From contig NZ_CP095061.1 of assembly GCF_022921055.1 (NCBI RefSeq), positions 1,899,501 to 1,963,500 of the forward strand: a stretch of DNA of 64,000 nt. Reading direction: 5' to 3'. Below are positions 1-64,000 of this stretch, piece by piece; position 1 is the stretch's first letter; every line of letters starts with the position of its first letter. The notes below the pieces were generated by a model that was not told where the DNA came from, did no database searches, and worked only from the letters and a program-made list of their open reading frames with translations. This DNA comes from Hymenobacter volaticus (GTDB taxonomy: Bacteria > Bacteroidota > Bacteroidia > Cytophagales > Hymenobacteraceae). The translations under genes and the position numbers were made by a program.

Positions 1-1008
1 GTAGGCAAACTGCGTGGCCCACTGAAAACCTGCTTCCCGAAAGCTGCGCGCCATAAATGGGTACATCACCGGCTGAATAATGTCGGCCGACTCAAACTCG
101 TAGATCATGCGCGCCTTGCTGGTAAAGCGCTTATCCGTCCGAAACGGAATCGGGTATTGGTCGACGTAAGGCAGGAAGTTGCCGCGTAGGGCGTGGCCGC
201 TTACCAAACCTTGCGGGTACCACTGAAATGTTAGTCCGTCCACTTTCGCGTTCAGGATGGCCTCGTACACATCCGGGTTTTCCGATACGTTGTAGAAAAC
301 CGGCTTCCGGCAGCCCGTGGCCCGGATGGCTTGGGTCATGCGGTTGGCGAAGGCCGTGACTTCTGCTTCGGGCTTGCGGTACCGAGGCTCGTTGCATACT
401 TCGTAGGCAATGATGTCCGGCTCGTCCCGATTGAGCTGTTTGGTGTAGGGGTTGCGGTGGTTGAGAAACTGCGTCAGGTACTTCTCCTGCGCCAGGATAG
501 CCTGTGGGTTGGTGTAGGCCTGTGTTTTCGAGAAAATACTGGAGAAGCCAGTACCCGTGTCGCGTTCGGGGTAGCCGTTGTTCCAGTAAGCTATTGGAGT
601 TAGAATAATCTTGATGCCGCGCTGCTTGAGTTGCGCCACCAGAAAGTCAAGCAGCTTCAAATGCTCATTATCTTGCAGATTGCCGAGTGTATCCGTGATT
701 TCCACGTCCCACACGTGCACCCGAAACGCATCAACCCCCAGCCGCGACAAGTGGTACACATCCTGCATAATGGCTTGCTCGTGCGATACGCCTAGTTTCT
801 GGTGCGCACGGTAGGCGTGGGCAAAGGGCGTGGTGTAGTTCACGCCAAACAACGCGACTTCCTTCTTGCCTTTTTGCCAGCGCAGCACGCCCTGCTTGTC
901 TACAAACACGTCGCCCCCGGGCTGACGAGGAGCTTTTTGCGCCACCAAAGGCTGCGCTAAAAAGATGTTCCAAACACAGAAAAAGAAGACAAATAATCGG
1001 TTGGGCAT
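1..1008 (-). CDS. GH5-like secreted glycoside hydrolase (3' end outside window)
   Basis: The reading frame is open from an ATG at 1008 to the first base of the window, at least 336 residues, and its C-terminus is lost off the left edge. Residues 1-22 form a signal peptide ending in LVAQ. The mature part shows the (beta/alpha)8 pattern of family 5-type cellulases and mannanases: FGVNYTTPF near the start, LSRLGVDAFRVHVWD, then YEVCNEPRYRKP, where the NEP Glu is the expected acid/base. MIYEFESAD near the window edge probably holds the second catalytic Glu. The exact substrate cannot be read; a beta-mannanase, cellulase or beta-galactosidase-like role are all possible. The gene is transcribed away from the esterase at 1241, so the two are divergent. 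Confidence 0.75.
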   Translation of the reverse strand, partial: MPNRLFVFFFCVWNIFLAQPLVAQKAPRQPGGDVFVDKQGVLRWQKGKKEVALFGVNYTTPFAHAYRAHQKLGVSHEQAIMQDVYHLSRLGVDAFRVHVWDVEITDTLGNLQDNEHLKLLDFLVAQLKQRGIKIILTPIAYWNNGYPERDTGTGFSSIFSKTQAYTNPQAILAQEKYLTQFLNHRNPYTKQLNRDEPDIIAYEVCNEPRYRKPEAEVTAFANRMTQAIRATGCRKPVFYNVSENPDVYEAILNAKVDGLTFQWYPQGLVSGHALRGNFLPYVDQYPIPFRTDKRFTSKARMIYEFESADIIQPVMYPFMARSFREAGFQWATQFAY

Positions 1009-1240
1009 GAGGTGCAAAGTAGTAGATCGGCTTGCGCGCTTCGTTAAGCAGCCCGAAAAGTAGATAGGTTTATTGGGTTGCCCAATCGATTGTGTTGGGC
1101 TTATAACTGTATCGAGCTTTAGTACCTGCATTAGGGCGTTAGATAGTGCTCTGGCTTCTTCCTGCGAAAAAGGCATTATGATGTCGCTGACGTTTAGCAC
1201 CTTTCGCCTAGTAGGGTAAGCCGCGTATCCCTCCTAACTA

Positions 1241-2680
1241 ATGGCTCTTAACCCGCCTAAATCCATGCGTATTCTGTTTCTGTTGGTTGGTTTGTTGGTA
1301 GGATCTTCTACTATGTTAGCCCAAACTACGTTTCGTCTTACGCGTGTGCCCGCCACCACGCCCGCCAATGCTGTGCTGTATATAGCAGGCTCTTTCAACA
1401 ACTGGAATCCTGGTAGCGCTGCTCATACTTTCATCCGCAACGCCGATGGTAGCTACCAACTCACGTTGCCGACTACCGTAACGGGACCTGTGGAATTTAA
1501 AATTACCCGTGGGGCCTGGACTTCCTCGGAAACCGACGCGCAAAACAACGACGTAGCCAACCGCCGCTACACCATCAATAAAGGTCCTGCTACCGTGAAC
1601 TTGCAAGTGTTAAACTGGAAGGACTTCGGGGGCAGCAGCAAACCCTGCCAAAGTACGGCGTTACAACCCAACGTGCAGGTAATCAGCACTGCGTTTGAAA
1701 TGCCACAGCTCCGGCGCACACGCCGCGTCTGGATTTATTTGCCTAATAACTACGCTACGGATACGGCCAGACGTTACCCTGTGCTCTATATGCACGACGG
1801 TCAGAACGTATTCGACGCCTGCACCAGTTTCGCCGGAGAGTGGGGCGTCGATGAAACTCTGAGCCAGTTGCAGGAGCAGGGTTTTGACTTTGGTGCTTCC
1901 ATAGTAGTAGCCGTGGACCATGGCGGCACAGAGCGACTAAACGAACTTTCTCCCTGGCGCAACCGCAAGCTTGGCGGTGGGCAGGGCGACCAATACGTTG
2001 ATTTTCTGGTTGAAACGCTGAAGCCCTACATCGATAGCCACTACCGCACCCTCTCGAACCGCGAGTTTACGGGCATTGCAGGCAGTAGTATGGGCGGCCT
2101 TATCTCCACTTACGCTGCCCTGAAGTACCCAACTGTGTACAGCAAGGTAGGCGTGTTTTCGCCAGCCTTTTGGTTTGCCCAGGATTCGTTGATGCAGTAC
2201 GTGCGCCAACATCCAGCCAACCCAAATACACGCTTCTACTTCGTGTGTGGTACTACCGAAGGCTCCAATATGGTGCCCTTGATGCAGGCCATGCACGACG
2301 CACTGCTGCGAGGCGGTGTACCTGCTGCAAACCTAAAACTTAATCTGCGCGCAGATGGGCAGCATTCCGAGTGGTTTTGGCGACGTGAGTTTCCCGGTGC
2401 ATACAGGCAGCTAAGCGCCTTGGTACGCAGTAAGGACAAGGAAAGTCCACTGCCGTTCGGTGCCTATCTAAATTCGGATGGCACTAACCTAGTGATGCAT
2501 TGGCGATATGAGCAGGTTAAACCGATATTGGAAATAGAGGACAGCAAAGGCAACACCAGGCTCAGGCAGCAAGTGCAGACCGATACGCCAATAAGTGTGC
2601 GCCAACTGCCCAAGGGAAGCTATGTGCTGCGGCTAACCACAGAACACCAGCAAGGAACACAGTTGCTAGTCAAGCAGTAA
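1241..2680 (+). CDS. secreted alpha/beta-hydrolase esterase with carbohydrate-binding-like N-domain
   Basis: 479 residues. The N-terminus is a signal peptide ending near MLAQ; an alternative ATG at 1265 gives a shorter n-region and is equally plausible. Residues about 30-125 resemble a starch-binding/AMPK-type beta-sandwich (GSFNNWNP). The esterase-D-like domain follows (residues about 145-395) with YPVLYMHDGQNVF, the nucleophile elbow GSSMGG at 281-286 and a late DGQHSEWFW carrying the likely catalytic His. The last 70 residues, ending YVLRLTT and LLVKQ, look like a T9SS type A sorting domain, so the protein is probably exported to the surface. Related proteins hydrolyse esters on polysaccharides or siderophores; the substrate here is unknown. 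Confidence 0.8.
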   Translation: MALNPPKSMRILFLLVGLLVGSSTMLAQTTFRLTRVPATTPANAVLYIAGSFNNWNPGSAAHTFIRNADGSYQLTLPTTVTGPVEFKITRGAWTSSETDAQNNDVANRRYTINKGPATVNLQVLNWKDFGGSSKPCQSTALQPNVQVISTAFEMPQLRRTRRVWIYLPNNYATDTARRYPVLYMHDGQNVFDACTSFAGEWGVDETLSQLQEQGFDFGASIVVAVDHGGTERLNELSPWRNRKLGGGQGDQYVDFLVETLKPYIDSHYRTLSNREFTGIAGSSMGGLISTYAALKYPTVYSKVGVFSPAFWFAQDSLMQYVRQHPANPNTRFYFVCGTTEGSNMVPLMQAMHDALLRGGVPAANLKLNLRADGQHSEWFWRREFPGAYRQLSALVRSKDKESPLPFGAYLNSDGTNLVMHWRYEQVKPILEIEDSKGNTRLRQQVQTDTPISVRQLPKGSYVLRLTTEHQQGTQLLVKQ

Positions 2681-2813
2681 CTGCTAGCTGGCGAGGTAAC
2701 AGATGCACAGTCAGGCTTTCTAGTAATTGATTGTTTTCTAAGCAAGTCTTAACACTATCGTAACTATCGGCGCCTATTCTTGCCATTATCTCAGCATAAA
2801 ACTTGAATTTTGC

Positions 2814-2843
2814 TTGTGTGGTAAAAAAGCTGCCTTACCTTTG
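2814..2843 (+). promoter_or_regulatory. Bacteroidota-type promoter of the trp operon
   Basis: A perfect -7 element TACCTTTG lies at 2836-2843 and a -33 TTG at 2814-2816, separated by 19 bases, matching the Bacteroidota consensus TTG-N19-21-TAnnTTTG. The predicted transcript would start about 2850, some 25 bases before the leader peptide ATG at 2874. Confidence 0.7.
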
Positions 2844-2873
2844 TGCCACTCAACGCCCTTTTATTCTTTGGCA

Positions 2874-2951
2874 ATGACCGTTTCAATGACTCAGCAAGCT
2901 TGGTGGTGGCCTCTCGGAAATTCCGGACGGGACCTCCTGTGCGTGCGTTAA
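2874..2951 (+). CDS. trpL: trp operon leader peptide (25 aa, three consecutive Trp codons)
   Basis: A 25-codon ORF starts ATG-ACC and ends TAA at 2949-2951; a second in-frame ATG is at 2886. Codons 10-12 (2901-2909) are TGG-TGG-TGG, giving Gln-Ala-Trp-Trp-Trp-Pro, which is extreme for so short a peptide and identifies it as a tryptophan sensor. A ribosome stalled on these codons would leave the antiterminator strand at 2924-2931 free, whereas one that reaches the stop codon would cover it. It lies between the promoter at 2836 and the terminator at 2987, directly ahead of trpE. It is too short for routine gene callers. Function is inferred from the arrangement. Confidence 0.85.
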   Translation: MTVSMTQQAWWWPLGNSGRDLLCVR

Positions 2952-2998
2952 GATCCTCGAAACTCTTCTCCGCAACGACTCTACAGAAAGCCCGGCCG
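2924..2998 (+). promoter_or_regulatory. predicted antiterminator pairing of the trp attenuator
   Basis: CGGACGGG at 2924-2931, inside the leader ORF, can pair with CCCGGCCG at 2991-2998, the left arm of the terminator, with seven of eight positions matched. The two structures are mutually exclusive. Pairing was found by eye; no folding energies were computed. Confidence 0.6.
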
Positions 2999-3018
2999 CT
3001 CCGCCGGGCTTTTTTATT
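2987..3018 (+). terminator. trp attenuator terminator
   Basis: A perfect 10-bp stem (2987-2996 with 3003-3012), a 6-base loop and a following T-run form a classical intrinsic terminator. It ends about 34 bases before the trpE start, so termination here would stop the whole operon. Confidence 0.85.
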
Positions 3019-3051
3019 ACCCGGCGCTCAGCTTCTCTCGCAACGCCCCTT

Positions 3052-4467
3052 ATGAAACAGTTCCAGCTCCACACTCGCCACCTCCGCGTCCTAGCCGACA
3101 CCGTAACCCCCGTAGGTCTCTACCTGCGTCTGCGCGACCGGTACCCTAATTGCTTGCTGCTGGAAAGCTCCGATTACCACGGCCAGCAAAACGCCTTCAG
3201 CTACCTCGCCTTCGACCCCCTGGCCCGTTTCGAGTTGAGCGGCAACGAATTGAAGCTAACTTTTCCCGACGACAGCGTCGAAACCGAAACCTTGACCGAG
3301 CCTCGGCTGGCTCTTACACGTCTTCAGGAATTCGCTGGTTGCTTCCAAACGGAGCCTACTGAGTACGACTTCATTACGGGCGGCTTGTTCGGCTACATCG
3401 GGTATGAGGGCGTGCAGTACTTCGAGGATTTGAACTTGCGCACCGACAAGCAGGCCGCCGGGCAGATTCCGAGTGTTATGTACGGCACTTACCGCTACGT
3501 TATTGCCGTCAACCATTTTCGCAACGAACTGTACGTGTTCGAGCACACGCTAGCCGGCGAGGAAACCGACCCCGAAGGCCTCACGCACCTCGTCAATCTG
3601 GTCCGCAACCCTTCATTGCCTGATTACAAATTCTCGACGGTAGGAGAGGAAAGCACCAACCAAACCGATGAGGAATTCCTGAAGGTGTTGGCCGCTGGCC
3701 GTCAACATTGCCACCAGGGCAACGTGTTTCAGATTGTGCTTTCGCGCCGCTTTCAGCAAGGATTTAGCGGCGACGAGTTCAACGTGTACCGGGCGCTGCG
3801 TTCCATCAACCCGTCGCCGTACCTGTTCTATTTCGACTACGGTAACTTCAAAATCTTCGGGTCGTCGCCCGAAACGCAACTCCTTATTAAAGGGCGGGAA
3901 GCCAGCCTGTTTCCAATTGCGGGCACCTTCCGCCGCACCGGCCACGACGCCGAGGATGCAGCTCTGGCCCAAAAGCTCGCCGACGACCCCAAGGAAAACG
4001 CCGAGCACACCATGCTTGTTGACCTGGCCCGCAACGACCTCGCCCGCCACGGCGACAACGTGCGGGTGAAGACCTTCCGCGAAATCCAGTTCTACTCGCA
4101 CGTCATTCACTTGGTCAGCGAAGTAAACGCCACGCTAAGCCCAGGTGCTAGCCCGCTGCAAGTAGTGGCCGATACCTTCCCGGCGGGCACGCTCTCCGGG
4201 GCACCCAAGCACCGCGCCATGCAGCTCATCGATGGCTTGGAGCCCACAGCCCGTGGCTACTACGGCGGCGCCATCGGCTACCTCGGCTTCAACGGCGACT
4301 TCAACCACGCCATCATGATTCGCTCTTTCCTGAGCACGGCGGGTCAGCTGTACTTCCAGGCGGGTGCCGGCGTGGTAGCCGCTTCCGATATCAACTCAGA
4401 ACTCAACGAAGTGCACCACAAACTAGCGGCACTCCGCAAGGCTCTGAAAGAAGCCGAGGCTGTTTAA
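3052..4467 (+). CDS. trpE: anthranilate synthase component I
   Basis: 471 residues, normal length. The chorismate-utilising domain is complete: FQIVLSRRF, GSSPETQLL, PIAGTFRRTG, DLARNDLARHG and the C-terminal SGAPKHRAMQLI and YYGGAIGYLGF are all present. TrpE converts chorismate to anthranilate using ammonia from TrpG. It is the first structural gene behind the leader at 2874 and the terminator at 2987, so its transcription is probably controlled by Trp-tRNA supply. Pabs family members are similar, but the location at the head of a full trp operon decides for trpE. Confidence 0.95.
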   Translation: MKQFQLHTRHLRVLADTVTPVGLYLRLRDRYPNCLLLESSDYHGQQNAFSYLAFDPLARFELSGNELKLTFPDDSVETETLTEPRLALTRLQEFAGCFQTEPTEYDFITGGLFGYIGYEGVQYFEDLNLRTDKQAAGQIPSVMYGTYRYVIAVNHFRNELYVFEHTLAGEETDPEGLTHLVNLVRNPSLPDYKFSTVGEESTNQTDEEFLKVLAAGRQHCHQGNVFQIVLSRRFQQGFSGDEFNVYRALRSINPSPYLFYFDYGNFKIFGSSPETQLLIKGREASLFPIAGTFRRTGHDAEDAALAQKLADDPKENAEHTMLVDLARNDLARHGDNVRVKTFREIQFYSHVIHLVSEVNATLSPGASPLQVVADTFPAGTLSGAPKHRAMQLIDGLEPTARGYYGGAIGYLGFNGDFNHAIMIRSFLSTAGQLYFQAGAGVVAASDINSELNEVHHKLAALRKALKEAEAV

Positions 4468-4609
4468 GCCGTTGACTATAAATAGTATTCCAGTTAAAGC
4501 CAAGAAGCTGCACCTGCCCAGCGGAACCAAGCACCAGCTGCAACCTCTTGACAAAATTATAGACCCTACGTTCTCAAGTTCCCCATCCTTCTAAATCCCG
4601 CCTAGCAAT

Positions 4610-5176
4610 ATGAAAATCCTGGTTCTCGACAACTACGATTCCTTCACCTACAACCTCGTGCAAGTGTTGCGGGAGTTGGGCCACGGTGAAGCCACTACGG
4701 TTATTCGCAACGATAAACTAGCCGTAGACGATGTAGAAGAATATGACGCCGTGCTGCTTTCGCCGGGTCCTGGTTTGCCTTCGGAAGCCGGCCTCATGCC
4801 GGAAATTATCCGTCGCTACGCGCCTACTAAGAAGATTTTGGGCGTCTGCCTCGGGCACCAGGGATTGGCAGAAAGCTTCGGCGGCGAGCTATATAATATG
4901 CCGGAAGTGCTGCACGGTATTGCCACCAAGGCCGAAGTGACAGCCGACGATAAGTTGTTTGACGGACTGCCCACGCAGTTTCAAGTAGGGCGCTACCACT
5001 CGTGGAGCGTGCGCCCCGAGTCGGTGCCAACCGAGCTGGAAGTAACCGCCCTCGATGCCGAAGGCCAGGTGCTAGCCTTCCGCCACCGCGACTACGACGT
5101 GCGCGGCGTGCAATTTCACCCCGAATCCATTCTGACGGAGCACGGCCACCAGATGCTACGCAACTGGCTGGCCTAG
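4610..5176 (+). CDS. trpG: anthranilate synthase component II (glutamine amidotransferase)
   Basis: 188 residues, a stand-alone class I glutamine amidotransferase. LDNYDSFTYNLVQ at the N-terminus, the oxyanion region LSPGPGLP, the nucleophile Cys in GVCLGHQ and the His/Glu pair in QFHPESILTEHG are all intact. It supplies ammonia to TrpE. The 142-base gap from trpE contains no convincing terminator or promoter, so the operon most likely continues through it. Confidence 0.95.
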   Translation: MKILVLDNYDSFTYNLVQVLRELGHGEATTVIRNDKLAVDDVEEYDAVLLSPGPGLPSEAGLMPEIIRRYAPTKKILGVCLGHQGLAESFGGELYNMPEVLHGIATKAEVTADDKLFDGLPTQFQVGRYHSWSVRPESVPTELEVTALDAEGQVLAFRHRDYDVRGVQFHPESILTEHGHQMLRNWLA

Positions 5177-5273
5177 CGCTAAGCACCAGCATCGGCCCGA
5201 TAGTGGTGCGGCCTGCTGAGGTTACTTGTCTTATTGTTTATCGACTCGGCAAACGTCTACTTGGCGTTACAGA

Positions 5274-6287
5274 ATGAAACACCTTCTCAACATCCTTTTC
5301 GACCAGCAACTGCTTTCCCACGCCGAGGCGCGGCAGGCCATGTTGCACATCGGGCAGGGCGAGGCCAATCCGGCGGAAATGGCGGCCTTCATGGCCGTGT
5401 ACCGGATGCGCCCCATTTCCGTGCCCGAGCTAGCCGGCTTCCGCGAAGCGCTGCTCAGCCTAAGCCGCGACCCGGACCTAGGCACCCACGACACCGTAGA
5501 TATAGTAGGTACCGGCGGCGACGGCAAAGACACGCTCAACATTAGTACATTGGCTTGCTTTGTGGTAGCGGGTGCGGGCTACAAGGTTACCAAGCACGGC
5601 AACATCGGCGTATCGTCGGTGTGCGGCTCGTCGGATGTGCTAGCGCAGCTCGGGGTTGACTTTGCAGTAAGCAACGACGTGCTGAAGCGGCAGTTGGAGC
5701 AAGCCAATATCTGCTTTCTACACGCGCCCTCGTTTCACCCGGCCATGCGCCATGCCGGACCAGTGCGACGCGAGTTGGGCGTGCGCACGTTCTTCAATAT
5801 TTTGGGTCCACTCGTAAACCCGGCCCGGCCGCGCTACCAAGTAGCTGGCACGTTTAGCCTAGAACTGTTGCGCCTCTACCACTACTTGCTGCAACAAACC
5901 GATGCGTGCTACACTGTAGTGCATGCGCTGGATGGCTATGACGAGTTGTCCCTCACTGGCGCCGCCAAACTAGCCACTAGCACAGGCGAGCAAATGGTGT
6001 CGGCCGCCGATTTTAACCTGGCCAGCACCATGCCCGCCGAGCTAGCGGGCGGCCGCAACGCGGCGGAATCAGCCAAGCTCTTCCTAAATGTATTAGAAGG
6101 CAACGCCACCCGGCCTCAGCGCGACGTCGTGACGGCCAATGCCGCCCTGGCCATTCGCTGCCTGGAACCAAGCTTCAGCCTCGGCGAAGCTTTGGCCGCT
6201 GCGCAAGAGTCGTTGGACTCCGGGCGGGCGCGATTGGCGTTGCGGGAACTGCTAGCGGCCACGCACAGCAAAGCTGTAGCTGTGTAA
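5274..6287 (+). CDS. trpD: anthranilate phosphoribosyltransferase
   Basis: 337 residues from the ATG at 5274 (MKHLLNILF); an in-frame upstream ATG at 5226 would add a tail without family resemblance. The PRPP/anthranilate site motif VGTGGDGKDTLNIST, KHGNIGVSSVCGSSD and RELGVRTFFNILGPLVNP are present. It transfers the phosphoribosyl group of PRPP to anthranilate, third enzyme of the pathway by gene order. Confidence 0.95.
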   Translation: MKHLLNILFDQQLLSHAEARQAMLHIGQGEANPAEMAAFMAVYRMRPISVPELAGFREALLSLSRDPDLGTHDTVDIVGTGGDGKDTLNISTLACFVVAGAGYKVTKHGNIGVSSVCGSSDVLAQLGVDFAVSNDVLKRQLEQANICFLHAPSFHPAMRHAGPVRRELGVRTFFNILGPLVNPARPRYQVAGTFSLELLRLYHYLLQQTDACYTVVHALDGYDELSLTGAAKLATSTGEQMVSAADFNLASTMPAELAGGRNAAESAKLFLNVLEGNATRPQRDVVTANAALAIRCLEPSFSLGEALAAAQESLDSGRARLALRELLAATHSKAVAV

Positions 6288-6414
6288 GAACCCGAAACGA
6301 CAGCCGTGGAGTTAACGGTTGACTTAATAACCTTTACCCTTCAACAAAGCGCGAAGCATCACCACTTTCGCGCCACATCTAAACCGCCGCGAGCTGAAAG
6401 CTCACGCTACTGAA

Positions 6415-7230
6415 ATGCCGACCATCCTCGATAAAATCATCACGCATAAGCGCCAAGAGGTAATTGACCGCCAAGCGCTAGTGCCCGTGAAACTGCTGGA
6501 AAAGAGCCTCTACATGGATTCGCAGCCGCTGAGCTTGCGGCACTATCTGCTGCGCGACGACTTGAGCGGCATCATCGCCGAGTTCAAGCGTAAGTCGCCG
6601 AGCAAGGGCGTGATTAATGCCCACGCGCCAGTGGAGCGGACCACGTTGGGCTACATGCAAGCGGGGGCCTCGGCCCTGTCGGTGCTCACCGATACAGAGT
6701 TTTTTGGAGGCAAGAACGAGGATTTGACTGTGGCCCGGCGTTACAATTTCTGCCCTATTCTGCGCAAGGATTTCGTGGTGGATGAGTACCAGATTCTAGA
6801 AGCGAAAAGCATTGGTGCCGACGCTGTACTGCTGATTGCAGCCGTGCTGACGGGTGAGGAAGTGCTACGTTTGGGCCGTTTCGCCAAGAGCCTCGGCTTG
6901 GAAGTGTTGCTTGAAATCCACAACGCCGAAGAACTCGACAAAACCTTGCACCCCGACGCCGTGAGCTTGGTGGGCGTCAATAACCGCAACCTTCACGACT
7001 TCTCCGTTAGCCTCGATATTTCCGGTGAGCTGGCCCAACGCATTCCCAACGACTACGTGAAAGTGACGGAAAGCGGACTAAGCTCAGCAGCCGACATCGA
7101 AGCCTTGCGTGCCGTTGGGTACCGGGGGTTCCTTATCGGCGAAACCTTTATGCGCCACGGCCGCCCCGAAAAAGCCTGTGCTGCCCTGGTTCAGCAGCTC
7201 CGTGCCACCGAAGCTGTAACCTTGCTCTAA
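6415..7230 (+). CDS. trpC: indole-3-glycerol-phosphate synthase
   Basis: 271 residues, monofunctional (not fused to TrpF). TIM-barrel motifs include AEFKRKSPSKG, LRKDFVVDEYQI, GVNNRNLHDF and VTESGLSS, covering the catalytic Lys and Glu residues of the family. It closes the ring of CdRP to give indole-3-glycerol phosphate. It lies 127 bases after trpD and 33 bases before trpF. Confidence 0.95.
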   Translation: MPTILDKIITHKRQEVIDRQALVPVKLLEKSLYMDSQPLSLRHYLLRDDLSGIIAEFKRKSPSKGVINAHAPVERTTLGYMQAGASALSVLTDTEFFGGKNEDLTVARRYNFCPILRKDFVVDEYQILEAKSIGADAVLLIAAVLTGEEVLRLGRFAKSLGLEVLLEIHNAEELDKTLHPDAVSLVGVNNRNLHDFSVSLDISGELAQRIPNDYVKVTESGLSSAADIEALRAVGYRGFLIGETFMRHGRPEKACAALVQQLRATEAVTLL

Positions 7231-7263
7231 GGCTGATTCGTGCCGTCGCACTCTCTTCTAACC

Positions 7264-7902
7264 ATGACCCCAACAGCGCCTTATTTGAAAGTTTGCGGCA
7301 TGCGGCAGTCAGAAAATCTGGCCGCTGTTGCCGCCTTGCGGCCGGACTTTTTGGGGTTCATCTTCTACCCAAAGTCCAGCCGGTACGTGGGCACGCAGCT
7401 CAGCGAAACAGAGCTAGCGGCGTTGCCAACCGAGATTCGCAAGGTGGGGGTGTTCGTGGATGAAAGTGAGGACGCGGTGCTGGCGCGCGTAGCGGAGCTA
7501 GGGCTGGATTTGGTGCAGTTGCACGGTCACGAAACGCCGGCGCAATGCGCGGCTATTAGAGCCGCAGGCGTACCGGTTATCAAGGCGTTTTCGGTAGGAG
7601 AGGAGTTCAACTTCTATGTACTGCAGCCTTACGTGAGTAGCGTAGACTACTTTCTTTTCGACACGAAAGGCAGCCAGCCGGGCGGCAACGGTACTGCCTT
7701 CGATTGGAACTTGCTAACTGCCTACAACTTGCCGGTGCCTTATTTCCTGGCTGGCGGCCTCAGTTTAGAGCAAGCCGATGCACTGCGGAACTTGCGCCTT
7801 CCGGGCTTGTTTGCACTGGACCTGAATAGCCGCTTCGAGATTGAACCGGGTTTGAAAGACGTTGAAATGCTGCGGCAACTATTTACTGAACTACGAACCT
7901 GA
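7264..7902 (+). CDS. trpF: phosphoribosylanthranilate isomerase
   Basis: 212 residues from the ATG at 7264 (MTPTAPYLKVCGM); a GTG at 7240 would add eight residues that look unrelated. KVCGM carries the catalytic Cys, GFIFYPKSSRYV and LVQLHG follow, and the second phosphate-binding part FLAGGLSLEQA and ALDLNSRFE is present. It catalyses the Amadori rearrangement of PRA to CdRP. Confidence 0.94.
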   Translation: MTPTAPYLKVCGMRQSENLAAVAALRPDFLGFIFYPKSSRYVGTQLSETELAALPTEIRKVGVFVDESEDAVLARVAELGLDLVQLHGHETPAQCAAIRAAGVPVIKAFSVGEEFNFYVLQPYVSSVDYFLFDTKGSQPGGNGTAFDWNLLTAYNLPVPYFLAGGLSLEQADALRNLRLPGLFALDLNSRFEIEPGLKDVEMLRQLFTELRT

Positions 7903-8007
7903 CCAAGCGGCATGCACTGATTCAAGATGGAATGCCGCAATGTTTTGCGCAATCCCTTGAACGACTCTGCTGCCTCCTGCGTCACCCACAGCGAAACCCT
8001 ACGAGCC

Positions 8008-9207
8008 ATGACTCCTACAACCTATAAAGAACCCACTGCCCGCGGCTACTACGGCCAATTCGGGGGCGCTTTCATCCCCGAAATGCTTTATCCCAACGTG
8101 GAAGAGTTGCGCGACAACTACCTTACCATCCTCGCCGACCCGGAGTTTCAGCGCGAGTACCAGCAGCTCCTCCGCGACTTTGTAGGGCGGCCCACACCGC
8201 TATTCGAGGCCAAGCGGCTGTCGAAGAAGTATAACACGCGCATCTTTCTGAAGCGGGAAGACCTTTGCCACACCGGCGCCCACAAGGTCAACAACACGGT
8301 GGGGCAAATTCTGCTAGCGCAGCGCCTCGGCAAAACGCGCATCATTGCCGAAACGGGCGCCGGGCAGCACGGTGTAGCCACGGCCACCGTGTGCGCGCTG
8401 ATGGGCATGGAGTGTATCGTGTATATGGGCTCGGTGGACATGGAACGTCAGCGCCCCAATGTGGAGCGAATGCGCTTGCTCGGCGCCGAGGTTCGCCCCG
8501 CTACCAGCGGTAGCCAAACCCTCAAAGACGCCACCAACGAAGCCATCCGCGACTGGATTTCTAACCCCGTTGATACCCACTATATCATTGGCTCGGTGGT
8601 AGGCCCACACCCTTATCCGGATTTGGTAGCGCGCTTGCAAGCTATTATCAGCGAGGAAATGCGCAAGCAGTTGCTGGAAAAGACGGGTTCGGAGTTGCCG
8701 CAATATGTGGTGGCTTGCGTGGGCGGCGGTTCCAACGCGGCCGGTGCGTTTTATCACTTCCTCGATGAGCCTTCGGTGCAACTGATTGCGGTAGAAGCGG
8801 CCGGGCACGGCATTACCTCGGGTCATTCGGCGGCTACGTCGGTGTTAGGCAAACCAGGTATCATTCACGGCTCGCGCACGCTGCTTATGCAAGATGAGGA
8901 TGGCCAAATTACCGAGCCGTATTCGTTGTCAGCGGGTCTGGACTATCCGGGTATTGGACCGCTGCACGCGTATCTGGCGGCGGAAGGCCGGGCGCGATTC
9001 ATTTCCATTGAAGACGAACCAGCTTTGCGGGCAGTAGCCGAATGCAGCCGCTTGGAGGGCATTATTCCGGCTCTGGAAACTGCCCACGCACTGGCTGCGC
9101 TCGGTCAGCTAGGCGCCGGTCCCGATGATGTGGTCGTCATCAACCTTTCCGGCCGCGGCGACAAGGACCTGGAAACCTACATGAAGTACGCTGATACTAT
9201 TAAGTAA
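8008..9207 (+). CDS. trpB: tryptophan synthase beta chain
   Basis: 399 residues from the ATG at 8008; the open frame extends upstream to 7927 but the family start is at [16 protein letters not shown]. The PLP lysine lies in [10 protein letters not shown], followed by [14 protein letters not shown] and the phosphate cup [10 protein letters not shown]. It condenses indole with serine to give tryptophan and channels indole from TrpA, encoded 95 bases downstream. Confidence 0.96.
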
Positions 9208-9302
9208 CGATTCGCCCGCCGAGGGCGCGGAAGGTTGTGCGAAAGCCAAGGAACCTCCGCGCCCTTAGTGTAACCCTTCGCGCCAGCCGCGGAAACCCGA
9301 TA

Positions 9303-10085
9303 ATGAACAACCGAATCCAACAAGCTTTCCAAAAGCAGGGCAAGAAGCTGCTCAATGTGTACTTCACGGCGGGCTATCCACGTCTGCACGACACAGTGCC
9401 GGTGCTCAAAGCCCTGACCACTGCCGGTGCCGACCTCATCGAAATTGGGATGCCGTTTTCTGACCCCCTCGCCGACGGTCCCGTGATTCAGCAGAGCAGC
9501 ACTGTGGCGTTGCAAAACGGTATGAACATGCGGGTGCTGTTCACGCAGCTCAAAGACATCCGCAATGAGGTGCCCGAAACGCCGATTTTGCTGATGGGTT
9601 ACCTGAACCCGGTGATGCAATTCGGGGTGGAAAACTTCTGCCGCGAAGCTGCCGCTGCGGGCGTCGATGGCGTTATCCTGCCCGACTTGCCGCTCGACGA
9701 TTACGTGGCTGAGTATCAGGAAATCTTCCGGCGTTACAACCTGAAGCCAGTGTTTCTGATTACGCCCCAAACGGCTCCTTCCCGCATCCGTCGCATCGAT
9801 GAACTAACGGATTCGTTTCTGTACCTCGTTTCTGGGCCGGGAACCACGGGCGGCGCTAACACGCAGGCCGAAGGCGTGCAGGATGCATATTTCCAGCGCA
9901 TCGAGGACATGCAGCTGCGAAATCCGCGCCTCATCGGTTTCGGCATTGCCGATAAAGCGTCGTTTCAGCACGCTTGCCAGTACGCCGAAGGAGCCATCAT
10001 TGGCTCGGCTCTGATTAAGGCGCTGGATGGTACCGATGATGCACCGGCGGCTGCCGCCAAGTTTGTTTCCTCCGTTCTTAATTAA
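9303..10085 (+). CDS. trpA: tryptophan synthase alpha chain
   Basis: 260 residues from the ATG at 9303. The catalytic Glu and phosphate region lie in DLIEIGMPFSDPLADGP, and the catalytic Asp in GVDGVILPDLPLDDY. FLYLVSGPGTTGG near residue 180 is the phosphate loop. It cleaves indole-3-glycerol phosphate to indole for TrpB. It ends the classical trp set; the next gene, a DAHP synthase, is 247 bases away across a palindromic repeat. Confidence 0.95.
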   Translation: MNNRIQQAFQKQGKKLLNVYFTAGYPRLHDTVPVLKALTTAGADLIEIGMPFSDPLADGPVIQQSSTVALQNGMNMRVLFTQLKDIRNEVPETPILLMGYLNPVMQFGVENFCREAAAAGVDGVILPDLPLDDYVAEYQEIFRRYNLKPVFLITPQTAPSRIRRIDELTDSFLYLVSGPGTTGGANTQAEGVQDAYFQRIEDMQLRNPRLIGFGIADKASFQHACQYAEGAIIGSALIKALDGTDDAPAAAAKFVSSVLN

Positions 10086-10166
10086 AGAGAGCGTCAATAA
10101 GGGCACCGTTTGATCGACGTACATTAAAATCAAAGCCTCGCAAGCTGACGCTGCCAAACTATGTGA

Positions 10167-10260
10167 GTCATGCTGAGCGGAGCCGAAGCATCTCGCGTGC
10201 TGACGTTGTCATGCTAACTCAACGAGTCGAGCGAGATGCTTTGGCTGCGCTCAGCATGAC
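10167..10260. repeat. interspersed palindromic repeat, family 1, copy A
   Basis: A 30-base left arm (10167-10196) is repeated inverted at 10231-10260 with few mismatches, separated by a 34-base loop. The arms carry the core ATGCTGAGCGGAGCCGAAGC and its complement. The same arms recur at 20296-20389, 37065-37211 and 39902-40016. A partial arm also lies at about 10287-10307. It sits between trpA and the DAHP synthase gene. A transcript would fold into a long hairpin that could terminate or stabilise the trp mRNA. Confidence 0.85.
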
Positions 10261-10332
10261 AATACTACTCTAATGTCAGCGCCACAAATGCTTCGGCAGG
10301 TTCAGTAAGACAGTATTTAAAAGAATAAGTCA

Positions 10333-11346
10333 GTGATAATTCAACTCGACCCTCACATCACCGAAGCCGCGAAGGCGGATATTCTGGCGCAAATTAAGGC
10401 TGTCAAGTACAAAGCGACGGACGTAACCACGCAGCGGGCGCACTACCTCGTGGCCATCGGTAAGGCAGATTTCGATTTGCGCACCATCGGCCAACTGCCG
10501 GGTATCCTTGACATTCATCGGGTGTCAGATGATTATAAGCTGGTGAGCCGCAAGTGGCGCGTGCGCCCCACGGTGCTCGACCTCGGCGACGGGGTGCGCA
10601 TTGGGGAAGGCAGCCTGACGTTGGCCGCCGGACCATGCAGCATCGAGAGCGAGCCGCAGATGGAGCTGATGATGCAGCACCTCATCGACAACGACGTGCG
10701 CATTATGCGCGGGGGCGTGTTCAAGCCTCGTTCGTCGCCGTACTCGTTTCGCGGTTTGGGCATGGATGGGTTGAAACTATTCCACCAGATGGCCCGGACC
10801 CGCGGCATTAAAATCATAACCGAAGTGATGCAGGTGTCGCAGGTAGAAGAGATGCACGACTACGTGGACGTGTTTCAGGTAGGCGCCCGTAACACGCAGA
10901 ACTTCAATTTGCTCGATGCCTTGGGTGGCGTCGATAAGCCAGTGATGATCAAGCGCGGTATCTCGGGCACGCTGGAAGAACTACTCTCGTCGGCAGAGTA
11001 CGTGTTTTCGGGTGGCAACGAGAAGTTGATCTTGTGCGAGCGGGGCATTCGGACCTTTGAAACGGCCAGCCGCAACACCCTTGATTTGAACGCCGTGCCT
11101 ATTCTGAAAGAGAAAACGCACTTGCCTGTCATCGTGGATCCTTCGCACGGCATTGGCATTCGGGAGTATGTGCCCACAATGGCGCTAGCCGGCGTAATGG
11201 CCGGTGCCGATGGTATCATCTACGAGGCCCACGAAAAGCCCGAAGAAGCTGCTTCCGACGGAGCCCAAACCTTGAACTTCGAGGAGTCAGGCCGCCTGAT
11301 TCGCAACCTGCGCAAGGTGTACGCGCTGCGGCAGGAACTAGAGTAG
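10333..11346 (+). CDS. aroF: 3-deoxy-7-phosphoheptulonate (DAHP) synthase, type I beta
   Basis: 337 residues starting at a GTG (10333). Residues 1-70 look like the ferredoxin-like regulatory domain found in Thermotoga-type enzymes; the catalytic barrel begins at SLTLAAGPCSIESE and carries GGVFKPRSSPYSFRGLG, KRGISGTLEE, LCERGIRTFE and VDPSHGIGIRE with its metal and substrate residues. It condenses PEP and erythrose 4-phosphate, the entry to the shikimate pathway, so its position behind trpA couples precursor supply to tryptophan synthesis. The name aroF is conventional; the isoform letter cannot be read from sequence. Confidence 0.88.
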   Translation: MIIQLDPHITEAAKADILAQIKAVKYKATDVTTQRAHYLVAIGKADFDLRTIGQLPGILDIHRVSDDYKLVSRKWRVRPTVLDLGDGVRIGEGSLTLAAGPCSIESEPQMELMMQHLIDNDVRIMRGGVFKPRSSPYSFRGLGMDGLKLFHQMARTRGIKIITEVMQVSQVEEMHDYVDVFQVGARNTQNFNLLDALGGVDKPVMIKRGISGTLEELLSSAEYVFSGGNEKLILCERGIRTFETASRNTLDLNAVPILKEKTHLPVIVDPSHGIGIREYVPTMALAGVMAGADGIIYEAHEKPEEAASDGAQTLNFEESGRLIRNLRKVYALRQELE

Positions 11347-11474
11347 GCAACTCGTTTTTGGTTGTTTGTTTTTCGTTATTGGTGGTTGGTATTCCGCTAG
11401 CTAGCCGGCTGTTCAGCTTTGAAGTTGACTAGTTGCCGGCTAGCGTAATCACCATCGATACCGGACAACTCGCC

Positions 11475-12836
11475 ATGACCTTTACTTTCAGCGCCTACAG
11501 TAGCTTGCTGCTGCCCTTCTTTTTGCAAGGGGTAGTGGTGAGCGTGGTGCTGCTGACGCGCGGCCGACGGCACGGAACCACTTCGGATGGGTGGCTGGCC
11601 TTGCTGCTCATGCTGCACTCCATTCGGTTGGCGCAGTGGATGCTCGGGTTTGGCGGCTGGTACGACGCCCACAACGCGCTGTCGACGTTCATGTTCTACT
11701 TCCCGTTTGGGAATTGGCTGGCGTTGGGGCCCACGCTTTACTTTTATTTCCGTAGCCTCACTAACCAGGAGTTTCGGTTTGGACGAGGGGAGTTGCTGCA
11801 TTTTGCGCCGGCGCTACTGTATTTGGGGTGGCGGGCTGCTGCTTTTGTAGTGGATGTCGGGTGGGAGCATGGGGTGCGCGGGCTGCCGTTTCCGTATCAT
11901 TTCGGCACCAAAGGCCAGTTGGCAGCCATGCAGCAAGGCATAAGTTTTTGGGTGGAGGCGCTCGGCTACGTATCGGTGGCGTGGTATACCTGGCAAACCT
12001 TGCGCGAGTACCAACAGTACCGCCGCTACATCAACGACTACTTCTCCGATACCGAGCAAATCCGGTTTGTGTGGCTGCGCAATTTGCTGGTAGTCATGCT
12101 GCTCGGGGTGGGCATTACGTTTCTGTTTTCGGTGGTAAATGCGAGCGTGATGTCGCTCGACTATTACCAAGTGTGGTACGAGTTCCTCGCCACGGGCATC
12201 CTGATCTACTTTCTCAGCATTGCCGGTTTGCTCACCAACGACCGGCTGGCCGCTCCGCTACAGTTCTTACCCACTCCCGAGGCAGCGGAAGGGCTTACGC
12301 ATACGCCGGCTATGCCACTGGCCGGACTTCCACCTGAAATGATACTCGCCGTACCTGTCATCTCAAGCGAAGGCGTTGCTTGGTCCTCCACTTCTTTACA
12401 GGCCACTCCCAACAGCACATCAGTCATTGAAACTGCAGCTACGGCTTCGGTGGCTAAAAAGCCTGCGCTAGTCTCGGAAACCACCGACCCGGAACTGGTC
12501 CGGTGGGCCACTCGCCTTACCAACCTCATGGTCACGGACCGGCCTTACCTAGCCCCGGAACTGACTTTGCCAGAACTAGCGGTGCGTCTGGGTACTAATA
12601 CGTCAGTGTTGTCGCGGGTCATCAATACGGGCTTCGGGCAAAATTTCAACGACTACGTGAACGAGTACCGTGTGCAGGAAGCCGAGCGCCGTTTGCGCGA
12701 CCCGAAGTTCCGGCACTACACGTTGCTCGCGGTGGCCCTAGAATCGGGGTTCAATTCCAAATCTACCTTCAATCGGGTGTTCAAAAAGCTGCGCGGCGCC
12801 ACCCCTAGTGAGGTAGCAGCTGGTCTCAATCTATAA
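11475..12836 (+). CDS. membrane-anchored AraC-family transcriptional regulator
   Basis: 453 residues from the ATG at 11475; a TTG at 11433 is the only longer alternative. Seven hydrophobic segments fill residues about 5-245, followed by a low-complexity Ala/Ser/Thr linker (about 255-340). The C-terminal 100 residues are a double helix-turn-helix of the AraC/XylS type: LTLPELAVRLGTNTSVLSRV and ALESGFNSKSTFNRVFKK. The architecture, a 7-TM sensor joined to AraC, is common in Bacteroidota. Ligand and targets are unknown. It is 128 bases downstream of the DAHP synthase and may be cotranscribed. Confidence 0.85.
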   Translation: MTFTFSAYSSLLLPFFLQGVVVSVVLLTRGRRHGTTSDGWLALLLMLHSIRLAQWMLGFGGWYDAHNALSTFMFYFPFGNWLALGPTLYFYFRSLTNQEFRFGRGELLHFAPALLYLGWRAAAFVVDVGWEHGVRGLPFPYHFGTKGQLAAMQQGISFWVEALGYVSVAWYTWQTLREYQQYRRYINDYFSDTEQIRFVWLRNLLVVMLLGVGITFLFSVVNASVMSLDYYQVWYEFLATGILIYFLSIAGLLTNDRLAAPLQFLPTPEAAEGLTHTPAMPLAGLPPEMILAVPVISSEGVAWSSTSLQATPNSTSVIETAATASVAKKPALVSETTDPELVRWATRLTNLMVTDRPYLAPELTLPELAVRLGTNTSVLSRVINTGFGQNFNDYVNEYRVQEAERRLRDPKFRHYTLLAVALESGFNSKSTFNRVFKKLRGATPSEVAAGLNL

Positions 12837-12928
12837 GTTGGGACGTCCCGGAAGGTAATTCGGGGCGCTTGGGGCAGGAGTGGGGTGTTCCTTTGGAGCA
12901 TCATTTCACTAACCCCTTCCATCCACTT

Positions 12929-13312
12929 ATGTGTACCCTGAACCTACTTCGTTTTCAGTTGCCCTTGGCCATGCTAGCTGGGTTGCTTCTACTGACTAGT
13001 GCCTACTGGGGTAATGTCCATTCCGATTTGTTTATCGAGCCTGGCAAGCAGTTCGTGCTTGGTGGCAACCAGCGAGGTGCCATTAAAGTAGCCGCCCGCA
13101 ATGTGGGCAAAGCGGCCGTTGACGTAAAAGAGCGCACTGCCGCGGGGCCCTTGTTCAGTAAAGCCACCCTTAAACCCGGCCAACGAGCAACACTCCAATT
13201 TGCGGCTGGCTCGGCGGCTGTGCTCGTTAATGCCACCGACACCAAGGCCAACCTAGACCTGCGCATCACCGGCGAAGCGGGCCTAAATATGAGTAGCGAG
13301 AACAAGCTTTGA
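12929..13312 (+). CDS. small secreted or membrane-anchored hypothetical protein
   Basis: 127 residues from the ATG at 12929 (MCTLNLLRF); a TTG 60 bases upstream is less likely. One hydrophobic segment at residues about 8-26 is followed by a beta-rich domain (QFVLGGNQRGAIKVAARN, TLKPGQRATLQFAAGSA). No family is recognised. It precedes the DoxX-like gene by 46 bases on the same strand, so the two are probably expressed together at the envelope. Confidence 0.6.
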   Translation: MCTLNLLRFQLPLAMLAGLLLLTSAYWGNVHSDLFIEPGKQFVLGGNQRGAIKVAARNVGKAAVDVKERTAAGPLFSKATLKPGQRATLQFAAGSAAVLVNATDTKANLDLRITGEAGLNMSSENKL

Positions 13313-13358
13313 GAGAAAACAACTGCGTCAAAAGTTTTAACTCTCATTTCGTCTCGCC

Positions 13359-14392
13359 ATGAAAAAGCTCTTGTTCATTGCCCCGCCTTTCTCTTCACGC
13401 TTTGCTGATAGTGCCTGGCTCCTTTTCCGTCTGCACGCAGGGCTATTTATTGCCATTGGGGGCGGTTGGGTTAAACTGGTTGACCTGACTACTGCGCAAG
13501 AAACCACCAAGCTAACATCTAGCACTGCCCCCTTGGGCCCGCCCGATTGGTTTGTGCAGCAAGTGGCCAACCTCGGCTTCACTTACCCAACACCGTATTT
13601 GTGGGTTGGCTGGCTGCTTGGGGAGAATTTGCTGGTGGACTACTCATAGCAGCAGGCCTACTGACTCGTTGGAGTGGGGTGCAGCTTGCTTTTCAGTTTC
13701 TGATAATCGCCTTTTTGTGGTATGGTGAGCCCGAACCTTTTGTCGGTATGTATTACCAACAGCTGCTATTTTGGGCCTTCGTGTTGGTAGCAGTTGTTGG
13801 GGGTGGGCGCTACTCCCTAGACTATTGGCTGATGCAAAAATTCAGTGCTAGCCCAATGCCGTTGCGGACCGCTACTGTGAAAGCGCAAGTAGCTATTGCT
13901 TTGTTTGTACTGGTCGTCGGCTCGGTGGCGCAGGCTTCGGAAGCACCTGCTAAAGTAGCTATGCAAGAGCTGCGCGCTATCACTCAGGAGTGGAACGGCT
14001 CTCTAACCTATCTAGATTACACTACCAAAAAGCCTGTTACGCTTGTTACGACTCTCCATGGCATGCAAGCCACTCCGCAGGAGTTATTACTCAACTTCGT
14101 GTACCGGGAGCCGAATGGCAGCCAAGTGAAAGGCGCTGACAAGGTCTTGCTTTCCGTTGATGGCACTTGCCTTACTTGGGATGGCGTGCCGCTGCAAATC
14201 AGCAGTAAGACTTATTTGCCTAACGAAACGCTGCAGCTTGTGCTTGAAGGCCGTGGGCTAGACGACAAGAAGAATTGCTCGATTAAGCGCACTATGTTGC
14301 TGAGTGCGCACCAGTTCTCAATACTGAAAGAAGTGAAATACAATAGTACTACAGTCTTTGTGATGCGCAACAAGTACGAATTTCAGCGGTAA
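13359..14392 (+). pseudogene. frameshifted DoxX-like membrane protein with C-terminal exported domain
   Basis: Two overlapping frames make one protein of about 344 residues. The first frame (13359-13649) gives the DoxX start LLFRLHAGLFIAIGGG; the second continues it with GWLAAWGEFAGGLLIAAG and two or three more membrane helices. One extra T in the TTT run at 13598-13600 joins them (Tyr-Phe-Val-Gly-Trp). After the DoxX part comes a further hydrophobic stretch and a roughly 150-residue soluble domain with a possible own start at 13856 (signal-peptide-like, VGSVAQA), unrecognised. So the ORF may be a DoxX fusion or two adjacent genes. The break may be a sequencing artefact. Confidence 0.65.
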
Positions 14393-14617
14393 GGCTTTAA
14401 AAGAGAAAGCAGCTAAAAGCACTAAGATATTGCTGCTATATAGGACAACTATTTAGATAAGGCTTCAAAATTATAAGGGGTTTGCTCGAAAAATGCGTCT
14501 TTATTGAGATTATGCCCCTTTAGTTAAAGGTGTGTAAGGATAAAAGGTCATGTTATTTTTCTGATGTGCATAAAAAAAACAATAGCTCGACTGATACAGG
14601 TTATAAATCTTATACTT

Positions 14618-14625
14618 TATATTTG
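14618..14625 (+). promoter_or_regulatory. -7 element of the phenylalanine hydroxylase leader
   Basis: TATATTTG matches TAnnTTTG exactly. A -33 TTG at the usual distance is not evident. Transcription would begin at about 14631, next to the ATG of the putative leader ORF. The stretch 14393-14617 upstream is AT-rich and holds nothing else recognisable. Confidence 0.55.
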
Positions 14626-14630
14626 TCACC

Positions 14631-14723
14631 ATGATGTCGCTCCAATTAGTGAAACAGTTCTGCCTAACCAATATTCGTCCCGCGCGGGACGGAGTCGGGC
14701 TGCTTTGCCGGTACGGAAGCTAG
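14631..14723 (+). CDS. putative leader ORF ahead of phenylalanine hydroxylase
   Basis: A 30-codon ORF starts ATG-ATG and ends TAG at 14721. It contains one Phe (codon 10), one Tyr (codon 28) and three Cys/two Leu-Leu-type positions, so it lacks the run of regulatory codons seen in the trp leader. It covers a perfect 16-base palindrome at 14676-14691 and the antiterminator strand at 14691-14701. It could be a translated sensor peptide, or chance coding potential over a structured RNA leader. Confidence 0.35.
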   Translation: MMSLQLVKQFCLTNIRPARDGVGLLCRYGS

Positions 14724-14794
14724 AAGCGAATCATGCTACTTAACCTCTGAAACCTTATATAGCCCGACTCCTAACTCAAGGAGCCGGGTTTTTT
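14676..14794 (+). terminator. leader attenuator of phenylalanine hydroxylase
   Basis: An intrinsic terminator is formed by 14761-14771 and 14780-14790 (11 bp including one A-C mismatch and one G-U) followed by six T. The left arm is also perfectly complementary over 11 bases to GGAGTCGGGCT at 14691-14701, so an antiterminator stronger than the terminator can form. The second strand is itself next to a self-complementary hairpin at 14676-14691. This three-way arrangement is that of a conditional terminator. The gene starts 14 bases after the T-run. Confidence 0.75.
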
Positions 14795-14807
14795 CTGTTA
14801 TACAGCC

Positions 14808-15542
14808 ATGTTACAGCAACACTACGACCGGTACACCACCCAAGACCAACTGGTTTGGAAGGTATTGTTCGACCGCCAAACCGCTCTGCTGCACAAACGT
14901 GCTTGCCGAGCTTTCGCGGATGGCTTGCAACGCGTTGGGTTTCGTCGCAACGCCATTCCCAACTTCGAGGAGACCAGTGAGCGGCTCCAGAAGGCTACGG
15001 GTTGGCAGCTAGAGCCCGTACGTGGCATGCTCAACGATGCTGAGTTCTTCGGCTTGCTAGCGCAACGCAAGTTTCCTGCTACCGTCTGGATCCGTTCCAT
15101 GACGCAGTTCGACTTCATCGAGGAGCCCGACTTGTTTCACGGTGTATTTGGGCACGTGCCTTTACTCATGGACAAGGCGTTTGCTGATTTTCTGCATTTC
15201 TTAGGCCAAGTAGCTGCGCAGCATCTGCACGATGCCGCCGCGCTGGAGCGACTCGATCGGCTCTATGGTTTCACGGTGCAGTTTGGGCTAGTCGAAGAAA
15301 ACGGCGCTACTCGGATGTATGGCGCCGGTTTGCTGTCCTCATCAGGCGAGATTCACCACTGCATTGCCGACGAAAGCACCCGGCGACCCTTCGACTTGGC
15401 TACTGTGTTGCACACGCCCTACAGCGAAGCGCATTTGCAGGACCAATATTTCGTGCTGCCCAATTGGGAGCACCTCACGGGCAGCGTAGCCGAGCTAGCG
15501 GCCCTTCTAGCTTCTGATTGGCAACTAAAACCAGTGGAATAA
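14808..15542 (+). CDS. phhA: phenylalanine-4-hydroxylase-like aromatic amino acid hydroxylase
   Basis: 244 residues, the size of bacterial single-domain enzymes. The fold signature FHGVFGHVPLL (residues 110-120) supplies the two iron His ligands, H111 and H116, and YGAGLLSSSGEIHHC is conserved. The known enzyme hydroxylates Phe to Tyr with a pterin cofactor and Fe(II). Two active-site positions are unusual: the residue after the first His is Gly instead of Asp/Glu, and the expected Glu iron ligand in FTVEFGL reads Gln (FTVQFGL, residue 158). Activity is therefore less certain than membership of the family. Expression is probably governed by the attenuator at 14676-14794. Confidence 0.85.
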   Translation: MLQQHYDRYTTQDQLVWKVLFDRQTALLHKRACRAFADGLQRVGFRRNAIPNFEETSERLQKATGWQLEPVRGMLNDAEFFGLLAQRKFPATVWIRSMTQFDFIEEPDLFHGVFGHVPLLMDKAFADFLHFLGQVAAQHLHDAAALERLDRLYGFTVQFGLVEENGATRMYGAGLLSSSGEIHHCIADESTRRPFDLATVLHTPYSEAHLQDQYFVLPNWEHLTGSVAELAALLASDWQLKPVE

Positions 15543-15752
15543 ATTTCTTATATTCAGAACCACAACAAGCAATAGTGTGGAAGCCTGTTCCGCAGTTTTT
15601 CAAGTTGTCTGAAGCATGGCAGTGGGAGGGGGATACTAGTACAGCCATTGTTTCCAACTCGAAAAAGCCGGGTCGGTTTCTGCTCTATCTGCTTGTTGTT
15701 TTTTGAAAGTAGGTTTGGTGGAGGCAATTATTTTAAATTTTTTCTACCTCCG

Positions 15753-15800
15753 AATAACAACAAAGCCCGTCTGCGCATACAGACGGGCTTTGTTGTTATT
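15753..15800. terminator. bidirectional terminator
   Basis: A perfect 21-bp stem (15753-15773 with 15780-15800) with a 6-base loop is flanked by T-rich and A-rich sequence. It lies between the convergent phenylalanine hydroxylase and dienelactone hydrolase genes and can serve both. The rest of 15543-15878 holds no supported gene. Confidence 0.85.
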
Positions 15801-15878
15801 GGCAAGGAAGCAGTGTAAAGAAAGTTGCAGATAGTATGACCACCAACTACTTACAACCGTCTGCCCATAGTGTCGACC

Positions 15879-16742
15879 TTAGCTTTTTAGCTTGAAGTTC
15901 TTCTTTAGGTAGGTCACCGACAGCGCGTGGGCATCGTCGCCAAACGTCTTGTTGTATTTGGGATTAGAAGGATTAGCAAAGGCATGGTCGGCGTCGTAGC
16001 TCTTAATGGTCACCTTCTTTTTGGCGGCAGCCATGTCTTTCTGAAACTGAGTTACCACCTCAGGATTAATCCACTTATCCTGGCTGCCGAAAATGCCAAG
16101 CACGTCCGTATTCAAGGTTTTAAGTTTGGCCACGTCTTTTTCCGGCATGCCGTAGTACATCACGCAGCCCACGTCTTGCTTGCCGGCCAGCAAAGCAGTT
16201 TGTAAGCTCCAGCCCCCGCCAAAGCACCAGCCCACACTTGCCACTTGTGCCTTAGAACCAGCGTATTGCACGGCTCCTTTGATGATGGCTTGCGCCCGGT
16301 CGGTTTTTACGGCTTGCATGTACTTGCCAGCTTCTTCAGGTGTGGTGGCTACTTGGCCGTCGTATAAATCGAGGGCTAGGATATTAACGCCGGGCAGGTC
16401 TTTAGCGTATTGCGCGGCTTCTTGCTTGATGTAGTCGTTGAGGCCCCACCACTCGTGAATCACGAACAGATACTTGTCGGAGGGAGTGGCGGATTTGATT
16501 TCGAATCCTTTCCCGGTTTTGCCGTCTGGAGTTTTAAACTCGATTGGCTGTCCTTCGCCCGCGTAGCGAAAAGGCAAGGGTGCATCGTGGCCGCCCGAGA
16601 AGTCTTCGTTGGTAGCAAGCATGGCAAATGCCTCGGTGGCGTTCTGACCAGCCGGCTTTGTGCAGCAACTCATCGTGCTTTGGGCCGAAGCCATAACCGC
16701 TGTGCCTAGTAGCACAGTAAGTAGAGTCCAGATTTTTTTCAT
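15879..16742 (-). CDS. secreted dienelactone hydrolase family protein
   Basis: 287 residues. A signal peptide (residues 1-20, ending VMASAQ) is followed by an alpha/beta-hydrolase of the dienelactone hydrolase family: LFVIHEWWGLNDYIKQEA, the Cys nucleophile in VGWCFGGGWS, LGIFGSQDKWINPE with the Asp, and DADHAFANP with the His. Family members hydrolyse dienelactone or other small esters; the periplasmic location and isolated gene do not suggest aromatic degradation specifically. The region 16743-16838 upstream shows no clear -7 element. Confidence 0.85.
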   Translation of the reverse strand: MKKIWTLLTVLLGTAVMASAQSTMSCCTKPAGQNATEAFAMLATNEDFSGGHDAPLPFRYAGEGQPIEFKTPDGKTGKGFEIKSATPSDKYLFVIHEWWGLNDYIKQEAAQYAKDLPGVNILALDLYDGQVATTPEEAGKYMQAVKTDRAQAIIKGAVQYAGSKAQVASVGWCFGGGWSLQTALLAGKQDVGCVMYYGMPEKDVAKLKTLNTDVLGIFGSQDKWINPEVVTQFQKDMAAAKKKVTIKSYDADHAFANPSNPKYNKTFGDDAHALSVTYLKKNFKLKS

Positions 16743-16838
16743 GTAGGAAGTAAGGAAGAAGGATTAGTACAAAAACTTGTAAACCAATGTAATGACACGG
16801 GTTTAAAAGACTGCGTGGTAAACTGTAAAATTGGAATT

Positions 16839-16846
16839 TAGTTTTG
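16839..16846 (+). promoter_or_regulatory. candidate -7 element upstream of the lipoprotein/M64 pair
   Basis: TAGTTTTG fits TAnnTTTG and is 79 bases before the ATG at 16926. No -33 TTG is seen at the expected spacing. Confidence 0.35.
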
Positions 16847-16925
16847 TACAATTACATAAGCTTATGCTGGAATCGGCCAGTTGACTGACAGTCAGGCGTA
16901 GTAGGTATTTGAGGGGCGACTGGTT

Positions 16926-17422
16926 ATGCGGCTTATCTATTATCTATCAAGTTGTGCATTCATCGTGCACGGGCTCTTAGCTTGCGCCCACCCCCCGTTG
17001 GCGACTTCAGGCCGCTGCCGGTGGTAACAGTAGCGCCTGCTCCCAAGCTGTTATTTCTTAGCGGTCGGCTAACAACCGAGGCGTCGGGCTCACGCCTCCA
17101 CGACATGCATGCTGAGGCAGTACCTGGCACTCTAAAGACGCCAGAAACAGCAACTGACACATCTACTTTTCTGCGCGTTTCCCAACTCGATAGTCGCCAC
17201 CAGGTAGTAAGTGAAACAAGAGTAACTCATCCGCTACGCCGGAGCCTGGAGCACGTAGCCGACGATCAGCGCACTTTCCAGCGAACTGAGGTGAAGTTGT
17301 CAACAGCCGAATTCTTTGTTCGGCTGGCTCTGAAGCCGACCGCCGCCACTGTTCGCATCGAGGAAATTGCTAACGGTCAAACGTTTATTCTTAGTGAGCT
17401 TCCTATTCCTTCTAAAATATGA
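16926..17422 (+). pseudogene. frameshifted lipoprotein coupled to the M64 peptidase
   Basis: The ATG at 16926 opens a lipoprotein signal (MRLIYYLSSCAF, lipobox LLAC) that runs out of frame after the six-C run at 16991-16996. Adding one C continues it into the frame ending TGA at 17422, giving 165 residues. The second half is a beta-rich domain (STAEFFVRLALKP, ATVRIEEIANG) resembling the N-terminal beta-sandwich that precedes the catalytic domain in larger M64 peptidases (inference). The stop overlaps the M64 start as ATGA, implying translational coupling. The C-run may be a sequencing error or a slippage site. Confidence 0.6.
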
Positions 17423-18819
17423 AAGTTTATTCAGTCTGGTTGTTATTGATGCTATGCGCGGGGCTATCAGTGCCAGTGGCCGCCCAACCTTTTCCCGTTG
17501 ATACGCTGGTGAAGACTGGCAGCTTAACCAAGCGCATCAATTTGGTCTTTGTCCCCGACGGCTACAAGGAAGCTGAAATGCCCTTATTTGTTAGCCGGGC
17601 CAAGCAGGCCTTGCATAGCATGTTAGCCCAAAGTCCATTTCAGGAGTACCAGCAGTACTTCAACGCCTTTGCCATCAAAGTGCCTTCTGTTGAAAGCGGC
17701 TCGACGCACCCTCGCATGGCGCCCGACTGTGGTGCTACGCCGGCCTTCGCCGCTTCTACCTACTTCAATAGCACCTTTGATGTGGGCAGCATTCACCGGT
17801 TGCTAGTACCCCAACGAACCGCGGCTTTAGGCATGGTGCTGGCTCAGAGTTTCCCAACTTACGACCAAGTGTTTGTGCTCGTCAATTCCAGTGAATATGG
17901 TGGTTCGGGCGGTCAGTTTGCGACGTTTTCAGCAAACAACAACGCATCGGAAATAGCAATCCACGAAATCGGCCACTCCTTTGCAGGGCTATCCGACGAG
18001 TATTGGGCAGGAAGCCAGTACGCGCGGGAGACGGCCAACATGACGCAAACTACCGATCCGGCCAAGGTTCGGTGGGCTCCTTGGATGGGCACGAATGCGG
18101 TGGGTATCTATCCGCACGTAGATCACCCTGAATGGCAAAAGCCGCACCAGAGCTGTAAAATGCAGTTTTTGGACATGCCCTTTTGCTCGGTGTGCAAAGA
18201 AGCGTTTGTGGAACGCATACACACGTTGGTGTCGCCTCTACAAGCGTGTTCGCCCACCACCTTTACTATCAGCAACCCAAGCCAAGACCTGTCGTTTGCG
18301 CTTACGCTGCTACCTCCCAACCCTAACACGCTCAAAGTAACCTGGACCCGCGATGGTAAAGTGTTTGCCCGCGACACGGCGGCAACCACCGTCGCGCTGG
18401 CGCAAGTGCCATCGGGCATGCACACCGTCCGTGCCGTCGTGGTTGATACGACGGGCCTGACGCGCCAAGCCAGCCACGTCATACAGCACAGTTATACAGT
18501 TGACTGGACCATTACCCGCACAGTAGCAGGGGTGAGCATGACTTCCGCTACGGCGGTGTACGAAGTGGAAACGTACCCCAATCCGGTAAGCGACGTGCTG
18601 ACGCTTAACTACCAACTGCCTCGGGTGGCGCCAGTAACCGTGACGGTGTATGATGCGGCTGGCCGCAAAGTGAAAACCATCCGTTATAACCGGCAAGCCG
18701 CCGGCCGCTACCAGTATCAGTTGCGGTCTGAGGAACTAGGAATAAGCCAGGCTGGCATCTACACGCTACTCTTAGATGTCGATGGCATTCCAATCACGCG
18801 GCAACTTGTGAAGCAGTGA
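17419..18819 (+). CDS. M64 family metallopeptidase with T9SS sorting domain
   Basis: 466 residues. Signal peptide 1-22 (VPVAAQ); catalytic domain about 30-280 with NLVFVPDGY, the zinc motif HEIGH at 182-186 followed by SFAGLSDEYW, and a Cys-rich patch (CKMQFLDMPFCSVCKEAF); an Ig-like linker about 280-375; and a T9SS type A sorting domain from about 383 (YPNPVSDVLTLNY, GIYTLLL, final LVKQ). The family includes bacterial IgA-cleaving peptidases, but for this environmental lineage the substrate is unknown. It starts inside the stop codon of the preceding lipoprotein. Confidence 0.9.
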   Translation: MKVYSVWLLLMLCAGLSVPVAAQPFPVDTLVKTGSLTKRINLVFVPDGYKEAEMPLFVSRAKQALHSMLAQSPFQEYQQYFNAFAIKVPSVESGSTHPRMAPDCGATPAFAASTYFNSTFDVGSIHRLLVPQRTAALGMVLAQSFPTYDQVFVLVNSSEYGGSGGQFATFSANNNASEIAIHEIGHSFAGLSDEYWAGSQYARETANMTQTTDPAKVRWAPWMGTNAVGIYPHVDHPEWQKPHQSCKMQFLDMPFCSVCKEAFVERIHTLVSPLQACSPTTFTISNPSQDLSFALTLLPPNPNTLKVTWTRDGKVFARDTAATTVALAQVPSGMHTVRAVVVDTTGLTRQASHVIQHSYTVDWTITRTVAGVSMTSATAVYEVETYPNPVSDVLTLNYQLPRVAPVTVTVYDAAGRKVKTIRYNRQAAGRYQYQLRSEELGISQAGIYTLLLDVDGIPITRQLVKQ

Positions 18820-18848
18820 GCTTGCTGTTTAACTTCACTTAGGCAAGT

Positions 18849-20165
18849 CTACCGACTTGTGCGCACCACTGCCCGTAGTTCGGTGAGCAAGGCATAGAGG
18901 CCGACGTAAGTCCGGTTCAAGTAAATAAAATGTTCAGAGCCGCGTGGTTCGCGTTGCTGGCGCAGTTCCGGTTGCTGCATTAGGTCGTCGCCGAGGGCGT
19001 ACAGGGCCTGCATGTACGATGGGTCGCCAAAGTCGAACACCTCTTGCCGGAACGGCCGACCAACCAATTCCAGCGACGCTTGCATGGTATCGAGGTAGAA
19101 CTGCTGTCGGGTAGCAGCATCCTCAGGACGCAGGATGCCGGCTTCGGTGAGTAGTGCCGCTAGCTTACTACGGTCGGCTAAGGTTTCGGGGGTCAGCAAA
19201 TCGTTGAAGAGGCGGTGCACATCGGCAGGCACTTCTTTCACGCAGCCAAAATCGAGTACGCCAACGGTACCGCCTGCTTCGGCGCGCAACAGAAAGTTGC
19301 CGGGGTGCGGGTCGGCATGTACCATGCGCAATTCGTTGAGCTGGTACATGTAGAAGTCCCACAGTGCCTGGCCTAGCTGATTACGCACTTCCTGCGTGGG
19401 GGCAGTGGCCAGAAACTCTTTGAGGTGCAAGCCGGGCAGCCAATCCATGGTCAGGATGCGGGCTGAGGACAGCGCAGGATAGTAGGTGGCAAATTCTAAG
19501 TGGGGCAGAGCGGCACACTGGGCGGCTATTTCTTTTCCGCGGCGCAGCTCCAAGGCATAGTCGGTTTCTTCAATCAAGCGAGTTTCCACTTCCTGCAAGT
19601 ACGGGCGGACTGTAGCTTCATCCAAGCCCAACACGCGCAACGCAATCGGCTTTACCAACCGAATATCCGAACGGATGCTGTCGGCCACGCCAGGATACTG
19701 CACTTTCACAGCCAAGGCTTTGCCATCGTTGCGGGCAAAGTGCACCTGCCCAATGCTTGCCGCCTGCCGGGCGTTGATGTCAAACTCCTCGAATACCTCG
19801 AACGGCGACTTCCCGAAAGCATCCCGAAACGCTTTCACCACCAACGGGCCCGATAGGGGCGGTGTTTGGTACTGCGCCTGCGCAAACTGGTCGGCGTAGG
19901 CAGTGGGTAGCAAGTTCTTCTCCATTGCCAGCATCTGCGCCACTTTCAGTACCGAGCCTTTCATTTCGCTTAGGGTACCGTACAACTCGGCCGCGTTGGC
20001 CGCGTGCAGGTCGTCGGTTGTGCTTTCGGCTCCTACGGCGCGCTTGGCGTAATGCTTCACGTAGTTGGCGCCTACATTGAGGCCGGTACGAGCAAAACGC
20101 GCAGCCCGCGCTACTTTGGTGGTAGGAAGTGAAGAAAGCGAGTTACTCTCAGGTAATTCGGACAT
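18849..20165 (-). CDS. ABC1/AarF (UbiB-like) atypical kinase
   Basis: 438 residues. The family's KxGQ region reads MKGSVLKVAQMLAME, with Ala for Gly; the nucleotide-binding Lys lies in LAVKVQYPG, the Ala-rich loop in QAASIGQVHF, and the catalytic part in VHADPHPGNFLLR with a DFGCVKE metal motif. UbiB/ADCK relatives are ATPases tied to quinone or lipid metabolism. It is encoded downstream of, and on the same strand as, a TetR-like regulator, with a palindromic repeat between them; this pairing suggests joint control. Confidence 0.85.
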   Translation of the reverse strand: MSELPESNSLSSLPTTKVARAARFARTGLNVGANYVKHYAKRAVGAESTTDDLHAANAAELYGTLSEMKGSVLKVAQMLAMEKNLLPTAYADQFAQAQYQTPPLSGPLVVKAFRDAFGKSPFEVFEEFDINARQAASIGQVHFARNDGKALAVKVQYPGVADSIRSDIRLVKPIALRVLGLDEATVRPYLQEVETRLIEETDYALELRRGKEIAAQCAALPHLEFATYYPALSSARILTMDWLPGLHLKEFLATAPTQEVRNQLGQALWDFYMYQLNELRMVHADPHPGNFLLRAEAGGTVGVLDFGCVKEVPADVHRLFNDLLTPETLADRSKLAALLTEAGILRPEDAATRQQFYLDTMQASLELVGRPFRQEVFDFGDPSYMQALYALGDDLMQQPELRQQREPRGSEHFIYLNRTYVGLYALLTELRAVVRTSR

Positions 20166-20295
20166 TAAAGTTGATATGAAGCGGTGTAAACCCGTCGTGC
20201 AGCAGCTATCTAGCCAAGGCGATTATACTCAGACAATGCCTCAGTCGAAGTATTTCGCATGCTCAGGTTGTACAGGTAACCATTGCCATATTCCT

Positions 20296-20389
20296 GTCAT
20301 GCTGAGCGCAGCCGAAGCATCTCGCGTGCTGACTTTGCAAGGGTAGGCTTACCACACCAGCGAGATGCTTCGGCTGCGCTCAGCATGAC
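20296..20389. repeat. interspersed palindromic repeat, family 1, copy B
   Basis: Left arm 20296-20325 and right arm 20360-20389 are nearly perfect inverted copies, with the same core as 10167-10260. A decayed arm lies at about 20240-20268. It fills most of the 311-base gap between the TetR and AarF genes; nothing else is seen in that gap. Confidence 0.88.
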
Positions 20390-20476
20390 GTGCTAATTGG
20401 GCCATTAGCTTAAGCGCGCCCGCCAGATACTGCAACAAGTGCATACCAGATTAAGCATGACGTGCGCCTTTTCAGA

Positions 20477-21163
20477 CTAGCGTCGGCGGCGGCTGTGCAG
20501 CAGAAAACGGATGAAGTCGGTGGCGGAATCCAGGGTGTTGCGGCCGACCAGGTCGAAGCTCAGAGTCACGGCTTTTTCGATAGCCGCGTCGGTGCGCTCG
20601 AAGTTGACGCTGTCGTCTTTGGCAAAGAAGCTAAGCACGAACAGTTGCTGCTGCCAGAAAAACCGGGGGTAGCCGTCTTGGATGAGTTGGCGGCTGGCTA
20701 CCTCGTCGGTACGACGTCCTTCGCGCAGAATTTCGTCTACAAAGTCTTCAAATTCCTGCCGAAAGTCATCGAGCACCCGAGGAGTGAGGCCCGGCATTTT
20801 CGAGAGCGAACGGCGCAGGGCATTGAGAGCGTAGCTGCGGTTGCGCTTCAGAATCTCGATGAGCGTATAGTAGAAAGCCAGCAGCTTTTCGCGGGCGCCG
20901 TACTGCTCCCACACGGGCTCCTTAGCAGCGGTAGCACGAGCTTCCCGGCCAAAGTCCGCCCACAACTCCCGGTCGATAACGTCGAAGTTGGCGTAGTGCA
21001 GATAGAACTCCTGCTCAGGTAACCCTAGCTTCTTGGTGAGCTTATACACCGACGCTGGCTGGTGGCCTTTGTCTAATACATAGTCGAGGTAGGCTTGCTT
21101 GATCCGGACTTTCGTGGCGCTGGCCGTCTCGGGCACTGCTTGAGGCGAAGGTTGCTGTTCCAT
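20477..21163 (-). CDS. TetR-like transcriptional regulator
   Basis: 228 residues. Residues about 18-65 form a TetR-type helix-turn-helix (VRIKQAYLDYVL, ASVYKLTKKLGLPEQEFYLHYANFD), and the rest is an all-helical ligand/dimer domain. The C-terminus ends in Arg-rich SRRRR. It precedes the AarF-family kinase on the same strand and probably regulates it; the ligand is unknown. Confidence 0.75.
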   Translation of the reverse strand: MEQQPSPQAVPETASATKVRIKQAYLDYVLDKGHQPASVYKLTKKLGLPEQEFYLHYANFDVIDRELWADFGREARATAAKEPVWEQYGAREKLLAFYYTLIEILKRNRSYALNALRRSLSKMPGLTPRVLDDFRQEFEDFVDEILREGRRTDEVASRQLIQDGYPRFFWQQQLFVLSFFAKDDSVNFERTDAAIEKAVTLSFDLVGRNTLDSATDFIRFLLHSRRRR

Positions 21164-21234
21164 AGTACTGTTATAACCATCGGGAGGGCCGATTAGTTGA
21201 GTTTATTTAGAACAGATTCCAACGGCAGTTCTTG

Positions 21235-22559
21235 TCAGCTAACAGCCGCCCGATACGCCGTGCGGAAGGTTTCAATGGCCCGTTCCCGCGCAAACTTGTG
21301 GTCTACTATGGGGGCCGGATAAGCACTGGTACCGTATTCGGGTACCCACTTCTTCACGTAAGCCAGGTCGGGGTCGTATTGCTTGAGTTGGCTCTGGGGG
21401 CTGTACACCCGGAACCAAGGTGCGGCTACCACCCCGGTGCCGGCCATCCATTGCCAGTTGCCCACATTCTGGCTCATGTCGTAGTCGAGCAGCTTGTCGG
21501 AGAAATACTTGTCGCCCCACCGCCAATCAACGAGTAAGTGCTTTACCAGAAAGCCTGCCGTGGCAATGCGGGCCCGGTTGGGCATGTAGCCGGTTTCGTT
21601 TAGTTCGCGCATGCCGGCGTCTACCAGCGGATAGCCCGTCCGGCCCTCGCACCACGCCCGAAACTCTTCTTCGTTGTTGCGGTAAGGTACGTGGCGCAAG
21701 CGGGGCTCGTAGCTTTCCGTGGCCGTGTATGGGTAGTGCCAAAGCAGCATCATGAAGTAGTCGCGCCAAACCAGCTCGTCCAGCAGCTTCGGGTTCAGCT
21801 CCTGGGCTTGCCGCATCAGTTCCCGTACGCTCAGCGTCCCGAAACGCAGGTGCACTGAGCGGCGCGTGCTGCTGTCTACCCGGCCCGGCGTGTTGCGGGT
21901 GAGGTGATAGTTGCGCACTAGCTTCTCGGGGGGTAGCTCAGCAGAAGGAATGAATTGTCGAAATTCCTCGAAGCCCATTTCAGTTAGTGTGGGCCGGCTC
22001 GGAGCATTTGGCAGCTTAGTTAAGTTGGAAGCGTTGTACAGTTCGGCGGAAGGATACGGCCGTAGCTGCTCGTCGCGCAGGGCTTCCAGCCAGGCCTTGC
22101 GGTAGGAGCCGAACACTTTGGACGGCCTGCCCGATTTGCCGAGTAGTTCATTCTTAGCGAAAATCACTTGGTCTTTCAGCGCGTGAAATGTAGCGCCGTG
22201 TTGCTGGCATAGTTGGGCCACGGCCGTGTCGCGCTCGGTGGCGTAGGGTTCGTAGTCTTCATTGGTATACACGGCGGCCACTTTGTACGTGGTCAGCAGC
22301 TGCGCAAAAACTTCGAGCGGTCGGCCGTAGAACGCCAGCAGTTGGCCCCCGACTGGGCAGTTTTGCGGCCAAGCCGTTCTACTTCATCATAAATAAAGGT
22401 GACGCGCGCATCGCTCCGGCTAGGCAGTAAATCCAAAATTTCGCGGTCGTAGATAAAGAGCGGGACCACAGGAAACCCGCTTTGCAGGGCGGCGGTCAAG
22501 CCTGCATTGTCATGAAAACGGATGTCGCGGCGGTGCCAAAAGAGCGTAATTTCAGTCAT
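21235..22559 (-). pseudogene. frameshifted cryptochrome/DNA photolyase
   Basis: The N-terminal piece begins at 22559 (MTEITLFWHRRDIRFHDNAG) and the main piece runs to 21235. One extra G (a C on this strand) in the run at 22346-22350 joins them through QSGGQLLAFYG, giving 441 residues. The photolyase domain is complete: FGTLSVRELMRQA, LVWRDYFMMLLWHYP, WCEGRTGYPLVDAGMRELN, RARIATAGFLVKHLLVDWR and the FAD-binding DYDMSQNVGNWQWMAGTG. It repairs UV dimers or senses blue light. The break may be an assembly error, since every domain is otherwise conserved. Confidence 0.8.
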
Positions 22560-22567
22560 AAAGCAAG

Positions 22568-22660
22568 TATAGCGCGAAGCTTGAACTTCGCCCATCGTTG
22601 ATCCCTATAAATACGGTGTGTCAGTCAACGATGATACGAAAAGCTAGAGCTCCGCGCTGT
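22568..22660. repeat. interspersed palindromic repeat, family 2, copy A
   Basis: The left arm from 22568 (TATAGCGCGAAGC) and an imperfect inverted right arm ending at 22660 resemble the element at 53130-53234. The inner parts (CATCGTTG and CAACGATG) also pair. It occupies the gap between the photolyase start and the SDR stop. Confidence 0.7.
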
Positions 22661-22663
22661 CTT

Positions 22664-23377
22664 TTACTTCAATCGGCCCATACCGCCATCTACGGGCAGC
22701 ACTTGGCCGGTGATAAAGGAGCTATGATCGGAGAGCAGAAAAGAGGCCATGTAGGCCAAGTCTTGGGGCTGACCTATGCGCTGCAAAGGGTGACGTTTGG
22801 CGCCTGCCTCCGCCTTTTCGGGCGTATTGAGCAAGGCGGCGGCAAGGGGCGTATCCGTCAGGGACGGCGCTATGGCATTCACCCGAACGTTGCTGGCAGC
22901 ATACTCGGCAGCCAGCGCCCGGGTTAAGCCTTCTATAGCAGCTTTGGCCGTAGCAATGCTGGCGTGGAAACTCATACCCGTATCGGCGGCAACGGTGCTG
23001 AACAGCACCACCGAAGCGCCACCGGCCTTCTTGAGCCGCTTCATAGTGGCTTGCAGCACTTGCACGGCACCAAGCACATTCAGTTCGAAGTCGGCCCGAA
23101 AGTCATCCACCGGAATTCGCTCGAAAGGTCGCAGTTTGATGCTGCCTGGGCAGTACACCACCCCATGCAGCTCGTCGGGCAAACCGTCGAGGGCGTTGCC
23201 GATGGGTTGCGTCACGTCTAGCTCCAGAAAGGTGGTGCCTAGTTCAGCTAGCTCCGGGGAAAGGTGGCGCGAAGCGGTGTACAGGTTGGCATTGAGTTTA
23301 TGCAGCAACTGGGCCGTGGCTAGCCCGATACCCGACGAAGCCCCAACGAGCAGAATGTTTTGGTTTGCGAATTCCAT
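22664..23377 (-). CDS. short-chain dehydrogenase-like protein lacking the catalytic Tyr
   Basis: 237 residues. The Rossmann motif LVGASSGIGLATAQ and the C-terminal NAIAPSLTDTPLA and VDGGMG are classical SDR. The active-site Ser is at 127, but the YxxxK motif reads I-A-T-A-K (residues 141-145), so the catalytic Tyr is Ile; His138 is close by. A distinct SDR subgroup shows this pattern, and its reaction is not known to me. It is encoded next to the photolyase, same strand. Confidence 0.8.
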   Translation of the reverse strand: MEFANQNILLVGASSGIGLATAQLLHKLNANLYTASRHLSPELAELGTTFLELDVTQPIGNALDGLPDELHGVVYCPGSIKLRPFERIPVDDFRADFELNVLGAVQVLQATMKRLKKAGGASVVLFSTVAADTGMSFHASIATAKAAIEGLTRALAAEYAASNVRVNAIAPSLTDTPLAAALLNTPEKAEAGAKRHPLQRIGQPQDLAYMASFLLSDHSSFITGQVLPVDGGMGRLK

Positions 23378-23651
23378 GGAGTGAAGTCAGATAGAAAGGA
23401 TTTGATGACAACTGAACGGCGGAGCTAAGGTTTTGCGCCGATTATATGAGGTTGTCAATTTCAAGTGGTCTAGATTATGATCTTGTCAACTAGTGGTGTC
23501 ATTAGCTGCGGTAACTGGTAGCCAAAAGACGAATTCATGCTAAAATTTTAATATCCTATGATTGAGAAGCGAATTTTCGCTCCTATTTCCCAAGTCTTTG
23601 ACTAGCTTGCCACATGCATTCCTGTTCTACTTAAACACCGCATACTCCAAG

Positions 23652-26600
23652 ATGAACATCCGCAAGCTGCTAGTCGCCAACCGAGGCGAAATCGCCATCC
23701 GCGTCATGCGTGCTGCCACCGAGCTCGGTATTACCACCGTAGCGGTTTACACCTACGAAGACCGTTACTCGCTGCACCGCTACAAAGCCGACGAAGCCTA
23801 CCAAATCGGGCGCGACGACGAGCCGCTGAAGCCATACTTGGACATTGAAGGGTTGATTCGGACAGCCAAGGAAAACGGTGTGGACGCCATTCATCCGGGG
23901 TACGGCTTTCTGTCGGAAAATGCCACACTGGCCCGCCGGTGTGCCGAAGAAGGCATCATCTTCGTAGGGCCGCGGCCCGAAGTAATGGACGCACTAGGCG
24001 ACAAAGTAGCCGCTAAGAAAGTGGCCGTTCAGTGCCAAGTGCCTATTATTGAAAGCAGCATCCAAGACCTTACCGACCTGCCTATTGCGCTAGAAGAAGC
24101 CCACCGCATCGGTTACCCCGTCATGCTGAAAGCTGCGGCTGGGGGCGGTGGCCGCGGTATGCGGGTTATTCGGGATGATGAGCAGCTAGAAAGAGGTTTC
24201 TTCGAGGCACGCAACGAGGCGTTAAAAGCTTTCGGCGACGATACCGTGTTCCTAGAGAAGTTTGTGGAGCAGCCCAAGCACATCGAGGTGCAGCTGGTCG
24301 CCGACAACTACGGCGGCCTTGTCCACCTCTACGAGCGCGACTGTTCGGTGCAGCGGCGCTACCAGAAAGTAGTGGAAGTGGCCCCCTCGCTGAATCTGCC
24401 CGACCACATGCGCCACCTCTTATATGAGTACGCGCTGCGCTTGGGCCGGGCCGTGAACTACAACAACGTGGGCACAGTCGAGTTTCTGGTTAATCCCGAG
24501 CAAGACCGCATCTACTTTATCGAGGTAAACCCCCGCATTCAGGTGGAGCACACCGTTACGGAGATGATTACGGGCGTCGACCTCATTAAAACGCAGCTCC
24601 ACATTGCCGATGGCAAGCGCCTAATATCCCCCGAAATTGGCTTGGGCGGCGACAACAAGCCGCTGAAAAACGGCTACGCCATTCAATGCCGCATCACCAC
24701 CGAAGACCCCACCAACGACTTCAAGCCCGACTACGGCACCATCACGGCGTACCGTTCGGCCGGCGGCTTCGGCATCCGCCTCGATCAGGGCTCGGTGTAC
24801 ACCGGCGTGAAAGTGTCGCCGTTCTTCGACTCCTTGTTGGTAAAAGTGTCGACCCATGCGCCTACGCTCGGTGAGGCGGCCACCAAAATGGCCCGGACGC
24901 TCGACGAGTTCAGGGTGCGGGGCGTGCGCACCAACATCCAGTTCCTGCAAAATATCATTGCGCACCCCATTTTCGGGGGCGGGGCTGCCAACGTCGATTT
25001 CATCAAAGACCACCCCGAACTGTTCAAGTTCAAGACCCGGCAAGACCGCGCCAGCAAGGTGCTCAACTTCCTCGGCGAAATCATTGTGAACGGCAACCCC
25101 GACGTGAAGGGCCTCGTGGATGAACGCCGGGAACTGCGCAAGCCGCGCCTACCGCAGTACGATCCGGAAGCACCATTGCAGCCCGGCACCAAAAATAAGC
25201 TCACGGAACTAGGTCCCGAGGAATTTGCCAAGTGGCTGCGCGAAGACAAGCAGATTCACTACACCGACACCACCCTCCGCGATTCGCACCAAAGCCTGCT
25301 GGCCACCCGCATGCGGACGTCGGATATGATGAAGGTGGCCGAGCGCTACGCCCACCAGCACCCCCAAACTTTCTCATTGGAATGCTGGGGCGGGGCCACG
25401 TTTGATGTGGCGCTGCGCTTCCTGCACGAAGACCCCTGGGCCCGGTTGGCGCAACTCCGCAAAGCCACCCCAAACATTCTGCTGCAAATGCTGATTCGCG
25501 GGGCCAATGGCGTGGGCTACAAGGCCTATCCCGACAACCTCACCGAGCGGTTTGTGCAGCAAGCCGCCGAAACCGGCATCGATGTGTTTCGCATTTTCGA
25601 CTCGTTGAACTGGATGCCCGGCATGGAGGCGTGCATCGGCTTTGTGCGCAACAAAACCGACCGGTTGGCCGAGGGCAGCATCTGCTACACCGGCGACATC
25701 CTGGACCCCAAGCGCAACCAGAAATACAACCTCGAATACTACCTGCGTTTGGCCCGCCAGATCGAGGAAGCCGGCGCGCACATCCTGTGTATCAAGGATA
25801 TGGCCGGGTTGCTGAAGCCCTATGCAGCCACCGAACTGGTTACAGCTCTGCGCGAAACCATCAGTCTGCCCATTCACCTGCACACCCACGATACGTCGTC
25901 GTTGCAGGCAGCTACCTATTTGAAGGCGGTGGAAGCAGGCGTCGATGTGATTGATGTGGCACTAGGTAGTTTGTCGGGTTTGACTTCGCAGCCCAACTTC
26001 AACTCCGTAGTGGAAATGCTGCGCGGCCAGCCCCGCCACCGTGAGTTCAACCAACCGTCGCTCAACGAGTTTAGCAACTATTGGGAAACGGTACGGGAGC
26101 ATTACTATCCTTTCGAGTCGGGCTTGAAGGCTGGCAACTCCGAGGTGTTCCAGCACGAAATTCCGGGCGGGCAGTACAGCAACTTGCGGCCCCAAGCAGC
26201 GGCGCTAGGTTTGCTCGATAAATTTGAAACCATCAAGAGTACGTTCGCCGACGTAAACTTGCTCTTTGGGGATATTCCGAAGGTGACGCCTTCCTCGAAA
26301 GTGGTAGGTGACATGGCGCTGTATTTGGTTTCCAACAACCTTACTACGCAGGACGTGGTGGAGAAAGGGGAGAGCCTGAACTTCCCGGAATCGGTGCGCG
26401 AGTTGTTCCGCGGCGACATCGGCCAGCCCGAAGGCGGGTGGCCCGCCGACGTGCAACGCGTCATTCTCAAAGACGAGCCGCCCTTTACCGACCGGCCCAA
26501 CGAGCATCTAGCGCCTATCGACTTCGACGCGGAATGGCAGAAGTTCGAGGAGAAGTTTGGTACCCGCGCCAAGTTCACGGATTTGCTGTCGTGGCTGCTC

Positions 26601-27101
26601 TACCCGAAGGTGTTCGAGCAATATTGGGCGCATTTGGTCCAGTACGGCGATGCGAGCATCGTGCCCACGCCGGTGTTCTACTACGGCTTAAAGCCGGGCG
26701 AGGAAACCATTGTGGACATTGCTCGCGGCAAGAGCATCATTGTGGGCTTGCAGTCCATCGGGACGGTAAACGAGGATGGCAACCGCACCATTTTCTTCAA
26801 CCTCAACGGCCAGACCCGCAACGTGGAAGTGCGCGACCTAAGCGTGGAAGTGAAGCGCGTGCTAAACCAAAAAGCCGACAAGTTCAACGCCAAGCAGGTG
26901 GGCGCTCCGTTGCAGGGGCTACTTTCCAGAGTGTTGGTAAAAGACGGCGAGGAAGTAAAGCGCAATTCGCCGCTCTTCATCATCGAGGCCATGAAAATGG
27001 AAACCACTATCACCGCCCCCGAAGATACCACCGTGCAGAGCCTGCACCTGCAAGAAGGCACCCTCGTTAATGCCGACGATTTGGTACTGACGCTGGCTTA
27101 G
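23652..27101 (+). CDS. pyc: pyruvate carboxylase
   Basis: 1149 residues from the ATG at 23652 (MNIRKLLVANRGEIAIRVM); the open frame extends to 23562 without family resemblance. Order of domains: biotin carboxylase (1-460; KAAAGGGGRGMR, IEVNPRIQVEHTVTE), carboxyltransferase from about 536 (YTDTTLRDSHQSLLATRMRT, FRIFDSLNW, HLHTHDTSS) and the biotinyl domain with EAMKMET, biotin Lys about residue 1113. Single-chain length is normal. It carboxylates pyruvate to oxaloacetate for anaplerosis. It stands alone between divergent and unrelated genes. Confidence 0.96.
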   Translation: MNIRKLLVANRGEIAIRVMRAATELGITTVAVYTYEDRYSLHRYKADEAYQIGRDDEPLKPYLDIEGLIRTAKENGVDAIHPGYGFLSENATLARRCAEEGIIFVGPRPEVMDALGDKVAAKKVAVQCQVPIIESSIQDLTDLPIALEEAHRIGYPVMLKAAAGGGGRGMRVIRDDEQLERGFFEARNEALKAFGDDTVFLEKFVEQPKHIEVQLVADNYGGLVHLYERDCSVQRRYQKVVEVAPSLNLPDHMRHLLYEYALRLGRAVNYNNVGTVEFLVNPEQDRIYFIEVNPRIQVEHTVTEMITGVDLIKTQLHIADGKRLISPEIGLGGDNKPLKNGYAIQCRITTEDPTNDFKPDYGTITAYRSAGGFGIRLDQGSVYTGVKVSPFFDSLLVKVSTHAPTLGEAATKMARTLDEFRVRGVRTNIQFLQNIIAHPIFGGGAANVDFIKDHPELFKFKTRQDRASKVLNFLGEIIVNGNPDVKGLVDERRELRKPRLPQYDPEAPLQPGTKNKLTELGPEEFAKWLREDKQIHYTDTTLRDSHQSLLATRMRTSDMMKVAERYAHQHPQTFSLECWGGATFDVALRFLHEDPWARLAQLRKATPNILLQMLIRGANGVGYKAYPDNLTERFVQQAAETGIDVFRIFDSLNWMPGMEACIGFVRNKTDRLAEGSICYTGDILDPKRNQKYNLEYYLRLARQIEEAGAHILCIKDMAGLLKPYAATELVTALRETISLPIHLHTHDTSSLQAATYLKAVEAGVDVIDVALGSLSGLTSQPNFNSVVEMLRGQPRHREFNQPSLNEFSNYWETVREHYYPFESGLKAGNSEVFQHEIPGGQYSNLRPQAAALGLLDKFETIKSTFADVNLLFGDIPKVTPSSKVVGDMALYLVSNNLTTQDVVEKGESLNFPESVRELFRGDIGQPEGGWPADVQRVILKDEPPFTDRPNEHLAPIDFDAEWQKFEEKFGTRAKFTDLLSWLLYPKVFEQYWAHLVQYGDASIVPTPVFYYGLKPGEETIVDIARGKSIIVGLQSIGTVNEDGNRTIFFNLNGQTRNVEVRDLSVEVKRVLNQKADKFNAKQVGAPLQGLLSRVLVKDGEEVKRNSPLFIIEAMKMETTITAPEDTTVQSLHLQEGTLVNADDLVLTLA

Positions 27102-27170
27102 TATGAGTGAAAGCTAATATATTACTGCTGCCTTGTGCCACAAGTTGAGTTTGCTATGTAGAGAACCCAA

Positions 27171-27205
27171 AGAGCCGTTGTGCTGCTGTTTTGCACAACG
27201 GCTCT
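27171..27205 (+). terminator. hairpin after pyruvate carboxylase
   Basis: A perfect 13-bp stem (27171-27183 with 27193-27205) lies 70 bases past the stop codon. The T-run after it is weak, so termination may be inefficient or Rho-assisted. Confidence 0.6.
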
Positions 27206-27300
27206 ACTTGCCTTGTTCTAGTAAAACCTGGACCGAAAGCGGGTAGTTAGCTATGCAGTAAGGTATTGACTTAGAGCGAAATACTTAGTTTAAGATTGCT

Positions 27301-28044
27301 ATGATTGCGCACTTATTGCCTATTGCTGTTTTGCTGCTAGCTAGTACAGCGGCTGCTGCCCAAAGTTCTTTACCACCGCCGGTTGAGCAGACTGGCGCGG
27401 CAGCCCGAGACAATATTAACGCGCTAGGGCGAGGCGACGCCGCCATCGTACGCAAACCCACCAGCGCGGGAGTAATCGGGTCGCCCTACGTTGACAACCG
27501 GTGGCTGTTGGCCCGGCTCACGCTTTCGACGAAAGTTCCGCTGGCGCCGGTACCGCTCAAGTACGATGCACTAAATCAGCGCCTGCTCATGCGCCCCTTC
27601 AACCGACCAACCGATTCACTACAGCTCGACGACCGAGCCGTGACGCGTTTCGAGCTGGACGATCCGGTTGCGGGAACTACCACCGTTCGGAAGCGAGTGT
27701 TTCGACGTTTCGAGGAAGCACCTGTGCCCAGCCAGCGCACCGACTACGTGGAGGTGTTGCACGAGGGGCGCTACGCGCTGCTGAAGCGGTACGTGAAGTT
27801 GATGCGCAGAGCCAACAATACCGGCGCGTACAATACCGGCCAGCAGTTCGACCAAGTTGAAGACAAAAACGTGTATTATCTGCGTCGTCCTGATGCTAGC
27901 TTGGTGTTGCTTAAACTGAGCGTGAAAACCTTGCAAGCGGCCATGCCTGAATTAGCCGCTGCCTTAAAGGAATCGGCAGCCGCTCAAAAAGCCAAAACCG
28001 ACGTGGAGTGGGCTAGCGTACTCAACGCCCTTGACCCTAAATAA
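27301..28044 (+). CDS. secreted hypothetical protein
   Basis: 247 residues. Signal peptide 1-20 (LASTAAAAQ). The mature protein is beta-rich with a central part RFELDDPVAGTTTVRKRVFRRF and YVEVLHEGRYALLKRYVKLM, and ends in an Ala/Lys-rich helix. No family is recognised. A strong terminator follows at 28063, so it is probably a single-gene transcript. Confidence 0.7.
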   Translation: MIAHLLPIAVLLLASTAAAAQSSLPPPVEQTGAAARDNINALGRGDAAIVRKPTSAGVIGSPYVDNRWLLARLTLSTKVPLAPVPLKYDALNQRLLMRPFNRPTDSLQLDDRAVTRFELDDPVAGTTTVRKRVFRRFEEAPVPSQRTDYVEVLHEGRYALLKRYVKLMRRANNTGAYNTGQQFDQVEDKNVYYLRRPDASLVLLKLSVKTLQAAMPELAAALKESAAAQKAKTDVEWASVLNALDPK

Positions 28045-28062
28045 CAAGCGCTGGGTTTCAAG

Positions 28063-28121
28063 CAAGTAGCCCAACAGTACCAGGGTTTTTATGTCTGGTA
28101 CTGTTGGGCTACTTGATTTTT
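28063..28121 (+). terminator. intrinsic terminator
   Basis: A 21-bp perfect stem (28063-28083 with 28095-28115) is followed by a T-rich tract. It separates the preceding plus-strand gene from the convergent META-domain gene and can serve both. Confidence 0.85.
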
Positions 28122-28152
28122 GCCGTGCGTTAATCGGCTACTGCACTACTTC

Positions 28153-28599
28153 TTAGTGCAGGTACACGGCGTGCAGCACGGCGGCAGGTTGCGTTGCTGC
28201 TTCAGTGAAAAGGCGCAACGTGTCGCCACTGATTTTGTATGTGCGCGTGTTGGTTAGGGCATTCATAAAGCCGGCTTCAGTGGCGAGAGCCGGACACGCC
28301 ATCTTGGTAGAAGCAAGCGGCCCGAAACGAAGTTGTCCATCGGCGGGGAGTTCAAACGTACCCCGGAACCGGTTGCAACCGCCGTTGCCTTCTACATTCA
28401 ACTCATTGGCTCGTAGCAGCAAATACACTTCGCCATCAGTTGGAACAGGAGCGGGCTGGCCCTCCAAGGTGCGAAGCACCCAACGAGTGTTGCGTAGTGA
28501 AGCCAATGGAGTAGTGGGCTGCGAAGCTGGAGAGGTGGACTGACAGGCTGCAAGTAGTAACAAGGGCAACCCAAGCACAATACGAGGCATGTAAAGCAT
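28153..28599 (-). CDS. META-domain lipoprotein (HslJ-like)
   Basis: 148 residues with a lipoprotein signal (lipobox LLAAC, Cys19). The mature protein has the META domain signature: NTRWVLRTLEG, NGGCNRFRGTFEL, FGPLASTKMACP, and FMNALTNTRTYKISGDTLRL. META/HslJ proteins are envelope proteins linked to stress resistance; the exact role is unknown. An alternative start three codons downstream (28590) cannot be excluded. It is divergent from the M28 peptidase gene. Confidence 0.85.
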   Translation of the reverse strand: MLYMPRIVLGLPLLLLAACQSTSPASQPTTPLASLRNTRWVLRTLEGQPAPVPTDGEVYLLLRANELNVEGNGGCNRFRGTFELPADGQLRFGPLASTKMACPALATEAGFMNALTNTRTYKISGDTLRLFTEAATQPAAVLHAVYLH

Positions 28600-28693
28600 A
28601 AGTCAAGAGAGAGTAATGGGCACTTGTAAGTAAAATATGAAAAGGTCTCAACTGAATTGTACAAGCAAATATGCAAAACGGTTAATTTGCGTC

Positions 28694-30046
28694 ATGCGTA
28701 AATTCCTCCCTACCGTTCTGTTTCTATTACTTTCAGTTCTCCACCTACAAGCACAAAAGAAAGCTGCGTCTACAGCCGCCGCAGGGGTATCAGCAGCTAC
28801 TGTGGAGCGCGTAATGCGCACGTTGGCTGCCGACAACATGCAAGGCAGGGCCGCTGCCAAACCGAGTGGTTTGCAAGCGGCACAGTTCTTGGCCGCCGAG
28901 TTTCAGCGCTTAAACCTACAAATGCTGCCGGGCCTTACAAGCTACGAACAGGTTTTTCCGGCGTACGAGACGCGCGTGGCCGCTTTATTTGTGACAATAA
29001 ACAATGTACCCGTAGCCAAGGACAAGGCCTTACTTATCTCCACTCAGCCCCACTTAAACTGGACCGATACCGACGAGCCCGCCACGCGGATTCTGGTGGT
29101 TGGCCCGCAGGATAAGTTTCAGCAATACATGCGCGACATCGTGCGGCCCCGCGAAAACACTGTGGTGCTGCTCGACCCAGTACATGCACCAGCCTTCAAG
29201 CGAGTAGCCGATTACCTAAGCCACAGCAACATCCGGGCAGAGAAAACGGAGAATCCATTCTCTAGCGTGGTGGTGCTAACGTCAGCGCTGCCCGAAGGGA
29301 AAGTAACCTTCAAGGTAGCCGCCAACACCACCATGCATCCTGTGGAACTGCGCAATGTTGTGGGCGTATTGCCGGGCAAAGATCCTGCCCGGGCTGCTGA
29401 GCAAGTGGTTTTCTCGGCTCACTACGACCACATCGGCTTTCTGCCTGCCGTAGCCGGTGATTCCATTGCCAACGGCGCCGATGACGATGCCAGCGGCACC
29501 ACGGCTGTGGTGGCGTTGGCTGAGTTTTTCAAAAAGAAAAACAACAACGCCCGCACCCTAATCTTTGTGGCTTTTACAGCCGAGGAAATCGGTGGCTTCG
29601 GCTCCCAATACTTCTCGAAGCAGCTTGATCCGGCCAAGATTATTGCCATGTTCAACATTGAAATGATTGGCAAACCATCCAAGTTTGGACCCAATGCCGC
29701 CTTTATCACAGGCTTCGAACGGTCTGATTTTGGTCCGTTGCTGCAAGCCAATCTAAAGGGCTCTGCTTTTCATGTTGAACCCGACCCATACCCCGAGCAG
29801 AACCTGTTTTACCGTTCCGATAACGCTACACTGGCCCGCTTAGGGGTGCCCGCGCACAGCATCAGCACCGACCAGATTCCTACTGACAAGCTCTATCACT
29901 CAGTAGACGACGAAATAGAATCGTTGAATTTGCCGAACATGACAGCCGTTATTAGCGGCATTGCCCGCAGTGCCACCGGTATCATCTCTGGTCAGCAGAC
30001 ACCCACTCGTATTGCGCCGGAAGCTGCCGCAACGCCCAAACCTTAG
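28694..30046 (+). CDS. secreted M28 family aminopeptidase
   Basis: 450 residues from the ATG at 28694; an upstream in-frame ATG at 28637 would add a poorly fitting tail. Signal peptide 1-20 (LHLQAQ). The zinc-peptidase core shows FSAHYDHIGF (His/Asp ligand region), ANGADDDASGTTAVVALAE (bridging Asp), FVAFTAEEIGGFGSQYF (catalytic Glu and ligand Glu), and the late HSVDDEIESL (His ligand). Family members remove N-terminal residues from peptides in the periplasm or outside. Confidence 0.9.
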   Translation: MRKFLPTVLFLLLSVLHLQAQKKAASTAAAGVSAATVERVMRTLAADNMQGRAAAKPSGLQAAQFLAAEFQRLNLQMLPGLTSYEQVFPAYETRVAALFVTINNVPVAKDKALLISTQPHLNWTDTDEPATRILVVGPQDKFQQYMRDIVRPRENTVVLLDPVHAPAFKRVADYLSHSNIRAEKTENPFSSVVVLTSALPEGKVTFKVAANTTMHPVELRNVVGVLPGKDPARAAEQVVFSAHYDHIGFLPAVAGDSIANGADDDASGTTAVVALAEFFKKKNNNARTLIFVAFTAEEIGGFGSQYFSKQLDPAKIIAMFNIEMIGKPSKFGPNAAFITGFERSDFGPLLQANLKGSAFHVEPDPYPEQNLFYRSDNATLARLGVPAHSISTDQIPTDKLYHSVDDEIESLNLPNMTAVISGIARSATGIISGQQTPTRIAPEAAATPKP

Positions 30047-30062
30047 GCGTAGGCTATAATTG

Positions 30063-30117
30063 AAAACAGGCAGTGCGAAGGGGTAGAATCATTCTACTCC
30101 TTCGCACTGCCTGTTTT
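30063..30117. terminator. bidirectional terminator
   Basis: A stem of about 23 bp with one mismatch (arms 30063-30086 and 30094-30117) is flanked by A- and T-runs, between the convergent M28 peptidase and TPR sensor kinase genes. Confidence 0.8.
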
Positions 30118-30199
30118 GTTTCTCTCCTAATGTTAGGTTGACGCTGCCGCAGCTCCTGCTAAGGCGTGGTGCTGGTAGCGTTGCACAGCATGAAATAGC

Positions 30200-32218
30200 T
30201 TAGGCTGCCGTATGCGTCTGAAACGATGGCTGACCTTGCGTAGGATCAACTTTAAGAATGTTGCCAGCCACTGGCAGTGTTACCCACACCATGGCGCCTC
30301 CTTCCGGACCCGCACTCATACCCAAAGTGCCACCGTGGCATTCAGCAAAAGTCCGGCATAATTGCAAGCCTAAGCCTGTGCCCTGAGCCGGGCCACCAGA
30401 GTTGCTAGCCCGTAGTTGCGGCTGCCGAGGGTGCAACACTTGCTTTAATTGGCTGATTGGCATGCCGGGTCCTGTATCTGTTACAGAAACACAGACCTGA
30501 GTTGGGTCGGTGGTGTCCGGGGTGGCTTGCAACCGGATAGTACCGCCGGTAGGAGTGAACTTCAGTGCATTACTGACCAGGTTGCGCAGGATAGTACGCA
30601 CCATGTTCTGATCGGCATACAAAACCAGATGAGGATCCGCATCATACTGAAGCTGAACCTGATTGGAGTGGGCACTGGTTTGAAACAGCTCGTAGCACTC
30701 CGACAATAGCTCTCGCGCATGCAGATGTTCAGGATGGCAGCTTAGTTCACCTGTCTGGCTAACTGCCCAATTCAACAAGTTGTCGAGTAAGCCATTGAGA
30801 CTTTGGGCCGATTCTCGGACTAGTTCTGGCAAGTGGCGGAGCCCTTCTTGGTCGTTGGTTCGTTGATAGAAGCTGATCAGCTCCGTTACCCCGGTAAAGG
30901 CCATTACTGGTCCGCGTAGGTCATGCGCTATAATGGCATAAAGCCGCGCCTTAGAGTCGGCAAGTTGGCGAAGCTCATGGGCCGCATCTTCCAGAGCTGT
31001 GTTTTTCGCTGCTACTAGTTGGTGCTGAGCCGCTAGTTCTTGGCGGCTTCGTAGGAGCTGACCGTATAGCAGGCTTCCGACCACTACAAGCAGCAGCAGG
31101 CCGCCCACTATCACCCCAAGCAACTGAATACGGTCCTCGTCCCGCTCAACGCGTAGTTGCGTTACCTTTTGACGCTGCGTGAGAAGTCGGATGTTGTCTT
31201 CTTGCTCGTGCGTATTGTAGCGGCTCTGAAGGGTAGCCATGGCCCGCGTGTTTACCTCCGTCACTAGACTGTCGCGCAGGTGCTGAAAACGCTGCTGCAT
31301 GCGATAAGCTTGTTGGTATTGACCTAGTGCGGCATGGCTCTCAGCAAGTTGCTGATAGGAGTTCTGCTGCCGTTCGGGCGAACCTACTTGCCGGGCATAA
31401 CGCATTCCAAGCGTAGCGGCATCCAGCGCCGGCTGAAGTTGCTGCTGGGCTCGTAGCACCACCGATAAATGGGTATACGCTCCCGACAAGCCGTATTCAT
31501 CACCTAGCACTCGATACAGCATTACCGCCTCTAGCAAACTCGTGCGCGCCGAGTCAGGCTGTTGCTGGCGGGCCTGCACCTTGCCGAGCGTGAAGAGACT
31601 GTTAGCTTGGCCGGGGAGATTGTCGAGAATCGCAAACAACAGCAAAGCACGCCGGATATATTGGTTGGCTTGCTTGAGACTGTCTTGCTGCCAAGCTACA
31701 TCAGCTAAGTTGGTCAGAAATAGGGCTTGATCAGCAGAATCGTGGCGTTGCTCAGCTAAAAGCAACCCCATGTTGTAGAACCTTGCCGCAGTAGCGAAAT
31801 GACTATGCAGAATGTGGCACTTGGCCATGCCGTTGTAAGCATAGCCCATCGCCTTCTTCATGCCCAGGGACCTGAACATGCGCAAAGCGGCTAAATGCTG
31901 CTTTAATGCTTCGTCGGCGCTTCCGGCTAAGGTCATGCAGGTGCCGAGGTCATTGTGGCAACGGGCTTCGCCCCGGAGGTAATGGAGTTTGCGAGCTAGC
32001 GCAATGCCCTGTTCGGCATAACGGCGTGCGCGCGGTAGATCAGAGTGACTTAAGTTCCAGCATAATTCGTCGAGCAGCACTACGCGCATGGTATCGGTAG
32101 GCTTAGTAAGAGCTAACTGCCTTTGTAGACTGTCAAGAACAGCCGGGTTGGCACTTTGCGCCTCCGCTGCCGAGATAGATAAAGTAAATAGGGTAAAAAA
32201 GAGTAATAATGTTTTCAC
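30200..32218 (-). CDS. TPR-containing sensor histidine kinase
   Basis: 672 residues. A signal peptide (1-20) leads into about 300 residues of tetratricopeptide repeats (for example YNGMAKCHILHSHFATAARF), then one membrane helix at about 362-384, a coiled segment and a histidine kinase core: H432 in IIAHDLRGPV, N box in NLVSNALKFTPTGG, VTDTGPGM and the G2 box GTGLGLQLC. The architecture is typical of Bacteroidota two-component sensors with periplasmic TPRs. No response regulator is adjacent, so it is an orphan kinase in this window. Confidence 0.9.
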   Translation of the reverse strand: MKTLLLFFTLFTLSISAAEAQSANPAVLDSLQRQLALTKPTDTMRVVLLDELCWNLSHSDLPRARRYAEQGIALARKLHYLRGEARCHNDLGTCMTLAGSADEALKQHLAALRMFRSLGMKKAMGYAYNGMAKCHILHSHFATAARFYNMGLLLAEQRHDSADQALFLTNLADVAWQQDSLKQANQYIRRALLLFAILDNLPGQANSLFTLGKVQARQQQPDSARTSLLEAVMLYRVLGDEYGLSGAYTHLSVVLRAQQQLQPALDAATLGMRYARQVGSPERQQNSYQQLAESHAALGQYQQAYRMQQRFQHLRDSLVTEVNTRAMATLQSRYNTHEQEDNIRLLTQRQKVTQLRVERDEDRIQLLGVIVGGLLLLVVVGSLLYGQLLRSRQELAAQHQLVAAKNTALEDAAHELRQLADSKARLYAIIAHDLRGPVMAFTGVTELISFYQRTNDQEGLRHLPELVRESAQSLNGLLDNLLNWAVSQTGELSCHPEHLHARELLSECYELFQTSAHSNQVQLQYDADPHLVLYADQNMVRTILRNLVSNALKFTPTGGTIRLQATPDTTDPTQVCVSVTDTGPGMPISQLKQVLHPRQPQLRASNSGGPAQGTGLGLQLCRTFAECHGGTLGMSAGPEGGAMVWVTLPVAGNILKVDPTQGQPSFQTHTAA

Positions 32219-32735
32219 AATAACCTAAAGAAAGTAGCCGCTGACCGACTGGTCAAATCTACGTATAATTCTATGTTACTTACTCAATTCGTTAAAGCTT
32301 AACCTATATGAATAAGAAAATAAAACAGATTTAGTGCAAGTGTAAGTGCGGCTCCTCCTTGCCAGTATCTACTTCGGTATGTGGTATGACAATTCGAGTG
32401 TGGCTTGTATTGCTGTATAAAAAATAAAATCAATGCATAACCTCTGTATATGGCCTAGGCAACGTGTAAGAGGGTATATTAACAACTATCAGGATAAAAC
32501 AGTATACGTAAATGAGTTTATTGAAATAAAATATATTTTATGTGCTAATACCTTCCTTGGTAGCTTCGAGTATGGTGCTAGCCCAACTACATCTTAGGCA
32601 TATTCTGACAACCGAGCTTAGCCGTGAAATGAAAAATAATGCAATTGCAAACATCCCATTTTTAGGTAATTCATACGCTAGAAATTCGATGTGAATTATA
32701 CTCAAGTACTGAGCTGCTTCAGGACATATACGTTC
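32219..32735. other. AT-rich intergenic region without recognised gene
   Basis: This 517-base stretch between two minus-strand genes is visibly AT-rich compared with its surroundings. No ORF longer than a few codons, tRNA or clear terminator hairpin was found in it. It presumably holds the promoter of the TPR kinase at its left end. Confidence 0.5.
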
Positions 32736-33593
32736 TTAATGGGGCAATCTTACGCTTAGGCCTGCACCCAGGTAAGGACCAGTAGGGGCATACGAAGCAG
32801 TGCCAGGACCATTGCCAGCTGTTACATCGAGGCGGAGACCAGAGAACGGGCGCCAGTATACGCCGGAGGTTAGGCCCGGTTGCCATCCTGCCGCACGTTG
32901 CCATGTGGTATAAGTCTCCGCGAAAAATCCGAAATGTTCACCCAATGGTCCGTTCAAGGCCAGAGTGCCTAGGTATTGACCCCTACTAGTGTCGGCCGCT
33001 TTGAAGCCGCGTTGCCGAAAGCCAAAGTTCATTTCCAAGCCAAACCGCTTGCCGAGTTGTTGAGAGACCAGCAAGCGAACTGCTGGCTCGTACACCTTGT
33101 TGAGGTATGAGTCATCGCCATTGCGGAGCGTCATTTCGGCTAGCACTGCCACTTGAGAGCGGTTGTCTTGGTTAGAGGAAGCCAGCATTTTGGCGCCAAC
33201 TGTAAGCGGCGCAAAGCCCGTTGGGCCAGATGTAGAGATTGGCACCTGCCCAACTTCAGGGACGAAAGTGGTTTTCGATTCCGGCGAATGACGGTAGTTT
33301 TGCTCTACCCGTAATTCCATTAGTCCCCAGAAACCGACTCGCAATAAACCCCGCGAAAAAGCCGGTGAAGCACCGTCAGCGGTGCGTAACTGGCGCTGGC
33401 TACCTACTTCAAGCTGCACCTGCCCGGGCCGTAGGATATTGGTCGTGACGGTTTGACCGGGCCGGTCGGGCCGAATGTTGCGGATGAAAGGAGTGTCGGC
33501 ATTGTCGACGTTAGGGTCAACAGTCTGAGCCAGAGTGCGGGCCGAACCGGCAAGTAAAAAGCCGGTGGCAGTCAGCAGGGTGGAGATGCGCAT
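32736..33593 (-). CDS. outer-membrane transporter-like beta-barrel
   Basis: 285 residues from the ATG at 33593, chosen because it begins a signal peptide (MRISTLLTATGFLLAGSA, cleavage near LAQ). The mature part has alternating beta-strand character: NILRPGQVQLEVGSQRQ, GLLRVGFWGLMELRVEQNYR and a terminal SVRLPH. It resembles the MetA-pathway-of-phenol-degradation type outer-membrane proteins. It ends the minus-strand metal-efflux cluster, so an accessory outer-membrane role is possible but not shown. Confidence 0.65.
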   Translation of the reverse strand: MRISTLLTATGFLLAGSARTLAQTVDPNVDNADTPFIRNIRPDRPGQTVTTNILRPGQVQLEVGSQRQLRTADGASPAFSRGLLRVGFWGLMELRVEQNYRHSPESKTTFVPEVGQVPISTSGPTGFAPLTVGAKMLASSNQDNRSQVAVLAEMTLRNGDDSYLNKVYEPAVRLLVSQQLGKRFGLEMNFGFRQRGFKAADTSRGQYLGTLALNGPLGEHFGFFAETYTTWQRAAGWQPGLTSGVYWRPFSGLRLDVTAGNGPGTASYAPTGPYLGAGLSVRLPH

Positions 33594-33666
33594 GTCTTCC
33601 GGACGCCAGTGCGCCGAAGAAAGTTCGTCTCTACCAGAAACGTAACCTACGAGCACTAAGCTGGCA

Positions 33667-33810
33667 CTACGAGACAGAAGCAGAAGTACCAGTATTTTTC
33701 AGAGCTACGGGACGTGGAATAGTCGGCGCTTTTGCGTGTGTGCATTTCCTCAACAACAAGAAAGCACCAATGCTGCCTAGCACCGATGCTTTCAATGTAA
33801 AATACTTCAT
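33667..33810 (-). CDS. putative small membrane-associated protein
   Basis: A 47-codon ORF with ATG at 33810 and TAG at 33667. It begins MKYFTLKASVLGSIGAF, a hydrophobic stretch with a preceding Lys, then a Lys/Arg and Pro-rich tail. It lies between the RND pump and the beta-barrel gene on the same strand, 65 bases after the pump. No family recognised; coding status rests only on position and signal-like composition. Confidence 0.4.
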   Translation of the reverse strand: MKYFTLKASVLGSIGAFLLLRKCTHAKAPTIPRPVALKNTGTSASVS

Positions 33811-33875
33811 CCTGAAGCTATAGATGCCTGTCAGTACCGATTCGTGCTGAGTTATTGGACTCTGATAAACAGGCG

Positions 33876-36800
33876 TTAATGCACCAGCACTGGCTCTTGC
33901 TGCTCAACTGCGAGTTCCGGTTGCGGGCCATACTTGGAATGCTCGGCGCGGTAGGCCCGCTCGAAAATGAGGGGGAAGATGAACAGCGTCAGAATGGTGC
34001 CCGTAATCAGCCCGCCGATAACTACAATGGCTAGTGGCTTAGAGGTTTCGGAGCCGATGCCGGTGCTCATGGCGGCGGGCATCAGGCCGATGGTGGCCAT
34101 CAGGGCCGTCATTACTACGGGGCGCACACGGCTCGTGACGCCGTCAGCAATGCTGAAGTTGAGGCTGAGCTTGCGCACCATGTTCTGCTTGAACACTGAT
34201 ATCAGAATGACGCCGTTTTGGATGCAGATGCCGAAGAGGGCAATGAACCCGATACCGGCCGAAATGCTGAAGTTGGTATGGGTGATTAGCAGCGCCGCAA
34301 TACCGCCAATAATGGCAAACGGCACGTTGAGCAGCACCAGTCCGGCGTCTTTCAAATTGCCGAACAGTATGAAGAGAATAAAGAAAATCAGGGCCAGCGA
34401 AACCGGAACCACTTGGGTGAGGCGTTCGGTGGCGCGGCGCTGGTTTTCGAAGTCGCCAGTCCATTTCATGCTGTAGCCTTTGGGCAAGCTCACCACCTTA
34501 TTCACCTCGCGCTGGGCTTCCTCAATGGTGCTGCCCATGTCGCGGCCCCGGATGCTGAACTTCACGGCCGAGAAACGCTGGTTGTCGTCGCGGTAGATGA
34601 GCGAGGGGCCCGTAACGTCTTCGATGGTCGCAATTTCGGAGAGGGGCACGGATTTGCCGTTTTGGGTAGGCACCATCAGGGCTGCAATCTGGCGGTTCGA
34701 CTCGCGGAACTGCTGTTGGTAGCGCACCCGGATGGGGAATTTCCGCTCGCCTTCGTACATCTGCGAGGCCTGCTTGCCGCCCACGGCCATTTCCAGCACG
34801 GCGTTGGCGTCGGATTTGCTCACGCCGTAGCTGGCCATGCGCCTCTCGTCTAGCTCCACGTGCAGTTCCGGCTGCCCGATGTTGCGGAGCACACCCAAAT
34901 CGTCGATGCCCTTGATGTGCTTGAGCACGCCGTATACTTGGCGGCCTTTTTGTTCCATCAGCTTGAGGTCGTTGCCGTAAATTTTCACTGCAATAGAGCC
35001 TTTCACGCCGGAAGCAGCTTCTTCCACGTTGTCGGTGATGGGCTGCGAAAAGTTGAAATCCACGCCGGGAAAGCGGTTAAGCTTTTCCTTCATGCCCGCA
35101 ATCAGGGCCTCGCGCTTGTCTTTGTGCTTCATCTCGGCCTGCACCTCCGGCGTGTGCTTGAGCTGCACCAGAAACTCGTTGTTATAGAAGCCGGTCGGGT
35201 CGGTACCGTCGTTGGGACGGCCGGTTTGACTTACCACGTCGCCCACCTCGGGGAAACTGAGGAACACGCGGCGCATCTCGTTGCAAAGCTTGTTGCTTTC
35301 TTCCAGCGAAATACTCAGCGGCAACTGCGCCCGCACATAAATGGAGCCTTCATTCAGCTCGGGCAAAAACTCGGAGCCTAGAAAGTGGAAAGAACCCATG
35401 CCCACCACCACAGCCACGGTGGCTACCAGTAGGCTGGCAGTTTTACGGGCGTAGGTGAAAGCAAAGAACCGTTGCGCGCCCTTGTTGATGCCGCGCACAA
35501 AGAAGTTGTCTTTCTCTACCACGTTCTTCTTCAGCAAGATGCTAGTAAGCACCGGCACCAGCGTAAGCGTGAAGATGAGCGCCCCGAGCAGGGCAAAGCC
35601 CAACGTCCAGGCCAGCGGCGAAAATACTTTGCCTTCCACTTTCTCGAACGAGAAGATGGGTAGCAACGCCGTGATGATGATGGCCTTGGAGAAGAAAATG
35701 GCTTTCCCCATGTCGCGGCCGGTTTTCTTGATCAAACCCGACTTCGCAAGCTTGTTGAACTTCTCCATGCCCATCTTGTGGGCCTTGTGGTCGAGGGCTA
35801 CGAACAGCCCCTCCACCATCACCACCGCTCCGTCGATAATGATGCCGAAGTCGATGGCGCCCATACTCAACAGGTTGGCGCTCATGCCTTTCAGCCGCAA
35901 ACAGATGAAGGCGAACAGCAAGGCCAGCGGAATAATCACCGACACGATAACTGTAGTGCGCCAGTCGGCCATGAACACGAACACGATAACTGTCACGAGC
36001 ACAATGCCTTCCAGCAAGTTGTGAATTACGGTTTCGGTGCTGAAGTCGATGAGTTGCTGCCGGTCGTAGAAGGTGTGGATTTGCACGCCGGCCGGTAGAA
36101 TCTTCTCGTTAAGCAGCGTCACCTTGTCTTTGAGGCGAGCAATAACTTCGGACGGATTTTCACCCTTGCGCATCACCACTATGCCTTCCAGCACGTCGTC
36201 GTTGAGGCCACGCCCCACCCGGCCTAGCCGTGGCAGCGCCGACTCCTGCACCTGCGCCACGTCCTTCACCAGAATTGGGGCCCCGTTCACGTTCTTGATG
36301 ACCGTGTTGTTGATGTCGGAAATGTTGTTAAGTAGGCCGATGCCGCGCACCACGTAGTTCTGCTGACCCTGGTTTATCACGTCGCCGCCCACGTTGATGT
36401 TGGAGCGCTGAATCGTGTTGTAGAGGTCGAGGGGCGTGATGTTGAAGGTCTGAAGCTTGCCGGGGTTCACGCTGATTTCGTAGGCTTTCACTTCCCCGCC
36501 GAAGCTGTTTACGTCGGCCACGCCAGGCACGGCTTTCAGGTTGCGTTCCACCACCCAATCCTGAATGGTTTTCAACTCGCGCGTCGTCTTGTCCTTGCTC
36601 TGGAGCGTATAGCGGAAAATTTCGCCGGTGGGGCCGTAGGGCGGTTGCACGTCGGGTTCGGCGCCTTCGGGCAGGTCGGCCTGGCTGAGCAGGTTGTTGA
36701 CTTGCACGCGGGCAAAGGCATCGTCCACACCATCATCGAAAATCACCTTCACCACCGACAGCCCGAAGAGAGTAGTGGACCGGATGCTGGTTTTCTTCTG

Positions 36801-37037
36801 CACCGGATTGAGAGAAATTTCAATCGGAGCCGTCACAAACTTCTCAATCTCCTCGGCCGAGCGGCCGGGCCACTGCGTGATAATGGTAATTTCCGTGTTC
36901 GTAACGTCCGGAAACGCCTCAATTGGCGTGTTGCGGTAGCTTATCACCCCGGCCACGATGACGGCCAGCGTCATCAGGAACACGAAGCCCCGGTTTTTAA
37001 GCGAAAAGGCAATAATGCCCTGAATGAATTTATTCAT
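33876..37037 (-). CDS. CusA/CzcA family heavy-metal RND efflux pump
   Basis: 1053 residues, normal length. N-terminal helix then the periplasmic porter start NTPIEAFPDVTNTEITI, typical of metal-efflux RND pumps; the proton-relay helix reads IDFGIIIDGAVVMVEG; PVLTSILLKK, FLGSEFLPELNEGSIYV and the C-terminal RPVVMTALMATIGLMPAA are conserved. It exports divalent or monovalent metal cations using the proton gradient. It is encoded between the adaptor and outer-membrane genes of the same cluster, and the regulator pair at 40173-42285 is on the same strand. Metal specificity cannot be read. Confidence 0.93.
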   Translation of the reverse strand: MNKFIQGIIAFSLKNRGFVFLMTLAVIVAGVISYRNTPIEAFPDVTNTEITIITQWPGRSAEEIEKFVTAPIEISLNPVQKKTSIRSTTLFGLSVVKVIFDDGVDDAFARVQVNNLLSQADLPEGAEPDVQPPYGPTGEIFRYTLQSKDKTTRELKTIQDWVVERNLKAVPGVADVNSFGGEVKAYEISVNPGKLQTFNITPLDLYNTIQRSNINVGGDVINQGQQNYVVRGIGLLNNISDINNTVIKNVNGAPILVKDVAQVQESALPRLGRVGRGLNDDVLEGIVVMRKGENPSEVIARLKDKVTLLNEKILPAGVQIHTFYDRQQLIDFSTETVIHNLLEGIVLVTVIVFVFMADWRTTVIVSVIIPLALLFAFICLRLKGMSANLLSMGAIDFGIIIDGAVVMVEGLFVALDHKAHKMGMEKFNKLAKSGLIKKTGRDMGKAIFFSKAIIITALLPIFSFEKVEGKVFSPLAWTLGFALLGALIFTLTLVPVLTSILLKKNVVEKDNFFVRGINKGAQRFFAFTYARKTASLLVATVAVVVGMGSFHFLGSEFLPELNEGSIYVRAQLPLSISLEESNKLCNEMRRVFLSFPEVGDVVSQTGRPNDGTDPTGFYNNEFLVQLKHTPEVQAEMKHKDKREALIAGMKEKLNRFPGVDFNFSQPITDNVEEAASGVKGSIAVKIYGNDLKLMEQKGRQVYGVLKHIKGIDDLGVLRNIGQPELHVELDERRMASYGVSKSDANAVLEMAVGGKQASQMYEGERKFPIRVRYQQQFRESNRQIAALMVPTQNGKSVPLSEIATIEDVTGPSLIYRDDNQRFSAVKFSIRGRDMGSTIEEAQREVNKVVSLPKGYSMKWTGDFENQRRATERLTQVVPVSLALIFFILFILFGNLKDAGLVLLNVPFAIIGGIAALLITHTNFSISAGIGFIALFGICIQNGVILISVFKQNMVRKLSLNFSIADGVTSRVRPVVMTALMATIGLMPAAMSTGIGSETSKPLAIVVIGGLITGTILTLFIFPLIFERAYRAEHSKYGPQPELAVEQQEPVLVH

Positions 37038-37064
37038 GATAAGTCGTGGCTGACTATATAGGTG

Positions 37065-37211
37065 TCGTCAGGCTGAGCGAAGTATCTCGCGGGCTGACGT
37101 TGATATGGGTATTGGTCGTGCTGCGCTTGCCGAAGCATCTCGTGTGCATCGCTGCGCAAGTGTCAGGTTTTACTACACTGGCGAGAGAAGCGCTTCAACT
37201 CTGCTCAGCAG
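37065..37211. repeat. interspersed palindromic repeat, family 1, decayed double copy
   Basis: Degenerate arms of the family-1 element occur in tandem: a GTCAGGCTGAGCGAAG arm at 37067, a second GCCGAAGCATCTCG at 37129-37142 and a right-arm relic GCGAGAGAAGCGCTTC at 37181-37196. It fills the gap between the pump and adaptor genes. Confidence 0.6.
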
Positions 37212-37219
37212 ACGCGCAG

Positions 37220-38313
37220 CTAGTCGTTCAACTCGTCGTATACCAGCAGCTGATTTTGGGCAATGATTCGCTCGCCGTCGCGGAGGCCGGAGTGCACATA
37301 GCTCACGTTGCCCACCGTTTTGGCTATTTCTACCTCGCGGGTTTCGATGTGCTGCCGGTCTTTGAACACCATCACGAAGTTGCGGTCCTTATCGAACACC
37401 ACGCAGTTGGCGGGTACGGCCAGCATGCGGCCGGTTTCGGTGTTGCGTACCTTGATTTGGGCGTACATCTCGGGTTTGAGCAGGTAGCCGGGATTTTCGA
37501 GGCGCACGCGCACCCGCATCACCTTGCTTTCCGGGTCGAGTACGTTGAACACCTTGTCGATGCGGCCCGTGAAGTGCTGGTCGGGGTAGGCTAGGGTCGT
37601 GACGTCGGCGGCGTAGCCTTCTTTCACCTTGGCAATGTCAGCCTCAAACACATTGGCCATAATCCACACATCATCTAAATTGCTGACTGTGAATAAACTG
37701 CCTACGTTGTCGTCGTTGAACTGCATATGGTCGGTCACGTTTTTCTCGGTGATAAAGCCGGAAATCGGGGCCCGCAGGGTGTAGGTGCCATCGGCCGATA
37801 CGCCGTAGATGGCGAGTTGCTTGCGGCTCTTGCCCACGTTGCCTTGGGCCTTGCGCAACTCCTGGCGGGCCAAGCTCACGTCGCGCTCCGAGGCGAGGCC
37901 CGCGGCGTACTGATCTTCCAGCACCGAAAGGTTTTTCTGGGCAATGGCCAGGTCGGTGCCGGCGCTGCTGCTCTGGTTTTGGAGGTCGGCTATTTCCCCG
38001 CTCCGAATCACAGCCAGCACCTGGCCTTTCATGACATGGTCGCCTAGCTCCACCGTGAGTTGCTCCACCACGCCGCCCACCAGCGGGTACACCTGCACCG
38101 TTTTGTCGCCGTTGGTGGCAATTTGGCCCGACAGCGTCAATTCGTTGCGGATGGGCTCGTTGCGGACCGTGTCAATCTTTAACTCGCTCATCATCTGATC
38201 GGAAAGACTGAAACCAGCGTCGGCTTTTGGCTTGGTATCAGCTTCGGGGGTGGTAGAGCAGCTGGCTAGTAGCAGGCCGAGGGCAACGGGTAGGAGGGGG
38301 CGAAGCGGTTCAT
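37220..38313 (-). pseudogene. frameshifted CusB/CzcB-type efflux adaptor lipoprotein
   Basis: The main frame (37220-38194, 324 codons) begins without a signal peptide. Adding one C (G on the plus strand) to the five-G run at 38296-38300 links it to an ATG at 38313 and gives a lipoprotein signal with lipobox LLASC, 364 residues in total. The mature adaptor shows the lipoyl/barrel-sandwich parts YPLVGGVVEQLTVELGDHV and APISGFITEKNV, a coiled-coil hairpin (about 110-170) and the beta-barrel GRIDKVFNVLDPESKVMRV. It bridges the RND pump to the TolC-like channel. The break removes only the export signal and may be a sequencing error. Confidence 0.85.
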
Positions 38314-38361
38314 ATAAATCGAGGACTTAAACTTTCAGGAGCGTGAATGAGGAAGAGGCAG

Positions 38362-39642
38362 TTAGTTGAATAGAGGCCGGCCCACGGCAAGGTTGAGCTG
38401 CTCGAAGGCGCGAATCCGGTTGGACCGCAAGGCGTTGAGCTGCACGAGGTTGTTTTTGTAGCTCTCGTAGAAATCGAGATACTCTACAATGGTTAGGTTG
38501 CGCTTGGCGTAACTCTCGTCGATGCCTTTCATTAGGCGGTCGAAGTCTTGCGTTTCGCGGCCGGCAGTTTGGTAGAGGGCGTCAGTCTGGGTGGCTTGGC
38601 GCCAAGCTTCCTGCACGTCGTTCTGCACTTGGAGCTGCTGCTGGCTTAGCTGGGCTTTGCTGATTTCAATCTGACTCTGGGCCGTGCGGATATTGCCTTG
38701 GTTGCGGTTGAAGATGGGCACCGCAATACCTAGCGTGAGGGCGTTGTAGTTCTGGATGTAGTTGCCGGCCCGGTCGTACACGTAGCCCACCGATAAGTCG
38801 GGAACGGCTAGGGCCCGTTGGTAGCGCAGGTTCTGGTTTTGTTGTTGCAGGCTGGCTTGCCGGGCCTTCACGTCGGCGCGATTCACCTGAGCCGAGTCAA
38901 TAAGCTGTTGTTCGGTGCGGCCGGCCAGATTTAGCGCCCGCAGGCGGGTGTCGTCGGCGGTAGGCACATAATAAGCCCCGGACGTGTCGCGCATCAGGAT
39001 GCGCAGGTCGGCTTGCTCGGAGGCAATATCGTTGAGTAGGGCTTGCCGCTCGTTGCGCAACTGGAACAGGAAGGCTTTCAGGCGGATAACTTCCTTGAGG
39101 GCAATGTTCCCCTTGTCGTACTGGCCCTGGTAGAGGTTCACGGTGTGCTGGAAGCTGGTCACTTCCAGGTCGTACACGCGCACGCTCTGCTGCTTGTAGT
39201 ACAGGTCGTAGTATGTGCTGCGGAGCTGGTAGCGCAGGGTCCGGAGCAAGTCTTCGAGGTTGAATTGCTCGGCCAGCGCGTTTTGCTGAGCCACGTTGGC
39301 AGCGGCTTTGCGGCGGCCAGCAATGGCAAACAACTGCTGCACTTGCACAATGGAGTTGCCGGTGCGCGTGACGTCCAGCACCCGGCCCGTCTGCTGGTTG
39401 TAGGCGTTTTGCTCCAGGTAGATAGTCGGGTTATCCCACAGTTTGGCCTGCAGAATCTGAGCCTGAGCCGCCGACACGTTGTAGCGCTGCGCCAGCAGAC
39501 TCAGGTTGTTCTGGAGAAACCGTTGCTCGGTCTCAGGCAGGGTCAGTTTTACGGTATCGGCGCTAAGTGGAGCAGCCGACGCAGTGCGAGGGGTAAAGCC
39601 GAGCAGCAGGGCTGTCAGCAGCAGGAAACAGAGGCGTTGCAT
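38362..39642 (-). CDS. TolC/CusC-type outer-membrane efflux channel
   Basis: 426 residues. Signal peptide 1-23 (TASAAP). Long amphipathic helices typical of TolC proteins follow: LPETEQRFLQNNLSLLAQRY, an inner repeat starting GRTEQQLIDSAQ, the NLSVGYVYD-like strand (LSVGYVYDRAGNYIQNYNA), FNRNQGNIRTAQSQI and ITIVEYLDFYESYK-like C-terminal part (NLTIVEYLDFYESYKNN). It opens the efflux operon on the minus strand, 48 bases before the adaptor. Confidence 0.9.
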   Translation of the reverse strand: MQRLCFLLLTALLLGFTPRTASAAPLSADTVKLTLPETEQRFLQNNLSLLAQRYNVSAAQAQILQAKLWDNPTIYLEQNAYNQQTGRVLDVTRTGNSIVQVQQLFAIAGRRKAAANVAQQNALAEQFNLEDLLRTLRYQLRSTYYDLYYKQQSVRVYDLEVTSFQHTVNLYQGQYDKGNIALKEVIRLKAFLFQLRNERQALLNDIASEQADLRILMRDTSGAYYVPTADDTRLRALNLAGRTEQQLIDSAQVNRADVKARQASLQQQNQNLRYQRALAVPDLSVGYVYDRAGNYIQNYNALTLGIAVPIFNRNQGNIRTAQSQIEISKAQLSQQQLQVQNDVQEAWRQATQTDALYQTAGRETQDFDRLMKGIDESYAKRNLTIVEYLDFYESYKNNLVQLNALRSNRIRAFEQLNLAVGRPLFN

Positions 39643-39901
39643 ATCCTATTTGGTGTTGGGATATGCAAGAGTACGCCGGTTGTATTAGGTCTGAATTAGA
39701 GGTGCATTAGAAACAGATTAGAACCAGATAATATTTTATAAATGACCATTTGAAGGCTGATGAGGCGGTTTTGGGTTGTCCGAATACAGGCAAAGTATTA
39801 ACTCAATCGGTTTTGTTAGTAGCCAGTTTTATTGATAATGAGCATCACATTTAATGTATGTTATGACCTAGAGTTAGAAGTTGGTGGGCTAGTTGCCATT
39901 C

Positions 39902-40016
39902 ACTCTGAACGTCATGCTGAGCTTGTCGAAGCATCTCGCTAGTATGGTAAACTCATTTACTATTCTTGCATCAGCACGCGAGATGCTTCGGCTGCGCTCA
40001 GCATGACGTTCAGAGT
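39902..40016. repeat. interspersed palindromic repeat, family 1, longest copy
   Basis: Arms extend beyond the core: ACTCTGAACGTCATGCTGAG at 39902-39921 pairs exactly with its complement ending at 40016. The inner arms match the copies at 10167 and 20296. The element is part of the 530-base gap 39643-40172 between the sensor kinase and the efflux channel; apart from this and the palindrome at 40044 nothing else is seen there. Confidence 0.88.
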
Positions 40017-40043
40017 AAACAACGGTTGGTCAACCACCCCTAA

Positions 40044-40065
40044 CCCCTCCTCATCTGAGGAGGGG
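40044..40065. repeat. 22-base GC-rich palindrome
   Basis: CCCCTCCTCA at 40044-40053, two bases, then its exact complement at 40056-40065. It may be a terminator-like hairpin for the minus-strand kinase gene or a further repeat family; there is no T-run on either side. Confidence 0.5.
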
Positions 40066-40172
40066 AACTAGCTTCTAGTTGTAGCTCTAGCAAACGGCGC
40101 TTTTGCTATAAATAGCAGACTATGAATGTATTAAGTACAAGTCAGTTATAGCATACCTCTTTTGGCGCTTGG

Positions 40173-41535
40173 TTAAGCTGCAGCCGCGAAGACTACTTCC
40201 GCGGTGGTTCCTTCGCCTAAGCGCGACTGAATGTGCAGTTGCCCGCCGTGTAGCTCAATAATGCGGCGGGCTAGCGGCAGACCTACCCCGTGGCCTACTA
40301 CGCCACGCGCGTTATCGGCGCGGTAGAAGGGTTGAAATATCTGCGGCAACGCTTTTTCCGAAATGCCAATGCCCTGGTCCGTCACTTGAATCCGGATGCG
40401 GCCGGCGACATAAGTGAAGCGCACGGCTACGGGCGCGTCGGGGCGGAATACTTGAGGGCATTGTCGAGGAGGTTGGTGAGGGCACGGCTTAGCAGTTGGC
40501 GGTTACCACGGATTTCCAGTGGAGTAGGGTCGGGGGCAACTCGCCGAGGGTAATGTGTACGCGGCGGCGTTGATCGGGCGCCACGGCTTCGCGAGCTTCC
40601 CAAAGCAGTTCATCGAGTCGTAACTCGTCGGTGAGGTGGGCGTTGCTGGTTTGGTTAAGGTCGAGCAAGTTGTTGAGGAGTTGCTTGAGTTGTTGTAACT
40701 CGTTGAGCACCGAGGCTACGGCCTCGCGGTAAGCGGCCGGGTCACGGTCACGGTTCAGCAGCACCTGCAACTCGCCAATCGTAGCGGTAAGCGGAGTTCG
40801 GAGTTCGTGCGAGGCGTTGCTCACGAAAGTGCGCTGCCCTTCAAAGCTTTCTTCCAGCCGTTCTAGCAGCCGGTTGAAGGTGCGGGCCAACCGCGTGATT
40901 TCATCTTGCTCGTGGCTGATATTGGCATCCACGCGTCGGTGCAGATCCTGCGCCGTGATGCTGTCCACCTGGTCGTTTACGGCGGCAATGGGAGCCAGCG
41001 CCTTGCCCGCAAACAACCGCCCGGCCACATAAATGACCACTAAGCTAATCACAAAAATGCAGGCCAAGATGGTGGCTAAGTGTTCCAATCGGGCTTGACC
41101 CGAGTGGTTTTTGGCTGCCGCCACAATGATGTAGTCTCCCTGATTGTCGTGGTAGAACAACCCCACCGCCTGCCGCGGACCGATGTCGAAGTACACCAGC
41201 TTCTCCGTCAGAATGCGGGCCAGGATTACGTCGGAAATCTGCACCCGCTCGTCTTGCTCGATGAAGCGCGGCGTCAGCTTGGCATCATAAATCTGAAGCA
41301 CTTCCCCCGTGAGAGTGCGCAGATACCGCCGCTGGAAGTCGCGGAACGCCTCGGCCCGCAATTCATCTTGCTCCAGAAAGACGTAGCCCGTCACTTCGGC
41401 CCGGTCGCGCAGGCGCTGGTGAAATTCCTGGTGCGCGTATTCCGACTGTAAAATGTAAATCACCGACATCACCGCCAGCAGCAGCACGGCCACCAACCCC
41501 ACAAAAAGCCACGTTAGGCGGTTACGGATGGTCAT
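40173..41535 (-). pseudogene. CusS-like sensor histidine kinase with two frameshifts
   Basis: Two membrane segments flank a periplasmic domain, then HAMP, the H box SNASHELRTPLTATIGEL, and the ATPase part. The frame breaks at the five-G run 40532-40536 and again at the four-G run 40440-40443 (plus-strand bases). Adding one base to each restores ELPPDPTPLEIRGNRQLLSR, TNLLDNALKYSAPDAPVAV and continues to VTDQGIGI and GVGLPLARRIIELHGG, giving 454 residues. The response regulator is immediately upstream on the same strand, and the metal efflux genes are downstream, so it is probably a metal sensor. Confidence 0.85.
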
Positions 41536-41610
41536 GAATGGGGAAGAAGCGTGTGGTTACTGATACTGAATCTAGGATGGACAACGAATAGCTGAAGTGG
41601 CGAGCGTATT

Positions 41611-42285
41611 TCACTCCACTCGCAACACGTAGCCCATGCCTACCACCGTATGGATCAGCTTCTGCTCGAAGCCTTTGTCCACCTTGTTGCGCAGGTAGTT
41701 CACGTACACGTCGATAACGTTGGAGCCGGAATCGAAAGAGTCTTCCCAAGAATTTTCGGCTATTTCGGCGCGGCTCAACACGCGGCCGGGGTGGCGCATA
41801 AACAACTCTAGTAGCCCAAATTCGCGGGCCGTGAGCTTAATGGGCTGCCCGGCGCGAGTAACGGTTTTCGCCGTAGTATTCAAGGTTAAGTCGGCGAGGG
41901 TGAGCACGGCTCCTTTCACTTCGTGGCCGCGGCGGCGCGTTAGGGCCCGCACGCGGGCCACTAGCTCAGGAAAATCGAAGGGCTTAACCAGGTAGTCGTC
42001 GGCGCCGCCGTTGAAACCTTGGAGTTTGTCTTGGGTGGTGCCCAACGCCGTGAGCATCAGCACGGGCACCTGCTGGTCGTGCTGGCGAATGATGCTCAAC
42101 ACCTCGTAGCCGTTGCGCAGGGGCAATATCACGTCCAGAATCACGAGCTCATACGATTGGCTTAGCGCTAACCGGCCGCCCATGTCGCCATCGAAAGCAG
42201 TGTCCACCGTAAATCCTTCTTCTTCCAAACCCCGACGGATGAAAGCCGATACTTTGGGTTCATCTTCTACCAGCAGGATTCTCAT
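41611..42285 (-). CDS. OmpR/PhoB-family response regulator
   Basis: 224 residues. Receiver domain with the acidic pair LLVEDEPK, phospho-Asp in LVILDVILPLRNG, Thr in LTALGTT and Lys in LVKPFDFPEL; winged-helix output domain with TAREFGLLELFMRHPG and IDVYVNYLRNKVDKG. It is the partner of the kinase at 40173-41535, 75 bases downstream, and by location probably activates the metal efflux operon (CusR/CzcR role, inferred). Confidence 0.93.
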   Translation of the reverse strand: MRILLVEDEPKVSAFIRRGLEEEGFTVDTAFDGDMGGRLALSQSYELVILDVILPLRNGYEVLSIIRQHDQQVPVLMLTALGTTQDKLQGFNGGADDYLVKPFDFPELVARVRALTRRRGHEVKGAVLTLADLTLNTTAKTVTRAGQPIKLTAREFGLLELFMRHPGRVLSRAEIAENSWEDSFDSGSNVIDVYVNYLRNKVDKGFEQKLIHTVVGMGYVLRVE

Positions 42286-42416
42286 ATATAATAGATAGTA
42301 AAGCGGTCAGCTGCACCTCGCTTTTGTGAACTTACGATAGTTAGGTTCCGTAATGCAATTTCAAAGCACTGCGTAAAGGTGCAGACAACGACGTAGTTTT
42401 TAGTTGCCCTATCTTG

Positions 42417-43492
42417 ATGTCTACTGTGTCTGATCAGCAACAGGCCATAGCTGATTTTCTGTACGAACAAGCTCCGGCTTTGGCCCGCGCTGCCTGTAGC
42501 CAATTGGCCAACCGCTTTCCTAATCTTTCAGAAGCAGAGCTGCTGGAAGATATAAAAAGCCATTGCCAGCCCTAGCCGACGCCTTGCTGATGAACAGCGC
42601 GTCGTTGTTGGAAGCCCACTTAGAGCACGCCCGGAATTTGCCTGCGCACTCCTCGGAGCGCGACGAACAATTGCGGCAAGAACTTAATGTGCTGCGTCAA
42701 GTGCTGAGCCAGCGCCTAACCATTACCGATTACAGCCTAACGCTGCCCTACCTCTACGCAGGGTTGGCGCTAGTTAGCAAACCGCCCACAACACCCGTAA
42801 CCGACACGGTTTCGGCTTTGTGGGATGGAGCGCCGCTACTAGACGCGGCTCGGCAATACCTGACGCGTCTACTAGCGGGGCAGCGAACCGAAGCCCTGAT
42901 GGGGATTCGGCAAGCGATGCGCGAAGGCGCCCACGTGCGCGACATCTACCTGCACATTTTTCAGCCGGTGCAGCGCGAAGTTGGCCGCCTTTGGCACCAA
43001 GGTCAAATTGATGTGGCGCAAGAGCACTATTGCACTGCCGCCACCGAACTAGCCATTGCCACCTTGCACGCGCACTTGATGGCTACCCCGCGCAATGGCC
43101 GCCGGCTGGTATCGGCTACCCTTTCCGGCGACTTGCACGTGATGCCGCTACGCATCGTGAGCGACTTCCTGGAGTCGGATGGGTGGGACGCTTATTTCTT
43201 GGGCGCCAACACGCCAGCTGCTTCGGTTTGGCAGGCCGTGGTAGCCCACCGGGCCGAGTTGCTGGTGATAGGCGCGTCTATGAGCCACCACGTGGTGCGG
43301 GTGCGGGAACTGTTGGCAGAGCGGCCGGCTTCGTGTGGTGCGGTCCGCATCATGGTTGGGGGAGCCCCCTTCAACGCCGATCCTGGACTGTGGCAAGCCG
43401 TTGGCGCCGACGGCTGGGCCCCCGACGCCATGCGAGCTATTGCAGAAGCCAAACGGCTTTTCAGTTCGAAAAGAACCAGCGCGCTGGCTTAA
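42417..43492 (+). pseudogene. frameshifted cobalamin-binding sensor protein
   Basis: The ATG at 42417 opens a frame that ends early; one extra A in the five-A run at 42554-42558 joins it (Asp-Ile-Lys-Lys-Pro-Leu) to the frame ending at 43492, giving 358 residues. The C-terminal half is a B12-binding region: a helical cap with GRLWHQGQIDVAQEHY, resembling the W-x9-EH cap motif of CarH-type photoreceptors, then GDLHVMP with a candidate cobalt-ligand His, LVIGAS and MVGGAPF. The N-terminal 150 residues are helical and unrecognised; no MerR DNA-binding domain is present. It is divergent from the two-component system. Confidence 0.75.
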
Positions 43493-43507
43493 TAGAAGAG
43501 TGCGCCG

Positions 43508-43846
43508 TTAGTCATCTTCATAATCTAGGCCCAAGCACTGGTTGAGCGCCTGTTGCAATTCACTAGCGGCGTGCATCTGGCCAGCTTGGCGGCTCACGCG
43601 CAATCCTTCGCGGTAAACTTTTTCGGCCTCTTCTGGCTTCTGAATTTGTTCGAGTAGCTTGCCGGCGTGGTAATAGGTGCCCACGTAGTCAGGATGCTCG
43701 ACTAGGAGTTTCTGAAAATATTCCAAAGCACGAAGTGGCTCAGTGGCCTTGTACTCGGTGGCTAAGGCATATATCGTAAACGGGTCGTTGGGCTCGTCTT
43801 GGTAGAAGGCCAGAAGTTGTTGTAGGCGGCTAGGTTGGGTTTCCAT
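43508..43846 (-). CDS. small tetratricopeptide-repeat protein
   Basis: 112 residues. Two to three TPR-like helical pairs are visible (FTIYALATEYKATEPLRALE, GTYYHAGKLLEQIQKPEEAE). No signal peptide, so cytoplasmic. The gene is convergent with the cobalamin protein, with only 15 bases between stop codons, and divergent from etfB. Partner unknown. Confidence 0.75.
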   Translation of the reverse strand: METQPSRLQQLLAFYQDEPNDPFTIYALATEYKATEPLRALEYFQKLLVEHPDYVGTYYHAGKLLEQIQKPEEAEKVYREGLRVSRQAGQMHAASELQQALNQCLGLDYEDD

Positions 43847-43863
43847 CAGGCAGGAGTTTTCAG

Positions 43864-43886
43864 TATCTTTGCCCCAAATTTGGGGC
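43864..43886 (+). promoter_or_regulatory. etfB promoter overlapped by a perfect palindrome
   Basis: The -7 element TATCTTTG is at 43864-43871, and its last base begins the 16-base perfect palindrome GCCCCAAATTTGGGGC at 43871-43886, which would span the transcription start. This is a good geometry for an operator, or for a 5' hairpin on the mRNA. The etfB ATG is 38 bases further on. Confidence 0.6.
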
Positions 43887-43923
43887 TTTCCCGTAGTTTA
43901 TCCTCCCACTCAAGCAGCCGTAG

Positions 43924-44664
43924 ATGAAGTTTCTCGTTTGCATCAGCAACGTACCCGACACGACCACCAAAATTGCCTTCACTCCCGACAACAAGGAGTT
44001 CAACAAGGCGGGTGTGCAATTCGTGATTAATCCATGGGATGAATATGCCCTCACGCGTGCCATTGAGCTAAAAGAAGCCCAAGGGGGCGGCACTGTCACG
44101 GTGCTCAACGTGGGTGAAGCCGACACCGAGCCCAACATCCGCAAGGCGTTGGCCATCGGGGCCGATGATGCTATTCGCGTGAATGCTTTTCCGAAGGATG
44201 CTTTTTTTGTTGCGCAGCAAATTGCCAACGTCGCCAAAGAAGGTGCCTACGACGTAATTCTGATGGGCAAGGAGAGCATCGACTACAACGGCTTCCAGGT
44301 GCATGGCATGGTAGGCGAACTGTTGGGCATCCCAACGGTAGCTCCGGCCATGAAGCTCGATATGAGCGGCAACACTGCTACCCTCGAGCGTGAAATCGAA
44401 GGCGGCAAAGAGATTGTGCAAGTGAACACGCCTTTCGTGGCCTCTTGCCAGCAACCGATGTGCGAACCCCGCATTCCAAATATGCGCGGCATCATGACGG
44501 CCCGTACCAAGCCCCTGAAAGTAGTTGAGCCCATCGGCGACGCTCCGCGCACCGCGGTGGCCGAGTATGCGCTGCCGCCCAAAAAGCAAGGAGTTAAACT
44601 CATTCCCGCCGAAAATGCAGGCGAGCTAATCAAGCTGCTCCGCAACGAGGCGAAAGTGATTTAG
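43924..44664 (+). CDS. etfB: electron transfer flavoprotein beta subunit
   Basis: 246 residues. Family landmarks: KFLVCISNVPDTTTKIAF, VINPWDEYALTRAIELKE, ESIDYNGFQVHGMVGELLG and the C-terminal anchor region CEPRIPNMRGIMTARTKPL. With EtfA it carries electrons from acyl-CoA and other dehydrogenases to the quinone pool. It starts an etfBA pair separated by 145 bases. Confidence 0.94.
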   Translation: MKFLVCISNVPDTTTKIAFTPDNKEFNKAGVQFVINPWDEYALTRAIELKEAQGGGTVTVLNVGEADTEPNIRKALAIGADDAIRVNAFPKDAFFVAQQIANVAKEGAYDVILMGKESIDYNGFQVHGMVGELLGIPTVAPAMKLDMSGNTATLEREIEGGKEIVQVNTPFVASCQQPMCEPRIPNMRGIMTARTKPLKVVEPIGDAPRTAVAEYALPPKKQGVKLIPAENAGELIKLLRNEAKVI

Positions 44665-44809
44665 TGGCAAACTGCAAGCAGCAAACCTTACGTTAACCTG
44701 CTGTTTCTGCTACTCTTTGTTATTGTAAAACCTATTGAGTGATTGGTAAAGGCCTTGTTCAGGCAAGCGTCGTCTTACTTTATCCAGCTCAGTACTTACT
44801 ATCAAATAA

Positions 44810-45787
44810 ATGTCTGTTCTAGTTGTTGTTGAGTGTGATGGCGGCGAGGTGAAAAAATCGTCGCTGGAAGTTGCTTCTTATGGCAGCCAAGTAGCCCAAT
44901 TGCTCGGTACCACCGCCACAGCCGTGGCCGTAGGGGAGGCCACCGAGGCAAACTTGGCTAAGCTAGGCGAGCAAGGCATCACGAAAGTGCTTTATGATGC
45001 GGAACCCCGCCTCAAGGATTTCGTGAATGGCGCCTACACCAAGCTTATTGCTACTGCCGCTCAAAAAGAAGATTCTAAAGTAATTGTACTAGCCAATTCC
45101 AATATTGGCGCTTCAGTTGGTTCGCGCCTTTCCGTGCGGTTGCAGGCTAGCTTGGCTACCAACGTAGTGGAGTTGCCCAAAACCGATGGTGGCAGCTTCC
45201 TGGTTAAGCGCGGTGCTTTCTCGGGCAAAGCCTTTGCCGATGTGAAGCTGGAAGGCGAGCGGAAGATTATTGCCGTCAAGAAAAATTCCATTGAAGCCCT
45301 GCACGAAGCCGGCAAAACCGCGCAAGTGGAAGGATTCTCGGCCCAACTCACTGATGCCGACTTTGCGGACGCACCCAAGCAGGTGGTGATGCAAGATCAG
45401 GCTGGTGGCATTCTGCTGCCCGAAGCCGACAAAGTGGTTTCTGGCGGCCGGGGCATGAAAGGACCCGAGAACTGGAGCCTGATCGAGGACCTCGCCAAGG
45501 CTATTGGTGCGGCTACGGCTTGCTCGAAGCCCGTTTCCGACGTCGACTGGCGCCCTCACCACGAGCACGTAGGCCAAACCGGTATCACCGTATCGCCGAA
45601 CCTCTACATTGCTTGTGGTATTTCGGGTGCCATCCAGCACTTGGCGGGTGTCAACTCGTCGAAGGTGATTGTCGTTATAAACAAAGACCCGGAAGCGCCG
45701 TTCTTCAAAGCAGCTGACTATGGCATTGTCGGCGACGTGTTCGACGTGCTGCCGAAGTTGACCCAAGCTGTAAAAGAGCTAAGCTAG
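44810..45787 (+). CDS. etfA: electron transfer flavoprotein alpha subunit
   Basis: 325 residues. The N-terminal ETF domain is followed by the FAD-binding domain with VSGGRGMKGPENWSLIEDLA, GQTGITVSPNLYIACGISGA and INKDPEAPFFKAADYGIVGD. It binds the redox-active FAD of the EtfAB complex. A terminator follows 11 bases after its stop codon. Confidence 0.95.
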   Translation: MSVLVVVECDGGEVKKSSLEVASYGSQVAQLLGTTATAVAVGEATEANLAKLGEQGITKVLYDAEPRLKDFVNGAYTKLIATAAQKEDSKVIVLANSNIGASVGSRLSVRLQASLATNVVELPKTDGGSFLVKRGAFSGKAFADVKLEGERKIIAVKKNSIEALHEAGKTAQVEGFSAQLTDADFADAPKQVVMQDQAGGILLPEADKVVSGGRGMKGPENWSLIEDLAKAIGAATACSKPVSDVDWRPHHEHVGQTGITVSPNLYIACGISGAIQHLAGVNSSKVIVVINKDPEAPFFKAADYGIVGDVFDVLPKLTQAVKELS

Positions 45788-45798
45788 AAACGTAGGGG

Positions 45799-45853
45799 CT
45801 TGAGAATCTGCCATATTGGGTGAAACCACGTAGCAGATTCTCAAGTCTTTTTT
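45799..45853 (+). terminator. terminator of etfBA
   Basis: A 13-bp perfect stem (45799-45811 with 45833-45845) with a 21-base loop is followed by a run of T (45848-45853). Confidence 0.8.
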
Positions 45854-45937
45854 CGTTTCTTTTAGTACGAGCCGGAAGCCTTTGTTTTCTTTGCACGTAG
45901 TAAGGCCGATACCTAAGTCTTAAAGTCACCAAGACCC

Positions 45938-46561
45938 TTGAAAAAAATACCGCTCGAAATCCTCGGCCTCTCCTCCAGCCAGTCGCAGTCCGGTTCTTTT
46001 GCCTTGATTTTAGGCGAGAAAACTGGCAATCGTCGCCTGCCCATTATCATTGGTATGTTCGAGGCGCAGAGCATTGCCATTCAGATAGAAAAAATCAATC
46101 CGAATCGGCCGCTCACGCACGACCTGTTTAAGTCCTTCGCCGAACACGTGCACGTTGCCGTGCTGGAAGTGATAATCTCGGATTTGAAAGAAGGAGTGTT
46201 CTACTCGAAAATCGTGTGCTCCGACGGTGCTACCACGTTTGAGTTAGATTCTCGGCCTTCCGACGCTATTGCCATTGGCCTGCGTTTCGGGGTGCCTATT
46301 TTCACGGTGGAAAGCGTCCTGAGCGAAGCCGGTATCATCTTGTCGGAACTCGACGAAAATGCGGAAGACTCCGACGACGAAGATGATGAGGACGATGACG
46401 ACAGCCCAACTGGCCCAGCCAAGCCCGAGCCAACGCCCCGCGACCCAAGCGGTCAAGTTTCGTTGGACGAGCTAACCAAAATGCTGGCCCAAGCACTGGA
46501 GCGAGAGGATTACGAAAAAGCAGCCAAGATTCGCGATGAACTAAACAAGCGCGACAGTTAA
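45938..46561 (+). CDS. bifunctional nuclease (DUF151) with UVR motif, TTG start
   Basis: 207 residues. The only start compatible with the family is TTG at 45938 (KKIPLEILGLSSSQSQSGS); the next ATG is deep inside the domain. The BFN/DUF151 domain covers 1-140 (RRLPIIIGMFEAQSIAIQIE, DSRPSDAIAIGLRFGVPI). A very acidic Asp/Glu linker (about 145-160) and a Pro-rich part lead to a C-terminal UvrB/UvrC-type helix hairpin (EREDYEKAAKIRDELNK). Related plant and bacterial proteins have nuclease activity; the physiological role is open. Confidence 0.88.
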   Translation: MKKIPLEILGLSSSQSQSGSFALILGEKTGNRRLPIIIGMFEAQSIAIQIEKINPNRPLTHDLFKSFAEHVHVAVLEVIISDLKEGVFYSKIVCSDGATTFELDSRPSDAIAIGLRFGVPIFTVESVLSEAGIILSELDENAEDSDDEDDEDDDDSPTGPAKPEPTPRDPSGQVSLDELTKMLAQALEREDYEKAAKIRDELNKRDS

Positions 46562-46581
46562 TTCATAACGTTCAAGAATTT

Positions 46582-46632
46582 AAGAACGCAAAAAGGCCAC
46601 ATCTTCTATGGATGTGGCCTTTTTGCGTTCTT
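46582..46632. terminator. strong intrinsic terminator
   Basis: A 22-bp perfect stem (46582-46603 with 46611-46632) with a 7-base loop, internal A- and T-runs in the arms, 20 bases after the DUF151 stop. It can act in both directions. Confidence 0.85.
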
Positions 46633-46794
46633 GACATAAAGTTATTACTTGTTAGCAGTTGAGTTGGTAAGCTATCCTTTACGCTCCATGTATTTCAGTC
46701 CCCACAATAGCATAGATAACAAGTCTGGTAATCTTTGATGGTTATTAGTAACAATAACTATTTATCAAACTGAGAATATTTTGAGTATGATGAA

Positions 46795-48114
46795 ATGGCA
46801 AAAGAGCTGGAAATAACTCCAAGAAGTTTCGAGTATGGGTTAGAGGCGCTAAGAGGCTTTGCAGCACTAATTGTAGTGATTTCACATATAATAAATTATG
46901 GTAAATTTATAGATCCGGGCTATTTCCCCGTGGAGCTTACGTCGATATATAATGGCGGCCATTTAATGGTCCTGATATTTCTAGTGCTTTCAGGCTTCGT
47001 AATTTCCGTTAGTACTCAACAGATTAGAAATTGGTATGATATTAAAATTTATTTATACAAACGATTTATAAGAATTTATCCTATATACGTTTTATGCGTC
47101 TTCCTGACATTACTTGTAGCCTCAACATCCTATTCTTTTTTCGCAGTTGCTAGCAACTTGGCTTTCGTAAATGTGCTATTCTCTAATGTATTATTAGACA
47201 ATGGTCCAATATGGTCACTGCATTATGAAGTCTTATTTTATATTGTCTTCATACTTATAGCATACTACAAGTTAAATCCTATAAAAATTGGTTTGTTAGC
47301 CGCTGGAGTAGGGTTAGCTAATTTCTTTTTGGTTGCCTATAGTCACGTGTCTTCTTTGACTTCCTATTGTTTCGGATTCACCTTCTGGATAGCAGGAGTA
47401 GCCATTGCCAACTATTTTAAAACCAAGGAAGCTAGAACGATTGAGTATAGAAAACTAGTAAGCTATTTATTCTTGCTATTGACGCTACCATATTTCAATG
47501 GTTTGACGTTAATAGCAGAGAAATTATCCTTTCGGTACTACGGCGGCTATATAGAATTTTCATTTGATGGTAATATGAATCACTGGTTTAAGAACGCTTT
47601 TGCGTTTTTAGATCTTACACATCTAATATATTGCTGTGTTGGAGTCCTTGTTTTTACGAATAGCAGATTCAAGTATAAGCACGCAGTGTTATTTATAATA
47701 AGAGTTCTGCCACTATATTCCATATGGAATACTAAACATTATTATCCTGAAACATTGCCTAGCCTTGTAGTCCCTTTGTGCTGTTATATATTGAGTTGGC
47801 TTCTGCTTATTAAGTTTGAATTATTAGAAAGGGTATCCATGTATTGTATTCGGTTTTTAATTTGGACGGGAGGGATTTCTTACGCGCTATATGTACTACA
47901 CATACCGATATTATTAGCATTCAACAAGACTACTTTGATGTCGGGCACGCTTGCTACCTACATATTCCGTGTACTATTATACCTGCTTTCAGTGTTCGTC
48001 ATAGCTTATATAATCGAAAAGAAGTTTCAGCCATGGATAAGAAATATAGTATGGCGAAATGGCGTAAGTCCTGATACAACCAGTGAAAAGCAAGCCACAT
48101 TGCTAAAAAGCTGA
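46795..48114 (+). CDS. acyltransferase 3 (OafA/YrhL-like) membrane protein, AT-rich
   Basis: 439 residues with about ten hydrophobic segments. The acyltransferase-3 signature is at the N-terminus: YGLEALRGFAALIVVISHII with the catalytic His, then LSGFVIS and RFIRIYPIYVL; WSLHYEVLFY lies near residue 140. Such proteins O-acylate surface polysaccharide or lipid. Codon use is unlike the neighbours, rich in ATA, TTA and AGA, and the gene is flanked by AT-rich DNA, which suggests transfer from a lower-GC donor. It stands alone, not in a polysaccharide cluster. Confidence 0.9.
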   Translation: MAKELEITPRSFEYGLEALRGFAALIVVISHIINYGKFIDPGYFPVELTSIYNGGHLMVLIFLVLSGFVISVSTQQIRNWYDIKIYLYKRFIRIYPIYVLCVFLTLLVASTSYSFFAVASNLAFVNVLFSNVLLDNGPIWSLHYEVLFYIVFILIAYYKLNPIKIGLLAAGVGLANFFLVAYSHVSSLTSYCFGFTFWIAGVAIANYFKTKEARTIEYRKLVSYLFLLLTLPYFNGLTLIAEKLSFRYYGGYIEFSFDGNMNHWFKNAFAFLDLTHLIYCCVGVLVFTNSRFKYKHAVLFIIRVLPLYSIWNTKHYYPETLPSLVVPLCCYILSWLLLIKFELLERVSMYCIRFLIWTGGISYALYVLHIPILLAFNKTTLMSGTLATYIFRVLLYLLSVFVIAYIIEKKFQPWIRNIVWRNGVSPDTTSEKQATLLKS

Positions 48115-48349
48115 TTTTAAGAAGTTGATATATGAGCCGTAGTTATTATCTAATAAGTTTCGTTTGCTTTGTTTATGAGAGAGAATAATTCCTTTGTGCA
48201 AGTGCCCGCGCAAAACTGTTGACGCTGCTCTTGCTACTTAACGAAGTTAAAAGCCTCTAGTGCCATCAGAGGTAGCATAGGCAATAAGTAAATGCGTAGA
48301 CTTGTGCTGCCTTTACGGCTATTCGTTGGGTGATTACTTTAAGCTTATC

Positions 48350-48889
48350 ATGGACGCTTCTTCTGACTTGCGCTATCCTATTGGCCAACCTACGCTGCCC
48401 ACGGAGCCGCTGGAAGCTGGTGCGCGCACTGCCCATATTGCCCATATTGCCCTGCTGCCTGATCAAGTGCGTGCTGCTGTTACGGGCCTGAGTGCAGCGC
48501 AGCTTGATACGCCTTACCGCCCCGGCGGTTGGACCGTGCGCCAAGTTATACACCACCTCCCCGACTCTCACTTAAACAGCTACACCCGTTTCCGGCTAGC
48601 TCTTACCGAAGAAAATCCCACGGTGCGCCCCTACGATGAGCACGCCTGGGCGGAACTACCCGACATAGCCGCTACGCCACCTGCCGTGTCGTTGGCTATG
48701 CTAGAGTCCTTGCACATCCGGTGGACCATCTTGCTGCGTAACCTCAGCACCGAGCAGTGGCAACGCACCTTCTACCATCCTGGTAGCCAGCGCGACTTCA
48801 CGCTGGACCAAGCCCTGGTGATGTACTCCTGGCACGGCCGGCACCACTTGGGGCATATCACGGAACTGCGCAAACGGCAGGGCTGGTAG
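48350..48889 (+). CDS. DinB/YfiT-family metal-dependent transferase-like protein
   Basis: 179 residues from the ATG at 48350 (MDASSDLRYPIGQP); the longer frame from 48302 lacks family resemblance. The four-helix DinB fold carries the metal His triad: QVIHHLPDSHLN, and HGRHHLGHITELR at the C-terminus. YfiT relatives in Firmicutes are bacillithiol transferases or putative hydrolases; the activity here is not established. A terminator follows. Confidence 0.85.
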   Translation: MDASSDLRYPIGQPTLPTEPLEAGARTAHIAHIALLPDQVRAAVTGLSAAQLDTPYRPGGWTVRQVIHHLPDSHLNSYTRFRLALTEENPTVRPYDEHAWAELPDIAATPPAVSLAMLESLHIRWTILLRNLSTEQWQRTFYHPGSQRDFTLDQALVMYSWHGRHHLGHITELRKRQGW

Positions 48890-48913
48890 CTGCCGGCAGT
48901 GTTTCACTAGTGC

Positions 48914-48967
48914 GCGAAAACACCAAGCCCTGACTTTCTTTAGAAGGTCAGGGCTTGGTGTTTTCGC
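48914..48967. terminator. bidirectional terminator
   Basis: A perfect 21-bp stem (48914-48934 with 48947-48967) with A- and T-runs in the arms, between the convergent DinB-like gene and the ABC transporter genes. Confidence 0.85.
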
Positions 48968-49006
48968 TGTATTCAAATCAGCAGTCTACAAACGTGCCTG
49001 CGGAGG

Positions 49007-49816
49007 TTATACCTCCGATAATGGCTCGTTGGCAAGGGCTTCGAGACCACCTTCCGATTCCTCATCCACTCGCTTGGCGGCACGGACAAGGCTGCTGCTG
49101 AAGATAAATTCGCGCAGCTCGGGTACTTTGGCATTTAGGATTTCATCTTTATTGCCATCCCACAGTTTCTCACCTTTATGCAGGAAGATGATGTGGTCCC
49201 CGATTTCAACCACGGAGTTCATGTCGTGGGTGATGACGACGGTGGTGATACCGTATTCGTGGGTGATTTCGTGGATGAGTTCGTCGATCTTGATGCTGGT
49301 GGCGGGGTCGAGGCCAGAGTTGGGTTCGTCGCAGAAAAGGTAGGTGCAATTAGGGGCAATGGCGCGGGCAATACCTACCCGCTTCTTCATACCGCCCGAA
49401 ATTTCGGATGGCATCTTGTTGCCCGCATTCTCAAGACCTACGCGCTTGAGGCAGAATTCCACCCGGTCGCGACGCTCTTCCTTGCTCATTTCCGGCGTCA
49501 ACATCTTCAGCGGAAACTCGGTATTTTCATACACGGTCATCGAGTCGAACAGAGCCGAGCCTTGAAACAGCATTCCGATTTTGCGGCGAATCTCCTGGCG
49601 GATATCCACTTTGTTGTTGGTGAACACCGTGCCGTCGAAGGTAATACTGCCCAAGTCGGGCTTGATTAGCCCAACGATGCACTGCAGCAGCACACTTTTA
49701 CCAGTGCCCGAGCCGCCTAGCAGCAGATTGCATTTACCTGTCTCGAACGTGCAGTTGATGCCCCGCAAAACGGGGTTGCCGTTGAACGCCTTTTGAATAT
49801 TATGAACTTCAATCAT
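49007..49816 (-). CDS. MlaF-like ABC transporter ATP-binding protein
   Basis: 269 residues. Walker A GGSGTGKSVLLQC, Q loop MLFQGSALFDSM, signature ISGGMKKRVGIARAI, Walker B YLFCDEPNSGLDP and H loop VITHDMNSV are intact. The sequence is of the Mla/Mce (phospholipid) class. It follows the MlaE-like permease by 81 bases on the same strand, so the two form a lipid transporter maintaining outer-membrane asymmetry (inferred from family). No MlaD substrate-binding gene is adjacent. Confidence 0.9.
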   Translation of the reverse strand: MIEVHNIQKAFNGNPVLRGINCTFETGKCNLLLGGSGTGKSVLLQCIVGLIKPDLGSITFDGTVFTNNKVDIRQEIRRKIGMLFQGSALFDSMTVYENTEFPLKMLTPEMSKEERRDRVEFCLKRVGLENAGNKMPSEISGGMKKRVGIARAIAPNCTYLFCDEPNSGLDPATSIKIDELIHEITHEYGITTVVITHDMNSVVEIGDHIIFLHKGEKLWDGNKDEILNAKVPELREFIFSSSLVRAAKRVDEESEGGLEALANEPLSEV

Positions 49817-49897
49817 GAGAAGGAAAGCTACAGTTGTTGTCCACTAGGCTCAAGCCACATGTTGCTAAAGACATGCCCCTTGAGACTAGCAACACTT

Positions 49898-50629
49898 CTA
49901 GAGAAGTATTGCTGCTAGTACGAAATCGGCCAGCAGAATGGCAATAATAGAATTGGTAACGGCGCCTGTGCTAGCGGCTCCTACTTCCAACGCGCCACCT
50001 TCGGTGTAGTAGCCTTTGAAAGCTGATATAGACGACACCAAAAAGGCAAATACCACCGACTTGATTAGAGCGAAGGTGATGTTGTAAGGAATAAAGTCGC
50101 TGCGGATACCCTCAATATATTCTGATGCTGAAATGGCGCCCGTGAGCGTGCCAGCCAAGTACCCACCCAAAATAGAAAGCAGCATGGCTAAAATCACGAG
50201 CAGCGGAAACATCAAAATAGCCGCTACAATGCGAGGGAGCACTAGATAAGATGCCGAGTTGATGCCCATAACCTCCAACGCCGCCACCTGCTCAGTAATA
50301 CGCATCGTGCCCAAACCACCAGCAATGCTCGACCCAACTTTCCCTGCCAACACAATGCTGGTAATGGTAGGTGCTAGCTCCAGAATCGTCATTTCGCGCA
50401 CCATGTACCCGATAGTAGACTTGGGAATGAGCGGGCTAACAAGGTTGTAAGAAATCTGTACGCACGTAACAGCACCAATAAAAGCCGATACAATAGCGAC
50501 AATAAAAACCGAATCGGTGCCGATAAGAATGCACTCATCGATCGTACGGGTCCAGAGCACACCAAACCGCTCTTTCCGGACGAGCATGCTCTGGATGAAG
50601 AGAATAAAAGAGCCGAAAGTTTTAACCAT
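49898..50629 (-). CDS. MlaE-like lipid ABC transporter permease
   Basis: 243 residues, five or six hydrophobic helices. Family motifs include FIGAVTCVQISYNL, REMTILELAPTITSIVLAGKVGSSIAGGLGTMRITEQVAALEVMG (given here only as landmarks near residues 85-130) and GALEVGAASTGAVTNSII at the C-terminus. It is the membrane partner of the ATPase downstream. The gene is divergent from an SDR gene with a 105-base gap. Confidence 0.9.
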   Translation of the reverse strand: MVKTFGSFILFIQSMLVRKERFGVLWTRTIDECILIGTDSVFIVAIVSAFIGAVTCVQISYNLVSPLIPKSTIGYMVREMTILELAPTITSIVLAGKVGSSIAGGLGTMRITEQVAALEVMGINSASYLVLPRIVAAILMFPLLVILAMLLSILGGYLAGTLTGAISASEYIEGIRSDFIPYNITFALIKSVVFAFLVSSISAFKGYYTEGGALEVGAASTGAVTNSIIAILLADFVLAAILL

Positions 50630-50734
50630 GAGGAGAGAAGTGAGAGTAAAAGCGGAAACTTGCGGCAGAACGCCGATTGTCAGGTTCTAACGGCTGAAAC
50701 CCCTTACGTAAAAAGCGCAACAGTAATCAAAGGA

Positions 50735-51448
50735 ATGGAAAAATATGTCGTAGTAACCGGAGGAACAAAGGGCATTGGGCGGGCCATCGTACTACGCTTC
50801 CTACGAGCCGGGCGACCAGTCGTTACTTGTGCCCGCTCCGCCAGTGACTTAGTTGAACTACAAACAGCTACGAGCAGGGAAGTTCCCGGTGCTGTACTAC
50901 ATACGTTGCCTGCCGATCTAAGTAAACAGGAAGACTGTCGTCGTTTCACAGATTTTGTGTTGGGCTTAGAAGGAGAGGTAGACGTACTCGTTAATAACAC
51001 GGGTGCTTTTTTGCCTGGAAGGTTGCAAGACGAACCCGTTGATGGCTCGCAATTGCGCCAAATGTTAGCTGCCAACTTGCTCAGCGCTTATGATGTGACG
51101 CTGCCACTGCTGCCCGGTTTGATTGCGCGGCGCCAAGGCCATATCTTCACCATTTGCTCTACGGCTAGCATCACAGCTTACCCCAACGGTGGTTCGTACG
51201 GTATTGCCAAACACGCTCTCTACGGCCTTACCCGCAACCTGCGCGAAGAACTCAAAGAACACAACGTCCGTGTGACGGCCGTGCTGCCCGGCGCCACCCT
51301 TACCGCCAGTTGGGCCGGCGTCGACTTGCCCGCCGAACGGTTTATCCAGTCCGACGATATTGCCGAGGCAATCTTTTCAACCTATAGCCTCTCACCACAT
51401 GCTGTAGTAGAGGAATTGCTGATCCGGCCGCAGCTAGGGGATATTTAA
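50735..51448 (+). CDS. short-chain dehydrogenase/reductase
   Basis: 237 residues from the ATG at 50735 (MEKYVVVTGGTKGIGRAIV). TGGTKGIG is the cofactor loop, DVLVNNTGAF the adenine-ring region, and the catalytic Ser (ICSTAS) with YGIAKHAL (YxxxK) are intact. Substrate unknown; 3-oxoacyl reductase-like. The longer frame from 50660 is not supported. Confidence 0.85.
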   Translation: MEKYVVVTGGTKGIGRAIVLRFLRAGRPVVTCARSASDLVELQTATSREVPGAVLHTLPADLSKQEDCRRFTDFVLGLEGEVDVLVNNTGAFLPGRLQDEPVDGSQLRQMLAANLLSAYDVTLPLLPGLIARRQGHIFTICSTASITAYPNGGSYGIAKHALYGLTRNLREELKEHNVRVTAVLPGATLTASWAGVDLPAERFIQSDDIAEAIFSTYSLSPHAVVEELLIRPQLGDI

Positions 51449-51506
51449 GTATTTAATTCAAGTTGCGAAGTAGCGCCTGAGGTTGGTAACCTAATAGTCG
51501 GGGAAA

Positions 51507-51535
51507 AACCTGGCGCCGCATAACGGCGCTAGGTT
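51507..51535 (+). terminator. weak hairpin after the SDR gene
   Basis: A 12-bp stem with one mismatch (51507-51518 with 51524-51535) and a 5-base loop, without a T-run. It may be a poor terminator or a structural relic. Confidence 0.3.
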
Positions 51536-51649
51536 AGCAGACCTGTCTGGCACCGTCGGTGCGAAGTCGCTGTAAGCGCACTTTTTACAACCCTTTAGGC
51601 TGCTACGTGGCTATTTTGCAGCATGAGTAATTCAGTGTGCTGGCGCTTA

Positions 51650-52417
51650 TTAATTGGTTTTGACCAGCTTGCCCTTGCCCGTTATCCGAATATCGGCTTG
51701 GCTAGGGTTGCCAGTATAATAGATGGTACTGGTGCCAGCATGAGTGCCGTTGAGAACTCCAGCTGTATTGAGATAGATAGCACCATCAGCATAGAACGAA
51801 AGGTCGAGGTAACAATAACTGGCTATGTGCAAGTTGGTGGCTAAGAAGCGGCCCAATCCGCCACCGCTTAGTAGTAGGGTGTTCGTTTGGCCATGCAGGC
51901 GATAATCGCCAAGCTCGTACTGGTCGATCCACAAATACTTGCTGTTGACGTCTAGATCAAAGTCGCCGGCGCCTTTGAGGTGCAGGAAAAGTGTATCGGC
52001 TTGGAACTGGCCTTCGGTGCGGATGTTGCCCTGGCCATACAGCGACATATCCGGCAACTCAGGCACGTGTAATGTTACTTCGTGCGGCACCGAGTAGCTG
52101 CGGGTCCAATTGCAAGTGCTTTCGTTGCTGACGTACAGGTGATTGTTGCGGACTTCAAGTTTCAGGTCCTCTTGCAAATGGGAACCGGTGCGGACCTCGG
52201 CGTAGGTGGTGGTGTCGGGCACCAGCGTGATGTTTACATTGTCGGTGGCGGTGAGTTCCTTGAAGGCTGTTAGCTCGCGTCGTTCGGTGGTTACGGGGCC
52301 GGCGCTTTTCAGGCAATCATTGTCTTGGCAGGATGTTAATGGCCACGCGAGCAGTAGCGCGCGTAAAACCCATCGTAGGCCGCTAACTTGCGGCGCATAT
52401 CCAATCCGAATCATCAT
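51650..52417 (-). CDS. GIN-domain (DUF2807) lipoprotein-like protein
   Basis: 255 residues; two adjacent ATGs (52417, 52414). The N-terminus reads as a lipoprotein signal with WPLTSC. The mature part is a right-handed beta-solenoid-like head-GIN domain: LTAFKELTATDNVNITLVPD, LEVRNNHLYVSNES, MSLYGQGNIRTEGQF and LHLKGAGDFDLDV. These proteins are common in Bacteroidota envelopes and have no assigned biochemical role. Its start is nine bases from the divergent SDR start at 52427, so the two share a very compact promoter region or one start is further in. Confidence 0.8.
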   Translation of the reverse strand: MMIRIGYAPQVSGLRWVLRALLLAWPLTSCQDNDCLKSAGPVTTERRELTAFKELTATDNVNITLVPDTTTYAEVRTGSHLQEDLKLEVRNNHLYVSNESTCNWTRSYSVPHEVTLHVPELPDMSLYGQGNIRTEGQFQADTLFLHLKGAGDFDLDVNSKYLWIDQYELGDYRLHGQTNTLLLSGGGLGRFLATNLHIASYCYLDLSFYADGAIYLNTAGVLNGTHAGTSTIYYTGNPSQADIRITGKGKLVKTN

Positions 52418-52426
52418 CTTACAGCC

Positions 52427-53119
52427 ATGGAACTAAGCGGCAAGGTAGCCATTATCACAGGCGTCAGCAAAGGTATAGGGCGCGCTACGGCCGATGCCTT
52501 GTTGGCTAAAGGCGCCGTAGTGGCCGGCTGGGGCCGTTCCGCGCCGGAAGGTCTCACGCACGAGCGGTTCCAGTTTTTCGAGTGCGACATCCGCGACGAG
52601 ACGTCGGTGCAGGAGGCGTGCATGAACACCCGGCGGGAACTAGGTGCCGAAATCCACGTGTTGGTCAACAATGCAGGTATCGGCAATTTCGGGCCTGTTG
52701 ACGGCTTTTCTTCCGAAGATTGGCACGCCATGTTTGATACCAATGTGCATGGGCTGTTTTACTGCACCAAGGCGGTATTGCCTTACATGAAACAGCAGCA
52801 CGAAGGCCATATTGTGAATGTGGGTTCGTTGGCGGGTACGGCGGGCACGGCCAATCTGGCGGGCTACTGCGCTACCAAGTACGCCGTGCGCGGCTTCTCC
52901 GATGCTTTGTTCAAGGAAGTACGGCCCGATGGCGTGCGGGTGACCTGTATTATGCCGGGCTCGGTGGAAACCAATTTCAACGGTGCTAACCCCGGTGAGG
53001 AACCGAACCCCCACATGATGCAACCCGAGGACATTGCCGCCGCCATTGTGCACGCGCTGGAAGCGCCATTCAGCGTCATGATTTCCGAAGTGCAGATGCG
53101 GCCTACGCAACCAAAGTAA
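52427..53119 (+). CDS. short-chain dehydrogenase/reductase
   Basis: 230 residues from the ATG at 52427 (MELSGKVAIITGVSKGIG). Cofactor loop TGVSKGIG, HVLVNNAGIG, VNVGSLAGTAG (catalytic Ser region) and YCATKYAVRGF (YxxxK) are intact. PGSVETNFNG is the loop after the active site. Substrate unknown. It precedes the gldA operon by a palindromic repeat. Confidence 0.88.
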   Translation: MELSGKVAIITGVSKGIGRATADALLAKGAVVAGWGRSAPEGLTHERFQFFECDIRDETSVQEACMNTRRELGAEIHVLVNNAGIGNFGPVDGFSSEDWHAMFDTNVHGLFYCTKAVLPYMKQQHEGHIVNVGSLAGTAGTANLAGYCATKYAVRGFSDALFKEVRPDGVRVTCIMPGSVETNFNGANPGEEPNPHMMQPEDIAAAIVHALEAPFSVMISEVQMRPTQPK

Positions 53120-53129
53120 AACCAGGAGG

Positions 53130-53234
53130 ATAGCGCGAAGCTCCAGCTTCGCGTATCGTTGAACGATTCAAGCCGGGTGGTTGTGGTATCGTTCAGCATC
53201 AGCAACGATGTGTGAAGCTGGAGTTTCGCGCTAT
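53130..53234. repeat. interspersed palindromic repeat, family 2, copy B
   Basis: Left arm ATAGCGCGAAGCTCCAGCTT from 53130, right arm its near-complement ending in TTTCGCGCTAT at 53234, with inner ATCGTTG/CAACGAT pairs. The related element is at 22568-22660. It ends five bases before the gldA ATG. Confidence 0.8.
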
Positions 53235-53239
53235 AGTAT

Positions 53240-54148
53240 ATGGTAGAAGTTCAACACTTAAGCAAAACCTTCGGCGCCCAAACGGCTGTGAACAACATAT
53301 CTTTCACAGTTGGGAAAGGCGAGATTCTAGGGTTTTTGGGGCCTAATGGCGCCGGCAAGTCCACAACCATGAAAATGGCTACCGGGTATTTGCCGCCCTC
53401 GGCGGGCACCGTGCTCATCGAAGGCTATGATGTGCTGACGGCCCCGTTGGAAGTGCGCCGCCGCGTAGGGTATCTGCCCGAGCACAACCCGCTGTATCTG
53501 GACATGTACGTGCACGAGTACCTGGAATTTATTGGGTCGGTGCACGGCTTACGCGGCAGTGAGCTACGCCGCCGCGTGCCGCAACTCGTGGACAGAGTAG
53601 GCTTGGGGCGGGAGCAGAACAAGCAGATTGGAGCCCTCTCGAAAGGCTACCGTCAGCGGGTGGGGTTGGCCCAAGCGCTCATCCACGACCCTGGCGTCTT
53701 GATTCTCGATGAGCCTACTACCGGCTTGGACCCCAACCAGATTGGCGAAATCCGGAACCTTATTCGGGAATTGGGGCAAGACAAGACGGTCATCTTTAGT
53801 ACACACATTCTGCCCGAAGTAGCTGCCTTGTGCAGCCGCGCCGTCATCATCAACCGCGGCCAACTTGTGGCCGACTCGCCGGTATCGGAGTTAGGGGCGC
53901 GTGCCAAAACCGAAACCATAATCCGCGCCGAGTTCGAGCAAGCCGTTGACACCGCCATGCTGCAAGCCTTGCCGGGTATTAGCCACGTGGAAGTGGAAAG
54001 CAGTAATACCTACCGCATTCGGGCCACTGCCGGCACCGACCAGCGCGGGGCTATTTCGCGGCTGGCCGCTCAGCAAGGGTGGGTACTGCTTGGGTTGCGG
54101 CAGGAAGAGCAGTCGTTGGAAAAAGTTTTCCAGTCATTAACGAAATAA
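53240..54148 (+). CDS. gldA: gliding-motility ABC transporter ATPase GldA
   Basis: 302 residues. Walker A GPNGAGKSTTMKM, Q loop region VGYLPEHNPLYLDM, signature LSKGYRQRVGLAQAL and Walker B VLILDEPTTGLDP are intact; the C-terminal extension (about 215-302) is typical of GldA. With GldF and GldG, encoded next, it forms the ABC transporter required for gliding in flavobacteria. The start at 53240 is preceded closely by a palindromic repeat, with no obvious ribosome-binding site, as usual in the phylum. Confidence 0.92.
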   Translation: MVEVQHLSKTFGAQTAVNNISFTVGKGEILGFLGPNGAGKSTTMKMATGYLPPSAGTVLIEGYDVLTAPLEVRRRVGYLPEHNPLYLDMYVHEYLEFIGSVHGLRGSELRRRVPQLVDRVGLGREQNKQIGALSKGYRQRVGLAQALIHDPGVLILDEPTTGLDPNQIGEIRNLIRELGQDKTVIFSTHILPEVAALCSRAVIINRGQLVADSPVSELGARAKTETIIRAEFEQAVDTAMLQALPGISHVEVESSNTYRIRATAGTDQRGAISRLAAQQGWVLLGLRQEEQSLEKVFQSLTK

Positions 54149-54159
54149 GTTGCCTCAGC

Positions 54160-54194
54160 TAAACCGTCGTGCTTCGGCTCTGCGCAGCATGCTG
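54160..54194. repeat. fragment of family 1 repeat
   Basis: Between gldA and gldF a short piece, CGTGCTTCGGCTCTGCGCAG and neighbours, matches one arm of the family-1 element with two differences. No second arm is left. Confidence 0.45.
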
Positions 54195-54225
54195 GTCTTC
54201 ATTATCAATTAGCACATCAGCCTCG

Positions 54226-54951
54226 ATGTACGCCATACTTCGCAAAGAATTCAATTCCTTTCTCAATTCCCCAGTGGCTTATGTCGTCATTGGGGTGTTT
54301 TTGGTTGCCACGGGCCTGTTCGTGTGGGTCTTTCCTGATAGCTCGGTGCTTGACTACGGCTTTGCCGATTTGCAGACGTTGTTCAACATGGCCCCCTGGA
54401 TCTTCCTGTTTCTGATTCCGGCCATTACCATGCGCACTTTTGCCGAGGAAAAGAAAGCCGGCACCATTGAATTGCTGCTTACCCGGCCGCTCACCGACGG
54501 GCAGATAATAGGCGGGAAGTACTTGGCTTGCCTGTTGCTGGCGTTGCTGGCACTGCTGCCTACCCTGCTGTATTATTATTCGGTGTACAGGCTCGGCAAC
54601 CCCGAAGGCAATATCGATTCGGCGGCTACTGTGGGGTCTTATATTGGTTTGGTGCTGCTGGCGGCAGTTTTTGCAGCTATTGGCATCTTTGCCAGCGCCA
54701 TCACTCGCGACCAAATCATTGCTTTTTTGGTGGCAGTGGTTGGTTGCTTTCTAGTGTACTCTGGCTTCGATTCGTTGGCGTCGGTTTTCGACGGGACACC
54801 TGCTTACTACATCGGTCAGCTCGGCATTGCCGCTCACTACCGCGACATCAGCAAAGGTCTCATCGACTCCCGCGACCTAACCTACTTCTTTAGCTTAATT
54901 ATCGGGTTGCTTCTGGCAACCAGGCTGGTGCTGCAAAGCCGCAACTGGTAA
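54226..54951 (+). CDS. gldF: gliding-motility ABC transporter permease GldF
   Basis: 241 residues from the ATG at 54226 (MYAILRKEFNSFLNSPVAYV); an in-frame TTG/ATG upstream is not supported. Six hydrophobic segments; ITMRTFAEEKKAGTIELLLT and LTDGQIIGGKYLACL are the typical ABC-2 permease coupling regions. It is the membrane subunit for GldA and lies 77 bases after it. Confidence 0.92.
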   Translation: MYAILRKEFNSFLNSPVAYVVIGVFLVATGLFVWVFPDSSVLDYGFADLQTLFNMAPWIFLFLIPAITMRTFAEEKKAGTIELLLTRPLTDGQIIGGKYLACLLLALLALLPTLLYYYSVYRLGNPEGNIDSAATVGSYIGLVLLAAVFAAIGIFASAITRDQIIAFLVAVVGCFLVYSGFDSLASVFDGTPAYYIGQLGIAAHYRDISKGLIDSRDLTYFFSLIIGLLLATRLVLQSRNW

Positions 54952-55065
54952 TCGCACTGCAAGCTGACCTGCCTTCCTGCCAGGAGAATTGATAGATACA
55001 TAGTACAGAAAATAGTCTCTTGGCCCTACTGCGGACAAGGAGAGGGGGTAGGCCCCCGACAAGAT

Positions 55066-56775
55066 ATGCCCGAACAACAGCTTCCAAATCAATCCCGCAA
55101 ACGCCGTGACCTGCTTCGCTTCTTGGCGGTAATCGGGGCGTTGCTGCTACTCAATTTCATTGGTCAGCAGTTCTTTTTTCGCCTCGATCTTACGCAGGAA
55201 AAGCGCTACACCATGTCGGCGGCCACCCGGCAACTGCTGACGGGCTTGAAGCAACCCATAACTGTGACCGTGTACCTCGATGGGGACTTCCCGCCCGCGT
55301 TCCGGCGCTTGCAGCAGGCCGTCCGCGAGACCCTCAACGAGATGCAGGTCTACGGTGGCAGCAACTTGAAGTACGTGTTCATCGACCCATCGGCGGCCGG
55401 CACCGAAAAGGCCCGCAACGAGTACTATGCCTCCCTGTTTAAGAAAGGGCTGACGCCGACCAACCTCGGTGCCAACGAAAACGGCAAACGGGTCGAGAAA
55501 ATCATTTTTCCGTGGGCTACGGTATCAGCAGGAGGTAAAGAGCAGCAAGTGCTGCTGTTGCGCGGCAACCAAGCGGCTCCCTCCGATGTGCGCCTCAACC
55601 AAAGCATTGAGGGCTTAGAGTACGAGCTAGCCAGCGCTATTCGTAAGCTGAGCCCCGGTAAGCGCAAGCTAATTGGGGTGGTAGAAGGCCACGGCGAACT
55701 AAGCAATGCCGAAGCCGGCGACCTGATTGGCTCGCTTAGCCAGTACTACGACGTGTACCGCGTTGACCTGAGTAAAGTACGCGACCTACGTGCCCTCAGC
55801 GCCGTTATTGTGGCCAAGCCTGCCACGCCTTACACCGAACCCGAAAAATTCAAGCTCGACCAATTCATCACGCAGGGAGGCAATGCGCTGTTCTTCGTGG
55901 ATGCCATGCGCGTCAACCTTGATAGCGCCGCCCGTACTGGCATGCTGTCTTTCCCGCAGCCCGTGGGCCTCGATGATTTGCTGTTCAAGTATGGCGTACG
56001 TGTCAATGCCGACCTGATTCTGGATCTTAATTCCGGCGTTATTCCACTCGTGACGGGCAAGGAGGGCAACAAGCCGAAGGTGGAGCCTATGCCTTGGCAG
56101 TTCTATCCGCTGGTCAACAACTTCAGTACGCACCCCATCACCCGCAACCTCGATGCGGTATACACCAAGTTCGTGGGCACCATCGACACGGTAAAAGCCA
56201 CGGGCATCCGCAAAACGCCCCTGCTTTTCACCTCTCGCTACTCCCGGGTGTTGCCCTCGCCGGTGCCCGTCAACCTCAACGACGCGCGTCTGCAACCCGA
56301 CCGGAAGCTTTACAAAGACAAGTTCAAACCCGTCGGCTACTTGCTGGAAGGACAATTTCGCTCGCTCTACGCCAACCGCGCCCAACCCGGTACCACGCAG
56401 TTTCAGCCCGCTACCTCGCCCCAAGCCAAGCCCTCCAAAGTGCTCGTCGTGTCGGACGGCGACTTTGTGCGCTCCGAGCTAGACCCCAAAACCGGCCGCC
56501 CGTTTCGCCTCGGCTTCGACCGGCTCGCCAACACCGAATTCGCCAACCGCGAGCTAGTGCTAAATGCCGTGGACTACATGCTCGACGAAAGTGGCCTTAT
56601 CGGCGTGCGTAGCAAGCAAGTCACCTTGCGTCCCCTCGATAAGCTCAAGGTTATTGAGCAGCGCCGCAGCTGGCAGATACTGAATCTGGTGGCGCCACTG
56701 GTGCTATTAGGAGTATTTGGTGCCGTGCGCGCTTGGCGCCGGAAACGGCGCTATGCAGGATTTGGTGAAAAGTAG
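55066..56775 (+). CDS. gldG: gliding-motility-associated protein GldG
   Basis: 569 residues. One N-terminal helix at about 18-36, the large periplasmic ABC-type-uncharacterised domain (TMSAATRQLLTGLKQPITVT, IGVVEGHGELSNAEAGDLIG, GNALFFVDAMRVNLDS) and a second helix at about 540-558 followed by a basic tail. It completes the GldAFG transporter. The stop codon at 56775 is one base from the stop of the convergent gene at 56777. Confidence 0.92.
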   Translation: MPEQQLPNQSRKRRDLLRFLAVIGALLLLNFIGQQFFFRLDLTQEKRYTMSAATRQLLTGLKQPITVTVYLDGDFPPAFRRLQQAVRETLNEMQVYGGSNLKYVFIDPSAAGTEKARNEYYASLFKKGLTPTNLGANENGKRVEKIIFPWATVSAGGKEQQVLLLRGNQAAPSDVRLNQSIEGLEYELASAIRKLSPGKRKLIGVVEGHGELSNAEAGDLIGSLSQYYDVYRVDLSKVRDLRALSAVIVAKPATPYTEPEKFKLDQFITQGGNALFFVDAMRVNLDSAARTGMLSFPQPVGLDDLLFKYGVRVNADLILDLNSGVIPLVTGKEGNKPKVEPMPWQFYPLVNNFSTHPITRNLDAVYTKFVGTIDTVKATGIRKTPLLFTSRYSRVLPSPVPVNLNDARLQPDRKLYKDKFKPVGYLLEGQFRSLYANRAQPGTTQFQPATSPQAKPSKVLVVSDGDFVRSELDPKTGRPFRLGFDRLANTEFANRELVLNAVDYMLDESGLIGVRSKQVTLRPLDKLKVIEQRRSWQILNLVAPLVLLGVFGAVRAWRRKRRYAGFGEK

Positions 56776-56776
56776 A

Positions 56777-57643
56777 CTATAACCACCCTGATTCTGGCCA
56801 GTTCGACCAATGGGTGTTTGGTGCTAAGGTGGGCTGATAAAAACTCGTGTTGCCGGTGGCTAGCACTTTTGCCAACTGTTGCCACGTCTCGTAACTGCTA
56901 GGGCGGCTGTTGGTCCACTCTTGCAAGATATACTCACTGGTTGTAGCATCCTGAGACCGAATAGTAGCAGTAAGATCAGCAAGGCTCATACCCTGTAGGC
57001 CACCAACCTCTTTATTTAAGTTGTACGTGCGCTCTATATCTTCATCGGATAGAATATTTTGAGGCCCAACAGTAAAATCCTTGTGATGCCACTCATCCAG
57101 CACCATAATTTTCTTCAGGTGCTTCGGGATGGATTTATAGAGTTCTTCATCGGTTGCGCGGAATAAACCCTGGTGCTGCGTAATTAAAAGTCGGCCAACT
57201 TCCTCCCAATTGATACTGTTTGACTCTACTTCTAGTAAGTCAATTCCAGCATCTAGGTAGTTGGCTCTCTCATGACTTAAAGCAATAGGAATACCACGGA
57301 CAAAGATTTCTGATGCCGCTGGATCTAACATCTCATCCAACGAAGCCTCCCTAAAAGAGTCTTCATCAATAGGAGATAAGCTGTAATAGTTGGTATGCCG
57401 GTTGTTGTATGTTTCTAAATTAATCAAGCAGTTGCCGTGATAATAAATCGATAGGTCGATCCAACCGCCACGAGGATTGAACCCTACTATCTCCGCTGCA
57501 ATAGCCCATTCATCTTCACTGCGAAATAGATTTAGCCGTGTGACTATCAAATAAGAGTAACCTGCATTTAATGGCAAAAAACTGCAGTAATATCCATCGT
57601 TGGAATGGTCAAGTGCGTCAAGTATTTGCTGTTCTGAAATCAT
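56777..57643 (-). CDS. DUF7003-like protein of unknown function
   Basis: 288 residues, no signal peptide. It shows features I recall from proteins labelled DUF7003: GYSYLIVTRLNLFRSEDEWA, an internal EIVGFNPRGGW, HGNCL, then DEWHHKDF and the C-terminal NTHWSNWPESGW (identification from memory, moderate). Function is unknown. Base composition is somewhat more AT-rich than gldG. It converges on gldG with no room for a terminator, and is upstream of the GH3 gene's terminator on the same strand. Confidence 0.7.
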   Translation of the reverse strand: MISEQQILDALDHSNDGYYCSFLPLNAGYSYLIVTRLNLFRSEDEWAIAAEIVGFNPRGGWIDLSIYYHGNCLINLETYNNRHTNYYSLSPIDEDSFREASLDEMLDPAASEIFVRGIPIALSHERANYLDAGIDLLEVESNSINWEEVGRLLITQHQGLFRATDEELYKSIPKHLKKIMVLDEWHHKDFTVGPQNILSDEDIERTYNLNKEVGGLQGMSLADLTATIRSQDATTSEYILQEWTNSRPSSYETWQQLAKVLATGNTSFYQPTLAPNTHWSNWPESGWL

Positions 57644-57713
57644 ATCTAGCTTTTGGATAGTATCAAGTTTAACGCATCAATAAGCAAAAGTTTCGTGACA
57701 TTCATGTGTATAA

Positions 57714-57747
57714 AAAATGCCCAATAGCAGCTGCTATTGGGCATTTT
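57714..57747 (-). terminator. terminator of the GH3 gene
   Basis: A perfect 17-bp inverted repeat (57714-57730 with 57731-57747), followed on the minus strand by a T-run, 60 bases after the GH3 stop codon. Confidence 0.8.
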
Positions 57748-57806
57748 ATGTATAGAGTTACAATCTGTTTTTCTTGAAGAATACTTTATTCCTAAGGCAG
57801 GACCTA

Positions 57807-60116
57807 TTATAGCGTCACGTTGCCGCTGAGGCGGATGTCGCGGGAGGAACTGCCGACGAGTACGCCAAACTTGCCGGGCTCTAGTACCCATGCCTTCTTG
57901 GCTTCGTCGTAGAACTGGAAGGCGTTGGTGTCAAGGGTCAGCGTTACGGTTTGGGACTCACCGGGCTTGAGGAACACTTTCTGGAAGCCTTTCAACTCTT
58001 TTTCGGGGCGTTTCACGGAGGCTTGGTCGTCGTGCACGTATACCTGTGCCACCTCGGCGCCGGCTACTTTTCCAGTGTTCGTGACAGTAAACTTCACGGT
58101 GGCGTTTTGCTGGCCAGGCGTAACGGTTAGGTTATCGTACTTGAAGGTGGTATAGCTTAACCCGTAGCCGAAAGCATATTGTGGCTCCACTTTGTAGGTA
58201 TCGAAGTAGCGGTAGCCCACGAAGATGTCGTCTTTGTAGTGCTCTACCACCGCATTGGGGTCAGAAGGGTTGTCGGTGGGGTAGTTACCGATTTTATGGG
58301 CTGGCGAATCAGCAAGTTTTACGGGGAAAGTCATGGGCAGTTTGCCCGAGGGGTTGACGGTCCCGAGCAACACTTTGGCAATGGCGTTGCCGCCTTCCAT
58401 ACCGGGGTACCACGCCTCTACAATGCCTTTGGCCTGCTTTTCCCACGCCGACACGTCTATCGGGCCACCGCCCATCAGCACCACTACAGTGTTGGGGTTG
58501 GCTTTGAGCACCGCTTGAATGAGTTGGTCTTGACCAAAGGGCATATTCATGTCAGGCTTGTCGGGACCTTCGGCGTCGTAGGCGTTGTCGTCCCATACGG
58601 CGTAGTTGTAGCCGTGCGTCCAGCCGCCTACCACGATGGCCACATCGGCTTTGGAAGCAGCATCCACAGCTTGCTGTATCATTTGAGCGTCGGCTTTTTG
58701 ATTGCGGGCGATTTTGTAGCCTTGCACATAATTTACCGTCACGCCGCTGCCTAGCTCGTTTTTCAAGCCCTGCAAGGGCGTGATTTCGTACTTAGCTTTC
58801 ACCTGCGAACTGCCCCCGCCCATCGAATTGGCCCGGTCAGCATTTTCGCCGATAACGGCAATGGTTTTGATAGAAGCCTTCTTGAGCGGTAGGATGTTGC
58901 CTTCGTTTTTGAGCAGCACAATGCCCTCCTCGGCCACCTTAAGTGCAGTGGCGGCGTGCTCTTTGGTGGCGTAGGCGCCAGGCGTGCGCTTAGCGCCTTC
59001 CATCATGTTGGTTTTATACATCACGCGCAGAATGCGGCGTACTTTATCGTCAATCAACTCCTCCTTCACCTTGCCACTTTTCACCAGGGTCACTACGGTG
59101 TCACCGAGAAAGAACTTTGGGTATACGGTGCTGAGCTCCACCTTTTTGGCCGGTCCACCCGCCGTCTGCGACACGGTTTGGTTCATTAGCAGCAGGTCGG
59201 TGCCCATTTCCATGTCGGTGCCGTTGTTGATGGCTTCCATCGTGCTATGCACGGCACCCCAATCACTCATCACAAAGCCCTTGAAACCCCACCGGTCCTT
59301 CAGAATCTTGTTCATCAGGTAGTCGTTGTGAGTGGCCCACTGCCCACGAAACTTGTTGTAGGAACCCATGAGCGTATAGACGCCCGCTTCCTGCACGGCA
59401 GCTTTGAAGCCTGGTAGATAAATTTCGTTTAGGGCCCGCTCACTCATGTCCACGTCAACCGTAGTGCGCTTGGTTTCCTGGTTGTTGGCCGCGTAGTGCT
59501 TCACACAAGCTGATACTCCTTGGTCTTGCACCCCCTTGATATAACCCACCGCCATGCGCGACACCAGATAAGGGTCTTCGCTCTGGTACTCGAAGTTGCG
59601 CCCGTTGAGTGGAGTTCGGATGATGTTGATGCCAGGCCCGAGAATCACGTCTTTGCCCCGGAACTTAGCCTCGCTTCCCAATACCTGACCATATGCGTAG
59701 CCTAAGGCCGGGTTCCAGGTGGAAGCAAGTGTGTTGCCGGTAGGCAAATACGTGCCGGCGTCGTTTGCGTCCTTGTCGGGAGTCCAGTCGCGGCCGAATT
59801 CGGGGCGTACGCCGTGCGGGCCGTCGGAGGAGGTGAACTCGGGGATGCCGAGCCGCTGCACACCGCCAGAAGTGAACGAGGAACTGCCGTGAATCATGGC
59901 TACCTTCTCTTCCAACGTCATCTTCTTGATGAGGGCGTTGATTTTGGCGTCGTTGGTAGTGAGGGCGGCCTGCTGGTTTTTCGTGGAAGCTTGGCTGGCC
60001 TGCGTAGCTGGTTTCTTAGCGGTAGCCGGCTTGCTTTGCGCCCACGTAGAGCTAGCCGTTAGGCAGCAAGTAGTTGTGCTGAGAAGTAAGAAAAAGTGAT
60101 ACGGTTTGAAATGCAT
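57807..60116 (-). CDS. bglX: secreted GH3 beta-glucosidase
   Basis: 769 residues. Signal peptide 1-26 (SSTWAQ). The GH3 N-terminal barrel starts at about 55 with KMTLEEKVAMIHG and SSDGPHGVR; the KHYAANNQE motif is at about 206 and the nucleophile Asp is D285 in FVMSDWGAVH. The (alpha/beta)6 sandwich follows (IAVIGENADRANSMGGGSS), and a fibronectin-III-like domain ends the protein (GYGLSYTTFKYDNLTVTP). It hydrolyses beta-linked oligosaccharides in the periplasm or at the surface. bglX is the usual name for this architecture. Confidence 0.88.
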   Translation of the reverse strand: MHFKPYHFFLLLSTTTCCLTASSTWAQSKPATAKKPATQASQASTKNQQAALTTNDAKINALIKKMTLEEKVAMIHGSSSFTSGGVQRLGIPEFTSSDGPHGVRPEFGRDWTPDKDANDAGTYLPTGNTLASTWNPALGYAYGQVLGSEAKFRGKDVILGPGINIIRTPLNGRNFEYQSEDPYLVSRMAVGYIKGVQDQGVSACVKHYAANNQETKRTTVDVDMSERALNEIYLPGFKAAVQEAGVYTLMGSYNKFRGQWATHNDYLMNKILKDRWGFKGFVMSDWGAVHSTMEAINNGTDMEMGTDLLLMNQTVSQTAGGPAKKVELSTVYPKFFLGDTVVTLVKSGKVKEELIDDKVRRILRVMYKTNMMEGAKRTPGAYATKEHAATALKVAEEGIVLLKNEGNILPLKKASIKTIAVIGENADRANSMGGGSSQVKAKYEITPLQGLKNELGSGVTVNYVQGYKIARNQKADAQMIQQAVDAASKADVAIVVGGWTHGYNYAVWDDNAYDAEGPDKPDMNMPFGQDQLIQAVLKANPNTVVVLMGGGPIDVSAWEKQAKGIVEAWYPGMEGGNAIAKVLLGTVNPSGKLPMTFPVKLADSPAHKIGNYPTDNPSDPNAVVEHYKDDIFVGYRYFDTYKVEPQYAFGYGLSYTTFKYDNLTVTPGQQNATVKFTVTNTGKVAGAEVAQVYVHDDQASVKRPEKELKGFQKVFLKPGESQTVTLTLDTNAFQFYDEAKKAWVLEPGKFGVLVGSSSRDIRLSGNVTL

Positions 60117-60733
60117 ACGAACTGTTTATGAGTGGGAATTTTTAAGCTGATTTCACGCAGAGTTTGTCAGGAGCAGGCCACAGTTCAACTCTAGAGCGTA
60201 AACCTTTGCGTAAAAAGTACAGTAATGTAAGACAACACGCAATTAAGATTGCGTGTTGTCTTATTTTATTGACTGCTAGTTGTGCTGAGCATGCTTTAGC
60301 AGCTCCAGTAAAGCAAACCTGAAATACGGTAGTGGCACAGCAAACCTCCTAGGTTTCATCTGAACTCTACCTAAACTAAGCAGGCGAAAAATTGTGGGGC
60401 TTGGCTAGAAAATAATATCCAAACGAACAACGCAGGAGGAGTGTACACTCGAAATGCATAGCTGTTGAAAGGTTTACTTTTAAGGTTAGCAGTATAAATT
60501 AATGCAGACCATTAGCTGATTTTATACGCTCTGAAAATATATTGTTCTTTGTAACAGAATAGTTTGAACCGGGTGCTTTCCTTGGATTTGTGTTAGGGAC
60601 ACGGGCAGCAGCTATTTAGTGGGAAATCCCTAGTAGGAAGAAAGTCAATTTTGTATTCTAGTACTTCTGCTTCTATACTAGCATTATAGGTGGTACTGCT
60701 GCGAAAAGGCGCTAAAAAACAGACCCTATTACC
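60117..60733. other. long divergent intergenic region between GH3 and dnaN
   Basis: 617 bases without a supported ORF. It is AT-rich in the centre (about 60370-60560), and contains one strong terminator hairpin at 60229-60270 that serves neither flanking gene. This may mark a short untranslated transcript. Confidence 0.5.
60229..60270. terminator. orphan intrinsic terminator
   Basis: A perfect 15-bp stem (60229-60243 with 60248-60262) with a 4-base loop, followed on the plus strand by ATTTTATT. Both neighbours are transcribed away from it. Confidence 0.7.
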
Positions 60734-60741
60734 TATCTTTG
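60734..60741 (+). promoter_or_regulatory. -7 element of dnaN
   Basis: TATCTTTG matches TAnnTTTG exactly, 39 bases before the dnaN ATG. No TTG is found at -33. Confidence 0.6.
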
Positions 60742-60779
60742 TCTCCCTTCCCCCAAACACTTTCGACCCCTGCCTCTGT

Positions 60780-61904
60780 ATGAAGTTCATCGTCTCGTCT
60801 TCCGCCTTGCTCAAGCAACTCCAGAGCATCAATGGCGTGGTCACGAACAATCCCGTGGTGCCGATTCTGGAGAACTTCCTCTTCGAGATTGAGGAAGGCA
60901 AGCTAACGATTACGGCTTCTGATCTGGAGACCAGCATGATAACGGAGCTGCCCGTGGAAGCCCGCGAAGCCGGCCGTATTGCGGCCCCAGCCCGCATCTT
61001 GCTCGATACGCTCAAGAACCTGCCCGACCAGCCCGTAACCTTTACCCTGGACGAGGAAACCTATACCATTGAAATTGCTAGCAGCAACGGCCGCTACAAA
61101 CTAGCAGGCGAAAACGCTACCGATTTCCCGCGCGTGCCCGTGGTGAAAGGCTCTACGCCGATTGAAATTCCGTCGTCGTCGTTGGCTCGGGCTATCAACA
61201 AAACCATCTTCGCGGTGAGCACCGACGAGTTGCGCCCGGCCATGACCGGCATCTTGGTGCAGCTAGCCGATAGTCAAGTAACCTTTGTGGCTACCGATGG
61301 TCACCGCTTGCTGCGCTACCGCCGCTCCGATGTAGGGGCTGGCCAAACCGCCAACCTGATTATTCCGCGCAAAGCCTTCAACTTGTTGAAAGGGGCCTTG
61401 CCATCCGAGGCAACGCCCGTAAAAGTAGAGTTCAACAACTCCAATGCGTTCTTTAGCTTCAACCAGATGCGCCTCGTGTGCCGCCTGATTGATGAGCGGT
61501 ACCCCGATTACGAAAACGTAATTCCGGTGAGCAACCCCAACAAGCTCATTATCAGCCGTCAGGAGATCCTGAACTCGGTGAAGCGCATCAGCATCTACTC
61601 CAATAAGACCACCCACCAAGTGCGGCTGCGCCTGGCAGGTTCCGAACTGACCGTTTCGGCAGAAGATCTGGATTTCAGCAACGAAGCCAATGAGAAACTG
61701 CCTTGCCAGTATGACGGTGAGGACATGGAAATTGGCTTCAACGCCAAGTTCCTGCAAGAAATGCTGTCCAACATTGACTCCGAGGAAATCACCTTGGAGC
61801 TAAGCACTCCCAACCGTGCGGGCTTACTGATGCCGACTCTGGCCGACGACAACGAGAGCATTCTGATGCTGGTAATGCCCGTAATGCTCAACAACTACGT
61901 TTAA
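60780..61904 (+). CDS. dnaN: DNA polymerase III beta subunit (sliding clamp)
   Basis: 374 residues from the ATG at 60780 (MKFIVSSSALLKQLQSING); the frame extends upstream to 60690 but without family resemblance. The three clamp domains are complete, with RPAMTGILVQL, FVATDGHRLLRYRR and the C-terminal MPVMLNNYV. It tethers the replicative polymerase to DNA. dnaA or the origin is not in this window. Confidence 0.96.
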   Translation: MKFIVSSSALLKQLQSINGVVTNNPVVPILENFLFEIEEGKLTITASDLETSMITELPVEAREAGRIAAPARILLDTLKNLPDQPVTFTLDEETYTIEIASSNGRYKLAGENATDFPRVPVVKGSTPIEIPSSSLARAINKTIFAVSTDELRPAMTGILVQLADSQVTFVATDGHRLLRYRRSDVGAGQTANLIIPRKAFNLLKGALPSEATPVKVEFNNSNAFFSFNQMRLVCRLIDERYPDYENVIPVSNPNKLIISRQEILNSVKRISIYSNKTTHQVRLRLAGSELTVSAEDLDFSNEANEKLPCQYDGEDMEIGFNAKFLQEMLSNIDSEEITLELSTPNRAGLLMPTLADDNESILMLVMPVMLNNYV

Positions 61905-61925
61905 TAGCGCATTTATTCATTTGTT

Positions 61926-61962
61926 AAATGGCTGGTCGTTCTTGCGGCCGGCCATTTTTCTG
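61926..61962 (+). terminator. terminator of dnaN
   Basis: A 13-bp stem with two G-U pairs (61926-61938 with 61945-61957) and a T-run, 21 bases after the stop codon. Confidence 0.8.
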
Positions 61963-62031
61963 TTTAGTAGTTTTGCAACTTCATCGAGTAGCTGAAACAC
62001 CAAGCAGCTATTCACTCTCCAACCATTCGAC

Positions 62032-62370
62032 ATGAAGAAATCCGAAATTCGTTTCAGCATCGCCCTCGACGACCAGAAAGTACCCGAGGCCATCAGCTGG
62101 ACTGCCACCGATGCCGGCCCTGATATTCACTTTGCCAAGGCCATCAACATCGCTCTGTGGGACCGTGACGAGCGTGGCACCATGAAAATCGACCTTTGGA
62201 CCAAGGAAATGCCCGTAGATGAAATGAAGCGTTTCTATGTAGATACAATGGGCGCCATGGCCGAAAGCATTATAACAGCCACTAACGACTCGGTAATGGC
62301 AACCAAGATGCGCAACCTGTGCAAGGAGCTCATGAATCACATCGACGAAGAGGAACGCAAGCAGAGCTAA
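62032..62370 (+). CDS. gldC: gliding-motility protein GldC
   Basis: 112 residues. The whole protein matches the GldC family pattern: EIRFSIALDDQKVPEAISW, KAINIALWDRDERGTMKIDL and a C-terminal helix MRNLCKELMNHIDEEER. GldC is cytoplasmic and needed for full gliding in flavobacteria; its biochemical role is unclear. It is followed by a strong terminator, so it is a single-gene unit. Confidence 0.92.
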   Translation: MKKSEIRFSIALDDQKVPEAISWTATDAGPDIHFAKAINIALWDRDERGTMKIDLWTKEMPVDEMKRFYVDTMGAMAESIITATNDSVMATKMRNLCKELMNHIDEEERKQS

Positions 62371-62415
62371 TCTGTGGGTGCTATGCGCGTAGCATAAGCA
62401 CTACGTAGTACCAAC

Positions 62416-62452
62416 AGAAAGCCCCATCTGCGCGTCGCAGATGGGGCTTTCT
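62416..62452. terminator. bidirectional terminator after gldC
   Basis: A perfect 16-bp stem (62416-62431 with 62437-62452) with a 5-base loop and AAA/TTT ends, between convergent gldC and the Spy-like gene. Confidence 0.85.
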
Positions 62453-62478
62453 ATTATAACTTGGCCGAAAGAAGCTTT

Positions 62479-62994
62479 CTAGCGAGTTTGCTTAGGGGCT
62501 GGATTACGGGCCGGGGCAATAGTTGCACCGCTGCTAGCTGGCGATGGGTTTTGCACCGACTTCACAAAATTTGAGTTCACGTTAGACGTACGCGAAGCAT
62601 AGTCCCGGTCGTACTTGCGATACGTGGAGCGAGAGTCGTAGTAATTGCTGTATTGATCGTTGGAAAGAACAGCTTGCAGTTCTTTATCCCGCTCTTTGCA
62701 CACTACGTCGCACTGCTGCGTAATAAGCTGGTTGTTGCCAGCATAGCGTTGCTCGATAGCGGCCATTTTAGCTACTTTATCCTCGTTGATGGCTCGCAGG
62801 CGGGTAGACTGGTACCCATTCAAGCGCAAGTCGCGTGCCATCTGGTCGGATAGACGCTTAGCGCGTTCCTGTACCTGCGTTGTACGCGGCGACGCCTGAG
62901 TTTTATCGGCAGGAGCGAGGGATGGCTGTTGCTGAGCCTGAATGCTAAGTGTGCTAGCAAGCAGCAGTAAGGCGAGGGCAAGTTGCTTTCTCAT
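62479..62994 (-). CDS. Spy/CpxP-like periplasmic protein
   Basis: 171 residues from the ATG at 62994 (MRKQLALALLLLASTLS); five codons further upstream another ATG exists. Signal peptide to about SIQAQ. The mature part is helical with RAKRLSDQMARDLRLNGYQ, AINEDKVAKMAAIEQRYAG and ELQAVLSNDQYSNYY, which resembles LTxxQ/Spy-type envelope stress proteins, and ends in a Ser/Pro-rich tail. Function inferred only from this resemblance. Confidence 0.65.
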   Translation of the reverse strand: MRKQLALALLLLASTLSIQAQQQPSLAPADKTQASPRTTQVQERAKRLSDQMARDLRLNGYQSTRLRAINEDKVAKMAAIEQRYAGNNQLITQQCDVVCKERDKELQAVLSNDQYSNYYDSRSTYRKYDRDYASRTSNVNSNFVKSVQNPSPASSGATIAPARNPAPKQTR

Positions 62995-63025
62995 CGGTCG
63001 ATATATCAATATGAAGTTGAAAAAG

Positions 63026-63072
63026 AAGACATCCAGCTTCTTACAGATAAATTGTAAGCTGCCGGATGTCTC
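63026..63072 (-). terminator. terminator of dcd
   Basis: An imperfect stem of about 18 bp (arms 63026-63045 and 63053-63072) followed on the minus strand by a T-rich tract, about 96 bases after the dcd stop. Confidence 0.65.
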
Positions 63073-63167
63073 TTCCTAACGAAAAACAGTGCCAAGGAGT
63101 TTATTGCATGTGCTGAGTTTCTTAAGAAAATAATTACGCAAGCCGCTTAGACCTTGCTAGCTACTTG

Positions 63168-63704
63168 TTAGAACCTATTTTTCCACATCATCGACTCCAC
63201 TGGCCTGTCGGTGCGGTCGTTGTATTTGGCGTTGGCTTTGCGGTTGTAGAAGGTCTCAACGTCGCCTTGCACGGTGAAGTAAATGAGCTGGCCTACCGGC
63301 ATACCGTGGTAGACCCGCACCGGCATCGACACACTAATTTCCAGGGTCCAGTGGTTGCAGAAGCCGATGTCGCCTTTGCCGGCCGTCGCGTGGATGTCGA
63401 TGCCGAGCCGGCCGACGCTGCTTTTGCCTTCTAAGAAAGGAACGTGGGCGTGGCTTTCGGTATACTCTTCAGTGACGCCCAAGTACAGCACGCCGGGTTG
63501 CAGCACAAAGCCTTCGACGGGAATCTCGAATTGCTCTATCTCGTTGTGTTTGCGGGCATCCAGCACGGCGTCGCGGTAGGTGGCGAGGTAACGGCCCAGG
63601 TGCACATCATACGAGTTGGTGCCAAGACAAGTGCGGTCATACGGCTCAATAATGATATTGCCCCGCTCAATTTCGGCGAGAATCTGCTGGTCAGTCAGGA
63701 TCAT
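63168..63704 (-). CDS. dcd: dCTP deaminase
   Basis: 178 residues. TCLGTNSYDVHLG at the N-terminus, then the trimer active-site region EGKSSVGRLGIDIHATAGKGD and FCNHWTLEISV with the catalytic Glu. It deaminates dCTP to dUTP for dTMP synthesis. It follows the membrane protein gene at 63726 by 21 bases on the same strand, so they are probably cotranscribed. Confidence 0.95.
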   Translation of the reverse strand: MILTDQQILAEIERGNIIIEPYDRTCLGTNSYDVHLGRYLATYRDAVLDARKHNEIEQFEIPVEGFVLQPGVLYLGVTEEYTESHAHVPFLEGKSSVGRLGIDIHATAGKGDIGFCNHWTLEISVSMPVRVYHGMPVGQLIYFTVQGDVETFYNRKANAKYNDRTDRPVESMMWKNRF

Positions 63705-63725
63705 AAGGGATGGAGTGCAGAGGTA

Positions 63726-63995
63726 TTAAGTGTTCTCGTCCTCGTCTTCGTAGCGGTCTTCGGGTAAGGCGTTGGTAGAGCGGCGCGTAGGAGGCGTACC
63801 CGTTTGGCGGCCCTGGTCGTCGGCAAGGGCGTCGAGGCGGTTGCGCAGATCAGGCAAAACGCTGGTAACTAAGAAGAGCAACAGCAACACCGAGGCGCCA
63901 GACAGCATCAGAGTCAAGTAGTCCACCCAATCGTGCTCCACGGCTTTGTCAAGCGTTCTTGAACTGGCTGTAGGAGTAGCGGCGTTAGCTGACAC
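63726..63995 (-). CDS. single-TM hypothetical protein (start at or beyond window edge)
   Basis: 89 residues if the GTG at 63995 is the start; the frame is open to the window edge, so it may be longer. One hydrophobic helix (SGASVLLLLFLVTSVLP) is followed by a charged tail rich in Asp/Glu. No family recognised. It lies just upstream of dcd. Confidence 0.5.
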   Translation of the reverse strand: MSANAATPTASSRTLDKAVEHDWVDYLTLMLSGASVLLLLFLVTSVLPDLRNRLDALADDQGRQTGTPPTRRSTNALPEDRYEDEDENT

Positions 63996-64000
63996 TGGGG

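Follow-up and report, generated by a model that had tools for sequence, protein, structure and literature searches.

Some attenuators were reportedly predicted in Bacteroidetes/Chlorobi by Vitreschak in 2004, and leaderless cysteine attenuators are known in mycobacteria. A family of trp leaders of Bacteroidota is catalogued in Rfam as Bacteroid-trp (RF01692), which, according to the accessible text of the source, goes back to Weinberg et al., 2010 (PMC2864571); the same element is named in the available portions of two other papers (PMC4977773, PMC6414381). For Flavobacterium psychrophilum, the accessible text of the transcriptome study mentions strong clues for leader-peptide attenuation upstream of amino acid operons; pheA and hisG are named there as genes with structured 5' elements (PMC9723704). 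Given this family and the F. psychrophilum report, the statement of the earlier note on this DNA that such attenuation is far less described in the phylum was too strong, and the idea that the type is undescribed in Bacteroidota was dropped because RF01692 matches Bacteroidota trp leaders. Among the literature matches listed, with most subscription journals outside the coverage, none was an experimental study of a Bacteroidota trp attenuator.

The window, that is, the entire 64,000-nucleotide stretch of Hymenobacter volaticus DNA analyzed here (NZ_CP095061.1, positions 1,899,501 to 1,963,500), fits the description of RF01692 in that it contains a Bacteroidota trp leader with a Trp-tandem ORF. 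RF01692 is likewise a tryptophan peptide leader of Bacteroidota, and its matches lie on Trp-tandem leaders in front of trpE. The model scored above the cut-off in 16 of 40 hand-chosen Bacteroidota loci (2 of 20 and 14 of 20 in the two sets scanned) and gave no match in the six Hymenobacter loci scanned, nor in the window, either at the gathering score (49 bits) or at E<=10. Compared with RF01692, the leaders of Hymenobacter clades 1 and 2 (see below) carry a protector hairpin, their ORF tail is longer and their terminator is a different one. The Hymenobacter form is a divergent, uncatalogued member of a catalogued type of trp leaders, with a variant geometry.

The E. coli type of leader (RF00513, Trp_leader) shares with the window the tandem-Trp leader peptide and the competing antiterminator and terminator in front of trpE; the respective model yields 20.5 bits over positions 2895-3017, half of the gathering score of 41. 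The window differs from this type in that the stop codon is located past the antiterminator strand, no Shine-Dalgarno-like site is seen and the promoter is of the Bacteroidota type. Leaderless Trp leaders are described in the accessible parts of the reports on Sinorhizobium meliloti (PMC7298713) and Streptomyces lividans (trpL1; PMC8079986), and most Bacteroidota outside Hymenobacter are predicted to be alike in this respect. These two organisms belong to other phyla, and the leader in the window differs from theirs by a predicted 26-nt 5' UTR.

The trp locus and conservation of its leader

The features of the locus are collected in Table 1. The genes downstream of the attenuator are trp genes according to profile models, which fits a Trp sensor. 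In particular, trpG, trpD, trpC, trpB and trpA each have one or more fitting NCBIfam models whose cut-off they exceed, trpE scores 400 bits with TIGR00564 (cut-off 517.7), and the best match of trpF, phosphoribosylanthranilate isomerase, is also under its cut-off. The closest named relatives are H. norwichensis and H. telluris, with 93% identical TrpE. The preceding gene on the same strand (1241-2680), which shows weak matches to esterase models under their cut-offs, ends ahead of the attenuator promoter.

Table 1. Features of the trp leader, the operon and the gene that follows it in the window.
Feature	Positions	Strand	Basis or remark
Possible weak -33 element TTG	2814-2816	+	may be present
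Bacteroidota-type -7 element TACCTTTG	2836-2843	+	sequence
Predicted transcription start	about 2848	+	predicted from F. johnsoniae promoter data
Predicted 5' UTR, 26 nt	2848..2873	+	predicted from the promoter; no Shine-Dalgarno-like sequence by eye
Leader ORF MTVSMTQQAWWWPLGNSGRDLLCVR and stop, 25 codons	2874..2951	+	ATG 2874, TAA 2949-2951
Sensor, three tandem Trp codons TGGTGGTGG	2901..2909	+	sequence, conservation
Protector hairpin P0	2910..2931	+	C-rich base against GGG, inner stem CGGA:TCCG; would hide the antiterminator strand
Antiterminator strand, region 2, CGGACGGG	2924..2931	+	conserved
Scaffold hairpin between the antiterminator strands	2937..2986	+	5' side formed by the end of the leader ORF and the stop codon
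Intrinsic terminator, regions 3 and 4	2987..3015	+	T run 3010-3015
Region 3, CCCGGCCG	2991-2998	+	within the terminator
trpE, first gene of the operon	3052..4467	+	ATG 3052; best NCBIfam model TIGR00564 trpE_most
trpG, trpD, trpC, trpF, trpB, trpA, in this order	4610..10085	+	NCBIfam models
3-deoxy-7-phosphoheptulonate (DAHP) synthase gene, 3' of trpA	10333..11346	+	NCBIfam

Re-reading of the sequence confirmed the 25-codon leader with its three consecutive TGG codons at the coordinates originally assigned; a second in-frame ATG is found at 2886. All the parts that had been claimed are there, and the promoter begins 216 nt upstream of trpE, slightly beyond the 200 bases within which all of them had been placed. 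The TA..TTTG motif is present in all 22 aligned Hymenobacter sequences; in F. johnsoniae, TAnnTTTG is located at -12 to -5 according to the accessible text of the mapping study (PMC6847099). A generic scan (sigma-70 hexamers and a terminator rule) reported neither a promoter nor a terminator for the region, the latter probably because the T run is partly paired in the stem. A search of the same genome for further combinations of promoter, ORF and TGGTGG yielded 11 matches compared to 10 with the reversed pattern, and by eye the trp site alone looked real. Many clade 1 Hymenobacter share, at the predicted transcription start, a sequence resembling GTTCAACGCCC (ACTCAACGCCC in the window, 2848-2858).

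A short ATG-initiated ORF with adjacent Trp codons within 400 nt upstream of trpE was detected in 74 of 79 named relatives (of 80 loci, the one that lacked upstream DNA is not counted), in 56 of 60 genomes of a phylum sample, 58 of which belong to the same class or nearer and 2 to another, and in 15 of 20 loci from other classes. The reverse strands of these three sets contained 0, 1 and 1 such ORFs, and shuffled sequences contained on average 0.8, 0.65 and 0.4. Among the five misses in the named relatives, two leaders start with GTG (L037, L048) and two carry W-x-W (L046, L054). Within the genus, trpE is found in 100 of 101 genomes, and the leader is present in all 80 of these that were read (79 by script and L200 by hand). 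Conservation of the Trp codons across Hymenobacter and relatives, which the earlier note named as a check of its reading, is thus evident. It is the conservation in relatives that places the attenuator beyond chance, which the window alone does not show. Tandem-Trp leaders in front of trpE span most of the phylum sampled, beyond the loci caught by the Rfam model, and the Hymenobacter alignments are available for a family model.

The Hymenobacter leaders form three clades of 47, 28 and 15 sequences (90 in total, with duplicates and L200 removed), and the window belongs to clade 1. Clades 1 and 2 follow the same plan, in which WWW is followed by the strand CGGACGGG or CGGACCGG (CGGTCCGG in two sequences and TGGACGGG in two), then by CTGTGCG or close variants, the stop codon, a hairpin, and a terminator that starts with GCCCGGCC or nearly so; the stop codon ends 39 or 42 nt past the Trp run. 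In clade 3 (L229-L242 and L041), WW is typical (WWW in two), the end of the stop codon is 24 nt from the Trp run and region 2 is different. Judging from these sequences, the trp attenuator is rebuilt within the genus, in clade 3 versus clades 1 and 2.

Alternative pairings and the position of the ribosome

The leader, the terminator and the alternative pairing are all conserved in relatives, and the element is very probably, as originally proposed, a ribosome-mediated transcription attenuator of the trp operon. Building on the sequence parts, their conservation and the codon-level constraint described here, we infer the transcription start, leader translation, ribosome positions, a kinetic competition and the Trp response as follows. 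RNA polymerase would start near 2848, and a ribosome would start the leader ORF at 2874. When charged tRNA-Trp is low, the ribosome is expected to stall on the Trp codons and to cover the 5' arm of the protector; region 2 would then pair with region 3 with the help of the scaffold, the terminator would not form and trpE would be transcribed. When Trp is ample, the ribosome would reach the stop codon, cover approximately positions 2932-2961 and hold the scaffold open, the protector would re-form behind it and the local terminator would win.

The terminator hairpin (2987-3012) folds at -18.2 kcal/mol. The competing pairing of 2924-2931 with 2991-2998 consists of seven pairs and one A-G mismatch and uses the 5' arm of the terminator; both of its strands are conserved in clades 1 and 2, and the positions previously given for the terminator and for this pairing were right. 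The fold of the entire region in the window is ordinary (z -0.71), and the pairing of regions 2 and 3 alone has there the strength expected from shuffled sequence that is equally rich in GC (z 0.0, p 0.49); the same shuffle test in GC-rich Hymenobacter gives z near 0. In 125 leaders of other lineages, a set of leader-terminator pairs that includes four clade 3 Hymenobacter loci, this pairing beats the shuffles (mean z -2.03, with 65 leaders at p<=0.05).

Folding of the 22 first-aligned sequences up to the terminator loop produced in every case an antiterminator helix that encloses a hairpin built from the end of the leader ORF with its stop codon and from the stretch ahead of the terminator, with details that vary among the sequences. 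In clade 2, 99.8% of the cells of the named structure are paired, a value equaled by 1 of 500 shuffles and compared with 26-56% in slid controls, although the latter comparison is biased toward a structure that was itself obtained from these sequences. The covariation score of this clade was reached by no shuffle; one pair is changed on both sides, as also occurs in 31 of 500 shuffles, and the antiterminator helix is invariant. Column-based pair counts in the first Hymenobacter alignment gained little, because there is almost no variation in the P1 and terminator pairs and the apical stem shifts its register. Across the genus, the antiterminator pairs and the majority of the terminator pairs are nearly constant. 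Thus, the structure is supported by conservation together with changes that mostly affect one side of a pair, and the compensatory changes in both stems that the earlier note suggested looking for are few.

In clades 1 and 2 alike, the protector hairpin immediately follows the Trp codons and folds onto the antiterminator strand, in registers that differ between the two clades. Its energy averages -8.6 compared to -6.1 kcal/mol in shuffles for clade 1 and -5.9 compared to -3.5 kcal/mol for clade 2, and it is individually significant in 11 of 47 and 4 of 28 sequences, respectively (median p 0.12 and 0.14).

The effect of the ribosome was approached with a plain energy model in which the footprint is blocked either on the Trp codons or at the stop, and any pairing of the terminator arm is allowed. 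In the other lineages, stalling favours antitermination by more than 2 kcal/mol over the ribosome at the stop in 106 of the 125 leaders. The same holds for 5 of 24 leaders of Hymenobacter clades 1 and 2 (the window and 23 relatives), or 8 of 24 in another run of the first ribosome-position model; the values for the window are 11.4-11.9 with the ribosome stalled, 10.6 with the ribosome at the stop and 10.9 without a ribosome. In the window, 39 nt lie between the last Trp codon and the stop codon, and the antiterminator strand ends 17 nt short of the stop. The plain model likely fails in Hymenobacter because, with the stop past the antiterminator strand, a ribosome located there leaves the strand unmasked. 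The classical geometry, in which the ribosome at the stop masks this strand as in E. coli trp, is compatible with the performance of the model in other Bacteroidota and with the stop position of Hymenobacter clade 3. For the window, however, it is unlikely, given that region 2 should be free and the energy model fails. The stop codon beyond the antiterminator strand had been taken to fit the classical picture; it rather complicates that picture, as the strand is free in the model and a protector is needed.

A narrower model, written after the failure of the plain one, scores the conserved antiterminator helix only and treats the protector as a competitor. Under this model, the helix gains more with the ribosome on the Trp codons than at the stop in all 47 sequences of clade 1 and all 28 of clade 2, the difference exceeding 2 kcal/mol in 46 and 28 of these, respectively. 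For the helix of the window, the values are -6.8 at best under stalling, -1.0 at the stop and -4.4 without a ribosome. The helix gains even without a ribosome (clade means -3.1 and -7.3), so that the narrower model leaves strong termination of untranslated RNA unexplained. When the scaffold is shuffled, the helix becomes weaker on stalling in 40 of 47 and 26 of 28 sequences; when the 5' arm of the protector is shuffled, 46 of 47 and 27 of 28 sequences have a stronger helix with the ribosome at the stop. We propose from these models, in an after-the-fact account built once the alignment and the failure of the plain model had been seen, that re-formation of the protector together with the ribosome-covered scaffold might restore the switch. 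The shifted stop codon of Hymenobacter is a natural test of whether ribosome masking or the protector hairpin sets termination.

The pattern of substitutions in the leader tail bears on a different possibility, namely that the leader peptide itself acts, in trans or as an arrest peptide on its own ribosome, with only a secondary part for RNA pairing. For Sinorhizobium, the accessible text describes a trp leader peptide that acts in trans (PMC7298713), and the C-terminal SGR(D/E)xLCVR is conserved in clade 1. However, the conservation tracks nucleotides over the paired strands: the antiterminator-strand codons GGA and CGG are invariant in all 47 clade 1 sequences, the codons CTG and GTG change only by amino acid-altering substitutions, and codon 9 after the Trp run encodes N, S, I, T or L. 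Four-fold codons with an invariant third base number 2 of 5 in the leader tail (GGA and CGG) compared to 15 of 136 in trpE, in a small set of 21 sequences. The constraint on the leader tail looks to be mainly on the RNA. Given the nucleotide-level conservation and the quite different peptide ends of clades 2 and 3, we rejected a function of the peptide only as very improbable.

Still less probable is that hairpin 2987-3015 serves as a constitutive terminator or a pause site next to a Trp-rich ORF that is there by coincidence, a reading that would agree with the ordinary single-sequence fold and the chance-level strength of the pairing between regions 2 and 3 in the window. It was rejected because the Trp-tandem ORF occupies the same place in nearly all relatives, compared to about one expected by chance, and in all Hymenobacter genomes read, and because a constitutive terminator between the promoter and trpE would silence the operon; the upstream gene ends ahead of the promoter. 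A tRNA- or protein-sensing leader of the T-box or TRAP type, such as control trp operons in Bacillota, in place of a translating ribosome has a negligible probability and was rejected because Rfam models gave no hit in the window at their gathering scores, the weaker hits did not include a T-box, and the tandem Trp codons would be left unexplained.

Predicted leader starts at or near the transcript 5' end

How the leader starts in a phylum with few Shine-Dalgarno sites is a good question, raised by the earlier note. Transcription starts were placed 12 nt after the first T of TAnnTTTG, in line with the accessible text of the F. johnsoniae mapping (PMC6847099). Among the distinct leaders outside Hymenobacter clades 1 and 2 that have this motif, 65 of 81 begin 0-6 nt from the predicted start (36 of 37 in the named loci and 29 of 44 in the phylum sample), and the remaining 16 begin 12-17 nt from it. 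The corresponding fraction for long ORFs in the same loci is 5 of 26 (Fisher p 3e-8), in a small control that used the slightly stricter motif TAHHTTTG; a further 52 leader candidates, including chance ORFs and second tandem leaders, have no motif in range and were not counted. The F. psychrophilum, B. thetaiotaomicron and F. johnsoniae studies, in their accessible text, treat leaderless mRNAs as the exception, with 5.5% of mRNAs leaderless in F. psychrophilum. In B. thetaiotaomicron about 3.7% have a 5' UTR below 10 nt, and in F. johnsoniae 13% have one of at most 10 nt (PMC6847099).

The leader in the window, with its predicted 26-nt 5' UTR, falls outside the leaderless group, and the 5' UTRs predicted for clades 1 and 2 span 16-39 nt, leaving aside in-frame ATGs before the predicted start. 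We tentatively suggest, at somewhat less than even confidence, that Bacteroidota load the trp-leader ribosome without a Shine-Dalgarno site via an ORF at the transcript 5' end, and that Hymenobacter clades 1 and 2 instead combine a UTR with a late stop, termination being set by the re-forming protector. A near-leaderless start, as predicted, would be a simple answer to early ribosome loading in a phylum that hardly uses Shine-Dalgarno sites. The Hymenobacter geometry and the near-leaderless rule elsewhere in the phylum are points worth a bench test.

Tandem leaders and other candidate attenuators

Upstream of pheA in the same genome (L244), there are two short Phe/Tyr-rich ORFs, MAQQRYFFGFYYFCASA and MRHFAPIFTFFYYPFFYSKN. 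Among the 18 Hymenobacter genomes with this gene (L253-L269 and the genome of the window), 10 carry two Phe/Tyr ORFs, 7 carry one and 1 carries none, and downstream of several of these ORFs lies a hairpin with a T run that folds at about -12 to -23 kcal/mol. By their sequence, the pheA leaders of Hymenobacter look like tandem Phe/Tyr attenuators. In front of hisG of the same genome (L243:1021-1170), TACTTTTG is followed by a 40-codon ORF that ends with HHHQHGHHSSF, about 190 nt upstream of the gene. Downstream of this ORF there are GC-rich stretches, and no hairpin with a T run was found there; the ORF is a candidate His leader. From the pheA and hisG leader ORFs, attenuation appears to be a general habit in the genus.

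Two Trp-tandem ORFs in series are present in three Rufibacter loci (L021, L022 and L023), in Fulvivirga marina (L040) and in a Flammeovirgaceae MAG (L051). In all five loci, about 400 nt upstream of trpE, each Trp-tandem ORF precedes a hairpin that resembles a terminator and has a T run behind it, and these arrangements are predicted to be tandem trp attenuators. The two ORFs of the Salmonella mgtCBR leader sense different signals, not Trp. The tandem attenuators of mgtCBR, as given in the accessible text (PMC3641672), are comparable to these five loci and to the pheA leaders of the genus in having two short ORFs, in contrast to the single trp leader in the window.

In two loci (L056 of Fibrella rubiginis and L087), a gene for tRNA-Pro (cgg) ends a short distance ahead of the Trp leader ORF, with no TAnnTTTG in between. 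In four other loci (L069, L090, L092 and L093), the leader start is at most 6 bases from, or overlaps, the stop codon of an upstream frame; these frames have at least 81 codons and a Lys-rich end, and this arrangement suggests co-transcription and perhaps translational coupling.
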